DNA of 64,000 nt from Acidobacteriota bacterium. Its GTDB lineage: Bacteria; Acidobacteriota; Vicinamibacteria; Vicinamibacterales; UBA2999. The notes below the pieces were generated by a model. It ran no database searches. It had not been told where the DNA came from and saw nothing but the letters and a program-made list of their open reading frames with translations. Below, in pieces: positions 1 to 64,000 of the stretch (position 1 is the stretch's first letter; each line of letters begins with the position of its first letter). The stretch covers positions 1 to 64,000 of the forward strand of contig QHWQ01000021.1 in the NCBI GenBank assembly GCA_003222635.1. The letters run 5' to 3'. Made by a program: the position numbers and the translations under genes.

Positions 1-88
1 CCTTCTTCGAACGCGTCATCGTCCGGAGCGCGTGATATCCTCGCTGGCTAGTAGTTACTACCAACCACCAACTACCAACTACCAACTG

Positions 89-1114
89 ATGAAGTTGCGG
101 GAGCTGGCCGAGCGGCTCGCCTGCCGTCTCGAAGGCGATGGCGAGATCGAGATCGTGCGCGTGGCGGGCATCGAGGATGCCGGGCCGGGCGATCTCACCT
201 TCGTCGCCAACCCGAAATACTCTTCCCGGCTCTCGACGACGCGTGCATCCGCGGTGCTGTTGCGCGACGACACCCCGAAGCCCGCAGCGGCGGTCCTTCG
301 CACGGCGGATCCGTATCTCGCGTTCGCGCGCGCGGTCGGCATCTTCGCGCCTGAATGGAAGCCGCAGCCCGGCGTGCACGCGATGGCCGCGGTCGCCCGC
401 GATGCGACGCTCGGAGCCGGCGTGTCCATCGGTGCGTTCGTCGCGGTCGGCGAGGGCGCCGCGATTGGCGATCGCACGATCGTCTATCCGAACGTCACCA
501 TTGGACCGGGCGCGCGTATCGGCGACGACTGCATCATTCATTCGAACGTCGCCGTTCGCGAGCGCGTGACGATTGGCCATCGCGTCATCCTGCAGAACGG
601 CGTGGTCGTCGGCGGCGACGGCTACGGTTTCGTGCGGCGCGGCGACGGCACGCACGAAAAGATTCCGCAGGTCGCCACCGTCGTCATCGAAGACGATGTG
701 GAGCTTGGCGCGAACACCACGGTCGATCGACCGGCCGTCGGCGAGACGCGCATCAAGACCGGCACGAAGATCGACAACCTCGTGCAGATCGCGCACGGCG
801 TGACGGTGGGGCGCAACGTGCTGATGGCCGCGCAGGTCGGCATCGCGGGCAGCACCGACATCGGTGACGACGTGATGTTTGGCGGCCAGGTGGGCGTCGG
901 CGGTCATCTGGAGGTCGGCCGCGGCGTCGTCGCGGTCGGCCAGTCGGGAATCACGCACTCGGTTGATCCGGGAACGATGGTGGCGGGCTATCCAGCGATC
1001 GACGCGCGCGAGTGGCGCCGCGCTGCGGCGGTCTATCGCCGGCTGCCGGAGTTGAAGAAGCGCATCGAGGAGCTCGAGGCGAAGCTCGCGGAGCTGACGA
1101 AGGCATCCGAGTGA
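89..1114 (+). CDS. lpxD: UDP-3-O-(3-hydroxyacyl)glucosamine N-acyltransferase
   Basis: Hexapeptide-repeat left-handed beta helix; [48 protein letters not shown]. Start ATG at 89 ([10 protein letters not shown]). Confidence 0.95.
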
Positions 1115-1711
1115 TCGGCCGGACGCTCATCGCGCTCACGCTGCTCGCGTACGCGTGCCCCGCGGCTGCCCAGGGAACGGTTCAGTTCTTTCCGCGCTAC
1201 GACTTCCACCTCGGCGCCGAGCATCTCTCGCAGGACGATCCCCGCTTCGTGTGGGACACGAACTTCGGCGGTGAGATGGACTTCGTCGACGAGGCACCTG
1301 AGCGATCGGTTCAAACGGATACCGGTGGACTGGAACATGCTCGGCGCCGCCGTCGGCCGCGACCTCCGGCGCGGCACGATCGTGATGCGCCCGCATGGCG
1401 ATTTGCTCGGCGTGTGGTTGAAATCAAATGTCGACTACCGCTGGGAGGCAAACGGCGGCGTGGACGTGGAGGTGCCCGTGCACCCGCACGTCAGCGTCGT
1501 GACCGGAGGCAACGTGCGGGTCGTCGGCGTGGACGGCAGCCGCAACCGCGGCACCCAGACGGGGAGCCGCGTGGAAAGCGGCGTCCGCTTCGAGGGGACG
1601 CGCGGCGCCATCGAGCTGTTCGTGGCCGGCGAGCGGCGCATCGACGCCTATCCACTCGAAATGTCTTCGCTGAGCTGGTTGAGCGCCGGTTTCCGCTTCG
1701 TCAGCCGGTAG
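1111..1711 (+). pseudogene. Signal-peptide-bearing hypothetical protein, reading frame broken near 1290
   Basis: [39 protein letters not shown]... in one frame, continuing as ...RIPVDWNMLGAAVGRDLRRGTIVMRPHGDLLGVWLKSN...SAGFRFVSR in another. Confidence 0.6.
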
Positions 1712-1733
1712 CGGCCCTCATATCATTGAGAGG

Positions 1734-3113
1734 GTGGCTCGTCTTCCTCATAGAGTCGCGTTGCTGCTCGCGCTGGTGGCCGCGCTCGCCGCGCCTCCGT
1801 CGACTCCGCTCGGGACAAGGCTCTTTGCGTTTGTCCATCCGCCGCCGCTCACATACGAAACCGACATGCTGCCCAACGGACTGCGGGTGATCCTGTCGGA
1901 GGACCACTCGACGCCGATCGTGCACGTGTCGGTCTGGTATCACGTGGGGTCGCGCGACGAACGGCCGGGACGCACCGGCTTTGCGCATCTGTTCGAGCAC
2001 ATGATGTTCAAGGGCTCGAAGAACGTGCAGCCCGACTCGCATACGTCGATCATCGCCAGCATCGGCGGACGCAGCAACGCCTACACGCAGGAGGATGCGA
2101 CGGTCTTCTGGGAGACGCTGCCGTCGCAGTATCTGCCGCTGGCGCTCTGGCTCGAGGCCGATCGCATGGCGACGCTGCGCGTCGATCGCGACGCGTTCGA
2201 GAAGGAGCGCGAGGTCGTCAAGGAAGAGCGGCGGATGCGCGTGGACAATCAGCCGTACGGCCGGCTGAACGAGATCCTGTTCGACCACGCGTTCACCACG
2301 CACCCCTACAAACATCCGACCATCGGCAGCATGAAGGATCTCGAGGCCGCCTCGCTGCAGGACGTCCGCGACTTCCACGACACCTACTACGTGCCCGAAA
2401 ACGCCGTCGTGACCGTCGTCGGCGATTTCGACGGCGCGCTGGCGATGCAGCTGTTGCGTCAGTACTTCGCCCGCGTGCCCAAGGCCGCCCGGCCGGTGCC
2501 GCGCGATATCCCGAAAGAACCGGAGCAGACCCGCGAGCGGCGCGCGACGGTGCAGGAAGAATGGCCGCTGCCGGCCGTCGTCATCGCGTATCACGTCGCC
2601 TACGACGGGCATCCGGATTCGTATCCGCTGCACCTCGCGTCGAAGATCATGTTCGACGGCGAGAGCTCGCGGATGACGCGCGACCTCGTCTACGACAAGC
2701 GGTTCGCCGTCGCGGCGTTCGGCAGCGCCAATATCCTGCAGGATCCCAATCTGTTCTACGCCGTGGCGATCGTGCCGGCGGGACAATCGCTGCCGGATGT
2801 CGAGCACGAGATGCTGGCGCAGTTCGAGAGCGTGAAGACCGACGGTGTGAGCGCGCACGAGCTCGAGCGTGCGAAGAACCAGTTCATGCGCGACTACATC
2901 ATCGGGCGCGAGAGCGACGAGCAGAAGGCGCTGCACCTGGCGCACGCCGCCGTGATCCACAACGACATCCGGACCGCCGACGACGAGATCGACGTCTTCC
3001 TGAAACTGCAGACGTCGGACGTGCAGCGCGTCGCGAAGACGTATTTCACCCAGAACAACCGGACGGTGCTCTACATCATGCCGAAGAACGCGAACGCTGG
3101 AGGCCGGCGATGA
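1734..3113 (+). CDS. M16 family zinc peptidase (catalytic, HXXEH present)
   Basis: HLFEHMMFKGS motif, SEDHSTPIVHVSVWYHVGSRDE, C-terminal M16 domain. Confidence 0.93.
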   Translation: MARLPHRVALLLALVAALAAPPSTPLGTRLFAFVHPPPLTYETDMLPNGLRVILSEDHSTPIVHVSVWYHVGSRDERPGRTGFAHLFEHMMFKGSKNVQPDSHTSIIASIGGRSNAYTQEDATVFWETLPSQYLPLALWLEADRMATLRVDRDAFEKEREVVKEERRMRVDNQPYGRLNEILFDHAFTTHPYKHPTIGSMKDLEAASLQDVRDFHDTYYVPENAVVTVVGDFDGALAMQLLRQYFARVPKAARPVPRDIPKEPEQTRERRATVQEEWPLPAVVIAYHVAYDGHPDSYPLHLASKIMFDGESSRMTRDLVYDKRFAVAAFGSANILQDPNLFYAVAIVPAGQSLPDVEHEMLAQFESVKTDGVSAHELERAKNQFMRDYIIGRESDEQKALHLAHAAVIHNDIRTADDEIDVFLKLQTSDVQRVAKTYFTQNNRTVLYIMPKNANAGGRR

Positions 3114-5368
3114 GGAGAGCCGTTTGGGTGTTGGGCTTTGGGATTTGGGCTTTGGGATTTTTCGTGTTTGCGCGCAGCGCGGATGCGCAAGCGCGCGACT
3201 GGCCTTCAGAGCAGGCGCCACGTCCGCTGGCCGCGCATGAAATCACCTTCCCGCCGTACGAGATCCGCATGCTCGACAACGGCATGCGCATCGTCGCCGT
3301 CCTGCATCACGAGCAGCCGGCGGTGAGCATCCGCCTGCTGGTGGCCGCAGGCTCGGCTCAGGATCCGAAAGGGAAGGGAGGCGTCGCGAACCTGATGGCG
3401 TCGCTGCTCGACCAGGGCACGGCGAGCAGGACCGCGCAGCAGATTGCGGATCAGATCGACTTCATCGGCGGCGACCTTGGCACCGGCGCCGCGACCGATC
3501 TGTCGTTCGTCAACGCGGTGGTGATGAAGGACTCGTTCCAGACGGGAATGGATCTCATCGCGGACATCGCGCGCCATCCGGCGTTTGCGCCCGAGGAAAT
3601 CGCGCGCCAGAAGGATCAGATTCTGTCGTCGCTGCGCGTCAACACCGATGACACCGGGTACATCGCCGGCGTCGTCTTCGATCGCCTGGTCTACGGCTTC
3701 CATCCCTACGGGCTGCCCGGCATCGGCACCGAGGATTCGCTCGGCTCGCTGACGCGAGAGGACCTGCAGGCGTTCCACACGCAGTACTTCCTGCCGAACA
3801 ACATGATCCTCGCCATCGTCGGCGACGTGACGAGCGACGAAGCGTTCGCCGCGGCGCAGCGGGTGTTCGGCGACTGGGCGCGCGGCACGCTCCCGCCGCC
3901 GACGTCGATCGAGCCGCCGGCCTCCACGCGCCGGATCGTGATCATCGACAAGCCGGATGCCGTGCAGACGAGCATCCGCGTCGGCCAGCTGGCCATCCCG
4001 CGCAAGCATCCCGACTACATGACGTGGGATCTGACGGTGAAGATCCTCGGCGGCGAGGGCGCCAACCGGCTGCATCAGGTGCTGCGATCGCAGTACGGCC
4101 TGACCTACGGCGCGGAAGCGAACGCCGAGGCGCGCAAGGACGCCGGTGATTTCGTCGGCGAGACCGAGACGCGCACGGATACCACAGGGCAGGCGCTGCG
4201 GCTGATGATCGATGAGTTCTCCCGGCTCGCGCGCGAGCGTGTCGGCCAGCGCGAGTTGTCGGACGCGCAGGCCTATCTCGCCGGCAGTTTCCCGCTGACG
4301 ATCGAGACGCCCGATCAAATCGCGACGCAGGTGCTCAACGTCCTCTTCTACGACCTGCCGATTTCCGAGATCGGCACGTTCCGCGAGCGCGTGCTCGCGG
4401 TGACGCCGGACGACATTCAGCGCGTCGCGCGGCAGTACATCCGGCCCGATCGCCTGTCGATCGTGCTGGTCGGCAACGCCCGCGCGTTCGTCTCGCAGAT
4501 GATTGAGATGGGTTTCGGCGCCTACGAAGTGATTTCCGCTGATCAACTCGACTTGATGTCGCCTTCGCTGAAGAGGGACCGGAAGCGGGCGGCGATCGAG
4601 CCGTTCGGATCGTTCGGATCGTTCTCTCGTTCTCGTGCGGCGTATAGCCAAGCGTCCGCCACTCAGAACGGCCAGAACGGTCCGAACGGTTCGAACGTCT
4701 CGAACGATCCGAACGACCTGATTCGCCGCGTCGTGCAGGCGAAAGGCGGGCTCGCGGCGCTGAAGTCGATTCGTACCGTGATTGTGGACGCCGACATGTC
4801 GGTGATGACCGTTCGTGGTCCCACGATCATTCCGACGAAAACCTACGTCGTCTATCCTGATAAGTTCCGCGTCGACGCGACGTTCGCCGGGCAGCAGAGC
4901 ATTCAGGCCTACAACAGCGGCACCGCGTGGGTAAAGGATCCCGCGGGCGTCTCCGCGGCGCCACCCGCGATGCGCAACGACTTTGCGGCGACCGTGAAGC
5001 GCGACACGTTCCCCATGCTCATTGCCGCCGCTGAAGGACAGCTGACGGTGAAGCCGCTGCCCGAGGAAGGCAGCGGCGGCGCGGTGCTGAAGGTCGTCGA
5101 AGTGAGCGGCAGCGGTCTCGAGCCCGTGCGCCTCTACATCGACAAGGACTATCGCATCGTCCGGCAGACCTACACCACGCCGGGGCCGGATGGCCGGCCG
5201 GCGCAGGCGGAAGAGCAGTACTCCGACTATCGCAAGGTCAACGGCATCGACGTGCCGTACCACGCGGTGGTGCTGCGCGACGGCGGGAAGATTCTCGAGC
5301 GGACGTTGAAGAGCGTCACATTCAATACCACCGTCGATCCCACGCTGTTCGAGCAGCCGCTCCGGTAA
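3110..5368 (+). CDS. M16 family peptidase-like protein lacking HXXEH, fused to a C-terminal outer-membrane lipoprotein-sorting-like domain
   Basis: ATGA overlap with upstream M16; NLMASLLDQGT replaces the HXXEH region; C-terminal VVQAKGGLAALKSIRTV...YPDKFRV...SDYRKVNGIDVPYHAVV. Confidence 0.88.
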   Translation: MRRAVWVLGFGIWALGFFVFARSADAQARDWPSEQAPRPLAAHEITFPPYEIRMLDNGMRIVAVLHHEQPAVSIRLLVAAGSAQDPKGKGGVANLMASLLDQGTASRTAQQIADQIDFIGGDLGTGAATDLSFVNAVVMKDSFQTGMDLIADIARHPAFAPEEIARQKDQILSSLRVNTDDTGYIAGVVFDRLVYGFHPYGLPGIGTEDSLGSLTREDLQAFHTQYFLPNNMILAIVGDVTSDEAFAAAQRVFGDWARGTLPPPTSIEPPASTRRIVIIDKPDAVQTSIRVGQLAIPRKHPDYMTWDLTVKILGGEGANRLHQVLRSQYGLTYGAEANAEARKDAGDFVGETETRTDTTGQALRLMIDEFSRLARERVGQRELSDAQAYLAGSFPLTIETPDQIATQVLNVLFYDLPISEIGTFRERVLAVTPDDIQRVARQYIRPDRLSIVLVGNARAFVSQMIEMGFGAYEVISADQLDLMSPSLKRDRKRAAIEPFGSFGSFSRSRAAYSQASATQNGQNGPNGSNVSNDPNDLIRRVVQAKGGLAALKSIRTVIVDADMSVMTVRGPTIIPTKTYVVYPDKFRVDATFAGQQSIQAYNSGTAWVKDPAGVSAAPPAMRNDFAATVKRDTFPMLIAAAEGQLTVKPLPEEGSGGAVLKVVEVSGSGLEPVRLYIDKDYRIVRQTYTTPGPDGRPAQAEEQYSDYRKVNGIDVPYHAVVLRDGGKILERTLKSVTFNTTVDPTLFEQPLR

Positions 5369-5378
5369 GCCCCCATCG

Positions 5379-6409
5379 ATGCGCATCATGATCTCGTGCG
5401 GCGAGCCGTCCGGTGATCTGTACGCCGGAGCGCTGGCCGCCGAGATCCTTCGCCGCGATTCGTCCGCCGACATCTTCGGCTTCGGCGGTCAGCGTCTCGC
5501 ATCGGCGGGTGCCCGGCTCATTGGCGACTTCCAGGGCATCTCGGTCACAGGGCTGACGGAAGCGATCCGCGTGCTGCCCCGATCGTTCGCGATGCTGCGG
5601 CGCCTGACCGGCGTCGCACGCGAGCGAAGGCCGGACGTCTTCGTCGCGATCGACTTTCCCGACTTCAACTTCCGCCTGATGGCAGCGCTCCATCGCCTCG
5701 GCATTCCGGTGGTCTACTACATCAGCCCGCAGCTCTGGGCGTGGCGCGCCGGCCGCATGCAGACGATGAAGCGGTTCGTCAGCAGGGTGCTGGTGATCTT
5801 TCCGTTCGAAGAGGAGCTGTATCGAAGGGAAGGCGTGCCCGTGGAATGGCGGCGTCGCTGCCGCTGATACGCGCGCGCGTGCCTGATGTCCAGTTCGTCG
5901 TCGCCGCCGCGCCGAATCTGGCGGACGAACTATTCGAGCCGTTGGTCCGCCTCGAGGCGGACACTACCGAATCGATGCGAACCGAAACGGTAGCGTCCGG
6001 CTTCAGCCGGACCATCGTGTTGCGCGAACAGACGGACGACGTGCTGGCGGCGTCAGATGTCGTGATCACCGCATCCGGCACCGCGACCGTGCAGGCGGCT
6101 CTGCACGAGCGCCCGATGGTCGTCGTCTACAAGCTCTCGCCGCTGACCTATCGCCTTGGAAAGCCGTTTGTACGGGTGGATACCTACGCGATGGCGAACC
6201 TCGTGGCCGGCAAGCGCGTTGTGCCCGAGTTGATCCAGGAAGGGTTCACTGCAGAACGGGTTGCGGAGGAGGCGATTCGTTTCCTGACGGATGGAGAGCT
6301 CTACACGCGCACGCGCGACGAGCTCCGCCTCGTGCGGGAGAAGCTCGGCGAGCCCGGCGCCAGCGGTCGCGCTGCTGACGCCGTGCTTGCCGCAGCATCT
6401 CGCCGTTAA
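5379..6409 (+). pseudogene. lpxB: Lipid-A-disaccharide synthase, broken into two frames near 5845
   Basis: N-part MRIMISCGEPSGDLYAGALAAEIL...YYISPQLWAWRAGR; C-part LPLIRARVPDVQFVVA...VVITASGTATVQAALHERPMVVVYKLSPLTY. Frame change plus missing mid region. Confidence 0.85.
5944..6013. repeat. REP-like palindrome pair in opposite orientation inside lpxB
   Basis: GGTCCGCCTCGAGGCGGACACTACC (5944-5968) and GGTAGCGTCCGGCTTCAGCCGGACC (5989-6013). Confidence 0.85.
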
Positions 6410-6416
6410 CGACCGA

Positions 6417-6776
6417 TTAGCGCTCCGACTGATCGACGTCTTCGTCGCTCGAGCCGCGGCTTGACAGGTCTTCCTGTTCTTCACTGCTGCTCATCCCGCG
6501 ATTCGAGATGCCGCTCGAACTGCTCGAGCTCGAGCTGCTCGACTCGTCGCTTCTGTTGCGCTCACCTGAACTGCCGGTGCCGCGCTCCTCACTGCCCATG
6601 TCGCCGGTGTCGTCCGACTGTCCGCCGCGCGCCTTGTCAGGCGAGCCTTGCTGGTCGCGCTGCGGCTTTGACTGGTTCCAGTTCTGATTGCCGCCCTGCG
6701 AGCCCTGCTGCTTCCCCGGGTTCTGCGGCTGGTTCTGCTTCTGCTGCTGACCCTGGGCGTTCTTGTTCTGGTCCAT
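6417..6776 (-). CDS. Low-complexity Q/N/S-rich, probably disordered small protein
   Basis: MDQNKNAQGQQQKQNQPQNPGKQQGSQGG...ESSSSSSSSSSGISNRG...; continuous 119-codon ORF with ATG. Confidence 0.5.
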   Translation of the reverse strand: MDQNKNAQGQQQKQNQPQNPGKQQGSQGGNQNWNQSKPQRDQQGSPDKARGGQSDDTGDMGSEERGTGSSGERNRSDESSSSSSSSSSGISNRGMSSSEEQEDLSSRGSSDEDVDQSER

Positions 6777-6864
6777 GACGGACACCTCCACGCTCGACGG
6801 TCGCAAACGAGATGCCCGCCGCGTTAGTGATCAGCTGTCGCGCGAAGTATGATCTTGGGTTGGT

Positions 6865-9537
<2,673 letters not shown>

Positions 9538-9556
9538 AAGGTCCGCGCCGCTCTCC

Positions 9557-10723
9557 ATGGATGCTGCCCGGGTCAAAGCCAAGGCGATTGAACTTGGCTT
9601 TGATCTGTGCGGCATCGCTCCCGCCGACAGTTTTCCCGAGCTGACCTTTCTCGACGAGTGGCTCGCGCGCGGCTACGCGGGCGAGATGGCGTGGATGGCG
9701 CGCAACGCCGACCGCCGCGCCGATGTCAGAAACGTCGTACGCGGCGCCCGCAGCGTCATCGTGATGGGCAGTATTTACAACACGGAGTCGGAGTACGGTG
9801 ACGACCCGACTCAACCCTTTGAGTCGCCCCATCACCGTACTCCGACTCGGGCGAAGATCGCCCGCTATGCGCTCGGCGATGACTATCACGATGTGCTCGA
9901 GTCGCGGCTCGAGGCGCTGCTCGCGTGGATGCGCGCGGAATCGTCCGAGCCGTTCGAGGCGCGCGCCTACGTCGACACAGGGCCGGTGCAGGAGCGCGTC
10001 TACGCGCAGTACGCGGGCATCGGATGGATTGGCAAGAACACGTGCCTCATCAACGCGGAGCACGGATCGTTTCTCTTTCTCGCGGAGATCATCACGACGC
10101 TGGCGCTCGATGCGGATACGCAGGCGCTGGAGCAGTGCGGCTCCTGCCGCCGTTGTCTCGACGCCTGTCCGACCGGCGCCCTCGTCGACGCAGGCGTGCT
10201 CGACTCGACCAGGTGCATCTCGTACCTGACGATCGAGCTCCGCGGCAGCATTCCGGAGGAATATCGCCCGGCGATTGGCAATCACGTCTACGGCTGCGAC
10301 ATCTGCCAGGACGTCTGTCCGCACAACCAGCCCGGTTCGGTGTCGTCCGATGCGCCGTGGCAGGCGCGATCCGGCCTCGACCTGCCACGTCTCATCGATC
10401 TGTGGCAGCGGCCCGACGCGGATCTGCGCAAGCTGCTGAAGGGAAGCGCGATGACTCGCGCGAAGCTCACGGGCCTTCGCCGCAATATCGCCGTCGCCAT
10501 CGGCAACAGCGGCGACGCCGAGGCGCTCGCCGCGTTGCAGGCGAAAGGCGACGATCAGCCCTCCGTAGCTGATCCGATGGTGGCCGAACACGTCCAATGG
10601 GCCCGCCAGGCCTTAAGATCAGTACATGTCCGGGGCTGCTCCGATTCTTCTCCTGTCGATGCCGCAGATGATGGACCCCAACTTCGCCAAGACGGTGGTC
10701 CTGCTGACCGATTACACCGATGA
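9557..10723 (+). CDS. queG: Epoxyqueuosine reductase
   Basis: CGSCRRCLDACPTGAL and CDICQDVCPHN 4Fe-4S motifs; IGWIGKNTCLI. C-terminal ~30 codons overlap yqgE. Confidence 0.95.
   Translation: MDAARVKAKAIELGFDLCGIAPADSFPELTFLDEWLARGYAGEMAWMARNADRRADVRNVVRGARSVIVMGSIYNTESEYGDDPTQPFESPHHRTPTRAKIARYALGDDYHDVLESRLEALLAWMRAESSEPFEARAYVDTGPVQERVYAQYAGIGWIGKNTCLINAEHGSFLFLAEIITTLALDADTQALEQCGSCRRCLDACPTGALVDAGVLDSTRCISYLTIELRGSIPEEYRPAIGNHVYGCDICQDVCPHNQPGSVSSDAPWQARSGLDLPRLIDLWQRPDADLRKLLKGSAMTRAKLTGLRRNIAVAIGNSGDAEALAALQAKGDDQPSVADPMVAEHVQWARQALRSVHVRGCSDSSPVDAADDGPQLRQDGGPADRLHR
9785..9848. repeat. Palindromic element inside queG
   Basis: GAGTCGGAGTACGGTGA (9785-9801) / TCACCGTACTCCGACTC (9832-9848), with nested CGACTCAA...TTGAGTCG (9807-9826). 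Confidence 0.9.
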
Positions 10724-11177
10724 AGGCGCGTTCGGCCTCGTCGTCAACCGGCCCATGGAAGAGCCGGCGTGGACGATCGTCAAGACCGATCCGCCGGTGC
10801 GCGTGGATCCGAACCTGAAGCTCTGGATCGGCGGGCCGGTCGATCAGCAGAGCACCTGGGTGCTCATGTCCGAAGCGCAGGGGCCGGACGAGGAACAGCG
10901 CGAAATCTGTCCGGGTGTTCTGCTCTCCGTGTCGAAGGGGCTCACGCTGCAGCTGCTGCAATCGCCGCCGTCGCAGCGTGCGCGCGTGCTCGTCGGCTAT
11001 GCCGGGTGGCAGCGCGGCCAGCTCGAACGCGAGATCGCCGCGTCCGCGTGGCTGACGATGGACGTCGATCCGGCGCTGATCTTCAACACGCCGCCGGATC
11101 AGATGTGGGAAACCGCACTTCGCCGCCTCGGCGCCGATCCGTCCGCGCTGCAGATCACGAGCGGCGGCATTCATTAA
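10626..11177 (+). CDS. yqgE: YqgE/AlgH family protein (DUF179)
   Basis: LLSMPQMMDPNFAKTVVLLTDYTDEGAFGLVVNRP...IGGPVDQQ. Confidence 0.93.
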   Translation: MSGAAPILLLSMPQMMDPNFAKTVVLLTDYTDEGAFGLVVNRPMEEPAWTIVKTDPPVRVDPNLKLWIGGPVDQQSTWVLMSEAQGPDEEQREICPGVLLSVSKGLTLQLLQSPPSQRARVLVGYAGWQRGQLEREIAASAWLTMDVDPALIFNTPPDQMWETALRRLGADPSALQITSGGIH

Positions 11178-11181
11178 TTCA

Positions 11182-12837
11182 ATGAGAAATCTTCTTATGG
11201 CGATCGTTGCCAGCAGCGTCGCAGCCGCCGCGCAGAGCGCGGCGCCCGGCGCCGATCAAATCAAGACCATGTCGGCGCGCTTCGCGCCGGTCGATCTCAC
11301 GGCGGACGTGAGCAAGCTGCCGGCGAACGAGCGCCAGGCGCTCGCCAAGCTCGTCGAGGCCGCCAAGGTGATGGACACGCTCTTCCTGCGGCAGGTCTGG
11401 GCGGGCAACGAAACGATGCTGCTCGAGCTGCTGCAGGACAGCTCGCCGCTCGGACATGAGCGGCTGCACTACTTCATGCTGAACAAGGGGCCGTGGTCGC
11501 GCCTCGATCGCTTCGACGCGTTCGTTCCCGGCGCGCCGGGCAAACCCGAGCAGGCCAACTTCTATCCGGCGGACGCCACCAAAGAACAGGTCGAGGAGTG
11601 GGTCTCGACGCTGTCCGCGGGACAGAAGACGGCTGCGACCGGCTTCTACTCGACCATCCGCCGCAACGCGGAAGGAAAGTTCATCGCGGTTCCCTACAGC
11701 TACGAATACCAGGGCGAATTGGCGCACGCGGCGGCGCTGCTGCGTGAAGCGGCCGCGCTCACGAGACAGCCGACGCTGAAGACCTTCCTCGAGAAGCGCG
11801 CACAGGCCTTCCTCACCAACGACTACTACGACAGCGACGTCGCGTGGATGGAGCTCGACGCGAGCATCGAGCCGACCATCGGCCCGTACGAGGTCTACGA
11901 GGACGAGTGGTTCAACTACAAGGCGGCGTTCGAGGCGTTCATCACGCTGCGTGACGAGGCGGAGAGCGCGAAGCTCGCGCGCTTCGGCGCGGAGCTGCAG
12001 GAGATCGAGAACAACCTGCCGATCGATCCGAAGTTCCGCAACCCGAAGCTCGGCGCGCTCGCGCCGATCCGCGTCGTCGACGTCGTCTTCTCGGCGGGCG
12101 ACGGCAACCGCGGCGTGCAGACGGCGGCCTACAACCTGCCGAACGACGAGCGCATCACCGCGGAGAAGGGCGCCAAGCGCGTGATGCTGAAGAACACGCA
12201 GGACGCCAAGTTCGCCAAGGTCCTCCTGCCGATCTCGAAGATTGCGCTCGCGCCGAAGGATCACGGGAGCATCGACTTCGATGCCTTCTTCACGCACATC
12301 CTGATGCACGAGCTGATGCACGGCCTCGGCCCGCACAACATCACCGCCGGCGAGCGGCCGTCAACCGTCAGGCAGGAGCTGAAGGAGACCTACAGCACGA
12401 TCGAAGAGGCGAAGGCCGACATCTCCGGCCTCTTTGCGCTGCAGTTCCTCGTCGATCGCGGCAAGCTCGAGAAGAAATACGAGCAGACGATGTACACGAC
12501 GTACCTGGCATCGATGTTCCGCTCGATCCGTTTCGGCCTCAACGAGGCGCACGGCCGCGGCGTCGCCATGCAGCTCAATTACTTCCTCGACAAGGGCGGC
12601 GTCACGGTCGCGCAGGACGGCACGTTCGCCGTCAATCCGGCGCGCATCAAGCAGAACATCATCGACCTCACCCACGACCTGATGACGATGGAGGCGATGG
12701 GGGATTACGCGGCGGCGAAGCAGATGATCGCGACGATGGCTGTGAACAGGCCGCCCACGCAGCGCGTGTTGGATCGTCTGACGAGCGTGCCCGTAGATAT
12801 CGAGCCGAGGTTCGTGACCGCAGCAACGCTCAAATAA
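11182..12837 (+). CDS. Dipeptidyl-peptidase III-like (M49-related) metallopeptidase
   Basis: HELMHGLGPHNI zinc motif followed by EEAKADISGLFALQFL; secreted-like N-terminus. Confidence 0.75.
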   Translation: MRNLLMAIVASSVAAAAQSAAPGADQIKTMSARFAPVDLTADVSKLPANERQALAKLVEAAKVMDTLFLRQVWAGNETMLLELLQDSSPLGHERLHYFMLNKGPWSRLDRFDAFVPGAPGKPEQANFYPADATKEQVEEWVSTLSAGQKTAATGFYSTIRRNAEGKFIAVPYSYEYQGELAHAAALLREAAALTRQPTLKTFLEKRAQAFLTNDYYDSDVAWMELDASIEPTIGPYEVYEDEWFNYKAAFEAFITLRDEAESAKLARFGAELQEIENNLPIDPKFRNPKLGALAPIRVVDVVFSAGDGNRGVQTAAYNLPNDERITAEKGAKRVMLKNTQDAKFAKVLLPISKIALAPKDHGSIDFDAFFTHILMHELMHGLGPHNITAGERPSTVRQELKETYSTIEEAKADISGLFALQFLVDRGKLEKKYEQTMYTTYLASMFRSIRFGLNEAHGRGVAMQLNYFLDKGGVTVAQDGTFAVNPARIKQNIIDLTHDLMTMEAMGDYAAAKQMIATMAVNRPPTQRVLDRLTSVPVDIEPRFVTAATLK

Positions 12838-12852
12838 GCTATTCTTCGCGCC

Positions 12853-14460
12853 ATGAAGCGCGCCATCGCCCTGCTCACGGTCGTCCACCGCTACCTGGGC
12901 CTGGTCTTCTGCCTGATCTTCGCCGTCTGGTTTGCCTCGGGCATCGTCATGGTCTATGCGCGGATGCCGGAGTACGGCGCCGCGGAGCGTCTTGCGCGTC
13001 TGGCGCCGCTCGATGCCGCAGCCATCAAGCTGACGCCCGCGCAAGCGCTCGACCAGGCGGCGCTCGGCGATGCGCCCTCACGCATCCGCATCTCCACGCT
13101 TCGCTCGCGTCCCGTCTACCGGTTCTTCGTGCAAGGAGAGTGGGTGACGCAGTACGCGGACGACGGCAGCGTGCTCGAGCGGCTGACGCCCGACGCCGCG
13201 GTCGACGTCGTGCGCGATGCGTTTCCCGCCGAGCGCGGCACCGCTCGATTCGTGGAGACGCTGCGGCAGCCCGATCAGTGGACGATCGGCATGCGCGCCG
13301 GCGGGCCGCTCCATGTGGTGTCGCTCGGCGATGCGGCGGCGACCAACGTCTACGTCGCGTCGGACACCGGCGAGATCGTCTTGAAGACCGATCGCAGCAG
13401 CCGCTTCTGGGGTTACGCGGGGCCGGTGATGCACTGGTTCTACTTCCGGCCGCTGCGCGTCAAAGGCGAGCTCTGGTACAACCTGATCGTCTACGGCTCG
13501 GCCGCCGGCTGCGTGCTCGCCATCATCGGCCTCATCATCGGGACCTATCGCTACTCGCTCTCCCGTCTGCGCGCGGGCGTCTCGGCGACGCCCTATGTCG
13601 GCTGGCTGCGCTGGCATCACTACGCGGGATTGATCTTCGGCGTCATCACCTTCACGTGGCTGTTCAGCGGCATGCTGTCGATGGAGCCGTGGGGCATCAG
13701 CGCCGATGCGGCGCCGCGCCGCGCGCAGGTTGTTGCCATTCGCGGCGACGGCGTGGATGCCGCGCGCTTCGCGATTGCTCCGCAGCAAGTGCTCGAGACA
13801 TTGCGCATAGAACACGGTCTCGAAGCGCGGGCGGAGCTGACGCGCCGCGCGCATGCGCTCGACCGCGAATCGAACGCGGAGCAGGGAGGACAGTTCGGCG
13901 CCGTCAAGGAGATCGAGCTCATTCAGTTCATGGACGCGCCGTTCTACCGCGCGCAGGATCAGGAGGGACGGACGCTGCTGCTGACCGCGGATCGCGGACC
14001 GGCGCTGAAGGATGGCTTCACCGAACCCGAGCTTCGCGCGGCCGCGGACGCGGCGATGCCCGGCACCGGCGTCCAGGAAGCGGCCTGGCTGACGCGCTAC
14101 GACGGCTACTACTACGATCGCGCGGGCGAGCGGCCGCTGCCGGTGCTGCGCGTCAAATACGCGGATGCGGACGGCAGCTGGCTGTATTTCTCCGCGCGCG
14201 ACGGCGGCGTCGTGCTGCGCGAGACCGCGAGCGTACGGCCCGTCAGATGGCTGTATCACGGCCTCCACAGCCTCGATTTCCCGGGCTTCTACCAGTCCGG
14301 CTGGCTCTGGTACGCCGTCATGATTACGCTTTGCGTCGGCGGACTTCTCCTCAGCATGACGTCCGTCATCATCGGCTGGAGGGTGTTGCGCGGCAGACGG
14401 TCTGAAAAAATGTTCAGGATCTCTTCAGAGGCTCGTCCGGCCGCGTCTGATTACTATTAG
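12853..14460 (+). CDS. PepSY-associated TM domain membrane protein
   Basis: LTVVHRYLGLVFCLIFAVWFASGIVM...GLIIGTYRYSLSRLR...WLRWHHYAGLIFGVITFTWLFSGMLSMEPW. Confidence 0.85.
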   Translation: MKRAIALLTVVHRYLGLVFCLIFAVWFASGIVMVYARMPEYGAAERLARLAPLDAAAIKLTPAQALDQAALGDAPSRIRISTLRSRPVYRFFVQGEWVTQYADDGSVLERLTPDAAVDVVRDAFPAERGTARFVETLRQPDQWTIGMRAGGPLHVVSLGDAAATNVYVASDTGEIVLKTDRSSRFWGYAGPVMHWFYFRPLRVKGELWYNLIVYGSAAGCVLAIIGLIIGTYRYSLSRLRAGVSATPYVGWLRWHHYAGLIFGVITFTWLFSGMLSMEPWGISADAAPRRAQVVAIRGDGVDAARFAIAPQQVLETLRIEHGLEARAELTRRAHALDRESNAEQGGQFGAVKEIELIQFMDAPFYRAQDQEGRTLLLTADRGPALKDGFTEPELRAAADAAMPGTGVQEAAWLTRYDGYYYDRAGERPLPVLRVKYADADGSWLYFSARDGGVVLRETASVRPVRWLYHGLHSLDFPGFYQSGWLWYAVMITLCVGGLLLSMTSVIIGWRVLRGRRSEKMFRISSEARPAASDYY

Positions 14461-14467
14461 GGGGCCG

Positions 14468-14860
14468 ATGAAACACCTTGCGACGACCGTGCTGCTGACC
14501 GGCGCACTGCTGTGCGGCGGGCGGGCGTACGCGCATCATTCCTTCGGCGCGACCTACGACAAGACGCAGACCTCCGTCGAAGGCGAGGTGCTGCAGTTCG
14601 TCTATCGCAACCCGCACGCGCTGCTGCAGATCATGGCGCCGGACTCCAACCGGCAGATGCAGCGGTGGACGGTCGAGTGGGAAGCGCGCGGGCAGCTCGA
14701 CCACCAGGGCGTGACCAGCATGACGCTGAAGCCAGGCGATCGCGTGGTCGTCACCGGCAATCCGGGAAAGAACCCGGCGGATCACTGGCTGCGCGCGATG
14801 ACGATCGTCCGTCCGAAGGACGGATGGAAGTGGTCGATTAACGGCGCCTCAATGCGGTAG
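14468..14860 (+). CDS. DUF6152-like small secreted protein
   Basis: HHSFGATYDKTQTSVEGEVLQFVYRNPHALLQ...WTVEWE. Confidence 0.75.
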   Translation: MKHLATTVLLTGALLCGGRAYAHHSFGATYDKTQTSVEGEVLQFVYRNPHALLQIMAPDSNRQMQRWTVEWEARGQLDHQGVTSMTLKPGDRVVVTGNPGKNPADHWLRAMTIVRPKDGWKWSINGASMR

Positions 14861-16060
14861 CGCCGCGACCGCGGTCTTCACGCCGCCAGCCCCGCCGTTT
14901 TCCGGCGTATCCACCCAGGCGAACACCAGCTCGTTTCCCGCGCGCACCATGCGCGGCACGCCGCCCACGCGGCCGCTGCCCGCGGCGCCGGCAACGGTGA
15001 TCGGCGCCGACTTCGCGCCAGATGCGTCGATGTGCCGGATGCGGAACGTGGATCGCTGATTCGCGAACTCGATCCACGACGCGACCGCGCTGCCGTCGTC
15101 GAGCATCTCGATATCGACCTTGCCCATCGACGCGGCGTCATCCAGGCGAATGGGCTGACCAAACGTGCGGCCGGCGTCCTTCGAGAAGGCCGCCCACGCC
15201 TGCCCCTGATCGTTCTTCGCGGTGAACCACGCAGCGGCAACGTTGTTCTCCTGTGCGGTAATGGCGGGACCATTCACCGGGCACGCATGAATCTGCCAGC
15301 CGTCGTTGTGGACCGGCGTGCCGGCCGTCCATGCGCCCTTCTCGTAGCGCGTCACGTAGATGTCGCGAGTCTCGTCGTCCGTGCGGTTGCGGTAGATCGC
15401 GATCGGACCGTCCGTGGTCACGGCGACGTTCATCGTGCAGCAGTCGCAGACCTTCTCGTCGATCGCGCGATCAGAGACCTGCGTCCACGCCGCGTTGTAC
15501 GCGCCGTAGCGCAGCGTCATCGGACCATGCTCGCGATCCTTCACGGTGAGGCGGCCATCGAGATACACGACGCCGAGGTTGCCGTTGGCCAGCTCGAACA
15601 GGGTCGCGAACGCGTGCTGCGTGATGGTGCCGTCGTGATGCGGCAGAAACGACTTCGACCAGGTCTTGCCGTTGTCCTTCGAGTAGACGAGCCGAAGGTT
15701 CGACGCTTCGAACTCGTCGCTGCTGCTCTGCATCCAGTCGCCGACGAGCGTGCCGTTCGAGAGGCGCAGCACCGACGGCGTGTCGGCTTCGGTGATGAAC
15801 CAGTCTTCGCCGGAGGCGACCTTCACGGGCGCCGACCAGCCCGTGGCGGTGCGCTCCGCGAACTTCAGCGTCGGCTCGTCGCCGCTTTCGATCCAGCTCG
15901 CGAGCGCGCCGCGCTTCGAGATCGTCAGTTGCACGCCGTTGGCGCCTTTTTCGGCGCCGAGCTCGACGGGCTGAATTTTCAGAGCCCACGGCTGGGGCGC
16001 CTGCGCAGCCGCCGCGATTGCCATGGCCAGGACAGCAGTAAGAACTATGGTCGAGCGCAT
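14849..16060 (-). CDS. Sialidase/BNR-repeat beta-propeller exported protein
   Basis: Signal peptide; YSKDNGKTWSKSFLPHHDG, FSKDAGRTFGQPIRLDD Asp-box-like repeats. Confidence 0.75.
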   Translation of the reverse strand: MRSTIVLTAVLAMAIAAAAQAPQPWALKIQPVELGAEKGANGVQLTISKRGALASWIESGDEPTLKFAERTATGWSAPVKVASGEDWFITEADTPSVLRLSNGTLVGDWMQSSSDEFEASNLRLVYSKDNGKTWSKSFLPHHDGTITQHAFATLFELANGNLGVVYLDGRLTVKDREHGPMTLRYGAYNAAWTQVSDRAIDEKVCDCCTMNVAVTTDGPIAIYRNRTDDETRDIYVTRYEKGAWTAGTPVHNDGWQIHACPVNGPAITAQENNVAAAWFTAKNDQGQAWAAFSKDAGRTFGQPIRLDDAASMGKVDIEMLDDGSAVASWIEFANQRSTFRIRHIDASGAKSAPITVAGAAGSGRVGGVPRMVRAGNELVFAWVDTPENGGAGGVKTAVAALPH

Positions 16061-16101
16061 GGGCGAAGCATAACAGACCCGGAATGGCCCTTGCGACCGA
16101 A

Positions 16102-16202
16102 GGTCCGGCTAAAGCCGGACCCTACCGACGATCCCCAGCCGGATGCAGACCGCGGCGTGGATCCGGAATGGAACACCGGTAGCGTCCGCCTTCAGCGGAC
16201 CT
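16102..16202. repeat. Intergenic REP-like palindrome pair
   Basis: GGTCCGGCTAAAGCCGGACCCTACC (16102-16126) and GGTAGCGTCCGCCTTCAGCGGACCT (16178-16202). Confidence 0.85.
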
Positions 16203-16214
16203 GAGGGGATACGT

Positions 16215-16421
16215 ATGAGAAGCAGAGCCTGGGCGTGGTTGATTGCCATCGTGGCGCTCGTGCTCGCGGTGTGCCCGCTGGTGGCGATGTCGGGCGTGCT
16301 CGGCCTGACGCCAATGAGCATTGCGACCGCCAACATCCTGTGGATCGCCGCGATCGTGCTGACGATCGTGTCGTTCGCGATGTCGCTGCGCCAGGGATTA
16401 CGAACGCGGAGGCGCGTGTAG
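16215..16421 (+). CDS. Small two-TM hypothetical protein
   Basis: MRSRAWAWLIAIVALVLAVCPLVAMSGV...NILWIAAIVLTIVSFAMSLRQG. Confidence 0.5.
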   Translation: MRSRAWAWLIAIVALVLAVCPLVAMSGVLGLTPMSIATANILWIAAIVLTIVSFAMSLRQGLRTRRRV

Positions 16422-16458
16422 CGTAGAGGCAGACCTCGAGGGCCGGCCATGCCCGCGC

Positions 16459-17478
16459 TTACGCGGCCGCGCGGACCAGGACGCGCCCCAGCGCGGCTGC
16501 CGCGTCGGGATCGAACTGCGATCCGCTGCAGCGCTCGATTTCAGCCACCGCCATCGCGGGCGGCATCGCCGGCCGCTGCGTATGCGGGTGCGTCATCGAA
16601 TCGTAGGAATCCGCGATCGTCAGGATGCGTGCACCGAGCGGAATGTCGGTGCCCTTCAGCCGGTTCGGATAGCCGGAGCCGTCGAACGCCTCGTGATGCG
16701 CCAGAACGATCTCCGCCGCGCGCTCCAATCGAGGGAGCTTCCTGACCAGGTCGTAGCCAACCTGCGGATGCGTGCGCATCACGTCCCACTCGGCGTCCGT
16801 CAGCGGCGCCGGCTTGCAGAGAATTTCGGAGGGCATGTCGATCTTGCCGACGTCGTGCAGCATCGCGCCGAACTCGAGACCGTCCACTTCCTCGTTCGAA
16901 CACCCGAGCTCGTCGGCGACGGCGATGGCCAGGCCGGTGACGCGCGTCGAGTGGCGGCGGCCATCCTTCTCGTGCATCTGCAGCATCGCCAGCAGGCTGT
17001 CGGCCGCCGCGTACGCCGTCGTCTGCGCGCCCGCCAGCGTCGCGGCGACGGCGGCCCGCCGCGTGCGCATCTTTGCCTGCAGCGCGCAGTGCAGCTCCGC
17101 GTCGCCGACGCTGGCGCGGTGCCAGTCGAGCCCGAGCGCCAGCGCTTCGCGCAGGCGCGTGCTGTCGAACGGCTTCAAGAGGTAATCGACGACGTCGTTG
17201 CTCAGCGTGGAGACGGCGACATCGGCATCGTCGACCGAGGTCGACATAATGACGGCAGTTGTCGGATACCGCTCACGAATGCGCGCCGCCAGCCAGACAC
17301 CGTTCTGTCCCGGCATGTTCACATCGCACAGCGCGACGTCCGCGGGCGTCTCGTCGAGATGTTCGAGCGCGGCTTCCGCCGAGTCGGCTTCGTACGCGCA
17401 ATAACCGAAACGGTTCACCCATGCCGCCAGCATGGGTCTCAGTGAAATGTCGTCGTCGACAACGAGCACTGAATGCAT
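16459..17478 (-). CDS. Response regulator with HD-type (HD-GYP-like) output domain
   Basis: [20 protein letters not shown]...[56 protein letters not shown]. Confidence 0.92.
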
Positions 17479-17587
17479 GAGCGAAGGGTCCAAGGGGGGC
17501 ACCTTATCCTTAGATGGTAGAGACCATGCGTGCAGCAATCAACGGAGAAGTGACGTATCGATGAGCTCGGCACCATATACTGCAGAG

Positions 17588-19423
17588 ATGTCCGTTCACC
17601 CGAAGACGCGGCAGATCGCGAACCCGCTGCGCCGCAACGTCGCGATCATCGCGCACGTCGATCATGGAAAGACAACGCTCGTGGATGCCCTTCTCAAACA
17701 GAGTGGTGCGTTCCGCGCGATACATCACGAGGTCGCGGAGCGGATCATGGACAACACCGACCTCGAGCGTGAGCGCAGAATTACGATTCTGGCGAAGAAC
17801 ACGGCCGTTCATTACCAGGATTTGCTCATCAACATCGTCGATACGCCGGGCCATGCCGACTTCGGCGGCGAGGTCGAGCGCACGCTGTCGATGGTCGACG
17901 GCGTGATGCTGCTCGTCGATGCGTCGGAAGGCCCGCTGCCGCAGACGAGGTTCGTGCTGCGCAAGGCGCTCGAGCGCGGGCTGCCGCCGATCGTCGTGCT
18001 CAACAAGATCGACCGTGCGGACGCGCGGCCAAAGGAAGTGCTCAACGAGGTCTACGACCTGTTCATCGATCTCGACGCGACGGAAGACCAGATCGAATTT
18101 CCGGTGCTCTACACGAACGCGCGCGCCGGTGTGGCGTCGACTGAAGTCGGGGTCGGCGGCGAGAGCCTGCAGCCGCTCTTCGAGGCGATCGTCGAGCACG
18201 TGCCGCCGCCGCGCGGCAACCCAGAGGCAGCGCTGCAGATTCTGGTCGCCAATCTCGACTCGAGCGATTACCTGGGGCGCATCGCCATCGGGCGCATCTT
18301 CAACGGCACGGTGAATCTCAATGACCCGGTCGCGGTGTTGAAGCTCGGAGGCGCAACCGAGCAGACGCGCATCACGAAGCTGTTCGCGTTCGACGGCCTG
18401 AAGCGCATCGAAGTGGAGCGCGCGACGGCTGGCGACATCGTCTGCCTGGCGGGCATCGAGGACATCACCATCGGCGAGACGATCGCCTCGGTGGAGAATC
18501 CGATCGCGATTCCTCCGATTGCGGTCGACGAGCCGACGGTGTCGATGATCTTCGGGGTCAATACGTCGCCGATGGCCGGACGCGACGGGCAGTACGTGAC
18601 GTCGCGCAACCTCCGCGAGCGTCTCGCGAAGGAGCTCCTCGGCAACGTGTCGCTGCGCGTGGAGGATACCGACACGCCGGAGCAGATGAAGGTCATCGGC
18701 CGCGGCGAGCTGCAGCTGTCGATTCTCATCGAGATGATGCGGCGAGAAGGCTACGAGGTGCAGGTGTCGCGGCCGGAGATCGTCACGAAAGAGATCAACG
18801 GCGTGAAGATGGAGCCGGTCGAAGATCTGGTCATCGACGTGCCCGAGGAGTTTCAGGGCGTCGTCATCGCGCAGGCGGGCACGCGGCGCGGTGTGCCGAC
18901 GAAGATGGTGAACCACGGCAGCGGGCGCGTGCGGCTCGAGTTCCGCATCCCCGCGCGCGGACTGATTGGATTCCGGTCCCAGTTCCTCACCGACACCAAG
19001 GGGACGGGCATCATGAATCACATCTTCGCGGGATGGGAGCCGTGGCACGGCGCGATTCCGGCGCGGACCACCGGCGCGCTCGTCGCCGATCGCGCGGGCA
19101 TCGCGACCCCCTACGCGATCTGGAACCTCCAGGAGCGCGGCGAGATCCTCATCGAGCCGCAGACGCCGGTCTACGAAGGGATGATCATCGGCGAGAACGC
19201 GCGGCAGCGCGACATGGACGTCAACGTCACGAAGGAAAAGAAGCAGACGAACATGCGCGCCTCGACCGCCGACGAGGCGATTCGCATCGTCCCGCCCCGT
19301 CTGCTCAGCCTCGAGCAGTCGATCGAGTTCATCAACGACGATGAATTGGTCGAGGTGACGCCGAAGACGATCCGGCTGCGGAAGAAGATCCTGGCCGCCA
19401 ATCAGCGGCCAAGACCTGAGTAG
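17588..19423 (+). CDS. typA: Translational GTPase BipA/TypA
   Basis: [51 protein letters not shown]; TypA C-terminal domain. An earlier start at 17561 is possible. Confidence 0.97.
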
Positions 19424-19426
19424 CGT

Positions 19427-19675
19427 TTACTGGCCCTTCTTGACGGCGTTGCCTTCGCCGCCGTAGCCCATGTCGATCGAGGTGGCGCCGTGGCCGTCCT
19501 CATTGATGTCGCCCGGGGTCCGCAGGACCTCGCCATCCCGTTCGCCCAGCGCCCGGGCGCGGCGTGCCGCGACCTCATCCGGGTCGTTGGTGGCGCGAAT
19601 GTCGTCTGGCGACTGCGGCACCGGCGCGTCGGCGATGCCGAGCGGGTCGTCCAGCGGCAGCTTGTCCTTCTTCAT
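19427..19675 (-). CDS. Small acidic hypothetical protein
   Basis: 82 codons, MKKDKLPLDDPLGIADAPVPQSPDDIRATNDPDEVAARRARALGERDGEV. Confidence 0.5.
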   Translation of the reverse strand: MKKDKLPLDDPLGIADAPVPQSPDDIRATNDPDEVAARRARALGERDGEVLRTPGDINEDGHGATSIDMGYGGEGNAVKKGQ

Positions 19676-19827
19676 GAGTTCGCCTCCACCCTCTTCGAGG
19701 CAAGCCGGGTGCCACCCTGTGCAGATCCGTGAGCGGGATGTCCTAAGAGTCCGCTGGCGTTGGACTTCTGGCGTTTGCTCTGCTGTGCAGTCGCGCGCCC
19801 ATCTGCCGATAAGGAGGTCAACCCTAA

Positions 19828-20868
<1,041 letters not shown>

Positions 20869-20875
20869 TTTTTTG

Positions 20876-21259
20876 GTTAGTAGTTGGTAGTTCGTGGTTG
20901 GTGGTTGCGGGCAACGCGATCACGGGCCGCAGAGACGCAGAGGATCGAATGATTCTTGCGTCTCTTCTTTTTTTGGGGTCGCTTGAAAGACTCGATCCGT
21001 GCGATTGGTCCGCTGTGCCCTTCCTGTTCGGCGCAGGTTCCATGGTCAGAGGTCAGCGCCGGCCGGTACCGCTCTTTGTTCAACAGTGTTTTTCGGGCGA
21101 CCTTGCGGAGACTTGTGCCGCCGACCTTGACATTGTTCGGAGACGAAATCATCAAGCTGCGACCTTGAGCCGCTCTGAGTCTCTGCGTCTCTGCGGCTCG
21201 TGACGTCGAACCCCCGAACCCTCGAACCGACTACCAACTACCAACTACCAACTACCAAC
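20876..21259. repeat. Putative MITE-like element with two nested inverted-repeat pairs, filling the mreB-ferredoxin intergenic space
   Basis: Outer TAGTTGGTAGTTCG.../...CTACCAACTACCAACTACCAAC; inner CACGGGCCGCAGAGACGCAGAG (20921-20942) vs CTCTGCGTCTCTGCGGCTCGTG (21181-21202), 21 of 22 bases complementary. Confidence 0.7.
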
Positions 21260-21263
21260 CCAC

Positions 21264-21614
21264 CTAGATCCACTCCGGCGGCGGCTGGATAGTCGGCTCG
21301 GGAGTCTTCCCGGGATCCGGCCGCCCGCTTCCTTCCAATCGACTGATCGCGCGGACGGTCATGTCGTGGTCGCACTCGATCTGGCATGACAGACGGACGC
21401 CGGTAAGCCCGCGCTCTTCGAGTCGTGTCTTCTCGGCTTTGGTCATCCGCTGCGGTTCGCCGTCGATGAACTCGATGCGGCAGGTCGTGCAGCGCGCGTT
21501 GCCGCCGCACGCGTGCAGGATGTCGACGTGCGCATCCTGCTCGATGGCAAGCACGAGGCGCTTGCCGTTTTCCACATCAACTGGTGTGAAGCCTTCGACG
21601 GTCAGTGTCGGCAT
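21264..21614 (-). CDS. 2Fe-2S ferredoxin
   Basis: CGGNARCTTCRIEFIDG ... LSCQIECDHDMTV. Confidence 0.9.
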   Translation of the reverse strand: MPTLTVEGFTPVDVENGKRLVLAIEQDAHVDILHACGGNARCTTCRIEFIDGEPQRMTKAEKTRLEERGLTGVRLSCQIECDHDMTVRAISRLEGSGRPDPGKTPEPTIQPPPEWI

Positions 21615-21639
21615 AGAGGCGCTATGTTAACGTATCGAT

Positions 21640-22173
21640 TTGATCATGGCCGACGCGCCCGACCTGCCCGACCTCCCGCGACCGTCCCAGCTCTGGAAGC
21701 AACTCAGCGCCGAGAAGAAGCGCCTCGCCGCGGATTCGTTCTGGCGTGACGACCACGCGACCGCCGAGCAGGCGGAAGCGATCAACCTCATCGCGCAGCG
21801 CATCAAGTTCCGCGTGAAGAGCGTCGTGGCGATGCCCGTCGAGAAGAAGTCGCACTACGTGCTGGCCATGCCCGCGATCTCGGAGACGATGGCCGCGCGA
21901 ATGCTCGTCGCGTATCACCTGGCGCACCAGCGGCCGATGATGGGCGCGTTTCTCGACGCGCTCGGCATCGCGCACGAGGAGGGCATCATCGCCGAAGACG
22001 AGGTGCAGCCGCCCTCACCTGATGCGCTGAAGAAAGCCGCGAAGTCGATCGCGGCGTCCTATCCTTCGGAAGACGTGTCCTTATACCTCTCTACTCTCGT
22101 CTGGCAGGACCCGGAGACCTGGGGTCCTCTCGCTGATCTTCCCGAAACCAAGTCCGTAGTTGGTAGTTCGTAG
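21640..22173 (+). CDS. Conserved hypothetical protein
   Basis: 177-codon ORF; last codons (KSVVGSS stop) are encoded by the TAGTTGG repeat. Confidence 0.6.
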   Translation: MIMADAPDLPDLPRPSQLWKQLSAEKKRLAADSFWRDDHATAEQAEAINLIAQRIKFRVKSVVAMPVEKKSHYVLAMPAISETMAARMLVAYHLAHQRPMMGAFLDALGIAHEEGIIAEDEVQPPSPDALKKAAKSIAASYPSEDVSLYLSTLVWQDPETWGPLADLPETKSVVGSS

Positions 22174-22233
22174 TTGGTAGTCAGTCGTTGATAGTTGTCG
22201 CGACGAACTACCAACCACCAGCTACCAACTCAC
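22153..22233. repeat. TAGTTGG/CCAACTA inverted repeat pair between genes
   Basis: GTAGTTGGTAGTTCGTAGTTGGTAG ... CGAACTACCAACCACCAGCTACCAAC. Confidence 0.75.
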
Positions 22234-22240
22234 AAAAAAC

Positions 22241-22984
22241 ATGGAATGGATGACGACGGCCGAAGGGTGGGCCGCTCTTCTGACGCTCACCGTCCTGGAG
22301 ATCGTCCTCGGCATCGACAACGTCATCTTCATCGCGATCGTCGCCGGAAAGCTGCCGCCGGGCCGCCGCGAGCGCGCGCGGCGCACGGGCCTGTTTCTGG
22401 CGATGTTCATCCGCATCGCGCTGCTGCTGTCGATCGTGTGGGTGATGAGCCTGACGCGGCCGCTGATAACGTTGTTCGGCCTCGACCTGTCGGGCCGTTC
22501 GCTCATCCTCGCCGGCGGCGGGCTCTTCCTGATCTTCAAGAGCACGCGCGAGATTCACGAGAACCTGGAAGGGGAGGACACGGACGATGCGCCGCACCGG
22601 CAGGCCGTCTCCTTCACTGGCGTCATCATCCAGATCCTGCTGCTCGATATCGTCTTTTCGCTCGACTCGGTGATCACCGCCGTCGGCATGGCGGAGTTCG
22701 TGTCGATCATGATCGCGGCGATCATCATCGCGGTGTGCACGATGCTGTTTGCCTCGACCGCCATCGCGGAATTCGTCGAGCGCCACCCGACGGTGAAGAT
22801 GCTGGCGCTCGCGTTCCTGCTGCTGATCGGCCTGTCGCTCATCGCGGAGGGCTTCGGCCAGCACGTGCCGAAGGGGTACATTTACTTCGCCATGGGCTTC
22901 TCGGTATTCGTGGAGATGATCAACCTGCGGGTGCGGTCGAAGGCGCACGCCGTGCAGCTTCGCCGCACCTTGCCTGACGAATGA
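22241..22984 (+). CDS. TerC family membrane protein
   Basis: TVLEIVLGIDNVIFIAIVAGKLP, LDIVFSLDSVITAVGMA, VEMINLRVR. Confidence 0.95.
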   Translation: MEWMTTAEGWAALLTLTVLEIVLGIDNVIFIAIVAGKLPPGRRERARRTGLFLAMFIRIALLLSIVWVMSLTRPLITLFGLDLSGRSLILAGGGLFLIFKSTREIHENLEGEDTDDAPHRQAVSFTGVIIQILLLDIVFSLDSVITAVGMAEFVSIMIAAIIIAVCTMLFASTAIAEFVERHPTVKMLALAFLLLIGLSLIAEGFGQHVPKGYIYFAMGFSVFVEMINLRVRSKAHAVQLRRTLPDE

Positions 22985-23661
22985 GCGACGCCGAGCCCTC
23001 GCTGGCCACGATCGAAGCGCGCACGCACGGCCGCTACCTTGTCCGGCCACCGCGCACGCCAGGACCCTGGCCGCTGCTCGTCGGCTTTCATGGGTACGCC
23101 GAGGCGGCCAGCGACCACATGGAGGCGCTGCAGACCATCCCGGGCGCCGACCAATGGCTGCTCGTCTCCGTTCAAGCGCTGCATCCCTTCTACACGCGCA
23201 AGGATCGCGTCGTCGCCAGCTGGATGACGCGCGACGATCGCGAGCTCGCCATCGGGGACAACGTCGATTACGTGGGGCGCGTGCTCGCGCGCGTCAGGGC
23301 TGACTATCCGGCGTCACCGACGCTGGTGTTTTCCGGCTTCTCGCAAGGCGGCGCGATGGCGTACCGCGCGGCGGTGAATTACCCCGCCAATGGTCTCATC
23401 GTGCTCGCCGCGGACGTGCCTCCGGATATCGTCGAGCGTCGCGGCGCCGTACCGCTGCCGGCGATGCTGCTTGGCCGCGGCACCCGCGACGACTGGTATA
23501 CCGAGGAGAAGCTAGCCGGGGACCGCGCCGCGCTCGCGCGCCTCGATGCTCGCGTCGAGGTGTGCGTCTTCGACGGCGGCCACGAGTGGACCGACGCGTT
23601 TCGCGCCGCGGCTGCCGCGTTTCTCCACCGCGTGAGTCAGGAGAAACACGGCAGGTCCTGA
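22981..23661 (+). CDS. Phospholipase/carboxylesterase-type alpha/beta hydrolase
   Basis: PLLVGFHGYAEAASDHM, LVFSGFSQGGAMAYRAA, FDGGHEWTDAF. Confidence 0.85.
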   Translation: MSDAEPSLATIEARTHGRYLVRPPRTPGPWPLLVGFHGYAEAASDHMEALQTIPGADQWLLVSVQALHPFYTRKDRVVASWMTRDDRELAIGDNVDYVGRVLARVRADYPASPTLVFSGFSQGGAMAYRAAVNYPANGLIVLAADVPPDIVERRGAVPLPAMLLGRGTRDDWYTEEKLAGDRAALARLDARVEVCVFDGGHEWTDAFRAAAAAFLHRVSQEKHGRS

Positions 23662-25652
23662 AACGCGGAATGCGCTGTCGGCTGAAGGTCGCGGCGGACG
23701 AGAACCCGCAGGCGCACGTCGCGACCGAAATCGAACGTTCCACGATCTTCGTACCGCGACCGCAGAAACGCATCGAGTGCCGGGAACGACGCGGCATAAT
23801 CCGCCGTGTAGACCGGTTCAGGCGGCTCGAAGACAATCGGAACGGGGTGCGCCGCGATGCCCTCGATGACCGTCCGTTGATCCTCCGACCCGGTGAAGTA
23901 GTGCGGTCGAATCCATACCTGTCCGCCCGCGAAACCGCGCGCTGACAGGAAATACAGTTCCTGCAGATAGCCAACCGCAAGCACGCGGTCCGTGGGCCTG
24001 GTGCACGCGTTCACGTACCGCGCGACGCGCGTGATGCCCGGGTCGTCACCAAAGGCGGCGACGGGTGGATCCGTGGAGAGCAGCGCGTAGACTTCCGACG
24101 CCCGGTGCCGCACGCCTGACACGCCGCTGAATGCCCCCGCCTGCCTGAGCTGCGCGGACACCTGTTCGATCGACTGGGTACTGAGAATCGTCAACAGCAA
24201 CAGCACGCAAGTCGCCGCAATGCCGAGGAGGCGCAGCGGCCGCCGCGACGCGTTGATCATCACCGCCACGAGCCACGCGGCAAGAACGCCGGTGACTTCC
24301 GTCACGTCAGCGAGCCGCGACGTCAGACTGCCCCGCAGGAAGCCGCGATCGATGAGCACGGCGAGCAGGACGACGATGGCCATTTTCTCCGCGCCGCGCG
24401 TCCATCGCTCCGGAGACGGCGCCTCCGCGCGTCGCAGCAGCGCGATCATCGCGGCCAGTGGCAGACCCCACATCAGATAGTAGAGAAACGGCGCCGCGTT
24501 TTCGGCGCGCAGAACTCCCGGCAGCACGCGATAGCGTGTTGCCGCCGCGCCCAATCGTTCGATGGCCGTCGGCTGACGCGCGTAGGCCGGATCGTTGATG
24601 ACGAAGAGCGACCGGTCGATGCCCTGCGTGTCGGCAATCGCCGGCTCGGTGACGATCGCCTGCAGGCGCTGCCGTGACCAGTCCGTCAGCAAATACGTGC
24701 GCACACCGGATGGACGCACGTCGAACAGACGCAGCCCGTGCCGCCGCTCGTCCTCCTCGCGCGTGCGATCCGTGACCGCCGCTGCCCATCGCACGTTGAC
24801 GTGTGGCAGCTGCGGCGGCCGTTCGACTCGAACCACGGCTGGCATCGACCAGTCGAAGCTGAAACGCGGGCGCTGCAGCGTCGTATGCGGCAGCTCGGCC
24901 TGGATGAACGACCCGAACGCGCGGAAGTAGTGGACGACGCCGCCGTGCGCCTGCATCCAGATCAGATACGGCGACAGCGCGGCGGTCGTCATCGCGGCAA
25001 GCAGGACGGTCTCCGTCGCCGCGCGTCGCAGCGTCCTGTCATGGGCGACGACCACCGACGCCGCTCCGGCAACGAAGATGTAGATGCCGTGATCGTGCCG
25101 CAGGAGGAAACCGAACGCGATGCTCAGCGCCATGAGCGCGAGCGATCGCCGCGTCGGCCGGTCGATGTACCACCAGCACACGGGGATGGCCACGGCATAC
25201 GCAAGCAGCTTCGGGTAGTTGTACAACCGCGGCGCCATGGCGATCTGCAGGAGAGCGATCGCGACGGCAATCGCCGTCGACCCGCTCGCGCGGCGTGCGA
25301 GCCAGAACAGCGCCGCGCAGCTGAGGCCGAGCAGTCCCATCGTCAACACGGCTTCCGCGAACAACGTATGCCCGAAGGTGAGGAGACTCGCCGCCGACAG
25401 CATCACCGGCAGGGGCTGTCCCTGATCCCAACCTGGCAGCGGCATGTCGCCGAGCACGACCTGCTGCGCCTCGGACAGCGTGACGAACTCATCGTTCTCG
25501 AAGCCACCGAGCGGACCGCCGAGCGCCCCGAAGCGGTAGACGCACGTGAGCGCGGCGAGGAATGCGCCGATGCAAATCAGGACCGCGACACGCCCGCGCG
25601 CGCGCGATGTAGGTACAACTCTCCCAAGCGAGAGCGCTTGCGCATTGGACAT
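23637..25652 (-). CDS. Polytopic membrane protein, GT39/ArnT-like glycosyltransferase candidate (paralog A)
   Basis: FGALGGPLGGFENDEFVTLSEAQQVVLGD...YNYPKLLAYAVAIPVCWWYIDRP, many TM segments; similar to the protein at 25692-27749. Confidence 0.7.
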   Translation of the reverse strand: MSNAQALSLGRVVPTSRARGRVAVLICIGAFLAALTCVYRFGALGGPLGGFENDEFVTLSEAQQVVLGDMPLPGWDQGQPLPVMLSAASLLTFGHTLFAEAVLTMGLLGLSCAALFWLARRASGSTAIAVAIALLQIAMAPRLYNYPKLLAYAVAIPVCWWYIDRPTRRSLALMALSIAFGFLLRHDHGIYIFVAGAASVVVAHDRTLRRAATETVLLAAMTTAALSPYLIWMQAHGGVVHYFRAFGSFIQAELPHTTLQRPRFSFDWSMPAVVRVERPPQLPHVNVRWAAAVTDRTREEDERRHGLRLFDVRPSGVRTYLLTDWSRQRLQAIVTEPAIADTQGIDRSLFVINDPAYARQPTAIERLGAAATRYRVLPGVLRAENAAPFLYYLMWGLPLAAMIALLRRAEAPSPERWTRGAEKMAIVVLLAVLIDRGFLRGSLTSRLADVTEVTGVLAAWLVAVMINASRRPLRLLGIAATCVLLLLTILSTQSIEQVSAQLRQAGAFSGVSGVRHRASEVYALLSTDPPVAAFGDDPGITRVARYVNACTRPTDRVLAVGYLQELYFLSARGFAGGQVWIRPHYFTGSEDQRTVIEGIAAHPVPIVFEPPEPVYTADYAASFPALDAFLRSRYEDRGTFDFGRDVRLRVLVRRDLQPTAHSAFQDLPCFS

Positions 25653-25691
25653 CTGGGGGAATCCGAGGGGGAGTATACCTAAGATCGGCCA

Positions 25692-27749
25692 TTGAGTGAC
25701 TGGCGCGTCGGTGCCATCTACAATCCCTACGAAGTGCCGTTCACGTACGACGCACCGTTGACTCCGGTTCGCCAGCGCGTCAACGGCCGCACGATTGCCG
25801 TTTCGATTATTGCCTCCGGGTTGGTCGCCGCCACGATGCTGTATCGAGTCCTCGCCATGGGGGGGCCCCTGGGAGGCTTCGAGAACGATCAGTTCGTCAC
25901 CCTGTCCCAGGCGCAGCAAATTGTCATGGGTGACTGGCCGGTACGCGATTTCGTCGCGCTCGGCAAGCCCTTGACGCTGCTCTTGTCCGCATTCGGCCAG
26001 GTGTTTCTCGGGCGAACGCTGCTCGCGGAAGCCGTGCTGACGTCAGCGTTCCTGGGCGTCTGCGCGGCGGTCCTCTTTGTCATGGGCTGTCGCGCCTCGG
26101 GGTCGATCGTGATCCCGCTGCTGGTGGCGCTGATGCAGATCGCCATGGCGCCGCGCTTCTATAACTATCCGAAGCTCCTCGCCTACGCGATGGCCATCCC
26201 CGCCCTGTGGTGGTACATCGACCGTCCCGACCGGCGGCGGCTCGCCGTTCTCGCGCTTGTCGGCGTCCTGGCGTTTCTCCTTCGCTACGATCACGGTGTC
26301 TACGTGGGCATCGCGGCGATCCTCGCGGTCGCGCTCGCATGGCGGCTGGACGTGCGGCGGATGGCGACCGACATTGCGCTCCTGGGGGCGATGGCGTTCG
26401 CGCTCGTGGCTCCCTACCTCGTGTTCATTCAGTTGAACGGCGGGCTCGTCGAGCATTTTCAATCGTTCGTTCGCTACGCCACGCAGACCGCATCGCGCAC
26501 CGCCTATCGTCCGGTGGACATGTCACTCGATTGGTCACAACCGTTCGTCACGCGCGTGCCGACCTTGCGCGACGGGCCGCGGATCAACGTGCGATGGGTG
26601 CCGGGCATGGCGCCGGCGCAACGCGCCGCGCGTGAGGAGGCACTCGGCCTCGTGGAGCCGGAGCCTATTCGGGCGGACGTCGTCAAGTACGCGTTGCTGG
26701 ACTCGTCTCCAGCGCGTCTCGCCGCCATCGTGACCGATGCGGCGATTGCCGACACCTCGGGAATCGATCGCGACACGTTCGTGATCAACGATCCGTTCTA
26801 TACACACGTGCCCACGCCGGGCGACCGGTTCGTGGCGTTCATGACAAGCGTGCGGATATTGCCCGGCATCTTTCGTCCGGTGAACGCAGCGCCGTTTCTC
26901 TTGCACCTGATGTACTTGATACCGCTCGCCGCGCTGATACTCGTGCTTGCGGGAGGCGCCGGTTCGGCAACGATGGCGGCAGGCAGGCCATCGACGGCGA
27001 AGATTGTGGTGCTTGTCGTATTGACGCTGCTTGTCGAACGGAGCTTTCTGCGCGGCAACCTGCCGTCGCGGCTGGCGGATGTGAGCGAACCAGTCGGCAT
27101 CCTTGCGTGCTGGGTCGCCGCGGCGATGCTGCTGCGATCGTCACGTTGGGGCACGTGGCTCGCGGCGGGCTCGCTGCTCGCCGTGTTCGCGGCCTCGGCG
27201 GCGAGCGTCGAAGCGCTGGAGAATGTGTCCGGACAGGTACGGCAGTCGGGCATCGTCACGGGTGAGGTCCGCGATCGTGCGGCTGGTGTCTACACGCTGC
27301 TCACGGCGCAGCCGCCCGTTGACGCCTGGCCTGCCGACACCGTCGGCATGGAGGCCCTCGCCCGCTACGTGCGCAGCTGCACCGCTCCAACCGATCGTGT
27401 GCTCGCCGTCGGGTACATCCCCGAGCTGTTCTTCATGGCATCACGCCAGTTCGCCGGTGGCCATGTGTGGATTCAGCCTCGTTTCTTCAACACCGCCGGG
27501 CACCAGGCGTTGATGATCGACAGGATCCTGAGCTATCGCGTGCCCATCGCGATCACCGTGGCCGAGCCCGAGTACACGGCCGATTATGTGAAGAGTTTTC
27601 CGGCGCTCACGAACATGTTGCACCGCGAGTATCAGGAGGCTGCGACCGAGGACTTCGGACGCGGTTTTCGATTCCGGATCCTGATCCGGCAGGGGATCAC
27701 GCCGACGCGGACCTACCAACCGAGCCATCTGCCGTGCTTCTCATCGTGA
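25692..27749 (+). CDS. Polytopic membrane protein, GT39/ArnT-like glycosyltransferase candidate (paralog B)
   Basis: MGGPLGGFENDQFVTLSQAQQIVMGD...YNYPKLLAYAMAIPALWWYIDRP; start codon uncertain. Confidence 0.7.
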   Translation: MSDWRVGAIYNPYEVPFTYDAPLTPVRQRVNGRTIAVSIIASGLVAATMLYRVLAMGGPLGGFENDQFVTLSQAQQIVMGDWPVRDFVALGKPLTLLLSAFGQVFLGRTLLAEAVLTSAFLGVCAAVLFVMGCRASGSIVIPLLVALMQIAMAPRFYNYPKLLAYAMAIPALWWYIDRPDRRRLAVLALVGVLAFLLRYDHGVYVGIAAILAVALAWRLDVRRMATDIALLGAMAFALVAPYLVFIQLNGGLVEHFQSFVRYATQTASRTAYRPVDMSLDWSQPFVTRVPTLRDGPRINVRWVPGMAPAQRAAREEALGLVEPEPIRADVVKYALLDSSPARLAAIVTDAAIADTSGIDRDTFVINDPFYTHVPTPGDRFVAFMTSVRILPGIFRPVNAAPFLLHLMYLIPLAALILVLAGGAGSATMAAGRPSTAKIVVLVVLTLLVERSFLRGNLPSRLADVSEPVGILACWVAAAMLLRSSRWGTWLAAGSLLAVFAASAASVEALENVSGQVRQSGIVTGEVRDRAAGVYTLLTAQPPVDAWPADTVGMEALARYVRSCTAPTDRVLAVGYIPELFFMASRQFAGGHVWIQPRFFNTAGHQALMIDRILSYRVPIAITVAEPEYTADYVKSFPALTNMLHREYQEAATEDFGRGFRFRILIRQGITPTRTYQPSHLPCFSS

Positions 27750-27756
27750 GACAGCG

Positions 27757-28675
27757 GTGACGCTCCGCGAGCTTGGATGGAGCGATCGGTTTGCCGCCGC
27801 GTACCAACCGTGGGAATCGAAGATCGACATCCAGCCCGGACGCGTCGCGATCGAGTTCAACCAGATTTTTCGCATCTACGTCGACGGCGGGGAGATCGAC
27901 GCCGTCACCGCCGGACGCCTGAAGCATCGTGCGCGCGGGCGCGTCGAGCTGCCGGCCGTCGGCGACTGGGTCGCGCTTCGCAAACGTCCCGAAGAAGATC
28001 GCGGCGTCATCGTGGAAGTCCTGCCGCGCCGCAGCGCCTTCACGCGCCGCGCGGCCGGCGAACCGACCGGCGAGCAGGTGGTCGCCGCCAACGTGGACGT
28101 GGTGTTCGTCGTGATGGGGCTCGATCGTGACTACAACCATCGCCGGCTCGAGCGCTACCTGCTGATGGCGCGCGAGAGCGGCGCGTCGCCGGCCATCATC
28201 CTCACCAAGCCGGACCTCTCGTCCGATCTGTCCTCGCAGCTCAACGACGTGACGACGCTGGCGGGAGATGTCATCGTACACGTGGTCAATCCGAAAGCGG
28301 GAGAAGGGCTCGATCACGTGCGGCGGCATCTCGCGCCGGGGCGTACGGCGGCGCTGCTCGGATCGTCCGGGGTAGGGAAGAGCACGATCATCAACCGGTT
28401 GGTTGGCGAAGACGTCCGCCGCACGCAGGAAGTGCGCGCGGCCGACTCGCGCGGCCGCCACACGACCTCGCATCGTGAGCTCGTCGTGCTGCCGGACGGT
28501 GGGCTGATCATCGACACGCCGGGGATGCCGCGACGAGCCGCGATGCGCCGTCAAGGCCGCCGTCGCCGAAGGAACGGTTTCAGCCGATCGGCTCGACAGC
28601 TACCTCAAGGTGCAGGACGAGCTCGCGGAGCTGGCGCGCCAGCAGGAGGAGCGGGCGCGGAAGATGAAGCGCTAG
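27757..28675 (+). pseudogene. rsgA: Ribosome small-subunit GTPase RsgA, internal deletion/frameshift near 28527
   Basis: GSSGVGKSTIINRLVGE, LIIDTPGM then frame break; C-terminus DEPRCAVKAAVAEGTVSADRLDSYLKVQDELAELARQQEERARKMKR in another frame, stop at 28675. Confidence 0.88.
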
Positions 28676-29774
28676 GCGGCGGAGGGGCGGGTGGAAGCAG
28701 CAGATCCGCTTGCGGAATAGGCTTCGGCCCCGACGGATACCTCGATTGATAGACCGGTGCGTCCGGCAGCCGCGGCATATCCGCGCTCACGAACTGATCG
28801 ACCGGCATCACCCAGAGTCCGCCGAGCAGCACCACCACCAGCAGCGCCACCGCCATCAACACAAGACGCCGCCGGCTTGGCGCCGCGGCTGTCCCCGTTG
28901 AGGCTTTTGCGGCTTTCCGCTTCGGGCGGCCGGTCGCCGGAAGACGCAATCCCAGACTCGCTGCCCCCTCCTCGACGATCGCCGGCGTCAGCCGGTTCAC
29001 ACGCATCTGCGCCGCCTGCATCAGCGAGCGATCGCAGAGCAGGTTGATGATGCGCGGCACGCCGCCCGTGAAGGCGTGCACGAGATCGAGCGCGGCGGGT
29101 TCGAAGGTGACCGCCGTCGATCCGCGCGCGACCCACAGCCGATGCGCGATGTAGGCCTCGACCTCCTCGCGGTTGAGCGGCTTGAGCGTGGCGCGAATCG
29201 AGATGCGCTGATCGAGCTGCCGCATCTCCACCGCCGCGAGCATGTCGAGCAGGTTCAGCTGGCCGACGAGCACGATTTGCAGCAGCTTCGATTCGTTCGT
29301 CTCCAGGTTGGAGACGATGCGGATCTGCTCGAGCACCTGCGGCGAGAGGTGCTGCGCCTCGTCGATGATCAGCACCGCGCTGCCGTGAATCGGCATCAGC
29401 GAGAGCAGGAACTCGTGCAGCGTGCTGATGAGCGCGTGCTTGCTCGCGGTGGCGATGCGTCCGCTGCGCACGCCCTCGCGCGAGACGACGCCGAAGTCGA
29501 GCAGCACTTCGCGCAGCAGCTCTTCGACCGACAGAAACGGATTCAGAATCAGCGACGTGAAGACGCTCGCGTCGAGCTGCTCGAGAAGCGCCCGGCAGCT
29601 CGTCGTCTTGCCGGTGCCGATGTCGCCCGTGAGGACGATGAAACCTTCCTTGCGGCGGATGGCCTGCTGCAGGAGGGTGATCGCTTCGTCGTGCGATTCG
29701 CTGCGGTAGAGGAACCGCGGATCAGGTGTCAGCGTGAACGGCGGTTGTACGAAGCCGAAATACTGCTCGTACAT
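28605..29774 (-). CDS. ExeA/GspA-like AAA ATPase with C-terminal TM
   Basis: MYEQYFGFVQPPFTLTPDPRFLYRSESHDEAITLLQQAIRRKEGFIVLTGDIGTGKTTSCRALLEQL, AVLIIDEAQHLSPQVLEQIR. Confidence 0.92.
   Translation of the reverse strand: MYEQYFGFVQPPFTLTPDPRFLYRSESHDEAITLLQQAIRRKEGFIVLTGDIGTGKTTSCRALLEQLDASVFTSLILNPFLSVEELLREVLLDFGVVSREGVRSGRIATASKHALISTLHEFLLSLMPIHGSAVLIIDEAQHLSPQVLEQIRIVSNLETNESKLLQIVLVGQLNLLDMLAAVEMRQLDQRISIRATLKPLNREEVEAYIAHRLWVARGSTAVTFEPAALDLVHAFTGGVPRIINLLCDRSLMQAAQMRVNRLTPAIVEEGAASLGLRLPATGRPKRKAAKASTGTAAAPSRRRLVLMAVALLVVVLLGGLWVMPVDQFVSADMPRLPDAPVYQSRYPSGPKPIPQADLLLPPAPPPPSASSSAPAPPAGAPAPRARPAP
29352..29430 (+). repeat. 79-bp exact direct repeat, copy 1 (inside ExeA-like gene)
   Basis: CTGCGCCTCGTCGATGATCAGCACCGCGCTGCCGTGAATCGGCATCAGCGAGAGCAGGAACTCGTGCAGCGTGCTGATG, identical to 30645-30723. 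Confidence 0.95.
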
Positions 29775-29852
29775 CGACGCGTCGCGGGTCTGCGCGGTGG
29801 CCTGGGAACTCACGCCCACGCCAATATAACAGGGAATGCCTATAATCCCGGC

Positions 29853-30889
29853 ATGATCGCGCTGCTGATTCTGCTGTCGCTGCTCGCGCTTCCGCATCCG
29901 GCCATGGCGCAGGCCCGCGCACAGGCGCCGCCATCCCGTCCGCCGGCGACGCGCCCGCAGCCCGCGCGGCCGCCTGCGCCCGCGGATACCTATTTCGTCA
30001 GCACGCTGTCCGCGGCGGAAATCCAGAACAAGCAGGCCGTGATCGAGACGCCGATGGGCACCATCGTGCTCGACTTGCTCGCCGATGCCGCGCCGAATCA
30101 TGTCGCGCACTTCATCACGCGCGCCCGCGAGGGTGCGTATGACGGCACGATCTTTCATCGCGTGATCCCGAACGGGATCATCCAGGGAGGCGATCCGCTC
30201 TCCACAGATCCCGCGCAAAGTGCACGCTACGGCACAGGTGGCATGCGGGAGCTGCGCTTCGAACGGAACAGCGAGCAGATGTCGCGCGGCGCGGTGGCGG
30301 CCACGCTCGCGCCGGGGATGCCCGACAGCGGCGGCTCGCAGTTCTTCATCTGCATCTTCGACCAGCTGCCGCTCACAGGTCAGTACACCGTGTTCGCCCG
30401 CGTGGCCGAAGGGCTGAACGTCGCGCAGAAGATCTCGCAGGTGGAGGCCGACAACACCGTGCCGAAGCAGCGCGTCGCCATGACGAAGGTGACCATTCGC
30501 GACAAGCCAGCGGCTGGTCCCGAGCCGTTCGCGACGGAAACGGCGGAGGAGCTGTCGAAGTATCGCGCGGTGCTCGAGACGTCGATCGGGAACATCACCT
30601 TCCAGTTCTTCCCGGACAAGGCGCCGAATCACGTGCGGAACTTCCTGCGCCTCGTCGATGATCAGCACCGCGCTGCCGTGAATCGGCATCAGCGAGAGCA
30701 GGAACTCGTGCAGCGTGCTGATGCATCGTCCTCGCGCGTACGCCGGTGCTCGACGGGAAATACACGGCTTTCGGCAAGGTGGTGGAGGGCATGGAGGTCG
30801 TCGAAAAGATCGAAGCCGTTACCGTCAACGGCGAGACCCCCGTCAAGCGCGTCGAGTTGAAGAAAGTAGCCGTAACGAAGATCCCGTGA
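29853..30889 (+). pseudogene. Double-domain cyclophilin-type peptidylprolyl isomerase; second domain disrupted and carrying a foreign 79-bp segment
   Basis: First domain FHRVIPNGIIQGGDP...SGGSQFFICIFDQLPLTGQYTVFARV intact; second starts AVLETSIGNITFQFFPDKAPNHVRNFL, is interrupted, and resumes in another frame as IVLARTPVLDGKYTAFGKVVEGMEVVEKIEAV. Confidence 0.85.
30645..30723 (+). repeat. 79-bp exact direct repeat, copy 2 (inside PPIase gene)
   Basis: Identical to 29352-29430. Confidence 0.95.
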
Positions 30890-30924
30890 ATTGCGGACGT
30901 CCAGCCCCGGAGTAAGGGTAATGC

Positions 30925-31237
30925 TCGGTTTCGTTCGGTACTGCTTGCTGGAACGTCCCTCGACGAGCAGGTGGACGTGATCGGGCATGAAGCAGTACGC
31001 CAGAACCGCAAACGAACAGTCGCGTGCGGCGCGCGAAATCTGCTCCAGCACAAGGGCGACGGCGTCGGCGGTGATGAAGACCGGCGAACGCTCAAACGTG
31101 CAGAACGTCAAGAAATATGCGTGGAAGCCGATGTAATCGAAGACGCGAAGATGCTGCGGCTGCCGCGGTCGCACGCCAGGGACGGCGCAATTCGCGTTCC
31201 ACGTGGCGTCCGGCTTTAGCCGGACGTCCGCCATCAT
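30925..31237 (-). pseudogene. Truncated REP-associated Y1 (HUH) transposase, RAYT/IS200-like remnant
   Basis: FHAYFLTFCTFERSPVFITADAVALVLEQISRAARDCSFAVLAYCFMPDHVHLLVEG; HUH motif HVH present, downstream Tyr region missing. Confidence 0.8.
31205..31232. repeat. REP-like palindrome
   Basis: GGCGTCCGGCTTTAGCCGGACGTCCGCC. Confidence 0.75.
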
Positions 31238-31268
31238 CTCGATCTACTATTCGGCCCGGAGGGCGGAT

Positions 31269-31778
31269 ATGAGAGGCATTCTGATCGGCGCGCTCGGCGC
31301 GACCGTCGTTGTCGTCGCGCTCATGGCGCAGGGCGGGAGCAACGCGAATCCGAAACCGACCTGCAACATGTGCCCGGGGACCTACATTCCACTGTCGGAG
31401 CTCGACGCCTATCGGCAGAAGGCGATCAAGGAGAACCTGGTCGATCAGCAGGTGCGCGACATCGACGGGACGGCGACGCTCAAGCTGGGGCCCGCCATCA
31501 CCAACATGGTGCGGCGGCCCGCCACGCAGGAAACCGTGCGCCTGTTCAACGGGCCGGGCAACAACGGCTCCGAGATCACCAACGGCAAGAGCTACAACCT
31601 CAAGCCGGGCGATGTCATCGTCATCCCGGCCGGCACAGGGCATCAGTTCACAAAAATCGACGACCACATTGACTATCTGATGGTGCGCATCGATCCTGAC
31701 AAGGTGACGCCACTCAGGGATGAAGCCGCATCCCAGCAGTATCTGAAGACCGGCAAACAGCCGGGGGCGTCCAACTAG
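31269..31778 (+). CDS. Exported cupin-fold protein
   Basis: Signal peptide; SYNLKPGDVIVIPAGTGHQFTKIDDHIDYLMVRIDP. Confidence 0.8.
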   Translation: MRGILIGALGATVVVVALMAQGGSNANPKPTCNMCPGTYIPLSELDAYRQKAIKENLVDQQVRDIDGTATLKLGPAITNMVRRPATQETVRLFNGPGNNGSEITNGKSYNLKPGDVIVIPAGTGHQFTKIDDHIDYLMVRIDPDKVTPLRDEAASQQYLKTGKQPGASN

Positions 31779-31786
31779 CACGCATC

Positions 31787-34510
31787 ATGAAGCTTTCTGT
31801 TCGCATCCGTCTGTCACTGCTGCTGGCCGCGCTGGCGGCGGCGGTCGCGTCCGCCGCCGCCCAGCAGTACGCCATCCCGCCGAATGTCGCCGCCGCGAAG
31901 CTCGAGGACGTCGTCCCCGTCGATCCGCAGATCACGGTCGGCCGGCTGCCGAACGGCCTGCGCTACTACATCCGCGCCAACCAGATCCCGCAGGCGCGCG
32001 CGGAGCTGCGGCTGGTCGTCAACGCGGGCTCGGTGCTCGAGGAAGAGGACCAGCGCGGTCTCGCGCACTTCGTCGAGCACATGTCGTTCAACGGCACGCT
32101 CCACTTCCCGGGGCTCGACGTCGTCAACTTCATGCAGTCGCTCGGCATGCGCTTCGGCGCGCACGTCAACGCGAACACGAGCTTCGACGAGACGGTCTAC
32201 GAGCTGCAGATCCCGACTGAGAATCCGGCGGTCATCGATCGCGCGCTCCTGGCGCTCGAGGACTGGGCGCACAACGTCACGTTCGACCCGACGGAGATCG
32301 AGAAGGAGCGCGGCGTCATCCTCGAGGAATGGCGTCAGGGGCTCGGCGCCGAGGAGCGGATCTCCAACAAGCAGTTCCCGCTGCTGCTGAAAGGGTCGCG
32401 CTATGCGGACCGGCTGCCGATCGGCACGCCGGACATCATTCGCAATGCGAATCCCGATCGGCTGCGCGAGTTCTACAAGGATTGGTATCGCCCGGATCTG
32501 ATGGGTGTGGTCGTCGTCGGCGACGTCAACAAGGCGATGGTCGAGAACCTGATCAGATCCCACTTCGCCGCGATTCCGACGGCGCTCGATCCGAAGCCGC
32601 GCCCGGTCTTCACCGTCCCCGATCGGCCGGGCACGGGCACCGTCTACACGACGATCACGGATCCGGAGGCGACGAGCACGCGCATCGACATTTCCGTGCG
32701 GATGCCTGCGCGCCGCTTCGTCACCATCGGCGACTACCGCCGCTCGATCGTCGAGCGGCTGTTCGGCGCGCTGCTCTCCGCGCGCCTCGGTGAAATCTCG
32801 AGTCAGCCGAACGCGCCGTTCCTGCGCGCGCAGACGGATCGCGGGTTGCTGGTCCGCACGGCCGAAGTGACGACGCTCGTCGCGCTGGTGCCGCCCAACG
32901 GCGTGGAGCGCGGGCTGACGTCGCTCTTCACCGAGGTCACTCGCGTCGCGCGCTTCGGCTTCACGCAGACCGAGGTCACTCGCGAGAAGCTGAACACGCA
33001 GCTGTATCTGGAACGCGCGATGGCCGAACGCGAGAAGAGCGACTCGGGCCCGCTCGCGGACGAATACGTCCGCAACTTCATTCACAACGAGCCGATTCCC
33101 GGCATCGTCTACGAGTACGGCCTGAGCCAGCGGTTCACGCCCGAGATCACGCTCGCGGAGGTCAACGCGCTCGCCAGGGACTGGGTGCCGGATCACGATC
33201 GTCTCGTCCTCGTCGCGGCGCCCGAAAAAGATCGCGCGCTGCTGCCGACCGAGGCGCGCATGGCCGCGGTCATCAAGGCGGTCACCGATGCACCGCTCAC
33301 CGCCTATGTCGACACCGTCAGCAACATGCCGCTCATGGCGATGAAGCCGGCGCCGGGAACGGTCGCGAAGGAAACGAAGAACGACGCGATCGGCGTCACG
33401 GAGTGGACGCTCGCGAACGGCGTGCGTGTGGTGCTGAAGCCGACCACCAACAAGCAGGACGAAGTCATTTTCCGCGCCGTGAGCCCCGGCGGCACGTCGC
33501 TGGTAAGCGACGCGGACTTCCTTCCCGCTGCCACCGCCGCGGATGTGATCGAGCAGGGCGGCCTCGGCACCTTCAACAGCACCAATCTCGCGAAGGTGCT
33601 CGCGGATCCGGTCGCGTTCGGCGTGCTGAAGGATCAGCTGAAGGTCGCGCTCGCCAATCAGCGATCGATGCCCGAGACGCTGTTCGACGAGACCCTCAGC
33701 GCCGCGCTCACGCAGAACCATCCACGGGCGCAGCCGCTGACGCCCGAGCGGCTCGACCAGATGAATCTCGAGAAGTCGCTTGCCTTCTACAAGGACCGCT
33801 TCGCCGACGCGAGCAACTTCACGTTCGTCTTCGTCGGCAGCTTCGACCTGCCGACGATGAAGCCGCTCGTGGAGCGGTATCTGGGCAGCCTGCCGTCACT
33901 GCGCCGCATGGAGACGGTGAAGGACGTCGGCATGCATCCGCCGGCGGAGGTCGTCAACAGGGAGGTGCGCGCCGGCATCGAGCCGCGCAGCCAGGTGTCG
34001 ATCGTCTTCAGCGGGCCGTTCCAGAACGACGAGCAGCATCGCGTCATCGCCAACGCCATGGCCGACACGCTGGGCGGCAACCTGCAGCGCACGCTGCGCG
34101 AGGACCTCGGCGGGACGTACGGCGTCAGCGTCGAACCGAATTACCAGAAGCGCCCGACGCAGGAGTACCGCATCGCCATCAACTTCGGGTGCGATCCGCA
34201 GCGCGTGAACGACCTGGTCGCCGCCGCGTTCCGTGTGATCGACACGTTCAAGGCGGTGGGCCCGAGCCAGAGCCAGGTGGCCGACGCGCGCCAGGGGCTG
34301 ACGCGCGACCTCGAGGTCAACAGCCGCGACAACCAGTACCTGCTGAACCGGCTGCTGTTCAAGTACGAGTACGGCGAGAACGTCGCGGACGTCTTCAACA
34401 TGCAGCCGTTCTACGAGCAGGTGACCACCGCCGCCATCCGCGACGCCGCGCGGATGTACCTGAACACCAACCGCTACGTGAAGGTCACGCTGATGCCGGT
34501 GACGAACTGA
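31787..34510 (+). CDS. M16 family peptidase (pitrilysin-like, HXXEH)
   Basis: HFVEHMSFNGTLHFPG; second M16 domain with GGTYGVSVEPNYQKRP. Confidence 0.95.
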   Translation: MKLSVRIRLSLLLAALAAAVASAAAQQYAIPPNVAAAKLEDVVPVDPQITVGRLPNGLRYYIRANQIPQARAELRLVVNAGSVLEEEDQRGLAHFVEHMSFNGTLHFPGLDVVNFMQSLGMRFGAHVNANTSFDETVYELQIPTENPAVIDRALLALEDWAHNVTFDPTEIEKERGVILEEWRQGLGAEERISNKQFPLLLKGSRYADRLPIGTPDIIRNANPDRLREFYKDWYRPDLMGVVVVGDVNKAMVENLIRSHFAAIPTALDPKPRPVFTVPDRPGTGTVYTTITDPEATSTRIDISVRMPARRFVTIGDYRRSIVERLFGALLSARLGEISSQPNAPFLRAQTDRGLLVRTAEVTTLVALVPPNGVERGLTSLFTEVTRVARFGFTQTEVTREKLNTQLYLERAMAEREKSDSGPLADEYVRNFIHNEPIPGIVYEYGLSQRFTPEITLAEVNALARDWVPDHDRLVLVAAPEKDRALLPTEARMAAVIKAVTDAPLTAYVDTVSNMPLMAMKPAPGTVAKETKNDAIGVTEWTLANGVRVVLKPTTNKQDEVIFRAVSPGGTSLVSDADFLPAATAADVIEQGGLGTFNSTNLAKVLADPVAFGVLKDQLKVALANQRSMPETLFDETLSAALTQNHPRAQPLTPERLDQMNLEKSLAFYKDRFADASNFTFVFVGSFDLPTMKPLVERYLGSLPSLRRMETVKDVGMHPPAEVVNREVRAGIEPRSQVSIVFSGPFQNDEQHRVIANAMADTLGGNLQRTLREDLGGTYGVSVEPNYQKRPTQEYRIAINFGCDPQRVNDLVAAAFRVIDTFKAVGPSQSQVADARQGLTRDLEVNSRDNQYLLNRLLFKYEYGENVADVFNMQPFYEQVTTAAIRDAARMYLNTNRYVKVTLMPVTN

Positions 34511-34668
34511 TTTCGGAGGGTACGCAGAAATTCCACTATCGGGAGTGCACCGCTTCGTCCGAGACCGGTTCCGACACCGGTTCCCATTGACTCTCGCGAT
34601 CGACGATGGCATCGTCGTCGATGAGGTTGTGAGGAGCATGCTCGATGGAGCGGCGGGGCGGCTTGGCC

Positions 34669-34986
34669 ATGGCTGACGATCGGTTCGAGCTCCGGCTCAC
34701 GCAGGAGACGGGCGCGATACGACAGGAGATTGCGTCTCTCCGTGCGGACATGGCCACACGCACGGAGCTCGAGGCTGTCCGTCAGGAGATCAGCGCACTG
34801 CGTGAGAACGTCGCGACGCGCGCCGAGCTCGAAGCGACGCGCCAGGAAATGGCCGCTGGATTTGCGCGGCTCGAGCGCCAGATTGCGGAATCGCGCGTCG
34901 AATCGATCAAGTGGTCCTTTCTGTTCTGGACCGGCCAGTGCCTCACGATTATCGGGTTCCTGGTCGTTTTTCTCAGGAATCGATAG
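34669..34986 (+). CDS. Coiled-coil protein with C-terminal TM anchor
   Basis: MADDRFELRLTQETGAIRQEIASLRADMATRTELEAVRQEISALRENVATRAELEATRQEM...WSFLFWTGQCLTIIGFLVVFLRNR. Confidence 0.65.
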   Translation: MADDRFELRLTQETGAIRQEIASLRADMATRTELEAVRQEISALRENVATRAELEATRQEMAAGFARLERQIAESRVESIKWSFLFWTGQCLTIIGFLVVFLRNR

Positions 34987-35048
34987 CCGCTCTTGACAGG
35001 CGTCGGCGGCATATGTATCGTCTGTCGATATAACGACGGGCGATTGAC

Positions 35049-35357
35049 GTGCTGACCCGCAACGAGTTCCACGTTCTCCTCGCGCTGCTTGATGGTCCGC
35101 GGCATGGCTACGGCATCATGCAGGACGTCAAGGAGCTGACCTCGGGCGAACTGAAGCTCGGCCCGGGCACTCTGTATACGGCCATCGCGCGACTCGAGCG
35201 CGCCGGGCTCATCGGCGAATGCGAGGCCGATGCCGACCGGCGCCGCTGCTACCGCATCACCAGAAAAGGGAAGTCCGCCGCGAGCGAGGAAGCCGAGCGC
35301 CTGCGGGCGCTCGTCCGGGCCGCGCGCAAAGGCGGGCTGCTGCCGAACGCGTCATGA
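35049..35357 (+). CDS. PadR family transcriptional regulator
   Basis: LLALLDGPRHGYGIMQDVKELTSGELKLGPGTLYTAIARLERAGLI. Confidence 0.93.
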   Translation: MLTRNEFHVLLALLDGPRHGYGIMQDVKELTSGELKLGPGTLYTAIARLERAGLIGECEADADRRRCYRITRKGKSAASEEAERLRALVRAARKGGLLPNAS

Positions 35358-36187
35358 GGCGCGACTGGCTCTGCTCGCTGCTGCTGCGTCTGTATCCGGC
35401 GCCATTCCGGAAGCAGTACGGGCAGGAGATCACCGACACCATTCGCGATCTTCGACGCGCCTCGTCGGCATCGACGCTTCGATTCTGGCTGTTCATCGGC
35501 GCCGACGCGTTCCGCGCCGCGATCGAGCAGCAGCGCGATGCGTGGAGGGGCCGCAGCCGCACCGCGATCAACTGGATCGCCGCCTGTACGCTCGGCGCCG
35601 CGGCATGGAAAGCGCTCGCCACCGCCCTGGCATGGCTGTTTGCGTATCTCTATCACCCCTACCTCGAAGGCACGGTGCTGAGTCCCTGGCTGTACGGCGC
35701 GACGCTCGGCGCCGGCCTCGGCATCGCGCAATGTCTCGTCGTCCGCCAGCTTCCACGTCCGGCATGGATGGTCGTGAGCGCGGCGTGTGCGGCCGTCGGC
35801 CTCGAGGTGGCGATGCGCAGCGGGTCATGGACGGGACCGATCGGGTTCGGAACGGTCATCGGGGTGACCGTGGCGTGTGGGCAATGGATGGTCCTGCGCG
35901 AGCGGTTTCACCGGGCGTCGTGGCTGGCCGCCGTCGGTGGGGCTGTGCTGTCGGTGGCGGCGATCTCGCTCGGTGTCGCAGCCAATCGCGCTCCGCTCGC
36001 CGTCAATGCGCTGAACCACTACGCGACCGCCGGGGATCGCGCGCCGATGGTCCCCGTGCAGATGCTCTATGCACCGATGGACTGGAGCGAGTGGATGTTC
36101 GGCGTCATCGCGATTGCGGTCTCCGGGCTCGTCGTTGGAGCGATTACCGCGAAACCTGTCGCGGCATTGTTGTCCGATGCGCGTTAA
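35354..36187 (+). CDS. PadR-linked membrane protein
   Basis: [35 protein letters not shown]...; several TM helices; ATGA-type overlap with padR. Confidence 0.7.
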
Positions 36188-37061
36188 ATCTTCCGAGACT
36201 ACGCCTCGTCATCTTTATCTCCGGCGCCGCGAGTTCGTCGCGATGTGTGCGGCGGCGGCCGCGTCGATCGGGATCGGCGTCGGCGCCTCCCAGCAGCGTC
36301 GCAGGCTGACGACGACGTCGAAGATGGTGACGACGGCCGACGCGCTCACGCCGTATGACGCCGTCACGCACTACAACAACTTCTACGAGTACGGCGAGGA
36401 CAAAGACGATCCGGCCCGTTATGCCAACGCCTTTACTGCCGCGCCGTGGACGGTCGAAGTGACCGGAGAATGCGCGAAGCCGGGCCGCTACGCGATCGAA
36501 GACATCCTGCGTCCGCATCCGCTCGAGGAGCGGGTGTATCGCATGCGCTGCGTCGAAGGGTGGTCGATGGTCGTTCCGTGGGTCGGCTTCCCGCTTCGTG
36601 ACCTCGTTCGCCGGTTGGAGCCGAATGGGAATGCACGATTCGTCGAGTTCACCACCGTTGTGCGGCCACAGGAGATGATCGGTCAGCGCCGCCGCTTCCC
36701 TGAGATTCTGTCGTGGCCCTACAAGGAAGGGCTGCGCATGGACGAAGCGATGCATCCGCTCACGCTGATGGCCGTCGGCCTCTACGGCGAGACACTGCCG
36801 AACCAGAACGGCGCGCCGCTGCGTCTCGTGGTGCCCTGGAAGTACGGCTTCAAGGGCATCAAGTCCATTGTCAGGATTTCATTCGCTCGCAACCAGCCGG
36901 CGACGACATGGCAGCAGGAGTGGCCCGAGGCGTACGGCTTCTACTCCAACGTCAATCCGGGCGTGGCGCATCCTCGCTTCAGCCAGGCGTACGAACGTCG
37001 TATCGGCGAGTTCCTCAGGTTCCGATTTGAAACCGCGATCGCGCGGCGCGTTCCGTCTTGA
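36177..37061 (+). CDS. msrP: MsrP/YedY-like molybdopterin sulfoxide reductase catalytic subunit
   Basis: [59 protein letters not shown]. Confidence 0.93.
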
Positions 37062-37127
37062 GTACCCGTTACACATTTGATTGCAGACGAGGCGCCGGCA
37101 CTTGGTCCAGAATGCATCGACCCTCAG

Positions 37128-37274
37128 ATGCGCAGCGCCATCTCGAACATCAACTGGAAACTGATCGCCTTCTGGGTGCTGCTCTGGTGGTTCGTCTATT
37201 CGGCGCCGACCGAAGGCTCGCTCACGCAGCTGCTGTCGAGCGCTGACGTGGCGAGCCAGGCCGACACCTTCTAG
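37128..37274 (+). CDS. Small single-TM protein downstream of msrP
   Basis: MRSAISNINWKLIAFWVLLWWFVYSAPTEGSLTQLLSSADVASQADTF. Confidence 0.45.
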   Translation: MRSAISNINWKLIAFWVLLWWFVYSAPTEGSLTQLLSSADVASQADTF

Positions 37275-37284
37275 CGATGCCGCG

Positions 37285-38805
37285 TCATCGTCCGGTGCAG
37301 CGGTTCAGTGCGCCGACGACGGTGGTGAATCGGTCGCCATCGAACTCGGTCTGCGAATAGATTCCGAGCCAGACAAAGCGGGTACGCCCTGATCGCTGCG
37401 GCAGCGCTCCGCAGACGGTGAGCACGCCGCTGCGCAGCCTCGCGATGGAGCGGCTTCCACCCATGCTGACGTTGATCGTCGGCCAGCCTTTCGCCTGCTG
37501 GTGGCGCCAGTTGTTGAAGAACCCGATGTCGTACACGCCCGGCGTCTGCGAGTCGTAGAGCTCCGCGAAATAGGCGAGCACGCGTCCGCTCGGATTCAGG
37601 TCGCGCGCTCCGACACGCCTCCACGTTCCGCCATCCTCGGCCATGAACTCGTAGCCGTTCTGCCGTGCGGCGGCGTTCAGCCGTCCGAGATTCGGCCCGC
37701 TGTCGTCGTCACCGCGCAGGCACCGCGCGATCAGCGTCCGGTCATCATGCTGGCTGCTGGTGTCGTCGTACACCCACATTCGCGGCCGCGCGCTGCTCGC
37801 GCCCTTGATCGTGAAGTGACCGTTGGCGACGTTGCACGTGCGCCAGACGTTGTCGCGTTCGTTGGGCGGGTTCGGCTGGCTGCCCGCGATGTCGAGCGGC
37901 GGCTGCAGCGGCACCCAGCAGCCGTTGCGCCGCGGAGGACCGCTGTACCGGTCGAAGTCGATCGACTTCGCATAGGTGGCGAACATCACATGGATGCGCC
38001 TGCGGCACGGGGCCGCCGCCTGCAGTTGGCGTGTGCCGCCGTCGCCCGAGAGATCCGGGAACGCGAGCTGATCGATCTCGTCTCCGGTCAGCGCGCGCGA
38101 CCACCAGCCGATCTCATCGAGCATGCCCTGCAGCGGCCTCGTGGCGTCCTGTCCGGTGCAGGCACCTGATGCGGCAGTCAGTTCGGCGCCATTCGAGACA
38201 TTGGTCGGCTCCCCGCTCGTCGCGCTCGAATCGAGCGCGCCGTCGACGTAGGCGGAGACCACCGTGCCGCGGCGCACGACGGCGACGTGGTGAAACAGGC
38301 CATCGTTGAGCGCATCCACACTGAAGAACACCACGTAGTTGGTGGCCGAGGCATCCTGATCGAGCTCGGTGACGAGATGGCCATCCTGCAGGCGCAGGTT
38401 CCAGAAGTTCGAGTGATCGCAGATGGACCGCTTGGCAAAGAGATCGACAAGACCGGCCTGCGTGGTCTCCAACCAGAAGGCGAAGGTGAAGTCACCGCTG
38501 CCCACGTCGGCGGCGGCGCTGCCGAAGTTCACATGGGCGCCGCTGCCGTCGAAGCTGAATGCCTCGCCGGACTGCGTCGGCTCGAACGTGACGGTGCCAG
38601 CCAGCGTGCCGTTGTTGCCTCCCACCGCGTCATTGGCGTTGCCGTCAGCCGGCCAGTAGCTTTCGAGGCCGGCGGCCAGCGTGCCGTCCGGCGCGGATGC
38701 GACGACGCCGCGCGTGAACACGAACGCGGCGAGCACGGCTCCGCACAGAGCAATGAATGCGCACGACGATGTGATTCGGATAGGGGATGTGTGAACGGTC
38801 TTCAT
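37285..38805 (-). CDS. LamG-domain exported protein
   Basis: SYWPADGNANDAVGGNNGTLAGTVTFEPTQSGEAFSFDGSGAHVNFG...FTFAFWLETT...HHVAVVRRGTVVSAYVDG. Confidence 0.8.
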   Translation of the reverse strand: MKTVHTSPIRITSSCAFIALCGAVLAAFVFTRGVVASAPDGTLAAGLESYWPADGNANDAVGGNNGTLAGTVTFEPTQSGEAFSFDGSGAHVNFGSAAADVGSGDFTFAFWLETTQAGLVDLFAKRSICDHSNFWNLRLQDGHLVTELDQDASATNYVVFFSVDALNDGLFHHVAVVRRGTVVSAYVDGALDSSATSGEPTNVSNGAELTAASGACTGQDATRPLQGMLDEIGWWSRALTGDEIDQLAFPDLSGDGGTRQLQAAAPCRRRIHVMFATYAKSIDFDRYSGPPRRNGCWVPLQPPLDIAGSQPNPPNERDNVWRTCNVANGHFTIKGASSARPRMWVYDDTSSQHDDRTLIARCLRGDDDSGPNLGRLNAAARQNGYEFMAEDGGTWRRVGARDLNPSGRVLAYFAELYDSQTPGVYDIGFFNNWRHQQAKGWPTINVSMGGSRSIARLRSGVLTVCGALPQRSGRTRFVWLGIYSQTEFDGDRFTTVVGALNRCTGR

Positions 38806-38924
38806 GCGGGGCCCTCTCGTGAGGGCCCAGTATCGAAGCGCGTCGGAACGCGTGTAAAGCTCGTCCGCCGGGATGTGACGCGCGTGTCAGGCCGTGCGCC
38901 TGCAGTCACACGTCGCGACAATCG

Positions 38925-39787
38925 TTACGACTGACCCTTCAGGTACTTCTTCAGCCTCTCGGTGCTGACCTCGGCGCCGTAGACGTTTAGCCGGGGTTCT
39001 GCTTCGAGTTCGACTGCGAGTCGGCGACCACCATGTGGTCGTTGCGATCGATGTAGATGCCGCTCGGCCGCCCGAACTGCTTCCACTGATCGAGGAACTT
39101 GCCGTCCTGATCGAAGATCTGGACGCGGCTGTTGCTGCGATCGGCGACGAAGATGCGGCCGCGCGAATCGATGGCGATGCTGTGCGGGGTGTCGAACTCG
39201 CCAGGTCCCGTGCCGCGCTTGCCCCACGCCTTGATGAACTTGCCGTCCTTCGAGAACTTCATGATGCGATTGACTGGCGTGTCGGCGATGTGGCCGTCGG
39301 CGACGAAGATGTCGCCGTTGGCCGCGATGGCGACGTCGCACGGGCCGCTGAACACGTCGGTGCCGCTGCCGGCGACACCGGCCTTGCCGAGCGACATCAG
39401 CAGCTTTCCGTCACGGTTGAACTTGAGGACCTGGTTGCCCTTGCCGTCTTTCACCTGCGCGTCGGTGACCCAGACGTTGCCGTCGCGGTCGATCGTCATG
39501 CCGTGCGCCTGCACGATCATGCCGGTGCCGAAGCTCGTCACGAGCTTGCCAGTTGGATCGAATCGCATCACGGGCGGATCCGATCGATGGAAGACCCACA
39601 TGTCGCCGTTGGCGGCAGGGTCGACGGAGATGACGCCGGCCCATTTGGCGCCGGCGGGCAGCTTCGCCCAGTTCGCGTCTTCGCGGTACGGATTCGGCGC
39701 GCTGCTCTGCGCGGCAATCGTGACGACAGCGATCACGAGGAGGGTCACGAGGCCGGCTGCGACTTTCACCACACGTGCATGTGCCAT
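38925..39787 (-). pseudogene. NHL-repeat beta-propeller protein, C-terminal region with deletion/frameshift near 38988
   Basis: NHL repeats (GPCDVAIAANGDIFVADGH, TPHSIAIDSRGRIFVADRSNSRVQIFD) reach DSQSNSKQNPG stop; LNVYGAEVSTERLKKYLKGQS continues in another frame. Confidence 0.75.
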
Positions 39788-39828
39788 ACGGTCCTCCAGC
39801 AAATAGGACGCGATTGTAGCTCCGTTCG

Positions 39829-40146
39829 TCAGCGCGCGGCGGCGGCGAAGACCTGCCCGAACGCGTTGGCAAGCGTGACGGCCATCAGAATGCCGCCGAC
39901 GCCGATCGTGACCATCGCCACGAGTCTCTTCGCATCGAACCGCCCGGCGCGCAGCAGCGTGATTCCGACGATGAAATTGAAGCTGCCCCAGAGCACGTTG
40001 ATGATGGGCGAGGACATCCCTTGTCCGGGCGGCGACGCGAACGGGCTGGGAAACGGACGGCCGGAGATGCCGTTGGTGAAGTGCGGGACGGAATTGACCA
40101 GAAAGACGCCTGCGAAGAACAGCGCCAAGTAGTGATACCAGCGCAT
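39829..40146 (-). CDS. Small membrane protein (3-4 TM)
   Basis: MRWYHYLALFFAGVFLVNSVPHFTNGISGRPFPSPFASPPGQGMSSPIINVLWGSFNFIVGITLL. Confidence 0.65.
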   Translation of the reverse strand: MRWYHYLALFFAGVFLVNSVPHFTNGISGRPFPSPFASPPGQGMSSPIINVLWGSFNFIVGITLLRAGRFDAKRLVAMVTIGVGGILMAVTLANAFGQVFAAAAR

Positions 40147-40285
40147 GTCGGCTCCTTGTTGCAAATGGATGGCGATAGCCTTGCTCAACTCGGTGCCCGT
40201 GTCCAGCGCCTTTCACTCATTCTTTCTGTACGCTCAGGCGACGAAGCCACGGAGAACACCAGCATGAAGGTTGCTGGACGAAGGC

Positions 40286-40507
40286 TCAGGCCTTGTGTAC
40301 AGCGGTGACGACGCCCACCAGGAAATCGAGCCGGATGCGCTCGCCATCCTGCAGCCCGGGGCCGAGCGCCTCCGCGCCGACGCGCGCCACGCGCGTCTGC
40401 CCATCGGATTCATCGACGAACTTGTAGTGGACGTCGTACGACAGCTGCCCGTGGATGCTGATCGGCTGCAGCTTGTGGAGCACCGCCTCGCGAGAGCCTT
40501 TAAGCAT
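40286..40507 (-). CDS. Short conserved hypothetical protein
   Basis: MLKGSREAVLHKLQPISIHGQLSYDVHYKFVDESDGQTRVARVGAEAL. Confidence 0.5.
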   Translation of the reverse strand: MLKGSREAVLHKLQPISIHGQLSYDVHYKFVDESDGQTRVARVGAEALGPGLQDGERIRLDFLVGVVTAVHKA

Positions 40508-40514
40508 GAAGCGT

Positions 40515-41669
40515 CTAGGTTACTGCGTCGAAGGGGAGCCGTGGCTGCGGATGTTCCGGCGGCACAAACGGCGTTTCACACAGATTATGCACGCTGACGC
40601 CGAGCAGGCGCACGGGGACGCGCCCGGCATCCGTGCGCTCCAGCAGCGCCAAGGCGCGGCGGACGATGGTCTCCTCGTCCCGCGTCGCGTCTTCCGTGTG
40701 GCTGCGCGTGATCGTCGTGAAGTCGTGATAACGGACCTTGATGGTCACCGTCCGCGCGTACAGCGCGCGCTTGAGCAGCCACCCGGCGGCATCGCGCGCC
40801 ATCGCGGCGATCTCGTCGCGGATGTCGTTGATGTCGCTGAGATCGTGCGCGAAGGTGTTCTCACTTCCAGACGACTTCGGCTCGTGCCCGGCGACGACGG
40901 CGCGATCGTCCTCCCCGCGCGCGAGATGCTGCAGCCACTCGGCGAGCGAGCCGACGGTGGTGCGCAGCACGTCCGGATCGGCGGCGCGCACGTCAATCAG
41001 CTTCTCGATGCCCGCGGCGCGCAGTTTCTTCGCGGTCACGGGCCCGACGCCCCACAGCGCATCCACCGGCAACCCCTGCAGGAACGATTCGACGCGCCCG
41101 GGCGCAATCACCGTCAGGCCATCGGGCTTCTTCCAGCCCGATGCGATCTTCGCGAGAAACTTGTTCGGCGCGACGCCTGCGGATGCGGTGAGTCCGGTCG
41201 CGGCGCGGATCTCATCCTTCAGCCGCCGCGCGACGGTCATGCCGAGCGGCTCGTTCCACGCGTTCTCGGTCACGTCGAGATACGCCTCGTCCAATGACAT
41301 CGGTTCGACCAGCGGCGTGATCGACCGGAAGATGGCGAACACCTGCTGCGATACCGTGCGGTACTTGTTGAAGTCGGGATGCACGATCACCAGCCGCGGA
41401 CAGAGCCGCACCGCGCGCGACATCGGGATCGCGGAGCGGACACCGAAGGTCCGCGCCTCGTAGCTCGCCGCCGCGACGACGCCGCGCTTGTCGGGATCGC
41501 CGCCGACCGCGACCGGCACCCCGCGCAGCGCCGGATGGTCCCGCTGCTCGACGGATGCGTAGAACGCATCCATATCCACATGGAGGATGCGCCGCAAGCC
41601 GGGACGGTCGTTCACGCGTCTAATTCCCAGTGGCGCCGAAGCCGCCGCGGGTGGCCTCGCGGAGGTCAC
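40515..41669 (-). CDS. dinB: DNA polymerase IV
   Basis: ILHVDMDAFYASVEQRDHPALRG, MSLDEAYLDVTEN, GVAPNKFLAKIASGWKKPDGL. True start possibly downstream. Confidence 0.95.
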   Translation of the reverse strand: MTSARPPAAASAPLGIRRVNDRPGLRRILHVDMDAFYASVEQRDHPALRGVPVAVGGDPDKRGVVAAASYEARTFGVRSAIPMSRAVRLCPRLVIVHPDFNKYRTVSQQVFAIFRSITPLVEPMSLDEAYLDVTENAWNEPLGMTVARRLKDEIRAATGLTASAGVAPNKFLAKIASGWKKPDGLTVIAPGRVESFLQGLPVDALWGVGPVTAKKLRAAGIEKLIDVRAADPDVLRTTVGSLAEWLQHLARGEDDRAVVAGHEPKSSGSENTFAHDLSDINDIRDEIAAMARDAAGWLLKRALYARTVTIKVRYHDFTTITRSHTEDATRDEETIVRRALALLERTDAGRVPVRLLGVSVHNLCETPFVPPEHPQPRLPFDAVT

Positions 41670-42051
41670 TCACTTCCTGCCAGCTCACGCGGGGCGCGGG
41701 GAGCACGATGCCCTGGGCCAGGCGGTCGCCCCGCTTCACCTGCACTTCGGCGCCACTGATATTGAGCACCTGGATCTTGACCTCGTCTTTTGGGCCGCAA
41801 TAGTCCGGATCGATGACGCCGACCCCGTTGGCGACCATCAGTCCGCGCTTGAGCGGCGTGCTGCTTCGGGCAAGAATGGCGAGGAAATATCCGGACGGGA
41901 CCTCGATGACGAGCCCCGTCGGGACGAGCACGATCTGCCCGGGTGCCAGCCTCACATCCTGCGATGCGGCCAGGTCGAAACCCGCCGCTTCCTCGGTTGC
42001 GTACGTTGGGAGGGAAATAGTGGAGTCCAGCCGTCTGATCTTGAGGCGCAT
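41620..42051 (-). CDS. dut: dUTP diphosphatase
   Basis: ARSSTPLKRGLMVANGVGVIDPDYCGP, RGDRLAQGIVLP, GGFGATGN C-terminus. Confidence 0.95.
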   Translation of the reverse strand: MRLKIRRLDSTISLPTYATEEAAGFDLAASQDVRLAPGQIVLVPTGLVIEVPSGYFLAILARSSTPLKRGLMVANGVGVIDPDYCGPKDEVKIQVLNISGAEVQVKRGDRLAQGIVLPAPRVSWQEVSDLREATRGGFGATGN

Positions 42052-44857
42052 CGCCGCAGCATACGCGATCACGCTCCTTCTGCTTGCCGCCGCGCCCGCG
42101 TGGTCGCAAGCGCCCCAATCATCGTCGGCGAAGCTGCCGCTCACTCCGGCCATCCACGTGGGCAAGCTGCCCAACGGCATCACCTACTACGTCCGGCAGA
42201 ACTCGCTTCCCGCCAAACGCGTCTCGCTGCGGATGGCCGTGAAGGCGGGCTCGATCGACGAGGCCGACGATCAGCGCGGGCTGGCGCACATGCTCGAGCA
42301 CATGGCGTTCAACGGGACGACGCACTTCAAGCCGGGCGAGCTGGTGGCCTACTTCGAATCGATCGGCGTCTCGTTCGGCGCGCACGTCAACGCCTATACG
42401 AGCTACGACGAGACGGTGTACATGCTCGACGTGCCGACCGATCGCGCGGGCGCCCTCGATCACGGCCTGCAGGCGATGGCCGACTTCGCTGGCGGCATGA
42501 GTCTCACCGATGCCGAAATCGACAAGGAGCGCGGCGTCGTCCTCGAGGAGTGGCGTCAGCGCCTCGGCGTGCAGTCGCGCCTGCAGGGCATTACCGACAA
42601 AGCCATCTACGGCAACTCGAAGTACGCCGAGCGTCTGCCGATCGGCACACCCGAATCGATTCAGAAGTTTCCGTATCAGCGCGTGCGCGATTTCTATCGC
42701 GCGAATTACACCACCGATCGCATCGGCTTCGTCATCGTCGGCGACATCGACGCCGCGGCCGCGGAGACGCTCGTGCGCCAGTACTTCGGCGTCCTACCGG
42801 CGCGCAAATCGGCGAAGCGTCCGATCTATCCGGTTCCTCCGCACAACGACACGCGCGTCACGGTCGCCACCGACCCCGAAGCGCAGTCGACGTCCGTGTC
42901 GGTTTTCCACACGCGTCCGCTGCGCAAGTCGCTGACGGTGGGCGAGTATCGCCGCGATCTGGTCCGCAGCCTGTTCGAGTCGATGCTCAACGCCCGCCTC
43001 GCCGAAATCGCCCGTCGCCCTGACGCGCCGTTTCTCGGTGCCTCCGCGGGCGACGACACCCTCGGGCAGACCGTCGAAGCGTTCGGCGTCTCCGCGCGCG
43101 TGAACGAAGGTGGCGTCCCGAAAGGGATCGAGGCGCTCGAGCAGGAGCTCGCACGCGTGCGGCAGTTTGGCTTCGGCGATGCGGAGCTCGAGCGCGTCAA
43201 GAAAGCCACGCTCGCATCGTACGAACGGGCGTACAACGAACGTGACAAGTCCGAAAGCCCGGGGCTCGCGTCGGAGCTGGTGTCGTTGTATCTGAACGAC
43301 GTGCCCGCGCCCGGCATCGCGGTCGAATACGACCTCGCGAAGCGGTTCGTGCCGACGGTCAACACCACCGAGACTGCCGCGCTGGCCCGTGAGCTCGTCA
43401 CCGAAAACAATCGCGTCGTCATCGCGGTCGCGCCGGAGAAGAAAGATGTGACGCCGCCGAGCGAGGCGATGGTGCGCGATGCGCTGCGCACGGGCGCCGC
43501 GGCCACGCTGACCGCCTGGAAAGACGAGGCGAAGGGCAAGGAGCTGCTGCCGGCCAAGCCGACGCCGGGCACGATCGCCTCTCGCCGCGACGTCCCGGAG
43601 ATCGGCGTCACGGTGCTCACACTGTCGAACGGCGTAGAGGTGTGGCTGAAGCCGACGGACTTCAAGAACGATCAGATCGTCTTCACCGCGTATGCGAAGG
43701 GCGGCACGCTGAACGTGCCGGAGGCCGACTATCGCAACGCATCGATGATGACGAGCCTGATCGGGATTTCAGGCGTGGGCGGGTTGTCGCCGGTGGATCT
43801 TGGCAAGATGCTGTCAGGGCAGATTGCGAACGCGTCGCTCTCGATGGGCCCCTACACGCATGGCGCCGGCGGCGGCAGCACGCCGAAGGATCTCGAGACC
43901 GCGCTGCAGCTGATGTACCTGTCGTTCACCGCCGCCAACCACGATCCGGACGCGTTCGAGCTGATGAAGCGTCGGCTGCGCGCGAACCTGGAGAACCAGG
44001 CGCAGAGTCCCGGCGCCGTCTACGGCGAACGCGTGCGTCTGGTCAACACGAACAATCACTACATCTCGCGGTCGATGAAGATCGAGGACGTGGACGCGCT
44101 CGACCAGGCGAAGATGGAGGCGTTCTACAAGACGCAGTTCGCCAACGCCGCCGACTTCACGTTCTTCTTCGTCGGCGCGTTCGACGTGGCGAAGATCGAG
44201 CCGCTGCTGGCGACCTACATCGGCTCGCTGCCGTCGCAGGGCAAGCCGACGTCCACCTACAGTGACGTTCGCCTGACGTTCCCGATGGGCGTGAAGAAGG
44301 AGATCGTCAACAAGGGACAGGAGCCGAAGGCGCAGACGGTCATTTCCTTCTACGCGGAGTCGAACCTGAACGAGCTCGAGATGCACCGCCTGCGCGCCGC
44401 CACCGACATCCTCGAGCGTCACCTGCGCGACCAGCTGCGCGAGGAGCTTGGCGGCACCTACAGCGTCGGCGTCGATTACTCGAACACGCTGCCGCAGCCC
44501 GGCTACGGTACGACGAGCGTCCAGTTCGGCAGCGCGCCCGATCGCGTGGACAGTCTGGTTGCGACGGTGATGACCGAGCTCGATCGCATGCGCCGCGACG
44601 GTCCGAGCGCGGACGATGTGCAGAAGGTGAAGGAGACGGAGAAGGAAGGGCTCGAGACCTCCTTCAAGCAGAACGGCTTCTGGCTCGGCGCGCTGCAGAC
44701 CGCGCAGATGCTTGGCTGGGATCCGGTCAGCATCATCCATCGCACCGAGCGCACCGACACGCTCACGGCGGAGAACATCCACGACGCGTTCCGGAAATAC
44801 TTCCCCGCGGATCGCTACACGCAGCTCACGCTCCTTCCGGAGAAAGGAACGCAGTAG
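42020..44857 (+). CDS. M16 family peptidase (pitrilysin-like, HXXEH)
   Basis: Signal peptide [40 protein letters not shown]; second M16 domain. Confidence 0.94.
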
Positions 44858-44877
44858 ATATACTGGGCAGCCTGCCC

Positions 44878-46548
<1,671 letters not shown>

Positions 46549-46589
46549 TGCAGGCCGGGTCTTTCGAACCCGGCAGATGGAGAGCGTCC

Positions 46590-47111
46590 ATGAATGCCGA
46601 ACAAGCCAAGTTTCTCGCGGAACACTACGCGCGCATGATTGAAAACGAGATCCCGACGACGACCAAGGTACTGAACGCCGTCGGACGCGGCAACGGCGAT
46701 TACAAGCCGGACCCAAAGTCACGCTCCGCGATTGAGCTTGCACGTCACATCGCGGCGGCCGATGCGTGGTTCTTCCAGTCGGTCCTCGACGGCAGCTTCG
46801 TGTTCGATCAGGCCGAGTCGGACAAGGCGGAAGCCAGGCTCGCGACGGCCGCCGATGCCGCCGCGTTCTACGAGAAGACGATGCGCGAGAAGGTCAGTCA
46901 GCTCCGCGCCACGCCGGCGGAGAAGCTGGCGAAGGAAGTCGACTTCTTCGGCTTCATGAATGCGCCGGCGGTCACCTTCCTCGCGATGGTGCAGAACCAC
47001 AGCGTGCATCACCGCGGCCAACTCGCGGCGTATCTGCGCGCGATGGGCTCGGCGGTCCCGTCGATTTACGGCGGCAGCGCTGACGAGCCGTTCCAGGTGG
47101 CCACGGCGTAG
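46590..47111 (+). CDS. DinB-like superfamily protein (copy 1)
   Basis: MNAEQAKFLAEHYARMIENEIPTTTKVL...NHSVHHRGQLAAYLRAMG. Confidence 0.85.
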   Translation: MNAEQAKFLAEHYARMIENEIPTTTKVLNAVGRGNGDYKPDPKSRSAIELARHIAAADAWFFQSVLDGSFVFDQAESDKAEARLATAADAAAFYEKTMREKVSQLRATPAEKLAKEVDFFGFMNAPAVTFLAMVQNHSVHHRGQLAAYLRAMGSAVPSIYGGSADEPFQVATA

Positions 47112-47132
47112 ACGCGACAAGGAGAGACACCC

Positions 47133-47648
47133 ATGAACGCGGAACAAGCGAAATTTCTCGCCGATCACTACGCGAACCTTATCGAGAAGGAGCTGCCGGC
47201 GACGGCGGCGGTGCTCGCGGCCGTCAACGAAGGCGATCGCAATTACAAGCCCGATCCGAAATCGCGATCGGCGTTTGACCTTGCCGTCCACATCGCGCGC
47301 GCGGACACGTTTCTGATCCCGTCGGCGCTGAAGGGGAACTTCGACAACGACCCCGAGGCGGGGAAGAGGTGGGCCGCCCAGTTCTCCGACGCGGCGCAGG
47401 TCGCGGCTTTCTATCGCAGGGAAGTCTCGGAAACGGTGCAGCAGGTGCGCGCGGCGGACGCGGGCGTGCTCCTGCGTGACATCAACTTCTTCGGCCTCGT
47501 CACCGGGCCGGCGGCGAACATGCTCGTGTTCGCTCACGACCACAGCCTGCATCACCGGGGCCAGCTGGCGGCCTACCTGCGTGCCATGGGTTCGAAGGTG
47601 CCGAACATCTACGGCCCGAGTGCCGACGCCGAACCCGCAAGGACGTAG
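47133..47648 (+). CDS. DinB-like superfamily protein (copy 2)
   Basis: MNAEQAKFLADHYANLIEKELPATAAVL...DHSLHHRGQLAAYLRAMG; tandem paralog of copy 1. Confidence 0.85.
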   Translation: MNAEQAKFLADHYANLIEKELPATAAVLAAVNEGDRNYKPDPKSRSAFDLAVHIARADTFLIPSALKGNFDNDPEAGKRWAAQFSDAAQVAAFYRREVSETVQQVRAADAGVLLRDINFFGLVTGPAANMLVFAHDHSLHHRGQLAAYLRAMGSKVPNIYGPSADAEPART

Positions 47649-49334
47649 TTGTCCTTTCCCGATCTCCGCTCCTTCATTGATCGCCTCCAGCGTGACAACG
47701 ACATCGTCACGGTGGAGGCGCCGGTCGATCGGAATCTCGAAGTCGCTGAAATCCATCGCCGCGTGATCGCCGCCGGCGGTCCCGCGCTGATGTTCACCAA
47801 TGTCCGGCTAAAGCCGGACGCTACCGCGACTTCTCCTTTTCGTCTCGTCACGAACTTGTTCGGCACGGCGCGGCGAGCGGAGCTGGCGTTCGGCGAGCGG
47901 CCTCTGCGACTGATACGCCGCGTCGTGGAGCTGGCGGAAACGCTGCTGCCGCCGACGCCGGGCAAGCTGTGGAGCGCGCGCGACGTCGGCAAGGAGCTGC
48001 TGAGGGTCGGCACGCGCAACGTGCAGACGGGTCCTGTCGTCGAGAACGTCACGTTCGATGTGGATCTGAGTCGTCTGCCCGTCATCACCTGCTGGCCGGA
48101 GGATGGCGGGCCGTTCATCACGCTGCCGCTCGTCTACACGCAGCATCCCGATCGACCATGCCACAACCTTGGCATGTACCGGATGCACGTCTACGACAGC
48201 CGCACGACCGGCATGCACTGGCAGATTGGCAAGGGCGGCGGCTTTCACTACGCCGCGGCCGAAGCGCGCGGCGCGACGCTGCCAGTCACGGTGTTTCTCG
48301 GAGGACCTCCGGCGCTGATCCTCTCGGCGATCGCGCCGCTGCCCGAGAACGTGCCGGAGCTGATGCTCGCCTCGCTCATCGCGGGCGAGCGACTGCCGCA
48401 GGTGCAGGGTTACGGACCGCATCCGTTGATGGCGAACGCGGAGTTCGCGCTGATGGGCGAGGTGCCGCCGCGGGTGCGAAAGCCGGAGGGGCCCTTCGGC
48501 GATCACTACGGCTACTACTCGCTGCAGCACGATTACCCGGTATTCGAGGTGCGCCGGGTTGCGCATCGAAACGACGCAATCTATCCGGCGACCGTCGTCG
48601 GCAAGCCCCGGCAGGAAGACTTCTACATCGGCGATCTGCTGCAGGAGCTGCTGTCGCCGCTGTTTCCGCTGGTGATGCCGGCCGTCGAGCGTCTCTGGTC
48701 GTACGGCGAGACCGGTTATCACTCGCTGGCGGCGGCGGTCGTCAAGCAGCGCTACGGCCGCGAGGCGATGGCGAGCGCGTTCCGCATCCTCGGCGAAGGG
48801 CAGCTCTCGCTGACGAAGTTCCTGCTGCTGACCGATCGCCGCGTCGATCTGCGCAACTTCAAGGCGACGCTCGAGCATCTGCTCGCGCGGACGCATCCGG
48901 AAACCGATCTCTACGTGTTCTCGAATCTGTCGATGGACACGCTCGACTACACGGGTCCGGCCGTGAATCAGGGATCCAAAGGCGTGTGGCTGGGGCTCGG
49001 CGATGCCGTGCGCGAGCTGCCGCGTGCATTCACGGCCGCCGAGCTGCGTGGTGTCACGGATGTGCGTGTCTTCTGCGCCGGCTGTCTCGTCGTCGGCGTC
49101 CCCTCGCGCGCGTCGGATCCTGACGCGCCCGCGCGCATTGCCGGCGACGCCGCGTTCCGCGAGTGGCCGTTGATCGTGCTGACCGAAGAACCGATGCGCG
49201 CCGCCGCGAGCTCGATGAACTTCCTGTGGACGACCTTCACGGCGACCGCGCGCACCGTGACCCAGCGATGGAAGGAGTATTTCCCGGACCGCAACGTGGA
49301 GATGGGCGATTCGATCAAGGCCAGCCTCGATTGA
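47649..49334 (+). CDS. ubiD: UbiD family decarboxylase
   Basis: FPDLRSFIDRLQRDNDIVTVEAPVDRNLEVAEIHRR, VTNLFGTARRAELAFG, EGPFGDHYGYYSLQHDYPVFEV. Confidence 0.93.
   Translation: MSFPDLRSFIDRLQRDNDIVTVEAPVDRNLEVAEIHRRVIAAGGPALMFTNVRLKPDATATSPFRLVTNLFGTARRAELAFGERPLRLIRRVVELAETLLPPTPGKLWSARDVGKELLRVGTRNVQTGPVVENVTFDVDLSRLPVITCWPEDGGPFITLPLVYTQHPDRPCHNLGMYRMHVYDSRTTGMHWQIGKGGGFHYAAAEARGATLPVTVFLGGPPALILSAIAPLPENVPELMLASLIAGERLPQVQGYGPHPLMANAEFALMGEVPPRVRKPEGPFGDHYGYYSLQHDYPVFEVRRVAHRNDAIYPATVVGKPRQEDFYIGDLLQELLSPLFPLVMPAVERLWSYGETGYHSLAAAVVKQRYGREAMASAFRILGEGQLSLTKFLLLTDRRVDLRNFKATLEHLLARTHPETDLYVFSNLSMDTLDYTGPAVNQGSKGVWLGLGDAVRELPRAFTAAELRGVTDVRVFCAGCLVVGVPSRASDPDAPARIAGDAAFREWPLIVLTEEPMRAAASSMNFLWTTFTATARTVTQRWKEYFPDRNVEMGDSIKASLD
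47801..47825. repeat. REP-like palindrome inside ubiD
   Basis: TGTCCGGCTAAAGCCGGACGCTACC. Confidence 0.85.
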
Positions 49335-49368
49335 GATCGTGGCATGTTACGCTGGCCGTTGAGACCTC

Positions 49369-49797
49369 ATGTCGTCGACGCGTCGGGATTACCCGAACCT
49401 GTTGGGCGTGTTCTTCGCAGCCCGGCCTGATGGGGTGCTGTCCGCGTACCTCTTCGGCAGTCACGCCAACGACCGAGCCCACCGCGAGAGCGACATCGAC
49501 ATCGCGGTGCTGCTCGATCGGCGCGCGTTGGCGTCGAAACGCGAGCGGTTCGAGGCACGATTGAAGCTGACCAGCCCGCTTGCCGCTGCCCTTGGGACCG
49601 GTGCGATCGACATTGTTGTCCTGAATGACGCCCCTCCTCACCTGACTCGCCGGATCATGACCGAGGGCATACGCGTCTTCTGCGTCGATATGGAAGCCGA
49701 TCACGCGGCTCGACGGATGGCGTTGCTGCGTGCCGCCGATCTCGAGCCGTTCCTGCGACGCGCGCGTGCGGTCAAGCTGCGCGCGATCGCGCGATGA
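49369..49797 (+). CDS. MNT-type minimal nucleotidyltransferase (MntA-like antitoxin)
   Basis: YLFGSHANDRAHRESDIDIAVLLD (GSX10DXD). Confidence 0.88.
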   Translation: MSSTRRDYPNLLGVFFAARPDGVLSAYLFGSHANDRAHRESDIDIAVLLDRRALASKRERFEARLKLTSPLAAALGTGAIDIVVLNDAPPHLTRRIMTEGIRVFCVDMEADHAARRMALLRAADLEPFLRRARAVKLRAIAR

Positions 49798-50201
49798 CGT
49801 ATCTCGTCGAGCGGCTCGCGGAACGTCGGCGGCACCTGGATCATCTCCGCGACCTCAGGCCCCGTGTGACCGGCCGTCAGGCGCTCGAGCAGGACCTCTC
49901 GTTGCACAACGACGTGCTCTTCTCGCTGCTGATGGTGGCGCAGCTGGTGATTGATATCGCAGGAGAGCTCTCAGCGCGTCGCGGCGACCGGTTCGAGGAT
50001 TACACGGATGCCGTCCGGAATCTCGGGCGAGACCGGAACTTCCCGGCTGATCTCGTCGCCGAGCTCGAAGGGTTACCGGGAGTCCGGAACATCCTGATTC
50101 ACGAGTACGTGGCTCTCGATCTGGACCGCGTGATTGAGGCTCTCGATCGGCTTGCTCCGATCGAGAGGTTCTTCGAGATTGTCCGACGCGGCGAAAGCTG
50201 A
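49794..50201 (+). CDS. HEPN/HepT-like ribonuclease toxin
   Basis: LPGVRNILIHEYVALDLDRV (RX4HXY motif); overlaps MNT ORF by 4 bp. Confidence 0.88.
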   Translation: MTYLVERLAERRRHLDHLRDLRPRVTGRQALEQDLSLHNDVLFSLLMVAQLVIDIAGELSARRGDRFEDYTDAVRNLGRDRNFPADLVAELEGLPGVRNILIHEYVALDLDRVIEALDRLAPIERFFEIVRRGES

Positions 50202-50342
50202 TTCAGCGTCCGTCATGGTGAAGGATCAATCCGACTCAGGCAGCTTGAACGTCGTCCTGAACTGGCAGGATGAGTTGAACCGACTCGTGCCGGCCAGGTA
50301 AGGGGCAAGTCACTGACGCGCGGGAACCTCGATAGAACGGCA

Positions 50343-50489
50343 GTTCGCCCTTCCTCTTCTCTGTTCTTGGTTCGTGTTCAGGGTCGGTTCCGGCGGTTGC
50401 TGCGCAACCGCCGAACAGCGAACCTTCTACGTGGAACCCGGCACCGAACATGAACACGAACCGAGAAGAGGGAACGCGTAAGGGCGAAC
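50343..50489. repeat. Long imperfect inverted repeat with internal perfect hairpin
   Basis: Outer GTTCGCCCTT.../...AAGGGCGAAC; GGTTCGTGTTC/GAACACGAACC; centre GGCGGTTGCTGCGCAACCGCC. Confidence 0.8.
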
Positions 50490-50502
50490 AGCCTCCGCGG
50501 CG

Positions 50503-50964
50503 CTAATTGAGCGCGTTGGGCACCGCGAGCGTGAAGGGTGAGATGATCGCATCGAAGCGATCGCCGTTGGTCGTCACCATCTGGTAGCTGCCGTGCATCG
50601 CTCCGACGGAGGTTTTCAGCGGGCAGAAGCTGCGGTACTCGAACGAGGATCCTGGCGTGAGGATGGGCTGCTCGCCGACGACCCCGGGCCCCTTCACGCG
50701 CTCGACCTCGCCGTCGGCGTTGGTGATGATCCACTCGCGCGAGATGAGCTGCGCGGTCTCGGTGCCGACGTTGCTGATGCGAACGTGATATTCAAAGAGG
50801 TACTGGCTTTCCTTGGCCGAGCTCCGCTCGGGCATGTAGAGGCTCTGCACCTCGATGCGGATGCCGCGCGTCGTAGTATCGCTGGTGCGGACGCCGCGGG
50901 AGGTGGGGGGTTGTTCGGCCTGAAAGGTATCGCTCACGGGTTTCTGATTATTACATGGCAGCAA
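50503..50964 (-). CDS. apaG: ApaG domain protein
   Basis: FEYHVRISNVGTETAQLISREWIITNADGEVERVKGPGVVGEQPILTPGSSFEYRSFCPL...MHGSYQMV. Confidence 0.94.
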   Translation of the reverse strand: MLPCNNQKPVSDTFQAEQPPTSRGVRTSDTTTRGIRIEVQSLYMPERSSAKESQYLFEYHVRISNVGTETAQLISREWIITNADGEVERVKGPGVVGEQPILTPGSSFEYRSFCPLKTSVGAMHGSYQMVTTNGDRFDAIISPFTLAVPNALN

Positions 50965-52871
50965 ACTTAGGCTTGAGGCAGCCGACCGGCGAACGGTCGG
51001 GCAGACGGCTCGTCGGGCCGGTGCCGGCAGAGGCCGACAGGAAGAAAAAGATCACGGCGTCGGACGCGTGGCGCGAGGCGCGCGAGCTGCTGTGGGTGCA
51101 CAGGAAGCGGCTCACGCTCGGCCTGTGCTTGATGCTGATCAGCCGTCTCGCGGGGCTCGTCCTGCCCGCGAGCTCCAAGTGGCTGATCGACGAAGTGGTC
51201 GGCAAGCACCGCACCGAGCTGCTGCTGCCGATCGCGCTCGCGGCCGGCGCCGCCACGATCGTGCAGGCGGTCACCTCCTTCGCGCTTTCACAGATTCTCG
51301 GCGTCGCCGCGCAGCGCGCCATCACCGACATGCGCAAGCGCGTGCAGGCGCACGTGATGCACCTGCCCGTCCGCTACTTCGACTCGACGCAGACCGGCAT
51401 CTTGATCTCGCGCATCATGAGCGACGCGGAGGGGATCAGAAATCTTGTCGGCACCGGCCTCGTGCAGCTTGTCGGCGGCATCGTCACGGCGGTCCTCGGC
51501 CTCGGCGTCCTTTTCTACCTGAACTGGTGGCTGACGGTCATCACGCTCGTGGTGCTCGGCGCGTTCGCCGGCGGCATGGCCTACGCGTTCAAGACGCTGC
51601 GGCCGCTCTTCCGCGAGCGCGGCAAGATCAACGCGGAGGTCACGGGCCGGCTCACCGAGGCGCTCGGCGGCATTCGCGTGGTGAAGTCGTACACGGCGGA
51701 GAAGCGCGAAGAGATCGTCTTCACGAAAGGCGCGCATCGCCTGTTCCGCAACGTCGCGCAGTCGATGACCGGCGTGTCGGCGACCACTGCCGGCAGCACG
51801 GTGATTGTCGGCATCATCGGCATCCTGATGATCTGGCTCGGCGGCCGCGCCATCATCGCCGGGCAGATGACGCTCGGCGATCTGATGATGTACATCTTCT
51901 TCATCGGCCTGGTGGCCGCGCCGCTCGTCTCCATCGCCTCCATCGGCACGCAGATCACCGAAGCGTTTGCCGGCCTCGATCGCATCCGCGAAATCCTCAA
52001 CATCACGACCGAGCTCGACGAGGACCGCGAGAAGCAGTCCGTCGAGCGTCTGCGCGGCGATGTCGTCTTCGACAAGGTCTGGTTCGAGTACAACCCTGGC
52101 CAGCCGGTGCTCAAGGGCGTCTCGTTTCATGCCGCGCCCGGCACGACGACCGCGCTGGTGGGATCGAGCGGCTCGGGGAAGAGCACGCTCATCAGCATCG
52201 TGATGGCGTTCAACCGGCCCAAGCAGGGACGCGTCCTCATCGATGGCGTCGATCTCGCCGTTCTCCGGCTGCTCGACTACCGGCATCAGCTCGCATCGGT
52301 GCTGCAGGAGAATTTCCTGTTCGACGGCACCATTGCGGAGAACGTCGGATACGCCAACCCGTCAGCGACACGCGACGCGATCAAGGAAGCCTGCCGCATC
52401 GCGCATTGCGACGAGTTCATCAACCAGTTTCCGCAGGGCTACGACACGGTGGTGGGCGAGCGCGGCATCAAGCTGTCTGGCGGCCAGCGGCAGCGCGTCT
52501 CGATCGCGCGCGCGATTCTGGCCGACCCGCGCATCCTCATCCTCGACGAGGCGACGTCGAGCCTCGACAGCGAGAGCGAGCAGATGATTCAGGATGGTCT
52601 TCGTCGTCTCAGGTCAGGCCGCACGACGTTCGTCATCGCGCATCGTCTCTCGACCATCCGCAGCGCCGATCAGATTCTCGTGCTCGAGGCGGGCGAGATC
52701 GTCGAGCGCGGCACGCACTCGGAACTGCTCGAGCTCAACGGACGCTACCGGCAGCTCTACGACAAGCAGTACAAGTTCGAGACCGACCGCTTTATCAACC
52801 CGGGCGAGGACTTCACGCCGGAGCCGGAAAAACCGAAGGTTCCCGCCCCCCGAGTTTCCAATGCAATTTGA
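50955..52871 (+). CDS. ABC transporter, TM + ATPase fusion (MsbA-like exporter)
   Basis: [55 protein letters not shown]. Confidence 0.94.
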
Positions 52872-52942
52872 ACCGCGAAGAACACGAAGGACGCGAAGAA
52901 CAATATTTCTTTTCCTTCGCGATCTTCGCGTTCTTCGTGGTT
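52870..52942. repeat. Inverted repeat between ABC transporter and AIM24-like gene
   Basis: AACCGCGAAGAACACGAAGGACGCGAAGAA ... TTCCTTCGCGATCTTCGCGTTCTTCGTGGTT. Confidence 0.8.
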
Positions 52943-52950
52943 AAGAACTC

Positions 52951-53745
52951 ATGGCACATGAAGTCGATTACAAGATCCTCGGCGACGACATGCAGTTCGT
53001 CGAGGTGGAGCTCGATCCCGGCGAGAGCGCCGTCGCCGAAGCAGGCGCGATGATGTACATGACGAGCGCCATCGCGATGGAGACGATCTTCGGCGATGGC
53101 AGCGGCCAGGGCGGCGGCGGCATCATGGGCGCGCTGCTTGGCGCGGGCAAACGCCTGCTCATCGGCGAAAGCCTCTTCATGACCGTCTTCACCAACCAGG
53201 GCAACAGCAAGCAGCACGTCGCCTTCGCCGCGCCGTATCCGGGAAAGATCCTCGCCATGGACCTGAAGGAGCTGGGCGGCACGCTCATCTGCCAGAAGGA
53301 TTCGTTCCTCTGCGCGGCGCGCGGCGTATCGATTGGCATCGCGTTTCAACGGCGGCTCGGTGTGGGGCTGTTCGGCGGCGAAGGGTTCATCATGGAGCGC
53401 CTCGAGGGTGACGGTCTCTGCTTCGTCCATGCCGGCGGCATGCTGCACTCGTTCGATCTCCTCGCCGGCCAGACGCTTCGCGTCGATACCGGCTGCATCG
53501 TCGCGCTGCAGCCGTCGGTGAACTACGACATCCAGCTCGTTGGCGGAATCAAGACGGCGCTCTTCGGCGGCGAGGGGTTGTTCTTCGCCACGTTGACCGG
53601 ACCAGGACGCGTGTGGCTGCAGTCGCTGCCGCTCAGCAGGCTTGCGGGACGCATCTACAAGGCAATTCCCAGCGTCGGCGGCAGCCGGCGCGAGGAGGGA
53701 TCGATTCTCGGCGGCATCGGCGATTTGCTCGATGGAGATTCGTAA
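52951..53745 (+). CDS. AIM24/TIGR00266 family protein
   Basis: MQFVEVELDPGESAVAEAGAMMYMTSAIAMETIFGDG, GEGLFFATLTGPGRVWLQSLP. Confidence 0.92.
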   Translation: MAHEVDYKILGDDMQFVEVELDPGESAVAEAGAMMYMTSAIAMETIFGDGSGQGGGGIMGALLGAGKRLLIGESLFMTVFTNQGNSKQHVAFAAPYPGKILAMDLKELGGTLICQKDSFLCAARGVSIGIAFQRRLGVGLFGGEGFIMERLEGDGLCFVHAGGMLHSFDLLAGQTLRVDTGCIVALQPSVNYDIQLVGGIKTALFGGEGLFFATLTGPGRVWLQSLPLSRLAGRIYKAIPSVGGSRREEGSILGGIGDLLDGDS

Positions 53746-54009
53746 ATGACAGAACAGAGTTACGAGAGCCATGCGCATCGGCCGACGTTGACGGCGGCCG
53801 CCGGGGTGTTCACGTTCACGGCGATCGTCGTGTTTGCGATGGTCGCGATCCGGCAGCGGTCGCTGCTCTCCAAGCAGATCACTGCGCTGCGATTTGCGTC
53901 GGATGCCGAGCTGCCGGCGCTGCTGGACAAGACGCTTGCCGAGAACCTCCAGCCGGATCAGATCAAGCGCGCCATCACGAACTGGCAGCCGGACCTCCAT
54001 CGGACATAA
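53746..54009 (+). CDS. Small single-TM hypothetical protein
   Basis: TAAAGVFTFTAIVVFAMVAIRQRSLLSKQITALRFASDAELPALLDKTLAENL. Confidence 0.55.
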   Translation: MTEQSYESHAHRPTLTAAAGVFTFTAIVVFAMVAIRQRSLLSKQITALRFASDAELPALLDKTLAENLQPDQIKRAITNWQPDLHRT

Positions 54010-54018
54010 GCTCGCGAG

Positions 54019-55035
54019 ATGCGTACCGCATCCGTGCTCGTCACGGGGGCGAGCGGCGAAATTGGCCACGGCCTCATCGATCGCCTCGCGCAGAGCGGCA
54101 GGTCGATCGTCACCGTCGACATCGCGCCGCTCGAACCGCCGCTGGCCAGGAAGGTCCGCCGCGAGTTCACCGGCTCGATCACCGACAAGTGGATCCTCGA
54201 GCGCGTCCTCGCGGAGTTCGAAGTCGATCTCGTCTTCCACCTCGCCGCGCTGCTCTCGACGCGCTCCGAGTTCACCCCCGTCACCGCGCATGAAGTGAAC
54301 GTCGAAGGGACGCTGCGCCTGCTGGAGTTCGCGCAGCACGAGGGCGAATCGCACGGCCGTCCAGTCGTCTTCATGTATCCGTCATCGATCGCGGCCTACG
54401 GCCTGCCCGACCTCGATACGAAAACGCGCGCCGGCCGCGTGCACGAAGACGAGTGGAACACGCCGTCGACGATGTACGGGTGCAACAAGCTGTACTGCGA
54501 GCATCTGGGCCGCTACTACGCGAGGTATTACAAGCAGCTGGCGGTCGATACGCCGCCCGGCCGCGTGGACTTTCGCTGCGTCAGATTTCCAGGCTTGATT
54601 TCGGCCGTGACGGTACCCGCCGGCGGCACCTCTGATTACGCTCCGGAGATGATTCACGCCGCGGCGCGCGGCGAGCCGTACGCCTGTTTCGTGCGCCCCG
54701 ACACGCGCATCCCGTTCATGGCGATGCCCGATGCGGTCGACGCGCTGTCGACGCTCGCCTCGACGCCGCGTGAGAAGCTGTCGCGCACGGCCTACAATGC
54801 GACCGCGTTCAACCCGACGGCGAAGGAGATCTGCGAGGTGGTGGTGCAGGCGTTTCCGGGCGCGCGCATCACGTGGCAGGTAGACAAGAAACGCCAGGCG
54901 ATTGTGGATTCGTGGCCGATGGACGTGAACGACGGCGCGGCGAGGCGCGACTGGGGCTTCGCGCCGCGCTACGATTTCCGCCGCGCCTTCGACGAGTATC
55001 TGATCCCGACCATCCGGGAAAGGTATGCGGCATGA
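54019..55035 (+). CDS. NAD-dependent epimerase/dehydratase (SDR)
   Basis: SVLVTGASGEIGHGLIDRLAQSG, MYPSSIAAYG, YGCNKLYCEHLGRYYARYY. Confidence 0.9.
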   Translation: MRTASVLVTGASGEIGHGLIDRLAQSGRSIVTVDIAPLEPPLARKVRREFTGSITDKWILERVLAEFEVDLVFHLAALLSTRSEFTPVTAHEVNVEGTLRLLEFAQHEGESHGRPVVFMYPSSIAAYGLPDLDTKTRAGRVHEDEWNTPSTMYGCNKLYCEHLGRYYARYYKQLAVDTPPGRVDFRCVRFPGLISAVTVPAGGTSDYAPEMIHAAARGEPYACFVRPDTRIPFMAMPDAVDALSTLASTPREKLSRTAYNATAFNPTAKEICEVVVQAFPGARITWQVDKKRQAIVDSWPMDVNDGAARRDWGFAPRYDFRRAFDEYLIPTIRERYAA

Positions 55036-56324
55036 GGAACAGTGTTGTTGTCGCGGCGGTGCTCACGGCGTCGATGCTCGTGACGGCCCGCGCGCAGGAC
55101 GTCAGGATGAATCAGCTTGCCGAGCGGTACGTGCGGCTCGTGCTCGCCGTCGGGCAGCACGACGCCGACTACGTGGATGCCTACGACGGCCCCCCCGAAT
55201 GGCGGACGGATGCGGAAACGCAGAAGCGCCCGCTCGCCGAGATTGCGACGCGCGCTTCGATGCTCGCGCGGGACATTGCCGCCGCAAAGCCGCCGGTCAG
55301 CGCCGACGAGATGACGCAGCTTCGACATCAGTACCTGGCGCGGCAGCTTGAATCGTTGCGCACACGTGTGTCGATGCTCATGGGGACGAAACTGAAGTTC
55401 GACGAGGAGTCGAAGCAGCTGTACGACGCGGTGGCGCCGACGCACACGGAGGCGGATTTCGCGAAGGTGCTGGCGCAGCTCGACCGGATGCTGCCGGGGC
55501 CGGGAGCGGTGATCGATCGCTACGACGAGTTCCGCACGGGCTTCATCATCCCGAAGGATCGCCTCGATCCGGTCTTCACGGCGGCCATCGACGCGTGCCG
55601 CAGCCGGACGCTCGAGCACATCACGCTGCCGCCGGGCGAAAGCTTCACCGTCGAGTACGTCACCAACAAGAGCTGGAGCGGCTACAACTGGTATCAGGGC
55701 AATTACCGCAGCCTCATTCAGGTCAACACCGATCTCCCGATCTACGTCGATCGCGCCATCGATCTCGCATGCCACGAGGGGTACCCGGGCCATCACGTCT
55801 ACAACGTGCTGCTCGAGAAGAACCTGCTGCGCGATCGCGGATGGATCGAATTCTCCGTCTATCCGCTCTTCTCGCCGCAGTCGCTGATCGCGGAGGGGAC
55901 GGCGAACTATGGCATCGAGGTCGCGTTCCCGCGCGCCGACCGCGTCGAGTTCGAGCGCCGCGTGCTGTTCCCGGCGGCGCAGCTCGAGCCGGAGACGGCG
56001 GCGCGCTATTACGAGGTGCTCGATCTCGTCGATCAGCTTTCGTATGCGGGCAATGAAGCGGCGCGGCGTTATCTGAACGGCGAGATCAACGCGAAGCAGG
56101 CGGCCGACTGGCTCGAGAAGTACGGGCTCTATTCGCGACCGCGCGCGGAGCAGCGCGTGCGCTTCATCGACCAGTACCGCAGCTACGTCATCAACTACAA
56201 CCTCGGGAAAGACATGGTGAAGGCGTACATCGAGTCGCGCGGTGCGGATCGATGGCAGGCGTTCGCGCGGCTGATTTCCTCTCCTCGTTTACCGTCTTCG
56301 CTGGTCACGAATGCGCGCCGTTGA
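55032..56324 (+). CDS. DUF885 family exported protein (metallopeptidase-like)
   Basis: ACHEGYPGHHVYNVLLEKNLLRDRGWIEFSVYPLFSPQSLIAEGTANYGIE. Confidence 0.85.
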   Translation: MRNSVVVAAVLTASMLVTARAQDVRMNQLAERYVRLVLAVGQHDADYVDAYDGPPEWRTDAETQKRPLAEIATRASMLARDIAAAKPPVSADEMTQLRHQYLARQLESLRTRVSMLMGTKLKFDEESKQLYDAVAPTHTEADFAKVLAQLDRMLPGPGAVIDRYDEFRTGFIIPKDRLDPVFTAAIDACRSRTLEHITLPPGESFTVEYVTNKSWSGYNWYQGNYRSLIQVNTDLPIYVDRAIDLACHEGYPGHHVYNVLLEKNLLRDRGWIEFSVYPLFSPQSLIAEGTANYGIEVAFPRADRVEFERRVLFPAAQLEPETAARYYEVLDLVDQLSYAGNEAARRYLNGEINAKQAADWLEKYGLYSRPRAEQRVRFIDQYRSYVINYNLGKDMVKAYIESRGADRWQAFARLISSPRLPSSLVTNARR

Positions 56325-57288
56325 GATCTCCATACCGGGACCACCAGAAGGACTGAGACTCGTCGAGCGTCCGGATCCGGTTGCGGGCGCCGGCGAGGTG
56401 TTGATTCGCGTCAAGGCGGCGGGCGTCAATCGTCCCGACGTGCTGCAGCGCAGCGGCAAATATCCGCCGCCGCCAGGGGCGAGCGATCTTCCCGGTCTCG
56501 AAGTGTCCGGCACCGTCGAAGGCGTCGGCGACGGTGTGACGCAGTGGCGCGCGGGCGATCGCGTCTGCGCGCTGCTCGCGGGCGGCGGCTACGCCGAGTT
56601 GTGCGTCGCTCCCGCGGTGCAGTGCCTGCCGGTTCCCGCCGCGATGGACTTCGTGAACGCCGCCGCGGTGCCCGAAACGTTCTTCACCGTCTGGACCAAC
56701 GTCTTCGATCGCGGCCGGCTGAAAGCGGGCGAGAGCGCGCTCTTCCACGGCGGATCGAGCGGCATCGGCACGACCGCGATTCAACTCGCCGTGGCACGAG
56801 GCGCGCGCGTCTTTGCCACGGCGGGCTCCGATGAGAAGCGCCGCGCCTGCGAGCAGCTCGGCGCCGAGCGAGGCATCAACTACAAGACCGAGGACTTCGT
56901 CGCGGTCATCAAGGACGCGACCACAGGCCGCGGCGTCGATCTCATTCTCGACATCGTCGGCGGCGACTACATCGCGCGCGATCTCGTCGCGCTGGCAGTC
57001 GAAGGCCGTCTCGTCGTGATCGGTTTCATGGGCGGCGATACGGCGACGCTCGACTTTCGCCGCATCCTCGGGCGCAGGCTGACGATTACCGGCTCCACGC
57101 TGCGCCCGCGCAGCCCGGCGGAGAAGGGTGAGATCGCCGCGGCGCTGCGCAAGGAAGTGTGGCCGCTGCTCGAGAAGGGGAGCGTCAAACCCGTCGTCTA
57201 CCGCACGTTCCCGCTCGCCGACGCCGCAGCCGCGCATCGCCTCATGGAATCGAGCCAGCACGTGGGAAAGATCGTGCTGACGGTGTAG
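56311..57288 (+). CDS. NAD(P)H quinone oxidoreductase (zinc-less MDR family)
   Basis: VKAAGVNRPDVLQRSGKYPPPPGASDLPGLEVSGTVEGVG, HGGSSGIGTTAIQLA. Confidence 0.94.
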   Translation: MRAVEISIPGPPEGLRLVERPDPVAGAGEVLIRVKAAGVNRPDVLQRSGKYPPPPGASDLPGLEVSGTVEGVGDGVTQWRAGDRVCALLAGGGYAELCVAPAVQCLPVPAAMDFVNAAAVPETFFTVWTNVFDRGRLKAGESALFHGGSSGIGTTAIQLAVARGARVFATAGSDEKRRACEQLGAERGINYKTEDFVAVIKDATTGRGVDLILDIVGGDYIARDLVALAVEGRLVVIGFMGGDTATLDFRRILGRRLTITGSTLRPRSPAEKGEIAAALRKEVWPLLEKGSVKPVVYRTFPLADAAAAHRLMESSQHVGKIVLTV

Positions 57289-57339
57289 CCGCTGACGTGT
57301 AGAATCCGCATTACTGCAATCGCTTACAAGGGGGTCGAT

Positions 57340-60330
57340 ATGCGCGGCATCGCTCGGCGGCTCTCGTGGTCGGTCCTCATCCTGATCCTCCCCATCACGG
57401 CATACGCACAGGCCTCGATCACAGGCACGGTGAAGGACAGCTCGGGCGCGGTGCTCCCGGGCGTCACCGTCGAGGCGGAGAGTCCCGCGCTCATCGAGAA
57501 GACGCGGACCGTCGTCACCGACGGGACCGGCCGATATCGCATCGAGAATCTCCGGCCGGGCACCTACAGCGTCACCTTCGTGCTGGCGGGCTTCACGACC
57601 GTCCGGCACGAAGGAATCGAGCTCGCCGGCGCGTTCGTCGCGTCGATCAACGCCGACCTGCGCGTGGGAGCGCTTGCCGAGACGCTCACCGTCACCGGCG
57701 AAACACCCATCGTCGACGTGCAGAGCACGACGCGCCAGAAAGTGCTCGACCACGCCGTGATCGATGCGATTCCAGCCGGCCGCGGACCACAGCAGCTCGC
57801 AGTGCTGATCCCCGGCATCACCGCGGCGGCCTCGATCGGCTTCAACGGCATGGGCGCGCAGGACGTCGGCGGCGCGGGCGGCGATCAGAACGTCAACCTG
57901 TCCGCCCATGGCGGCCGGGCGGCCGATCAGCGCATCACGACGAACGGCATGACCGTCGGTCCGGTGTTCCGTCCCAATACCGACATGACGTCTAGCCCGA
58001 ATCTCGGCGCGACGCAGGAAGTGACGGTCGACGTGTCCGGCGTGTCGGCGGAAGCTACCGAAGGCGGCGTGCGCATCAACCTGATTCCGCGGGAAGGCGG
58101 CAACACCTTCCACGGCACGACCTACGCGGGTTTCGCCAACGAGTCGTTGGCCGGCAACAACTTCACCGACGATCTGAAGAGCCGCGGCCTCGGTACGCCG
58201 AACACCATCAAGAAAGTGGTCGACTTCAACCCGGGCTTCGGCGGGCCAATCCGGAAGGACAAGCTCTGGTTCTACACATCCGTCCGCGTGCAGGTTGCCG
58301 ACAACTGGGTCGGCGGCATGTTCTTCGACCCGAACGCGAACAACCCGAACTTCTGGGACAACGCGAGAAACCTCGACACGAGCCGGCGCGTCTCGAACGA
58401 CGCGACGTGGAAGCTGTGGGATGCGCGGCTGACGTGGCAGGCGAATGCGAAGAACAAGATCGCCGGCTCGTTCGCGAAGGAGCGGCAGTGCAAGTGCCCG
58501 TCGTTCGTCAGCGCGACGATGAGCCCGGGCATCGACAACCGGTGGGGACGGCCGCATCACTTCCTCACGGCCGACTGGACGTCGCCGCTCACCAATCGCG
58601 TCCTGCTCGAGGCCGGACTGTTTCAGCAGTCGAACCACTGGGGATGGTTTCCATTCGACGGGACGAACCCGAATCTGATTGGCTTCCTCGAACAGTCGAC
58701 CAACACCGGCTACAAGATCAGGTTCCAGGGGTTCGCGGACCACTGGCAGGAGGATCTGCGGTACCGCTTCGCGTTCTCGTACGTGACGGGTGCACACGCC
58801 GCGAAGGTCGGCTTCTCCAACGCGTATGGCACCGCCGACACGCTGTTGTACTGGGGCGCCGGTGCGCAGTCGCCGCAGATGATCTTCCGACTGAACAACG
58901 GCGTCCCGAATCAGCTGACGCTGTTTGCGACGCCGTACCACGACCTGTGGAGGCAGCCCGCGGAGGTCGGCGTCTTCGCGCAGGACAAGTGGACCGTGAA
59001 TCGGTTGACGGTGAGCGGCGGCGTCCGCTTCGATTACCTCGAGACCGAGTTCCCGGCGCAGACGCTTGGTGCCGCGCAGTTCGTGCCCAATCGCCACATC
59101 GAGATTCCGAAGACGCCGGCGCTCGGGTGGAAGGACATCGTGCCGCGGCTTGGCGCCGCCTACGATCTGTTTGGAAACGGGAAGACCGCGGTCAAAATCG
59201 CCCTGAACAAGTACGTCCTTGGTGACAAGGGCGGCAGCGCGACGGGCGCGACGATTGCCGATCCCGTGACCAACCTTCCGCAGAGCACGGTGAGGAACTG
59301 GACGGACACGAACCGCAACTTCAGTCCCGACTGCGATCTGATCAACCCGCTCGCCAACGGCGAATGCCAGGCGATGGACAATCCGAACTTCGGCAGGAAC
59401 GTGCTCGCCACGCAATACGATCCCGCGATCCTTCGCGGCTGGGGCGTGCGTCCCTACAACTGGGAATTCTCGGTTGGCGCGCAGCACCAGATCGTTCCGC
59501 GCGTGTCGATGGACGTCAGTTACTTCCGGCGCTGGTACGGCAACTTCACGACGACCGACAACCGGGCGCTGACCGCCGCGGACTACGACGCGTTCACCAT
59601 CAACGCGCCGTCCGATGCGCGGCTGCCGTCGGGTGGCGGGTACTCGATCGGAGGCCTTCACAACGTGAAGCCCGAGAAATTCTCCGTGCCGGCAGACAAC
59701 CTTGTCACGCTCGCCAGGACATTCGGCAAACAGATCGAACACTGGAACGGCGTCGATGTCACCGTCAACGCGCGGCCCGGACAGGGTGTGCTGCTGCAGG
59801 GCGGCATCAGCACCGGCCGCACGAGCACCGACAACTGCGCCCTGCTCGCGAAGTTGCCCGAGCTGATCACGACTGCGACCGGCGCGACGCCCGAGTCGTA
59901 CTGCCACATCGACACTCCGTTTCTCACGCAGGCCAAGGCACTCACCTCCTACCTCGTGCCGAAGATCGACGTTCAGGTGAGCGGCGCGTTTCAGAGCGTC
60001 GCCGGGCCGCAGGTCGCGGGCAATCTGAATGTGCCGGCGGCGGTCGTGGCGCAGACCCTGGGGCGCGTGCCGTCCGGCGGCGCGTCGAACATTCAGGTCA
60101 ACCTGGTGCGGCCCGGGAGTATGTTCGGCGAACGGATGAATCAGCTGGATCTTCGCGTGGGCAAGGTCCTCAGGGTCGGACCGGCGCGGTCGGTGCTGAG
60201 CCTGGACGTCTACAACGCGCTGAATTCAAGCGCGGTGTTGATCGAAAGCAACGCTTATGCGATCTTCCGTCGTCCGCAAACGATCCTGCTGTCGCGCTTT
60301 GCGAAAATCAGCTGGCAATTCGATTTCTGA
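57340..60330 (+). CDS. TonB-dependent receptor with N-terminal carboxypeptidase-regulatory domain (Oar-like)
   Basis: ASITGTVKDSSGAVLPGVTVEAESPALIEKTRTVVTDGTGRYRIENLRPGTYSVTFVLAGF; beta-barrel C-terminus ending ISWQFDF. Confidence 0.9.
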   Translation: MRGIARRLSWSVLILILPITAYAQASITGTVKDSSGAVLPGVTVEAESPALIEKTRTVVTDGTGRYRIENLRPGTYSVTFVLAGFTTVRHEGIELAGAFVASINADLRVGALAETLTVTGETPIVDVQSTTRQKVLDHAVIDAIPAGRGPQQLAVLIPGITAAASIGFNGMGAQDVGGAGGDQNVNLSAHGGRAADQRITTNGMTVGPVFRPNTDMTSSPNLGATQEVTVDVSGVSAEATEGGVRINLIPREGGNTFHGTTYAGFANESLAGNNFTDDLKSRGLGTPNTIKKVVDFNPGFGGPIRKDKLWFYTSVRVQVADNWVGGMFFDPNANNPNFWDNARNLDTSRRVSNDATWKLWDARLTWQANAKNKIAGSFAKERQCKCPSFVSATMSPGIDNRWGRPHHFLTADWTSPLTNRVLLEAGLFQQSNHWGWFPFDGTNPNLIGFLEQSTNTGYKIRFQGFADHWQEDLRYRFAFSYVTGAHAAKVGFSNAYGTADTLLYWGAGAQSPQMIFRLNNGVPNQLTLFATPYHDLWRQPAEVGVFAQDKWTVNRLTVSGGVRFDYLETEFPAQTLGAAQFVPNRHIEIPKTPALGWKDIVPRLGAAYDLFGNGKTAVKIALNKYVLGDKGGSATGATIADPVTNLPQSTVRNWTDTNRNFSPDCDLINPLANGECQAMDNPNFGRNVLATQYDPAILRGWGVRPYNWEFSVGAQHQIVPRVSMDVSYFRRWYGNFTTTDNRALTAADYDAFTINAPSDARLPSGGGYSIGGLHNVKPEKFSVPADNLVTLARTFGKQIEHWNGVDVTVNARPGQGVLLQGGISTGRTSTDNCALLAKLPELITTATGATPESYCHIDTPFLTQAKALTSYLVPKIDVQVSGAFQSVAGPQVAGNLNVPAAVVAQTLGRVPSGGASNIQVNLVRPGSMFGERMNQLDLRVGKVLRVGPARSVLSLDVYNALNSSAVLIESNAYAIFRRPQTILLSRFAKISWQFDF

Positions 60331-60338
60331 CCGTAGGG

Positions 60339-60356
60339 GCGGACCTTAAGGTCCGC
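60339..60356. repeat. Perfect 18-bp palindrome GCGGACCTTAAGGTCCGC
   Basis: Directly read; located between TonB receptor stop and hydrolase start. Confidence 0.85.
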
Positions 60357-60380
60357 TTCTACTCCGATAAAGGAGACCTC

Positions 60381-61334
60381 ATGCCATCCAATCATGACGT
60401 GACCAGACGATCGTTTCTGGGAGTCGTCGCATCCGGTGTCGCGCTCCCGTACCTGACGCTCGATGCCGCACAAGGCCCCGCACCCGCGGCGCCGCCTGCG
60501 AATGTCGAGAAGGACGTCGTCTATGGCAAGGGCGGAGACACCGATCTGCACCTCGACATCTACAAGCCGACCGGCAGCGCCAACAAGCGGATGGCGATCG
60601 TCCACTACCACGGCGGCGGCTTCCAGGGCGGCAACAAGGACGGTCTGGCCGCGCGCCTGCAGACGATGAGCGCACGGGGATACGTGAACATCGCCGCGCA
60701 GTACCGCTTGTCCGCGAACGGCGCCGCACGCTGGCCGTCGCAGATCGAAGACGTGAAGGCGTCGATCCGCTGGACGCGCGCCAACGCCTCGCGTCTCGGC
60801 ATCGACCCGAACCGCATCGCGGTGGCGGGCTATTCGGCGGGAGGTCACCTCGCGCTCTTCGCGGCGGGGACCGCGAATCGTCCCGAGTTCGAAGGCAAGG
60901 GCGGCAACGCGGGCGTGCCGACGACCGTCGCCTCCTGCCTCGGGTACTACGCGGTCACCGGGGGCTCGTGGGAAGGCTTCCGCCGTTCGTTCCCGATGCC
61001 GGAGGGGAGCAGCGAAGAGGCGTGGCGCCTCGCGACGCCAGACACCTACATCAAGAACTTCCCGCCGACCGTGTTGTTCCACGGGCTCGCGGACGTGACC
61101 GTGCCGCCCGAGAGCAGCCAGGATTTCCTGAAGGAGCTGCGCGCGGCGAACATCCCGTCGGAGCTGCACGAGTATGCCGGCGTGCCGCACGAGTTCGTCG
61201 GCATTCCGGAGTTCGCGGAATCGACGTCAGCGCTCGCCGACTTCTTCATCGAACGCCACGTGATCAACCCGCGGACGTATCCGCCGTTTGGCGCAGGGCG
61301 CCGCGGCGGCGGCCCGGCGCCGACGACGCGCTAA
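60381..61334 (+). CDS. Exported alpha/beta hydrolase (BD-FAE/esterase-like)
   Basis: TRRSFLGVVASGVALPYL leader; IVHYHGGGFQGGNKDG, AVAGYSAGGHLALFAAG. Confidence 0.9.
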   Translation: MPSNHDVTRRSFLGVVASGVALPYLTLDAAQGPAPAAPPANVEKDVVYGKGGDTDLHLDIYKPTGSANKRMAIVHYHGGGFQGGNKDGLAARLQTMSARGYVNIAAQYRLSANGAARWPSQIEDVKASIRWTRANASRLGIDPNRIAVAGYSAGGHLALFAAGTANRPEFEGKGGNAGVPTTVASCLGYYAVTGGSWEGFRRSFPMPEGSSEEAWRLATPDTYIKNFPPTVLFHGLADVTVPPESSQDFLKELRAANIPSELHEYAGVPHEFVGIPEFAESTSALADFFIERHVINPRTYPPFGAGRRGGGPAPTTR

Positions 61335-61351
61335 TCACGTTCGAACGACCT

Positions 61352-63479
61352 CTACGGAAGAAATATCCTGACTCCTGCGCGGACCGTGCGGGGCAATCCC
61401 GTCGTGAGCACCGGCGTGCGGCCCACGTCGTAGATTTCGTCGAACAGGTTCTCGACCGCCACGAACGGGTTGATCCAGCGCGTCACGGATCGGCTGCCGA
61501 ACAGATCCACCACGTTGGCGCGGCGCAGCGTGAAGACGTTCAGATCGTCCTCGAACTGCGCGCCGGTGACGCGCAACTGCGCGGAGCCCGTCCACCCGAA
61601 CTGGGTGTACTGGACGCCAGTCGCGAAGTTGTACGACGGCACCTGCGGCACGCGATTGCCGCGCAGCGTGGTGTTGCCCGCGAAATGCGCGCTCGTCACG
61701 CCGACCGCCGCGTTCACCGTCAGCGCGTTCATCAGCCGCGCGTTGCCTTCGACCTCCACGCCGTTCGCCTTGAGCCGGTCGGCATTCGCGCGCTGCTTGA
61801 CGATCTGCGTCGGCGTGGTTCGCAGCGTGATCGCCGTGATGGCGTTGTCCAGCCGGTTCCAGAATCCGGTGACCCGCACCGAGGTGCGTGCGTTGCCGAC
61901 GAGCACGCCGGCGTCGCCGCCCGTCAGTGATGCGATACGCCGCGGCCGCGCGCGGACTGAACGCCGACGACGACTTGGTGAAGTCCGTCTGGCTCGCGTC
62001 CGAGGTCCACGTGTCGGCGTGCGCGCCGAGGACGAGCGTCAGACGATCGGTCGATTGCCACGTGTCCTGCACGAATCCCGACCAGCGGCGATCGATGCCG
62101 CCCGCCCTCGTGGTCAGCTGCGGCAGGTTCTGGACGTACGGCGTCTCGATCGAATCGCCTTTCACATAGCGTCCTTCGGCGCCGACCAGCAGCGTGTGAT
62201 CGCCCCACGCGCGAAGCCACTGACCGCCGCCGCCGCCGAATGTCGTCGGCACATTCTGGTCGCGGATGAACGTTTCCGCCGTCCGCAGCGCGTTCACCGT
62301 GGTGAACGTCTGGTGGTAGTCCTGCGTGCCGCCGTAGCCGCGCGCGCTGAATGCGCCGCCGGCGAGCCGGCCGGTCACATCGCCTGACCCATGCCGCGAC
62401 GCGGTGCTGTTGATCGAGCGCGGCGTCCCGTTGTCGCGATCCTCGGAGAAGACGTTGGCATTGAGATCGAACCGCCAGCCGTTGTCGGTCTGGTAGCCCG
62501 CAAACGCCTGCGCGGCTCGATGCGACGAGCCGAGCAGCGTGTCGACGGGACCGCGCGGCGCGATGCCCGGATCCTGCCTGGTGGCGACGGGAATGTAGCC
62601 GTCCGTGTTGAACCACTCGCCGGCGCCGCTGTAGCGCCAGTCGTTCGCGCGTCCGCCGCCGAAGACCGACACGGTGCCCGTGCCCTGCGTGCCGCCCTCG
62701 AGCATCACGCGCCCGGTCGCGCGCGCCGGCCGCACCGTCAGCAGCTGGATGACGCCGCCGAGCGCGTCGGCGCCGTACAGATCGCCGCCGCTGCCGCGAT
62801 CCACCTCGATGCGATCGATGGCGGCCTGCGGCACCTTGTCCCAGAACACCCAGCCGCCGAAGGCGTCGTTGAGCGGCATGCCGTCGGCGAGCACGAGCGA
62901 GCGGCTCGGGGAGCTGCCGCCGACGCCGCGCAGCGCGACACCCTGCGCGGTCGGATTCGCATTGCGCGACGAGGTGCGTCGAAACAGCGTGAAGCCCGGG
63001 ACCGCCTTCAACGCATCGTCAATCGTGGCCGGGCCGCTGCTGAGCAGCTCGTTGGATGAAATGACGGTCACGGTCGATGTCGGATCCACGCGCGCGACAT
63101 CGGCGCGGGATGAGGTGACGTTGACCGCTTCGAAGAATGGCGCCGGCTCGAGCGTCACATCAATCGTACGAGTACTCGGCTGCACCGTCGTCGAGAACGG
63201 CGCGAAGCCGGGGGCGGTGACGAGGATCTCGCGCGCTCCATCCGCGTTCACTCGGACTTCGAACTGGCCGTTGGCGTCGGTCTGCGTTTCAGCGGCGACG
63301 CTGCCGCCAATGTTCACGCGCACGGCGGCATCGGCAACGGATGCGCCGGAGGCATCGAGCACCTTGCCGGACAAGGTGACGGCAGTCTGCGCCGCGGCGG
63401 TGACCGCGGTGCAGAGAAGGGTAACGAATACGATGCCGCCGAGCCGTGTTACGGTGCCTGAACGACTGCCAGTCCCCAT
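61352..63479 (-). pseudogene. TonB-dependent receptor with frame break/deletion near 61910
   Basis: Plug domain VTSSRADVARVDPTSTVTVISSNELLSSGPATIDDALKAVPGFTLFRRTSSRNANPTAQGVALRGVGGSSPSRSLVLADGMPLNDAFGGWV; C-terminal barrel AGVLVGNARTSVRVTGFWNRLDNA...PRTVRAGVRIFLP in another frame. Confidence 0.88.
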
Positions 63480-64000
63480 GGCCCATGTCCTACTGGAATC
63501 TTCTTGGTCACCATCCGCGCCGCCACATCGATCACCGACACATCGTCCGATGGTCCGTTCGCGGTATACAGCGTCTTCTCATCGGGAGCGAGGCCGATGC
63601 CCCACGGCCGATCGCCCGCTTCAACCGACCCGACGACTTTGTCGGTTGCCGTGTCGAGCACGAGCGCCATCTTGCTGCGCCCAGTGCTCACGTAGAGCAG
63701 CTTGCCGTCGGCGCTCATGCGCGTGCCCATCGGCCGCATCCCTTTGCCGAGGTCGATGGTCTTGCTCGGCGCGAGCTTTTTCACATCGATCGCGGTGAGC
63801 GTCGCGCCATTTTCCGACGGCACGTACGCCTTCGCGCCATCCGGCGTGAACGCCACCGAACGCGGACGCGGACCAACCTTCACCGGTTTCACGATCTTTT
63901 TCGCGGCGAGATCCGCGACGAAGACCGCGCCGTCGGCTTCCGACGTCACCCACACGCGCTTGCCGCCAGGTTCCACGGTCACGCCTTCCGGTTCGTCGCC
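63449..64000 (-). CDS. YVTN-family beta-propeller protein (runs off window end)
   Basis: VGPRPRSVAFTPDGAKAYVPSENGATLTAIDV..., GDRPWGIGLAPDEKTLYTANGPSDDVSVIDVA. Confidence 0.85.
   Translation of the reverse strand, partial: GDEPEGVTVEPGGKRVWVTSEADGAVFVADLAAKKIVKPVKVGPRPRSVAFTPDGAKAYVPSENGATLTAIDVKKLAPSKTIDLGKGMRPMGTRMSADGKLLYVSTGRSKMALVLDTATDKVVGSVEAGDRPWGIGLAPDEKTLYTANGPSDDVSVIDVAARMVTKKIPVGHGPWGLAVVQAP

Follow-up and report, generated by a model that had tools for sequence, protein, structure and literature searches.

A tail-to-tail pair of GTAG-tagged REP units within lpxB of a Vicinamibacterales genome, and in-frame copies of the same repeat in other genes

Intragenic REPs and the pair in lpxB

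It is already known that REPs can lie within genes. Intragenic GTAG-tagged REPs were catalogued in 2013 as single units, as dimers coding 20-30 residues and as heterodimers, with tail-to-tail (TT) orientation (PMC3733652), and their hosts include Thauera, 'O. terrae', Thioalkalivibrio and others (PMC3733652). Rickettsia palindromic elements (Ogata 2000, 2002) and other cases have been reviewed (PMC10969869); RPE-4 and RPE-6 bear a CGTC tag, and no transposase is known for them (PMC3733652). Here we analyze a stretch of 64,000 nucleotides (the window) from an assembly of the order Vicinamibacterales that totals 5.63 Mb in 428 contigs and is 88% complete. At positions 5944-6013, within lpxB, the window carries two GTAG-tagged REP units of 25 bp each, arranged tail to tail:

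5944-5968, minus strand: REP unit 1 of the GTCCGCCT-stem type, with its GTAG tag pointing inward, coding VRLEADTT
5969-5988, no strand assigned: 20-bp spacer between the tail-to-tail units, coding the ESMRTET part
5989-6013, plus strand: REP unit 2 of the GTCCGGCT-stem type, with its GTAG tag pointing inward, coding VASGFSRT

Unit 1 as read on the minus strand is GGTAGTGTCCGCCTCGAGGCGGACC and unit 2 as read on the plus strand is GGTAGCGTCCGGCTTCAGCCGGACC; the general unit, GGTAGNGTCCG(G/C)CTNNAG(G/C)CGGACC, consists of GGTAGN and an 18-bp palindrome, so that GTAG stands at one end as in the GTAG REP superfamily. The units are in opposite orientation with GGTAG tags facing over the spacer, and the two opposed palindromic modules with a 20-bp joint described in the earlier note were thus both recovered. 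Because the tag is GTAG, the lpxB units do not share the CGTC tag of RPE-4 and RPE-6. The full module, allowing up to three mismatches, occurs five times in the window compared with 0.01 expected by chance, and a chance palindrome is ruled out on this expectation.

The lpxB site and its second lesion

Around 40 LpxB loci of the order were aligned, and the LpxB of the window has VRLEADTTESMRTETVASGFSRT where most others show none or few residues. The insert is missing from the same-genus orthologue L151 and from ~35 other LpxB orthologues, an outcome that rules out native LpxB residues as its origin and that answers the homolog comparison proposed at the outset, since orthologues from the same genus, family and order lack the 23 residues. 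On the DNA level L151 reads ...CTG CCC ATC... and the window reads ...TTG (69 bp) ATC.... The insertion is read from this empty site in an orthologue, with no target-site duplication or second strain showing the event. The features of the gene are as follows:

5945-6013, plus strand: insertion of 69 bp, or 23 codons, at a site occupied by a single CCC codon in the same-genus orthologue L151
5379-5867, plus strand: lpxB 5′ fragment, Pfam LpxB 1-157, reaching a stop past the deletion
5741-6409, plus strand: ORF with the lpxB 3′ fragment, Pfam LpxB 245-360, and the REP pair in frame
5847-5848, plus strand: approximate junction of a ~148-bp deletion, with the GSRxxE region lost and the frame shifted

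We consider it very probable that a tail-to-tail GTAG-REP heterodimer, of a class mobilised by RAYTs, inserted into the lpxB coding sequence and was tolerated there, and that in-gene copies of the family are in-frame survivors. As a non-autonomous mobile repeat it would have entered lpxB in an ancestor of the strain, its stop-free frame (VRLxADTT...VxSGFSRT) adding 22-23 residues to LpxB, and such an insertion may have been tolerated because LpxB varies in length at that place anyway.

The proposal that a BIME-type unit had invaded a conserved gene while keeping the frame is supported, but the same lpxB carries an unrelated frame-shifting deletion at 5847/5848 that is absent from the earlier note. 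Relative to L151 the deletion amounts to 49 codons plus 1 base and lies ~97 bp upstream of the REP pair. The lpxB gene is not intact as assembled, its 5′ and 3′ parts being in different frames, and the in-frame translation reported previously is accurate for the conserved 3′ part of LpxB, in whose frame the pair is open, but not for the 5′ part. Given this deletion, it cannot be demonstrated that keeping the frame matters for this copy of lpxB, where retention of the frame may be a one-in-three accident. Compared with L151, dN is 0.105 and dS 0.83 in the 5′ part; the corresponding values are 0.112 and 0.61 for the piece from the deletion to the REP pair, and 0.123 and 1.21 after the pair. All three pieces thus have a dN/dS of 0.10-0.18, and therefore either the deletion is recent, selection having acted until not long ago, or it is an assembly error. 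The REP pair probably inserted earlier than the deletion arose.

An alternative explanation could be that lpxB had become a pseudogene before the pair entered it and that the in-frame state of the pair is a coincidence. The upstream frameshift is consistent with this, as is the finding of no other lpxB in the assembly, but the low dN/dS throughout suggests decay that is recent or not real, and the element is in frame in some 20 other genes as well, such that we regard prior decay of the gene as unlikely. A second possibility, compatible with insertion of a REP pair into a coding lpxB and to which we would give a little less than an even chance, is that the deletion is an assembly error and the real gene is intact save for the REP pair. 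Low dN/dS on both sides of the deletion fits such an error, and the same contig has an exact 79-bp repeat near 30.65 kb, at a junction where genes are cut short and which may be a mis-join; lipid A synthesis, moreover, is expected in this bacterial group. Against it, the sequence at the lpxB junction shares no word of at least 16 bases with other places in the fetched parts of the genome, only some 14-mers.

Copies of the repeat and their reading frames

When up to one mismatch is allowed, 231 places on many contigs of the assembly match the 18-bp palindrome, compared with 3 in the reversed control. GTAG-tagged copies number ~180 among those listed with none in controls, and tagged G-stem and C-stem patterns have dozens of exact copies each with zero control matches, so the genome search suggested in the earlier note returned ~200 further copies of the module, others among them in frame in conserved genes. 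Elements take the form of 25-bp units, single or in 54-85-bp pairs. The family is both dispersed in high copy number and often paired in opposition, with 53 inverted pairs among 139 elements; a G-stem and a C-stem with tags inward make up all 48 of 48 inverted pairs, or 52 of 53 with looser matching. Among 59 genomes searched from the same family and order, 28 contain the palindrome, in 1 to 589 copies. Within the window, further copies and a RAYT remnant were located:

16102-16201: intergenic REP pair, units at 16102-16126 (minus strand) and 16178-16201 (plus strand), the second one stem base short
47801-47825, minus strand: single REP unit in ubiD, in frame, coding VRLKPDAT within the UbiD_N domain
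31202-31226, plus strand: REP unit whose tag has degraded and which overlaps the RAYT remnant at its 5′ end
30689-31237, minus strand: decayed RAYT (Y1_Tnp), Pfam 7-61 of 121, C-terminal half gone

The first two had been noticed from the sequence beforehand; the pair at 16.1 kb is real, its shortened second unit notwithstanding, and the ubiD module is present as described. A search of the assembly gave four Y1_Tnp genes, and on contig 394 there is an intact-looking RAYT with a divergent REP ~0.9 kb off, while an intact RAYT flanked by exactly this REP was not found in the assembly at its 88% completeness. The Y1_Tnp genes near REPs fit the RAYT model, by which RAYTs may have mobilised the family. 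An exact 79-bp direct repeat is present at 29352-29430 and 30645-30723 of the window, and its second copy lies at the point of truncation of both the RAYT gene and a PPIase-like gene; a mis-join or rearrangement at this second copy is possible.

To follow reading frames, 106 stretches around listed REPs were fetched (~0.75 Mb with the window), a codon model was trained on long ORFs, and each REP flank was decoded separately. By these heuristic codon-based calls, which make in-frame counts approximate, 28 of 139 elements are open and lie between two flanks that code in a common frame with them, and ~23 of the 28 are well supported by long coding flanks or a homology check. The repeat is thus present in frame across many unrelated coding genes, as is characteristic of Rickettsia palindromic elements. 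Carriers identified with Pfam and PDB include threonine synthase, prephenate dehydrogenase, Lhr helicase, thiolase, GlgE, polyphosphate kinase, a Ser/Thr kinase (in the activation segment), an FAD-binding reductase, Ada, MutL (a degenerate unit) and UbiD. Compared with relatives or solved structures the net gain is 17-18 residues in Lhr, 18 in a PMT-type transferase, 17 in an HI0933-type protein and ~10 in thiolase, and a LytTR regulator also has a net insertion relative to orthologues. In TyrA and ThrC the REP unit occupies a loop of variable length with no clear net gain over orthologues, and simple insertion is therefore not proven for these two.

A clear mid-gene copy breaking a frame was not found among the 139 elements. 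Elements with same-strand flanks in different frames, or with a stop, are nearly all near a gene end and the start of the next gene. Eight doubtful candidates for frame-breakers were either gene boundaries, confirmed with Pfam for ruvC/ruvA and for an ABC ATPase/permease, or had homology too slight to judge. Insertion that is blind to frame and not followed by selection would leave at most one third of copies in frame, and even 20 in frame of 23 has a probability of 1.6e-7. Dimer lengths leaving a remainder of 2 modulo 3 are seen in 0 of 13 in-gene dimers versus 15 of 40 others (Fisher p = 0.011), although this bias is not independent evidence because an open frame helped to define the in-gene class. 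The simplest reading is that disrupted genes were lost through selection, an argument also made in PMC3733652. Insertions that close a frame would have been purged, and in-gene copies would therefore be the in-frame survivors; on our best reading the family persists in genes only where the frame stays open, mostly in variable loops.

Most REP copies are intergenic or just past stop codons, and the 70 nt of the lpxB pair are predicted to fold into a single hairpin (-39.7 kcal/mol, z = -5.7). Both observations could be taken to mean that the element is kept as a control element, for a role of its hairpin in mRNA or DNA, with coding incidental. We think this quite improbable, as the lpxB site is not conserved in relatives and there is thus no sign of a gene-specific function. 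An Rfam search of the window gave no match to a known RNA family. At gene ends, REPs at L133 3000-3054 and in L083, L100 and L119 overlap the 3′ ends of genes, whose final codons or stop codon they provide, and one REP gives RuvC a C-terminal extension.

Relatives, shared loops and described repeats

For replication, 20 stretches were taken from three other genomes of the order, belonging to other families, and 5 of 37 elements there are in frame within genes. One of these genomes (G039) has the same REP type in frame in threonine synthase (L199, 432-479), in another family and in the same loop as in the threonine synthase (L108) of the window's genome. In lpxB of another genus (G027; L150, 2546-2623) a different palindrome, GCCGGGACCTCGGTCCCG, occupies the same LpxB loop, likewise in frame, and it has 15 forward matches in its genome, whereas the control gives none forward and 1 reverse. 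The LpxB of G015 has yet another insert, with only 4 near copies in its genome, and accordingly lends little to the idea of shared loops. Tentatively, and with the odds somewhat against it, unrelated palindromic families may have landed repeatedly in the same permissive loops, in LpxB of 2-3 genera and in threonine synthase of two families. If this is true, core enzymes would regularly gain new loop sequence through REP invasion, which would then be no rare accident.

No paper on this REP family in this order was found in the open-licence literature, and what is new is protein-coding REPs in a lineage for which no earlier report was found, together with an orthologue that shows the empty site, a tally across the genome and replication in relatives. 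The natural insertions of 8-25 residues in LpxB, thiolase, Lhr, GlgE and UbiD mark loops that tolerate foreign sequence. They also carry a warning: VRLKADTT, VVSGFSRT and similar peptides, when met in proteins from this group, derive from the repeat.

The earlier note drew an analogy to Rickettsia palindromic elements, and the likeness extends to a palindromic repeat in frame in unrelated conserved genes, many of them here; other RPEs, however, are ~150 bp in length, in contrast to the 25-bp GTAG units and their pairs, and the GTAG-REP superfamily is the nearer precedent (PMC3733652). Like REPIN/BIME of Pseudomonas and E. coli (PMC3116915, PMC2817692), the family has inverted REP pairs that form one long hairpin and a putative RAYT (TnpA-REP) partner, but those are described as extragenic (PMC3116915, PMC2817692), whereas here about 1/6 to 1/5 of elements are inside genes. 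With the GTAG-tagged REP superfamily it shares GTAG beside a short GC stem and TT heterodimers with tags inside (PMC3733652), intragenic single units and dimers coding 20-30 residues (PMC3733652), and hits to DNA repair and recombination genes (PMC3733652), which here are MutL, Lhr, Ada and the end of RuvC. It differs from the described GTAG-tagged REPs in its stem, GTCCGSCTNNAGSCGGAC, and in its occurrence in the order Vicinamibacterales.
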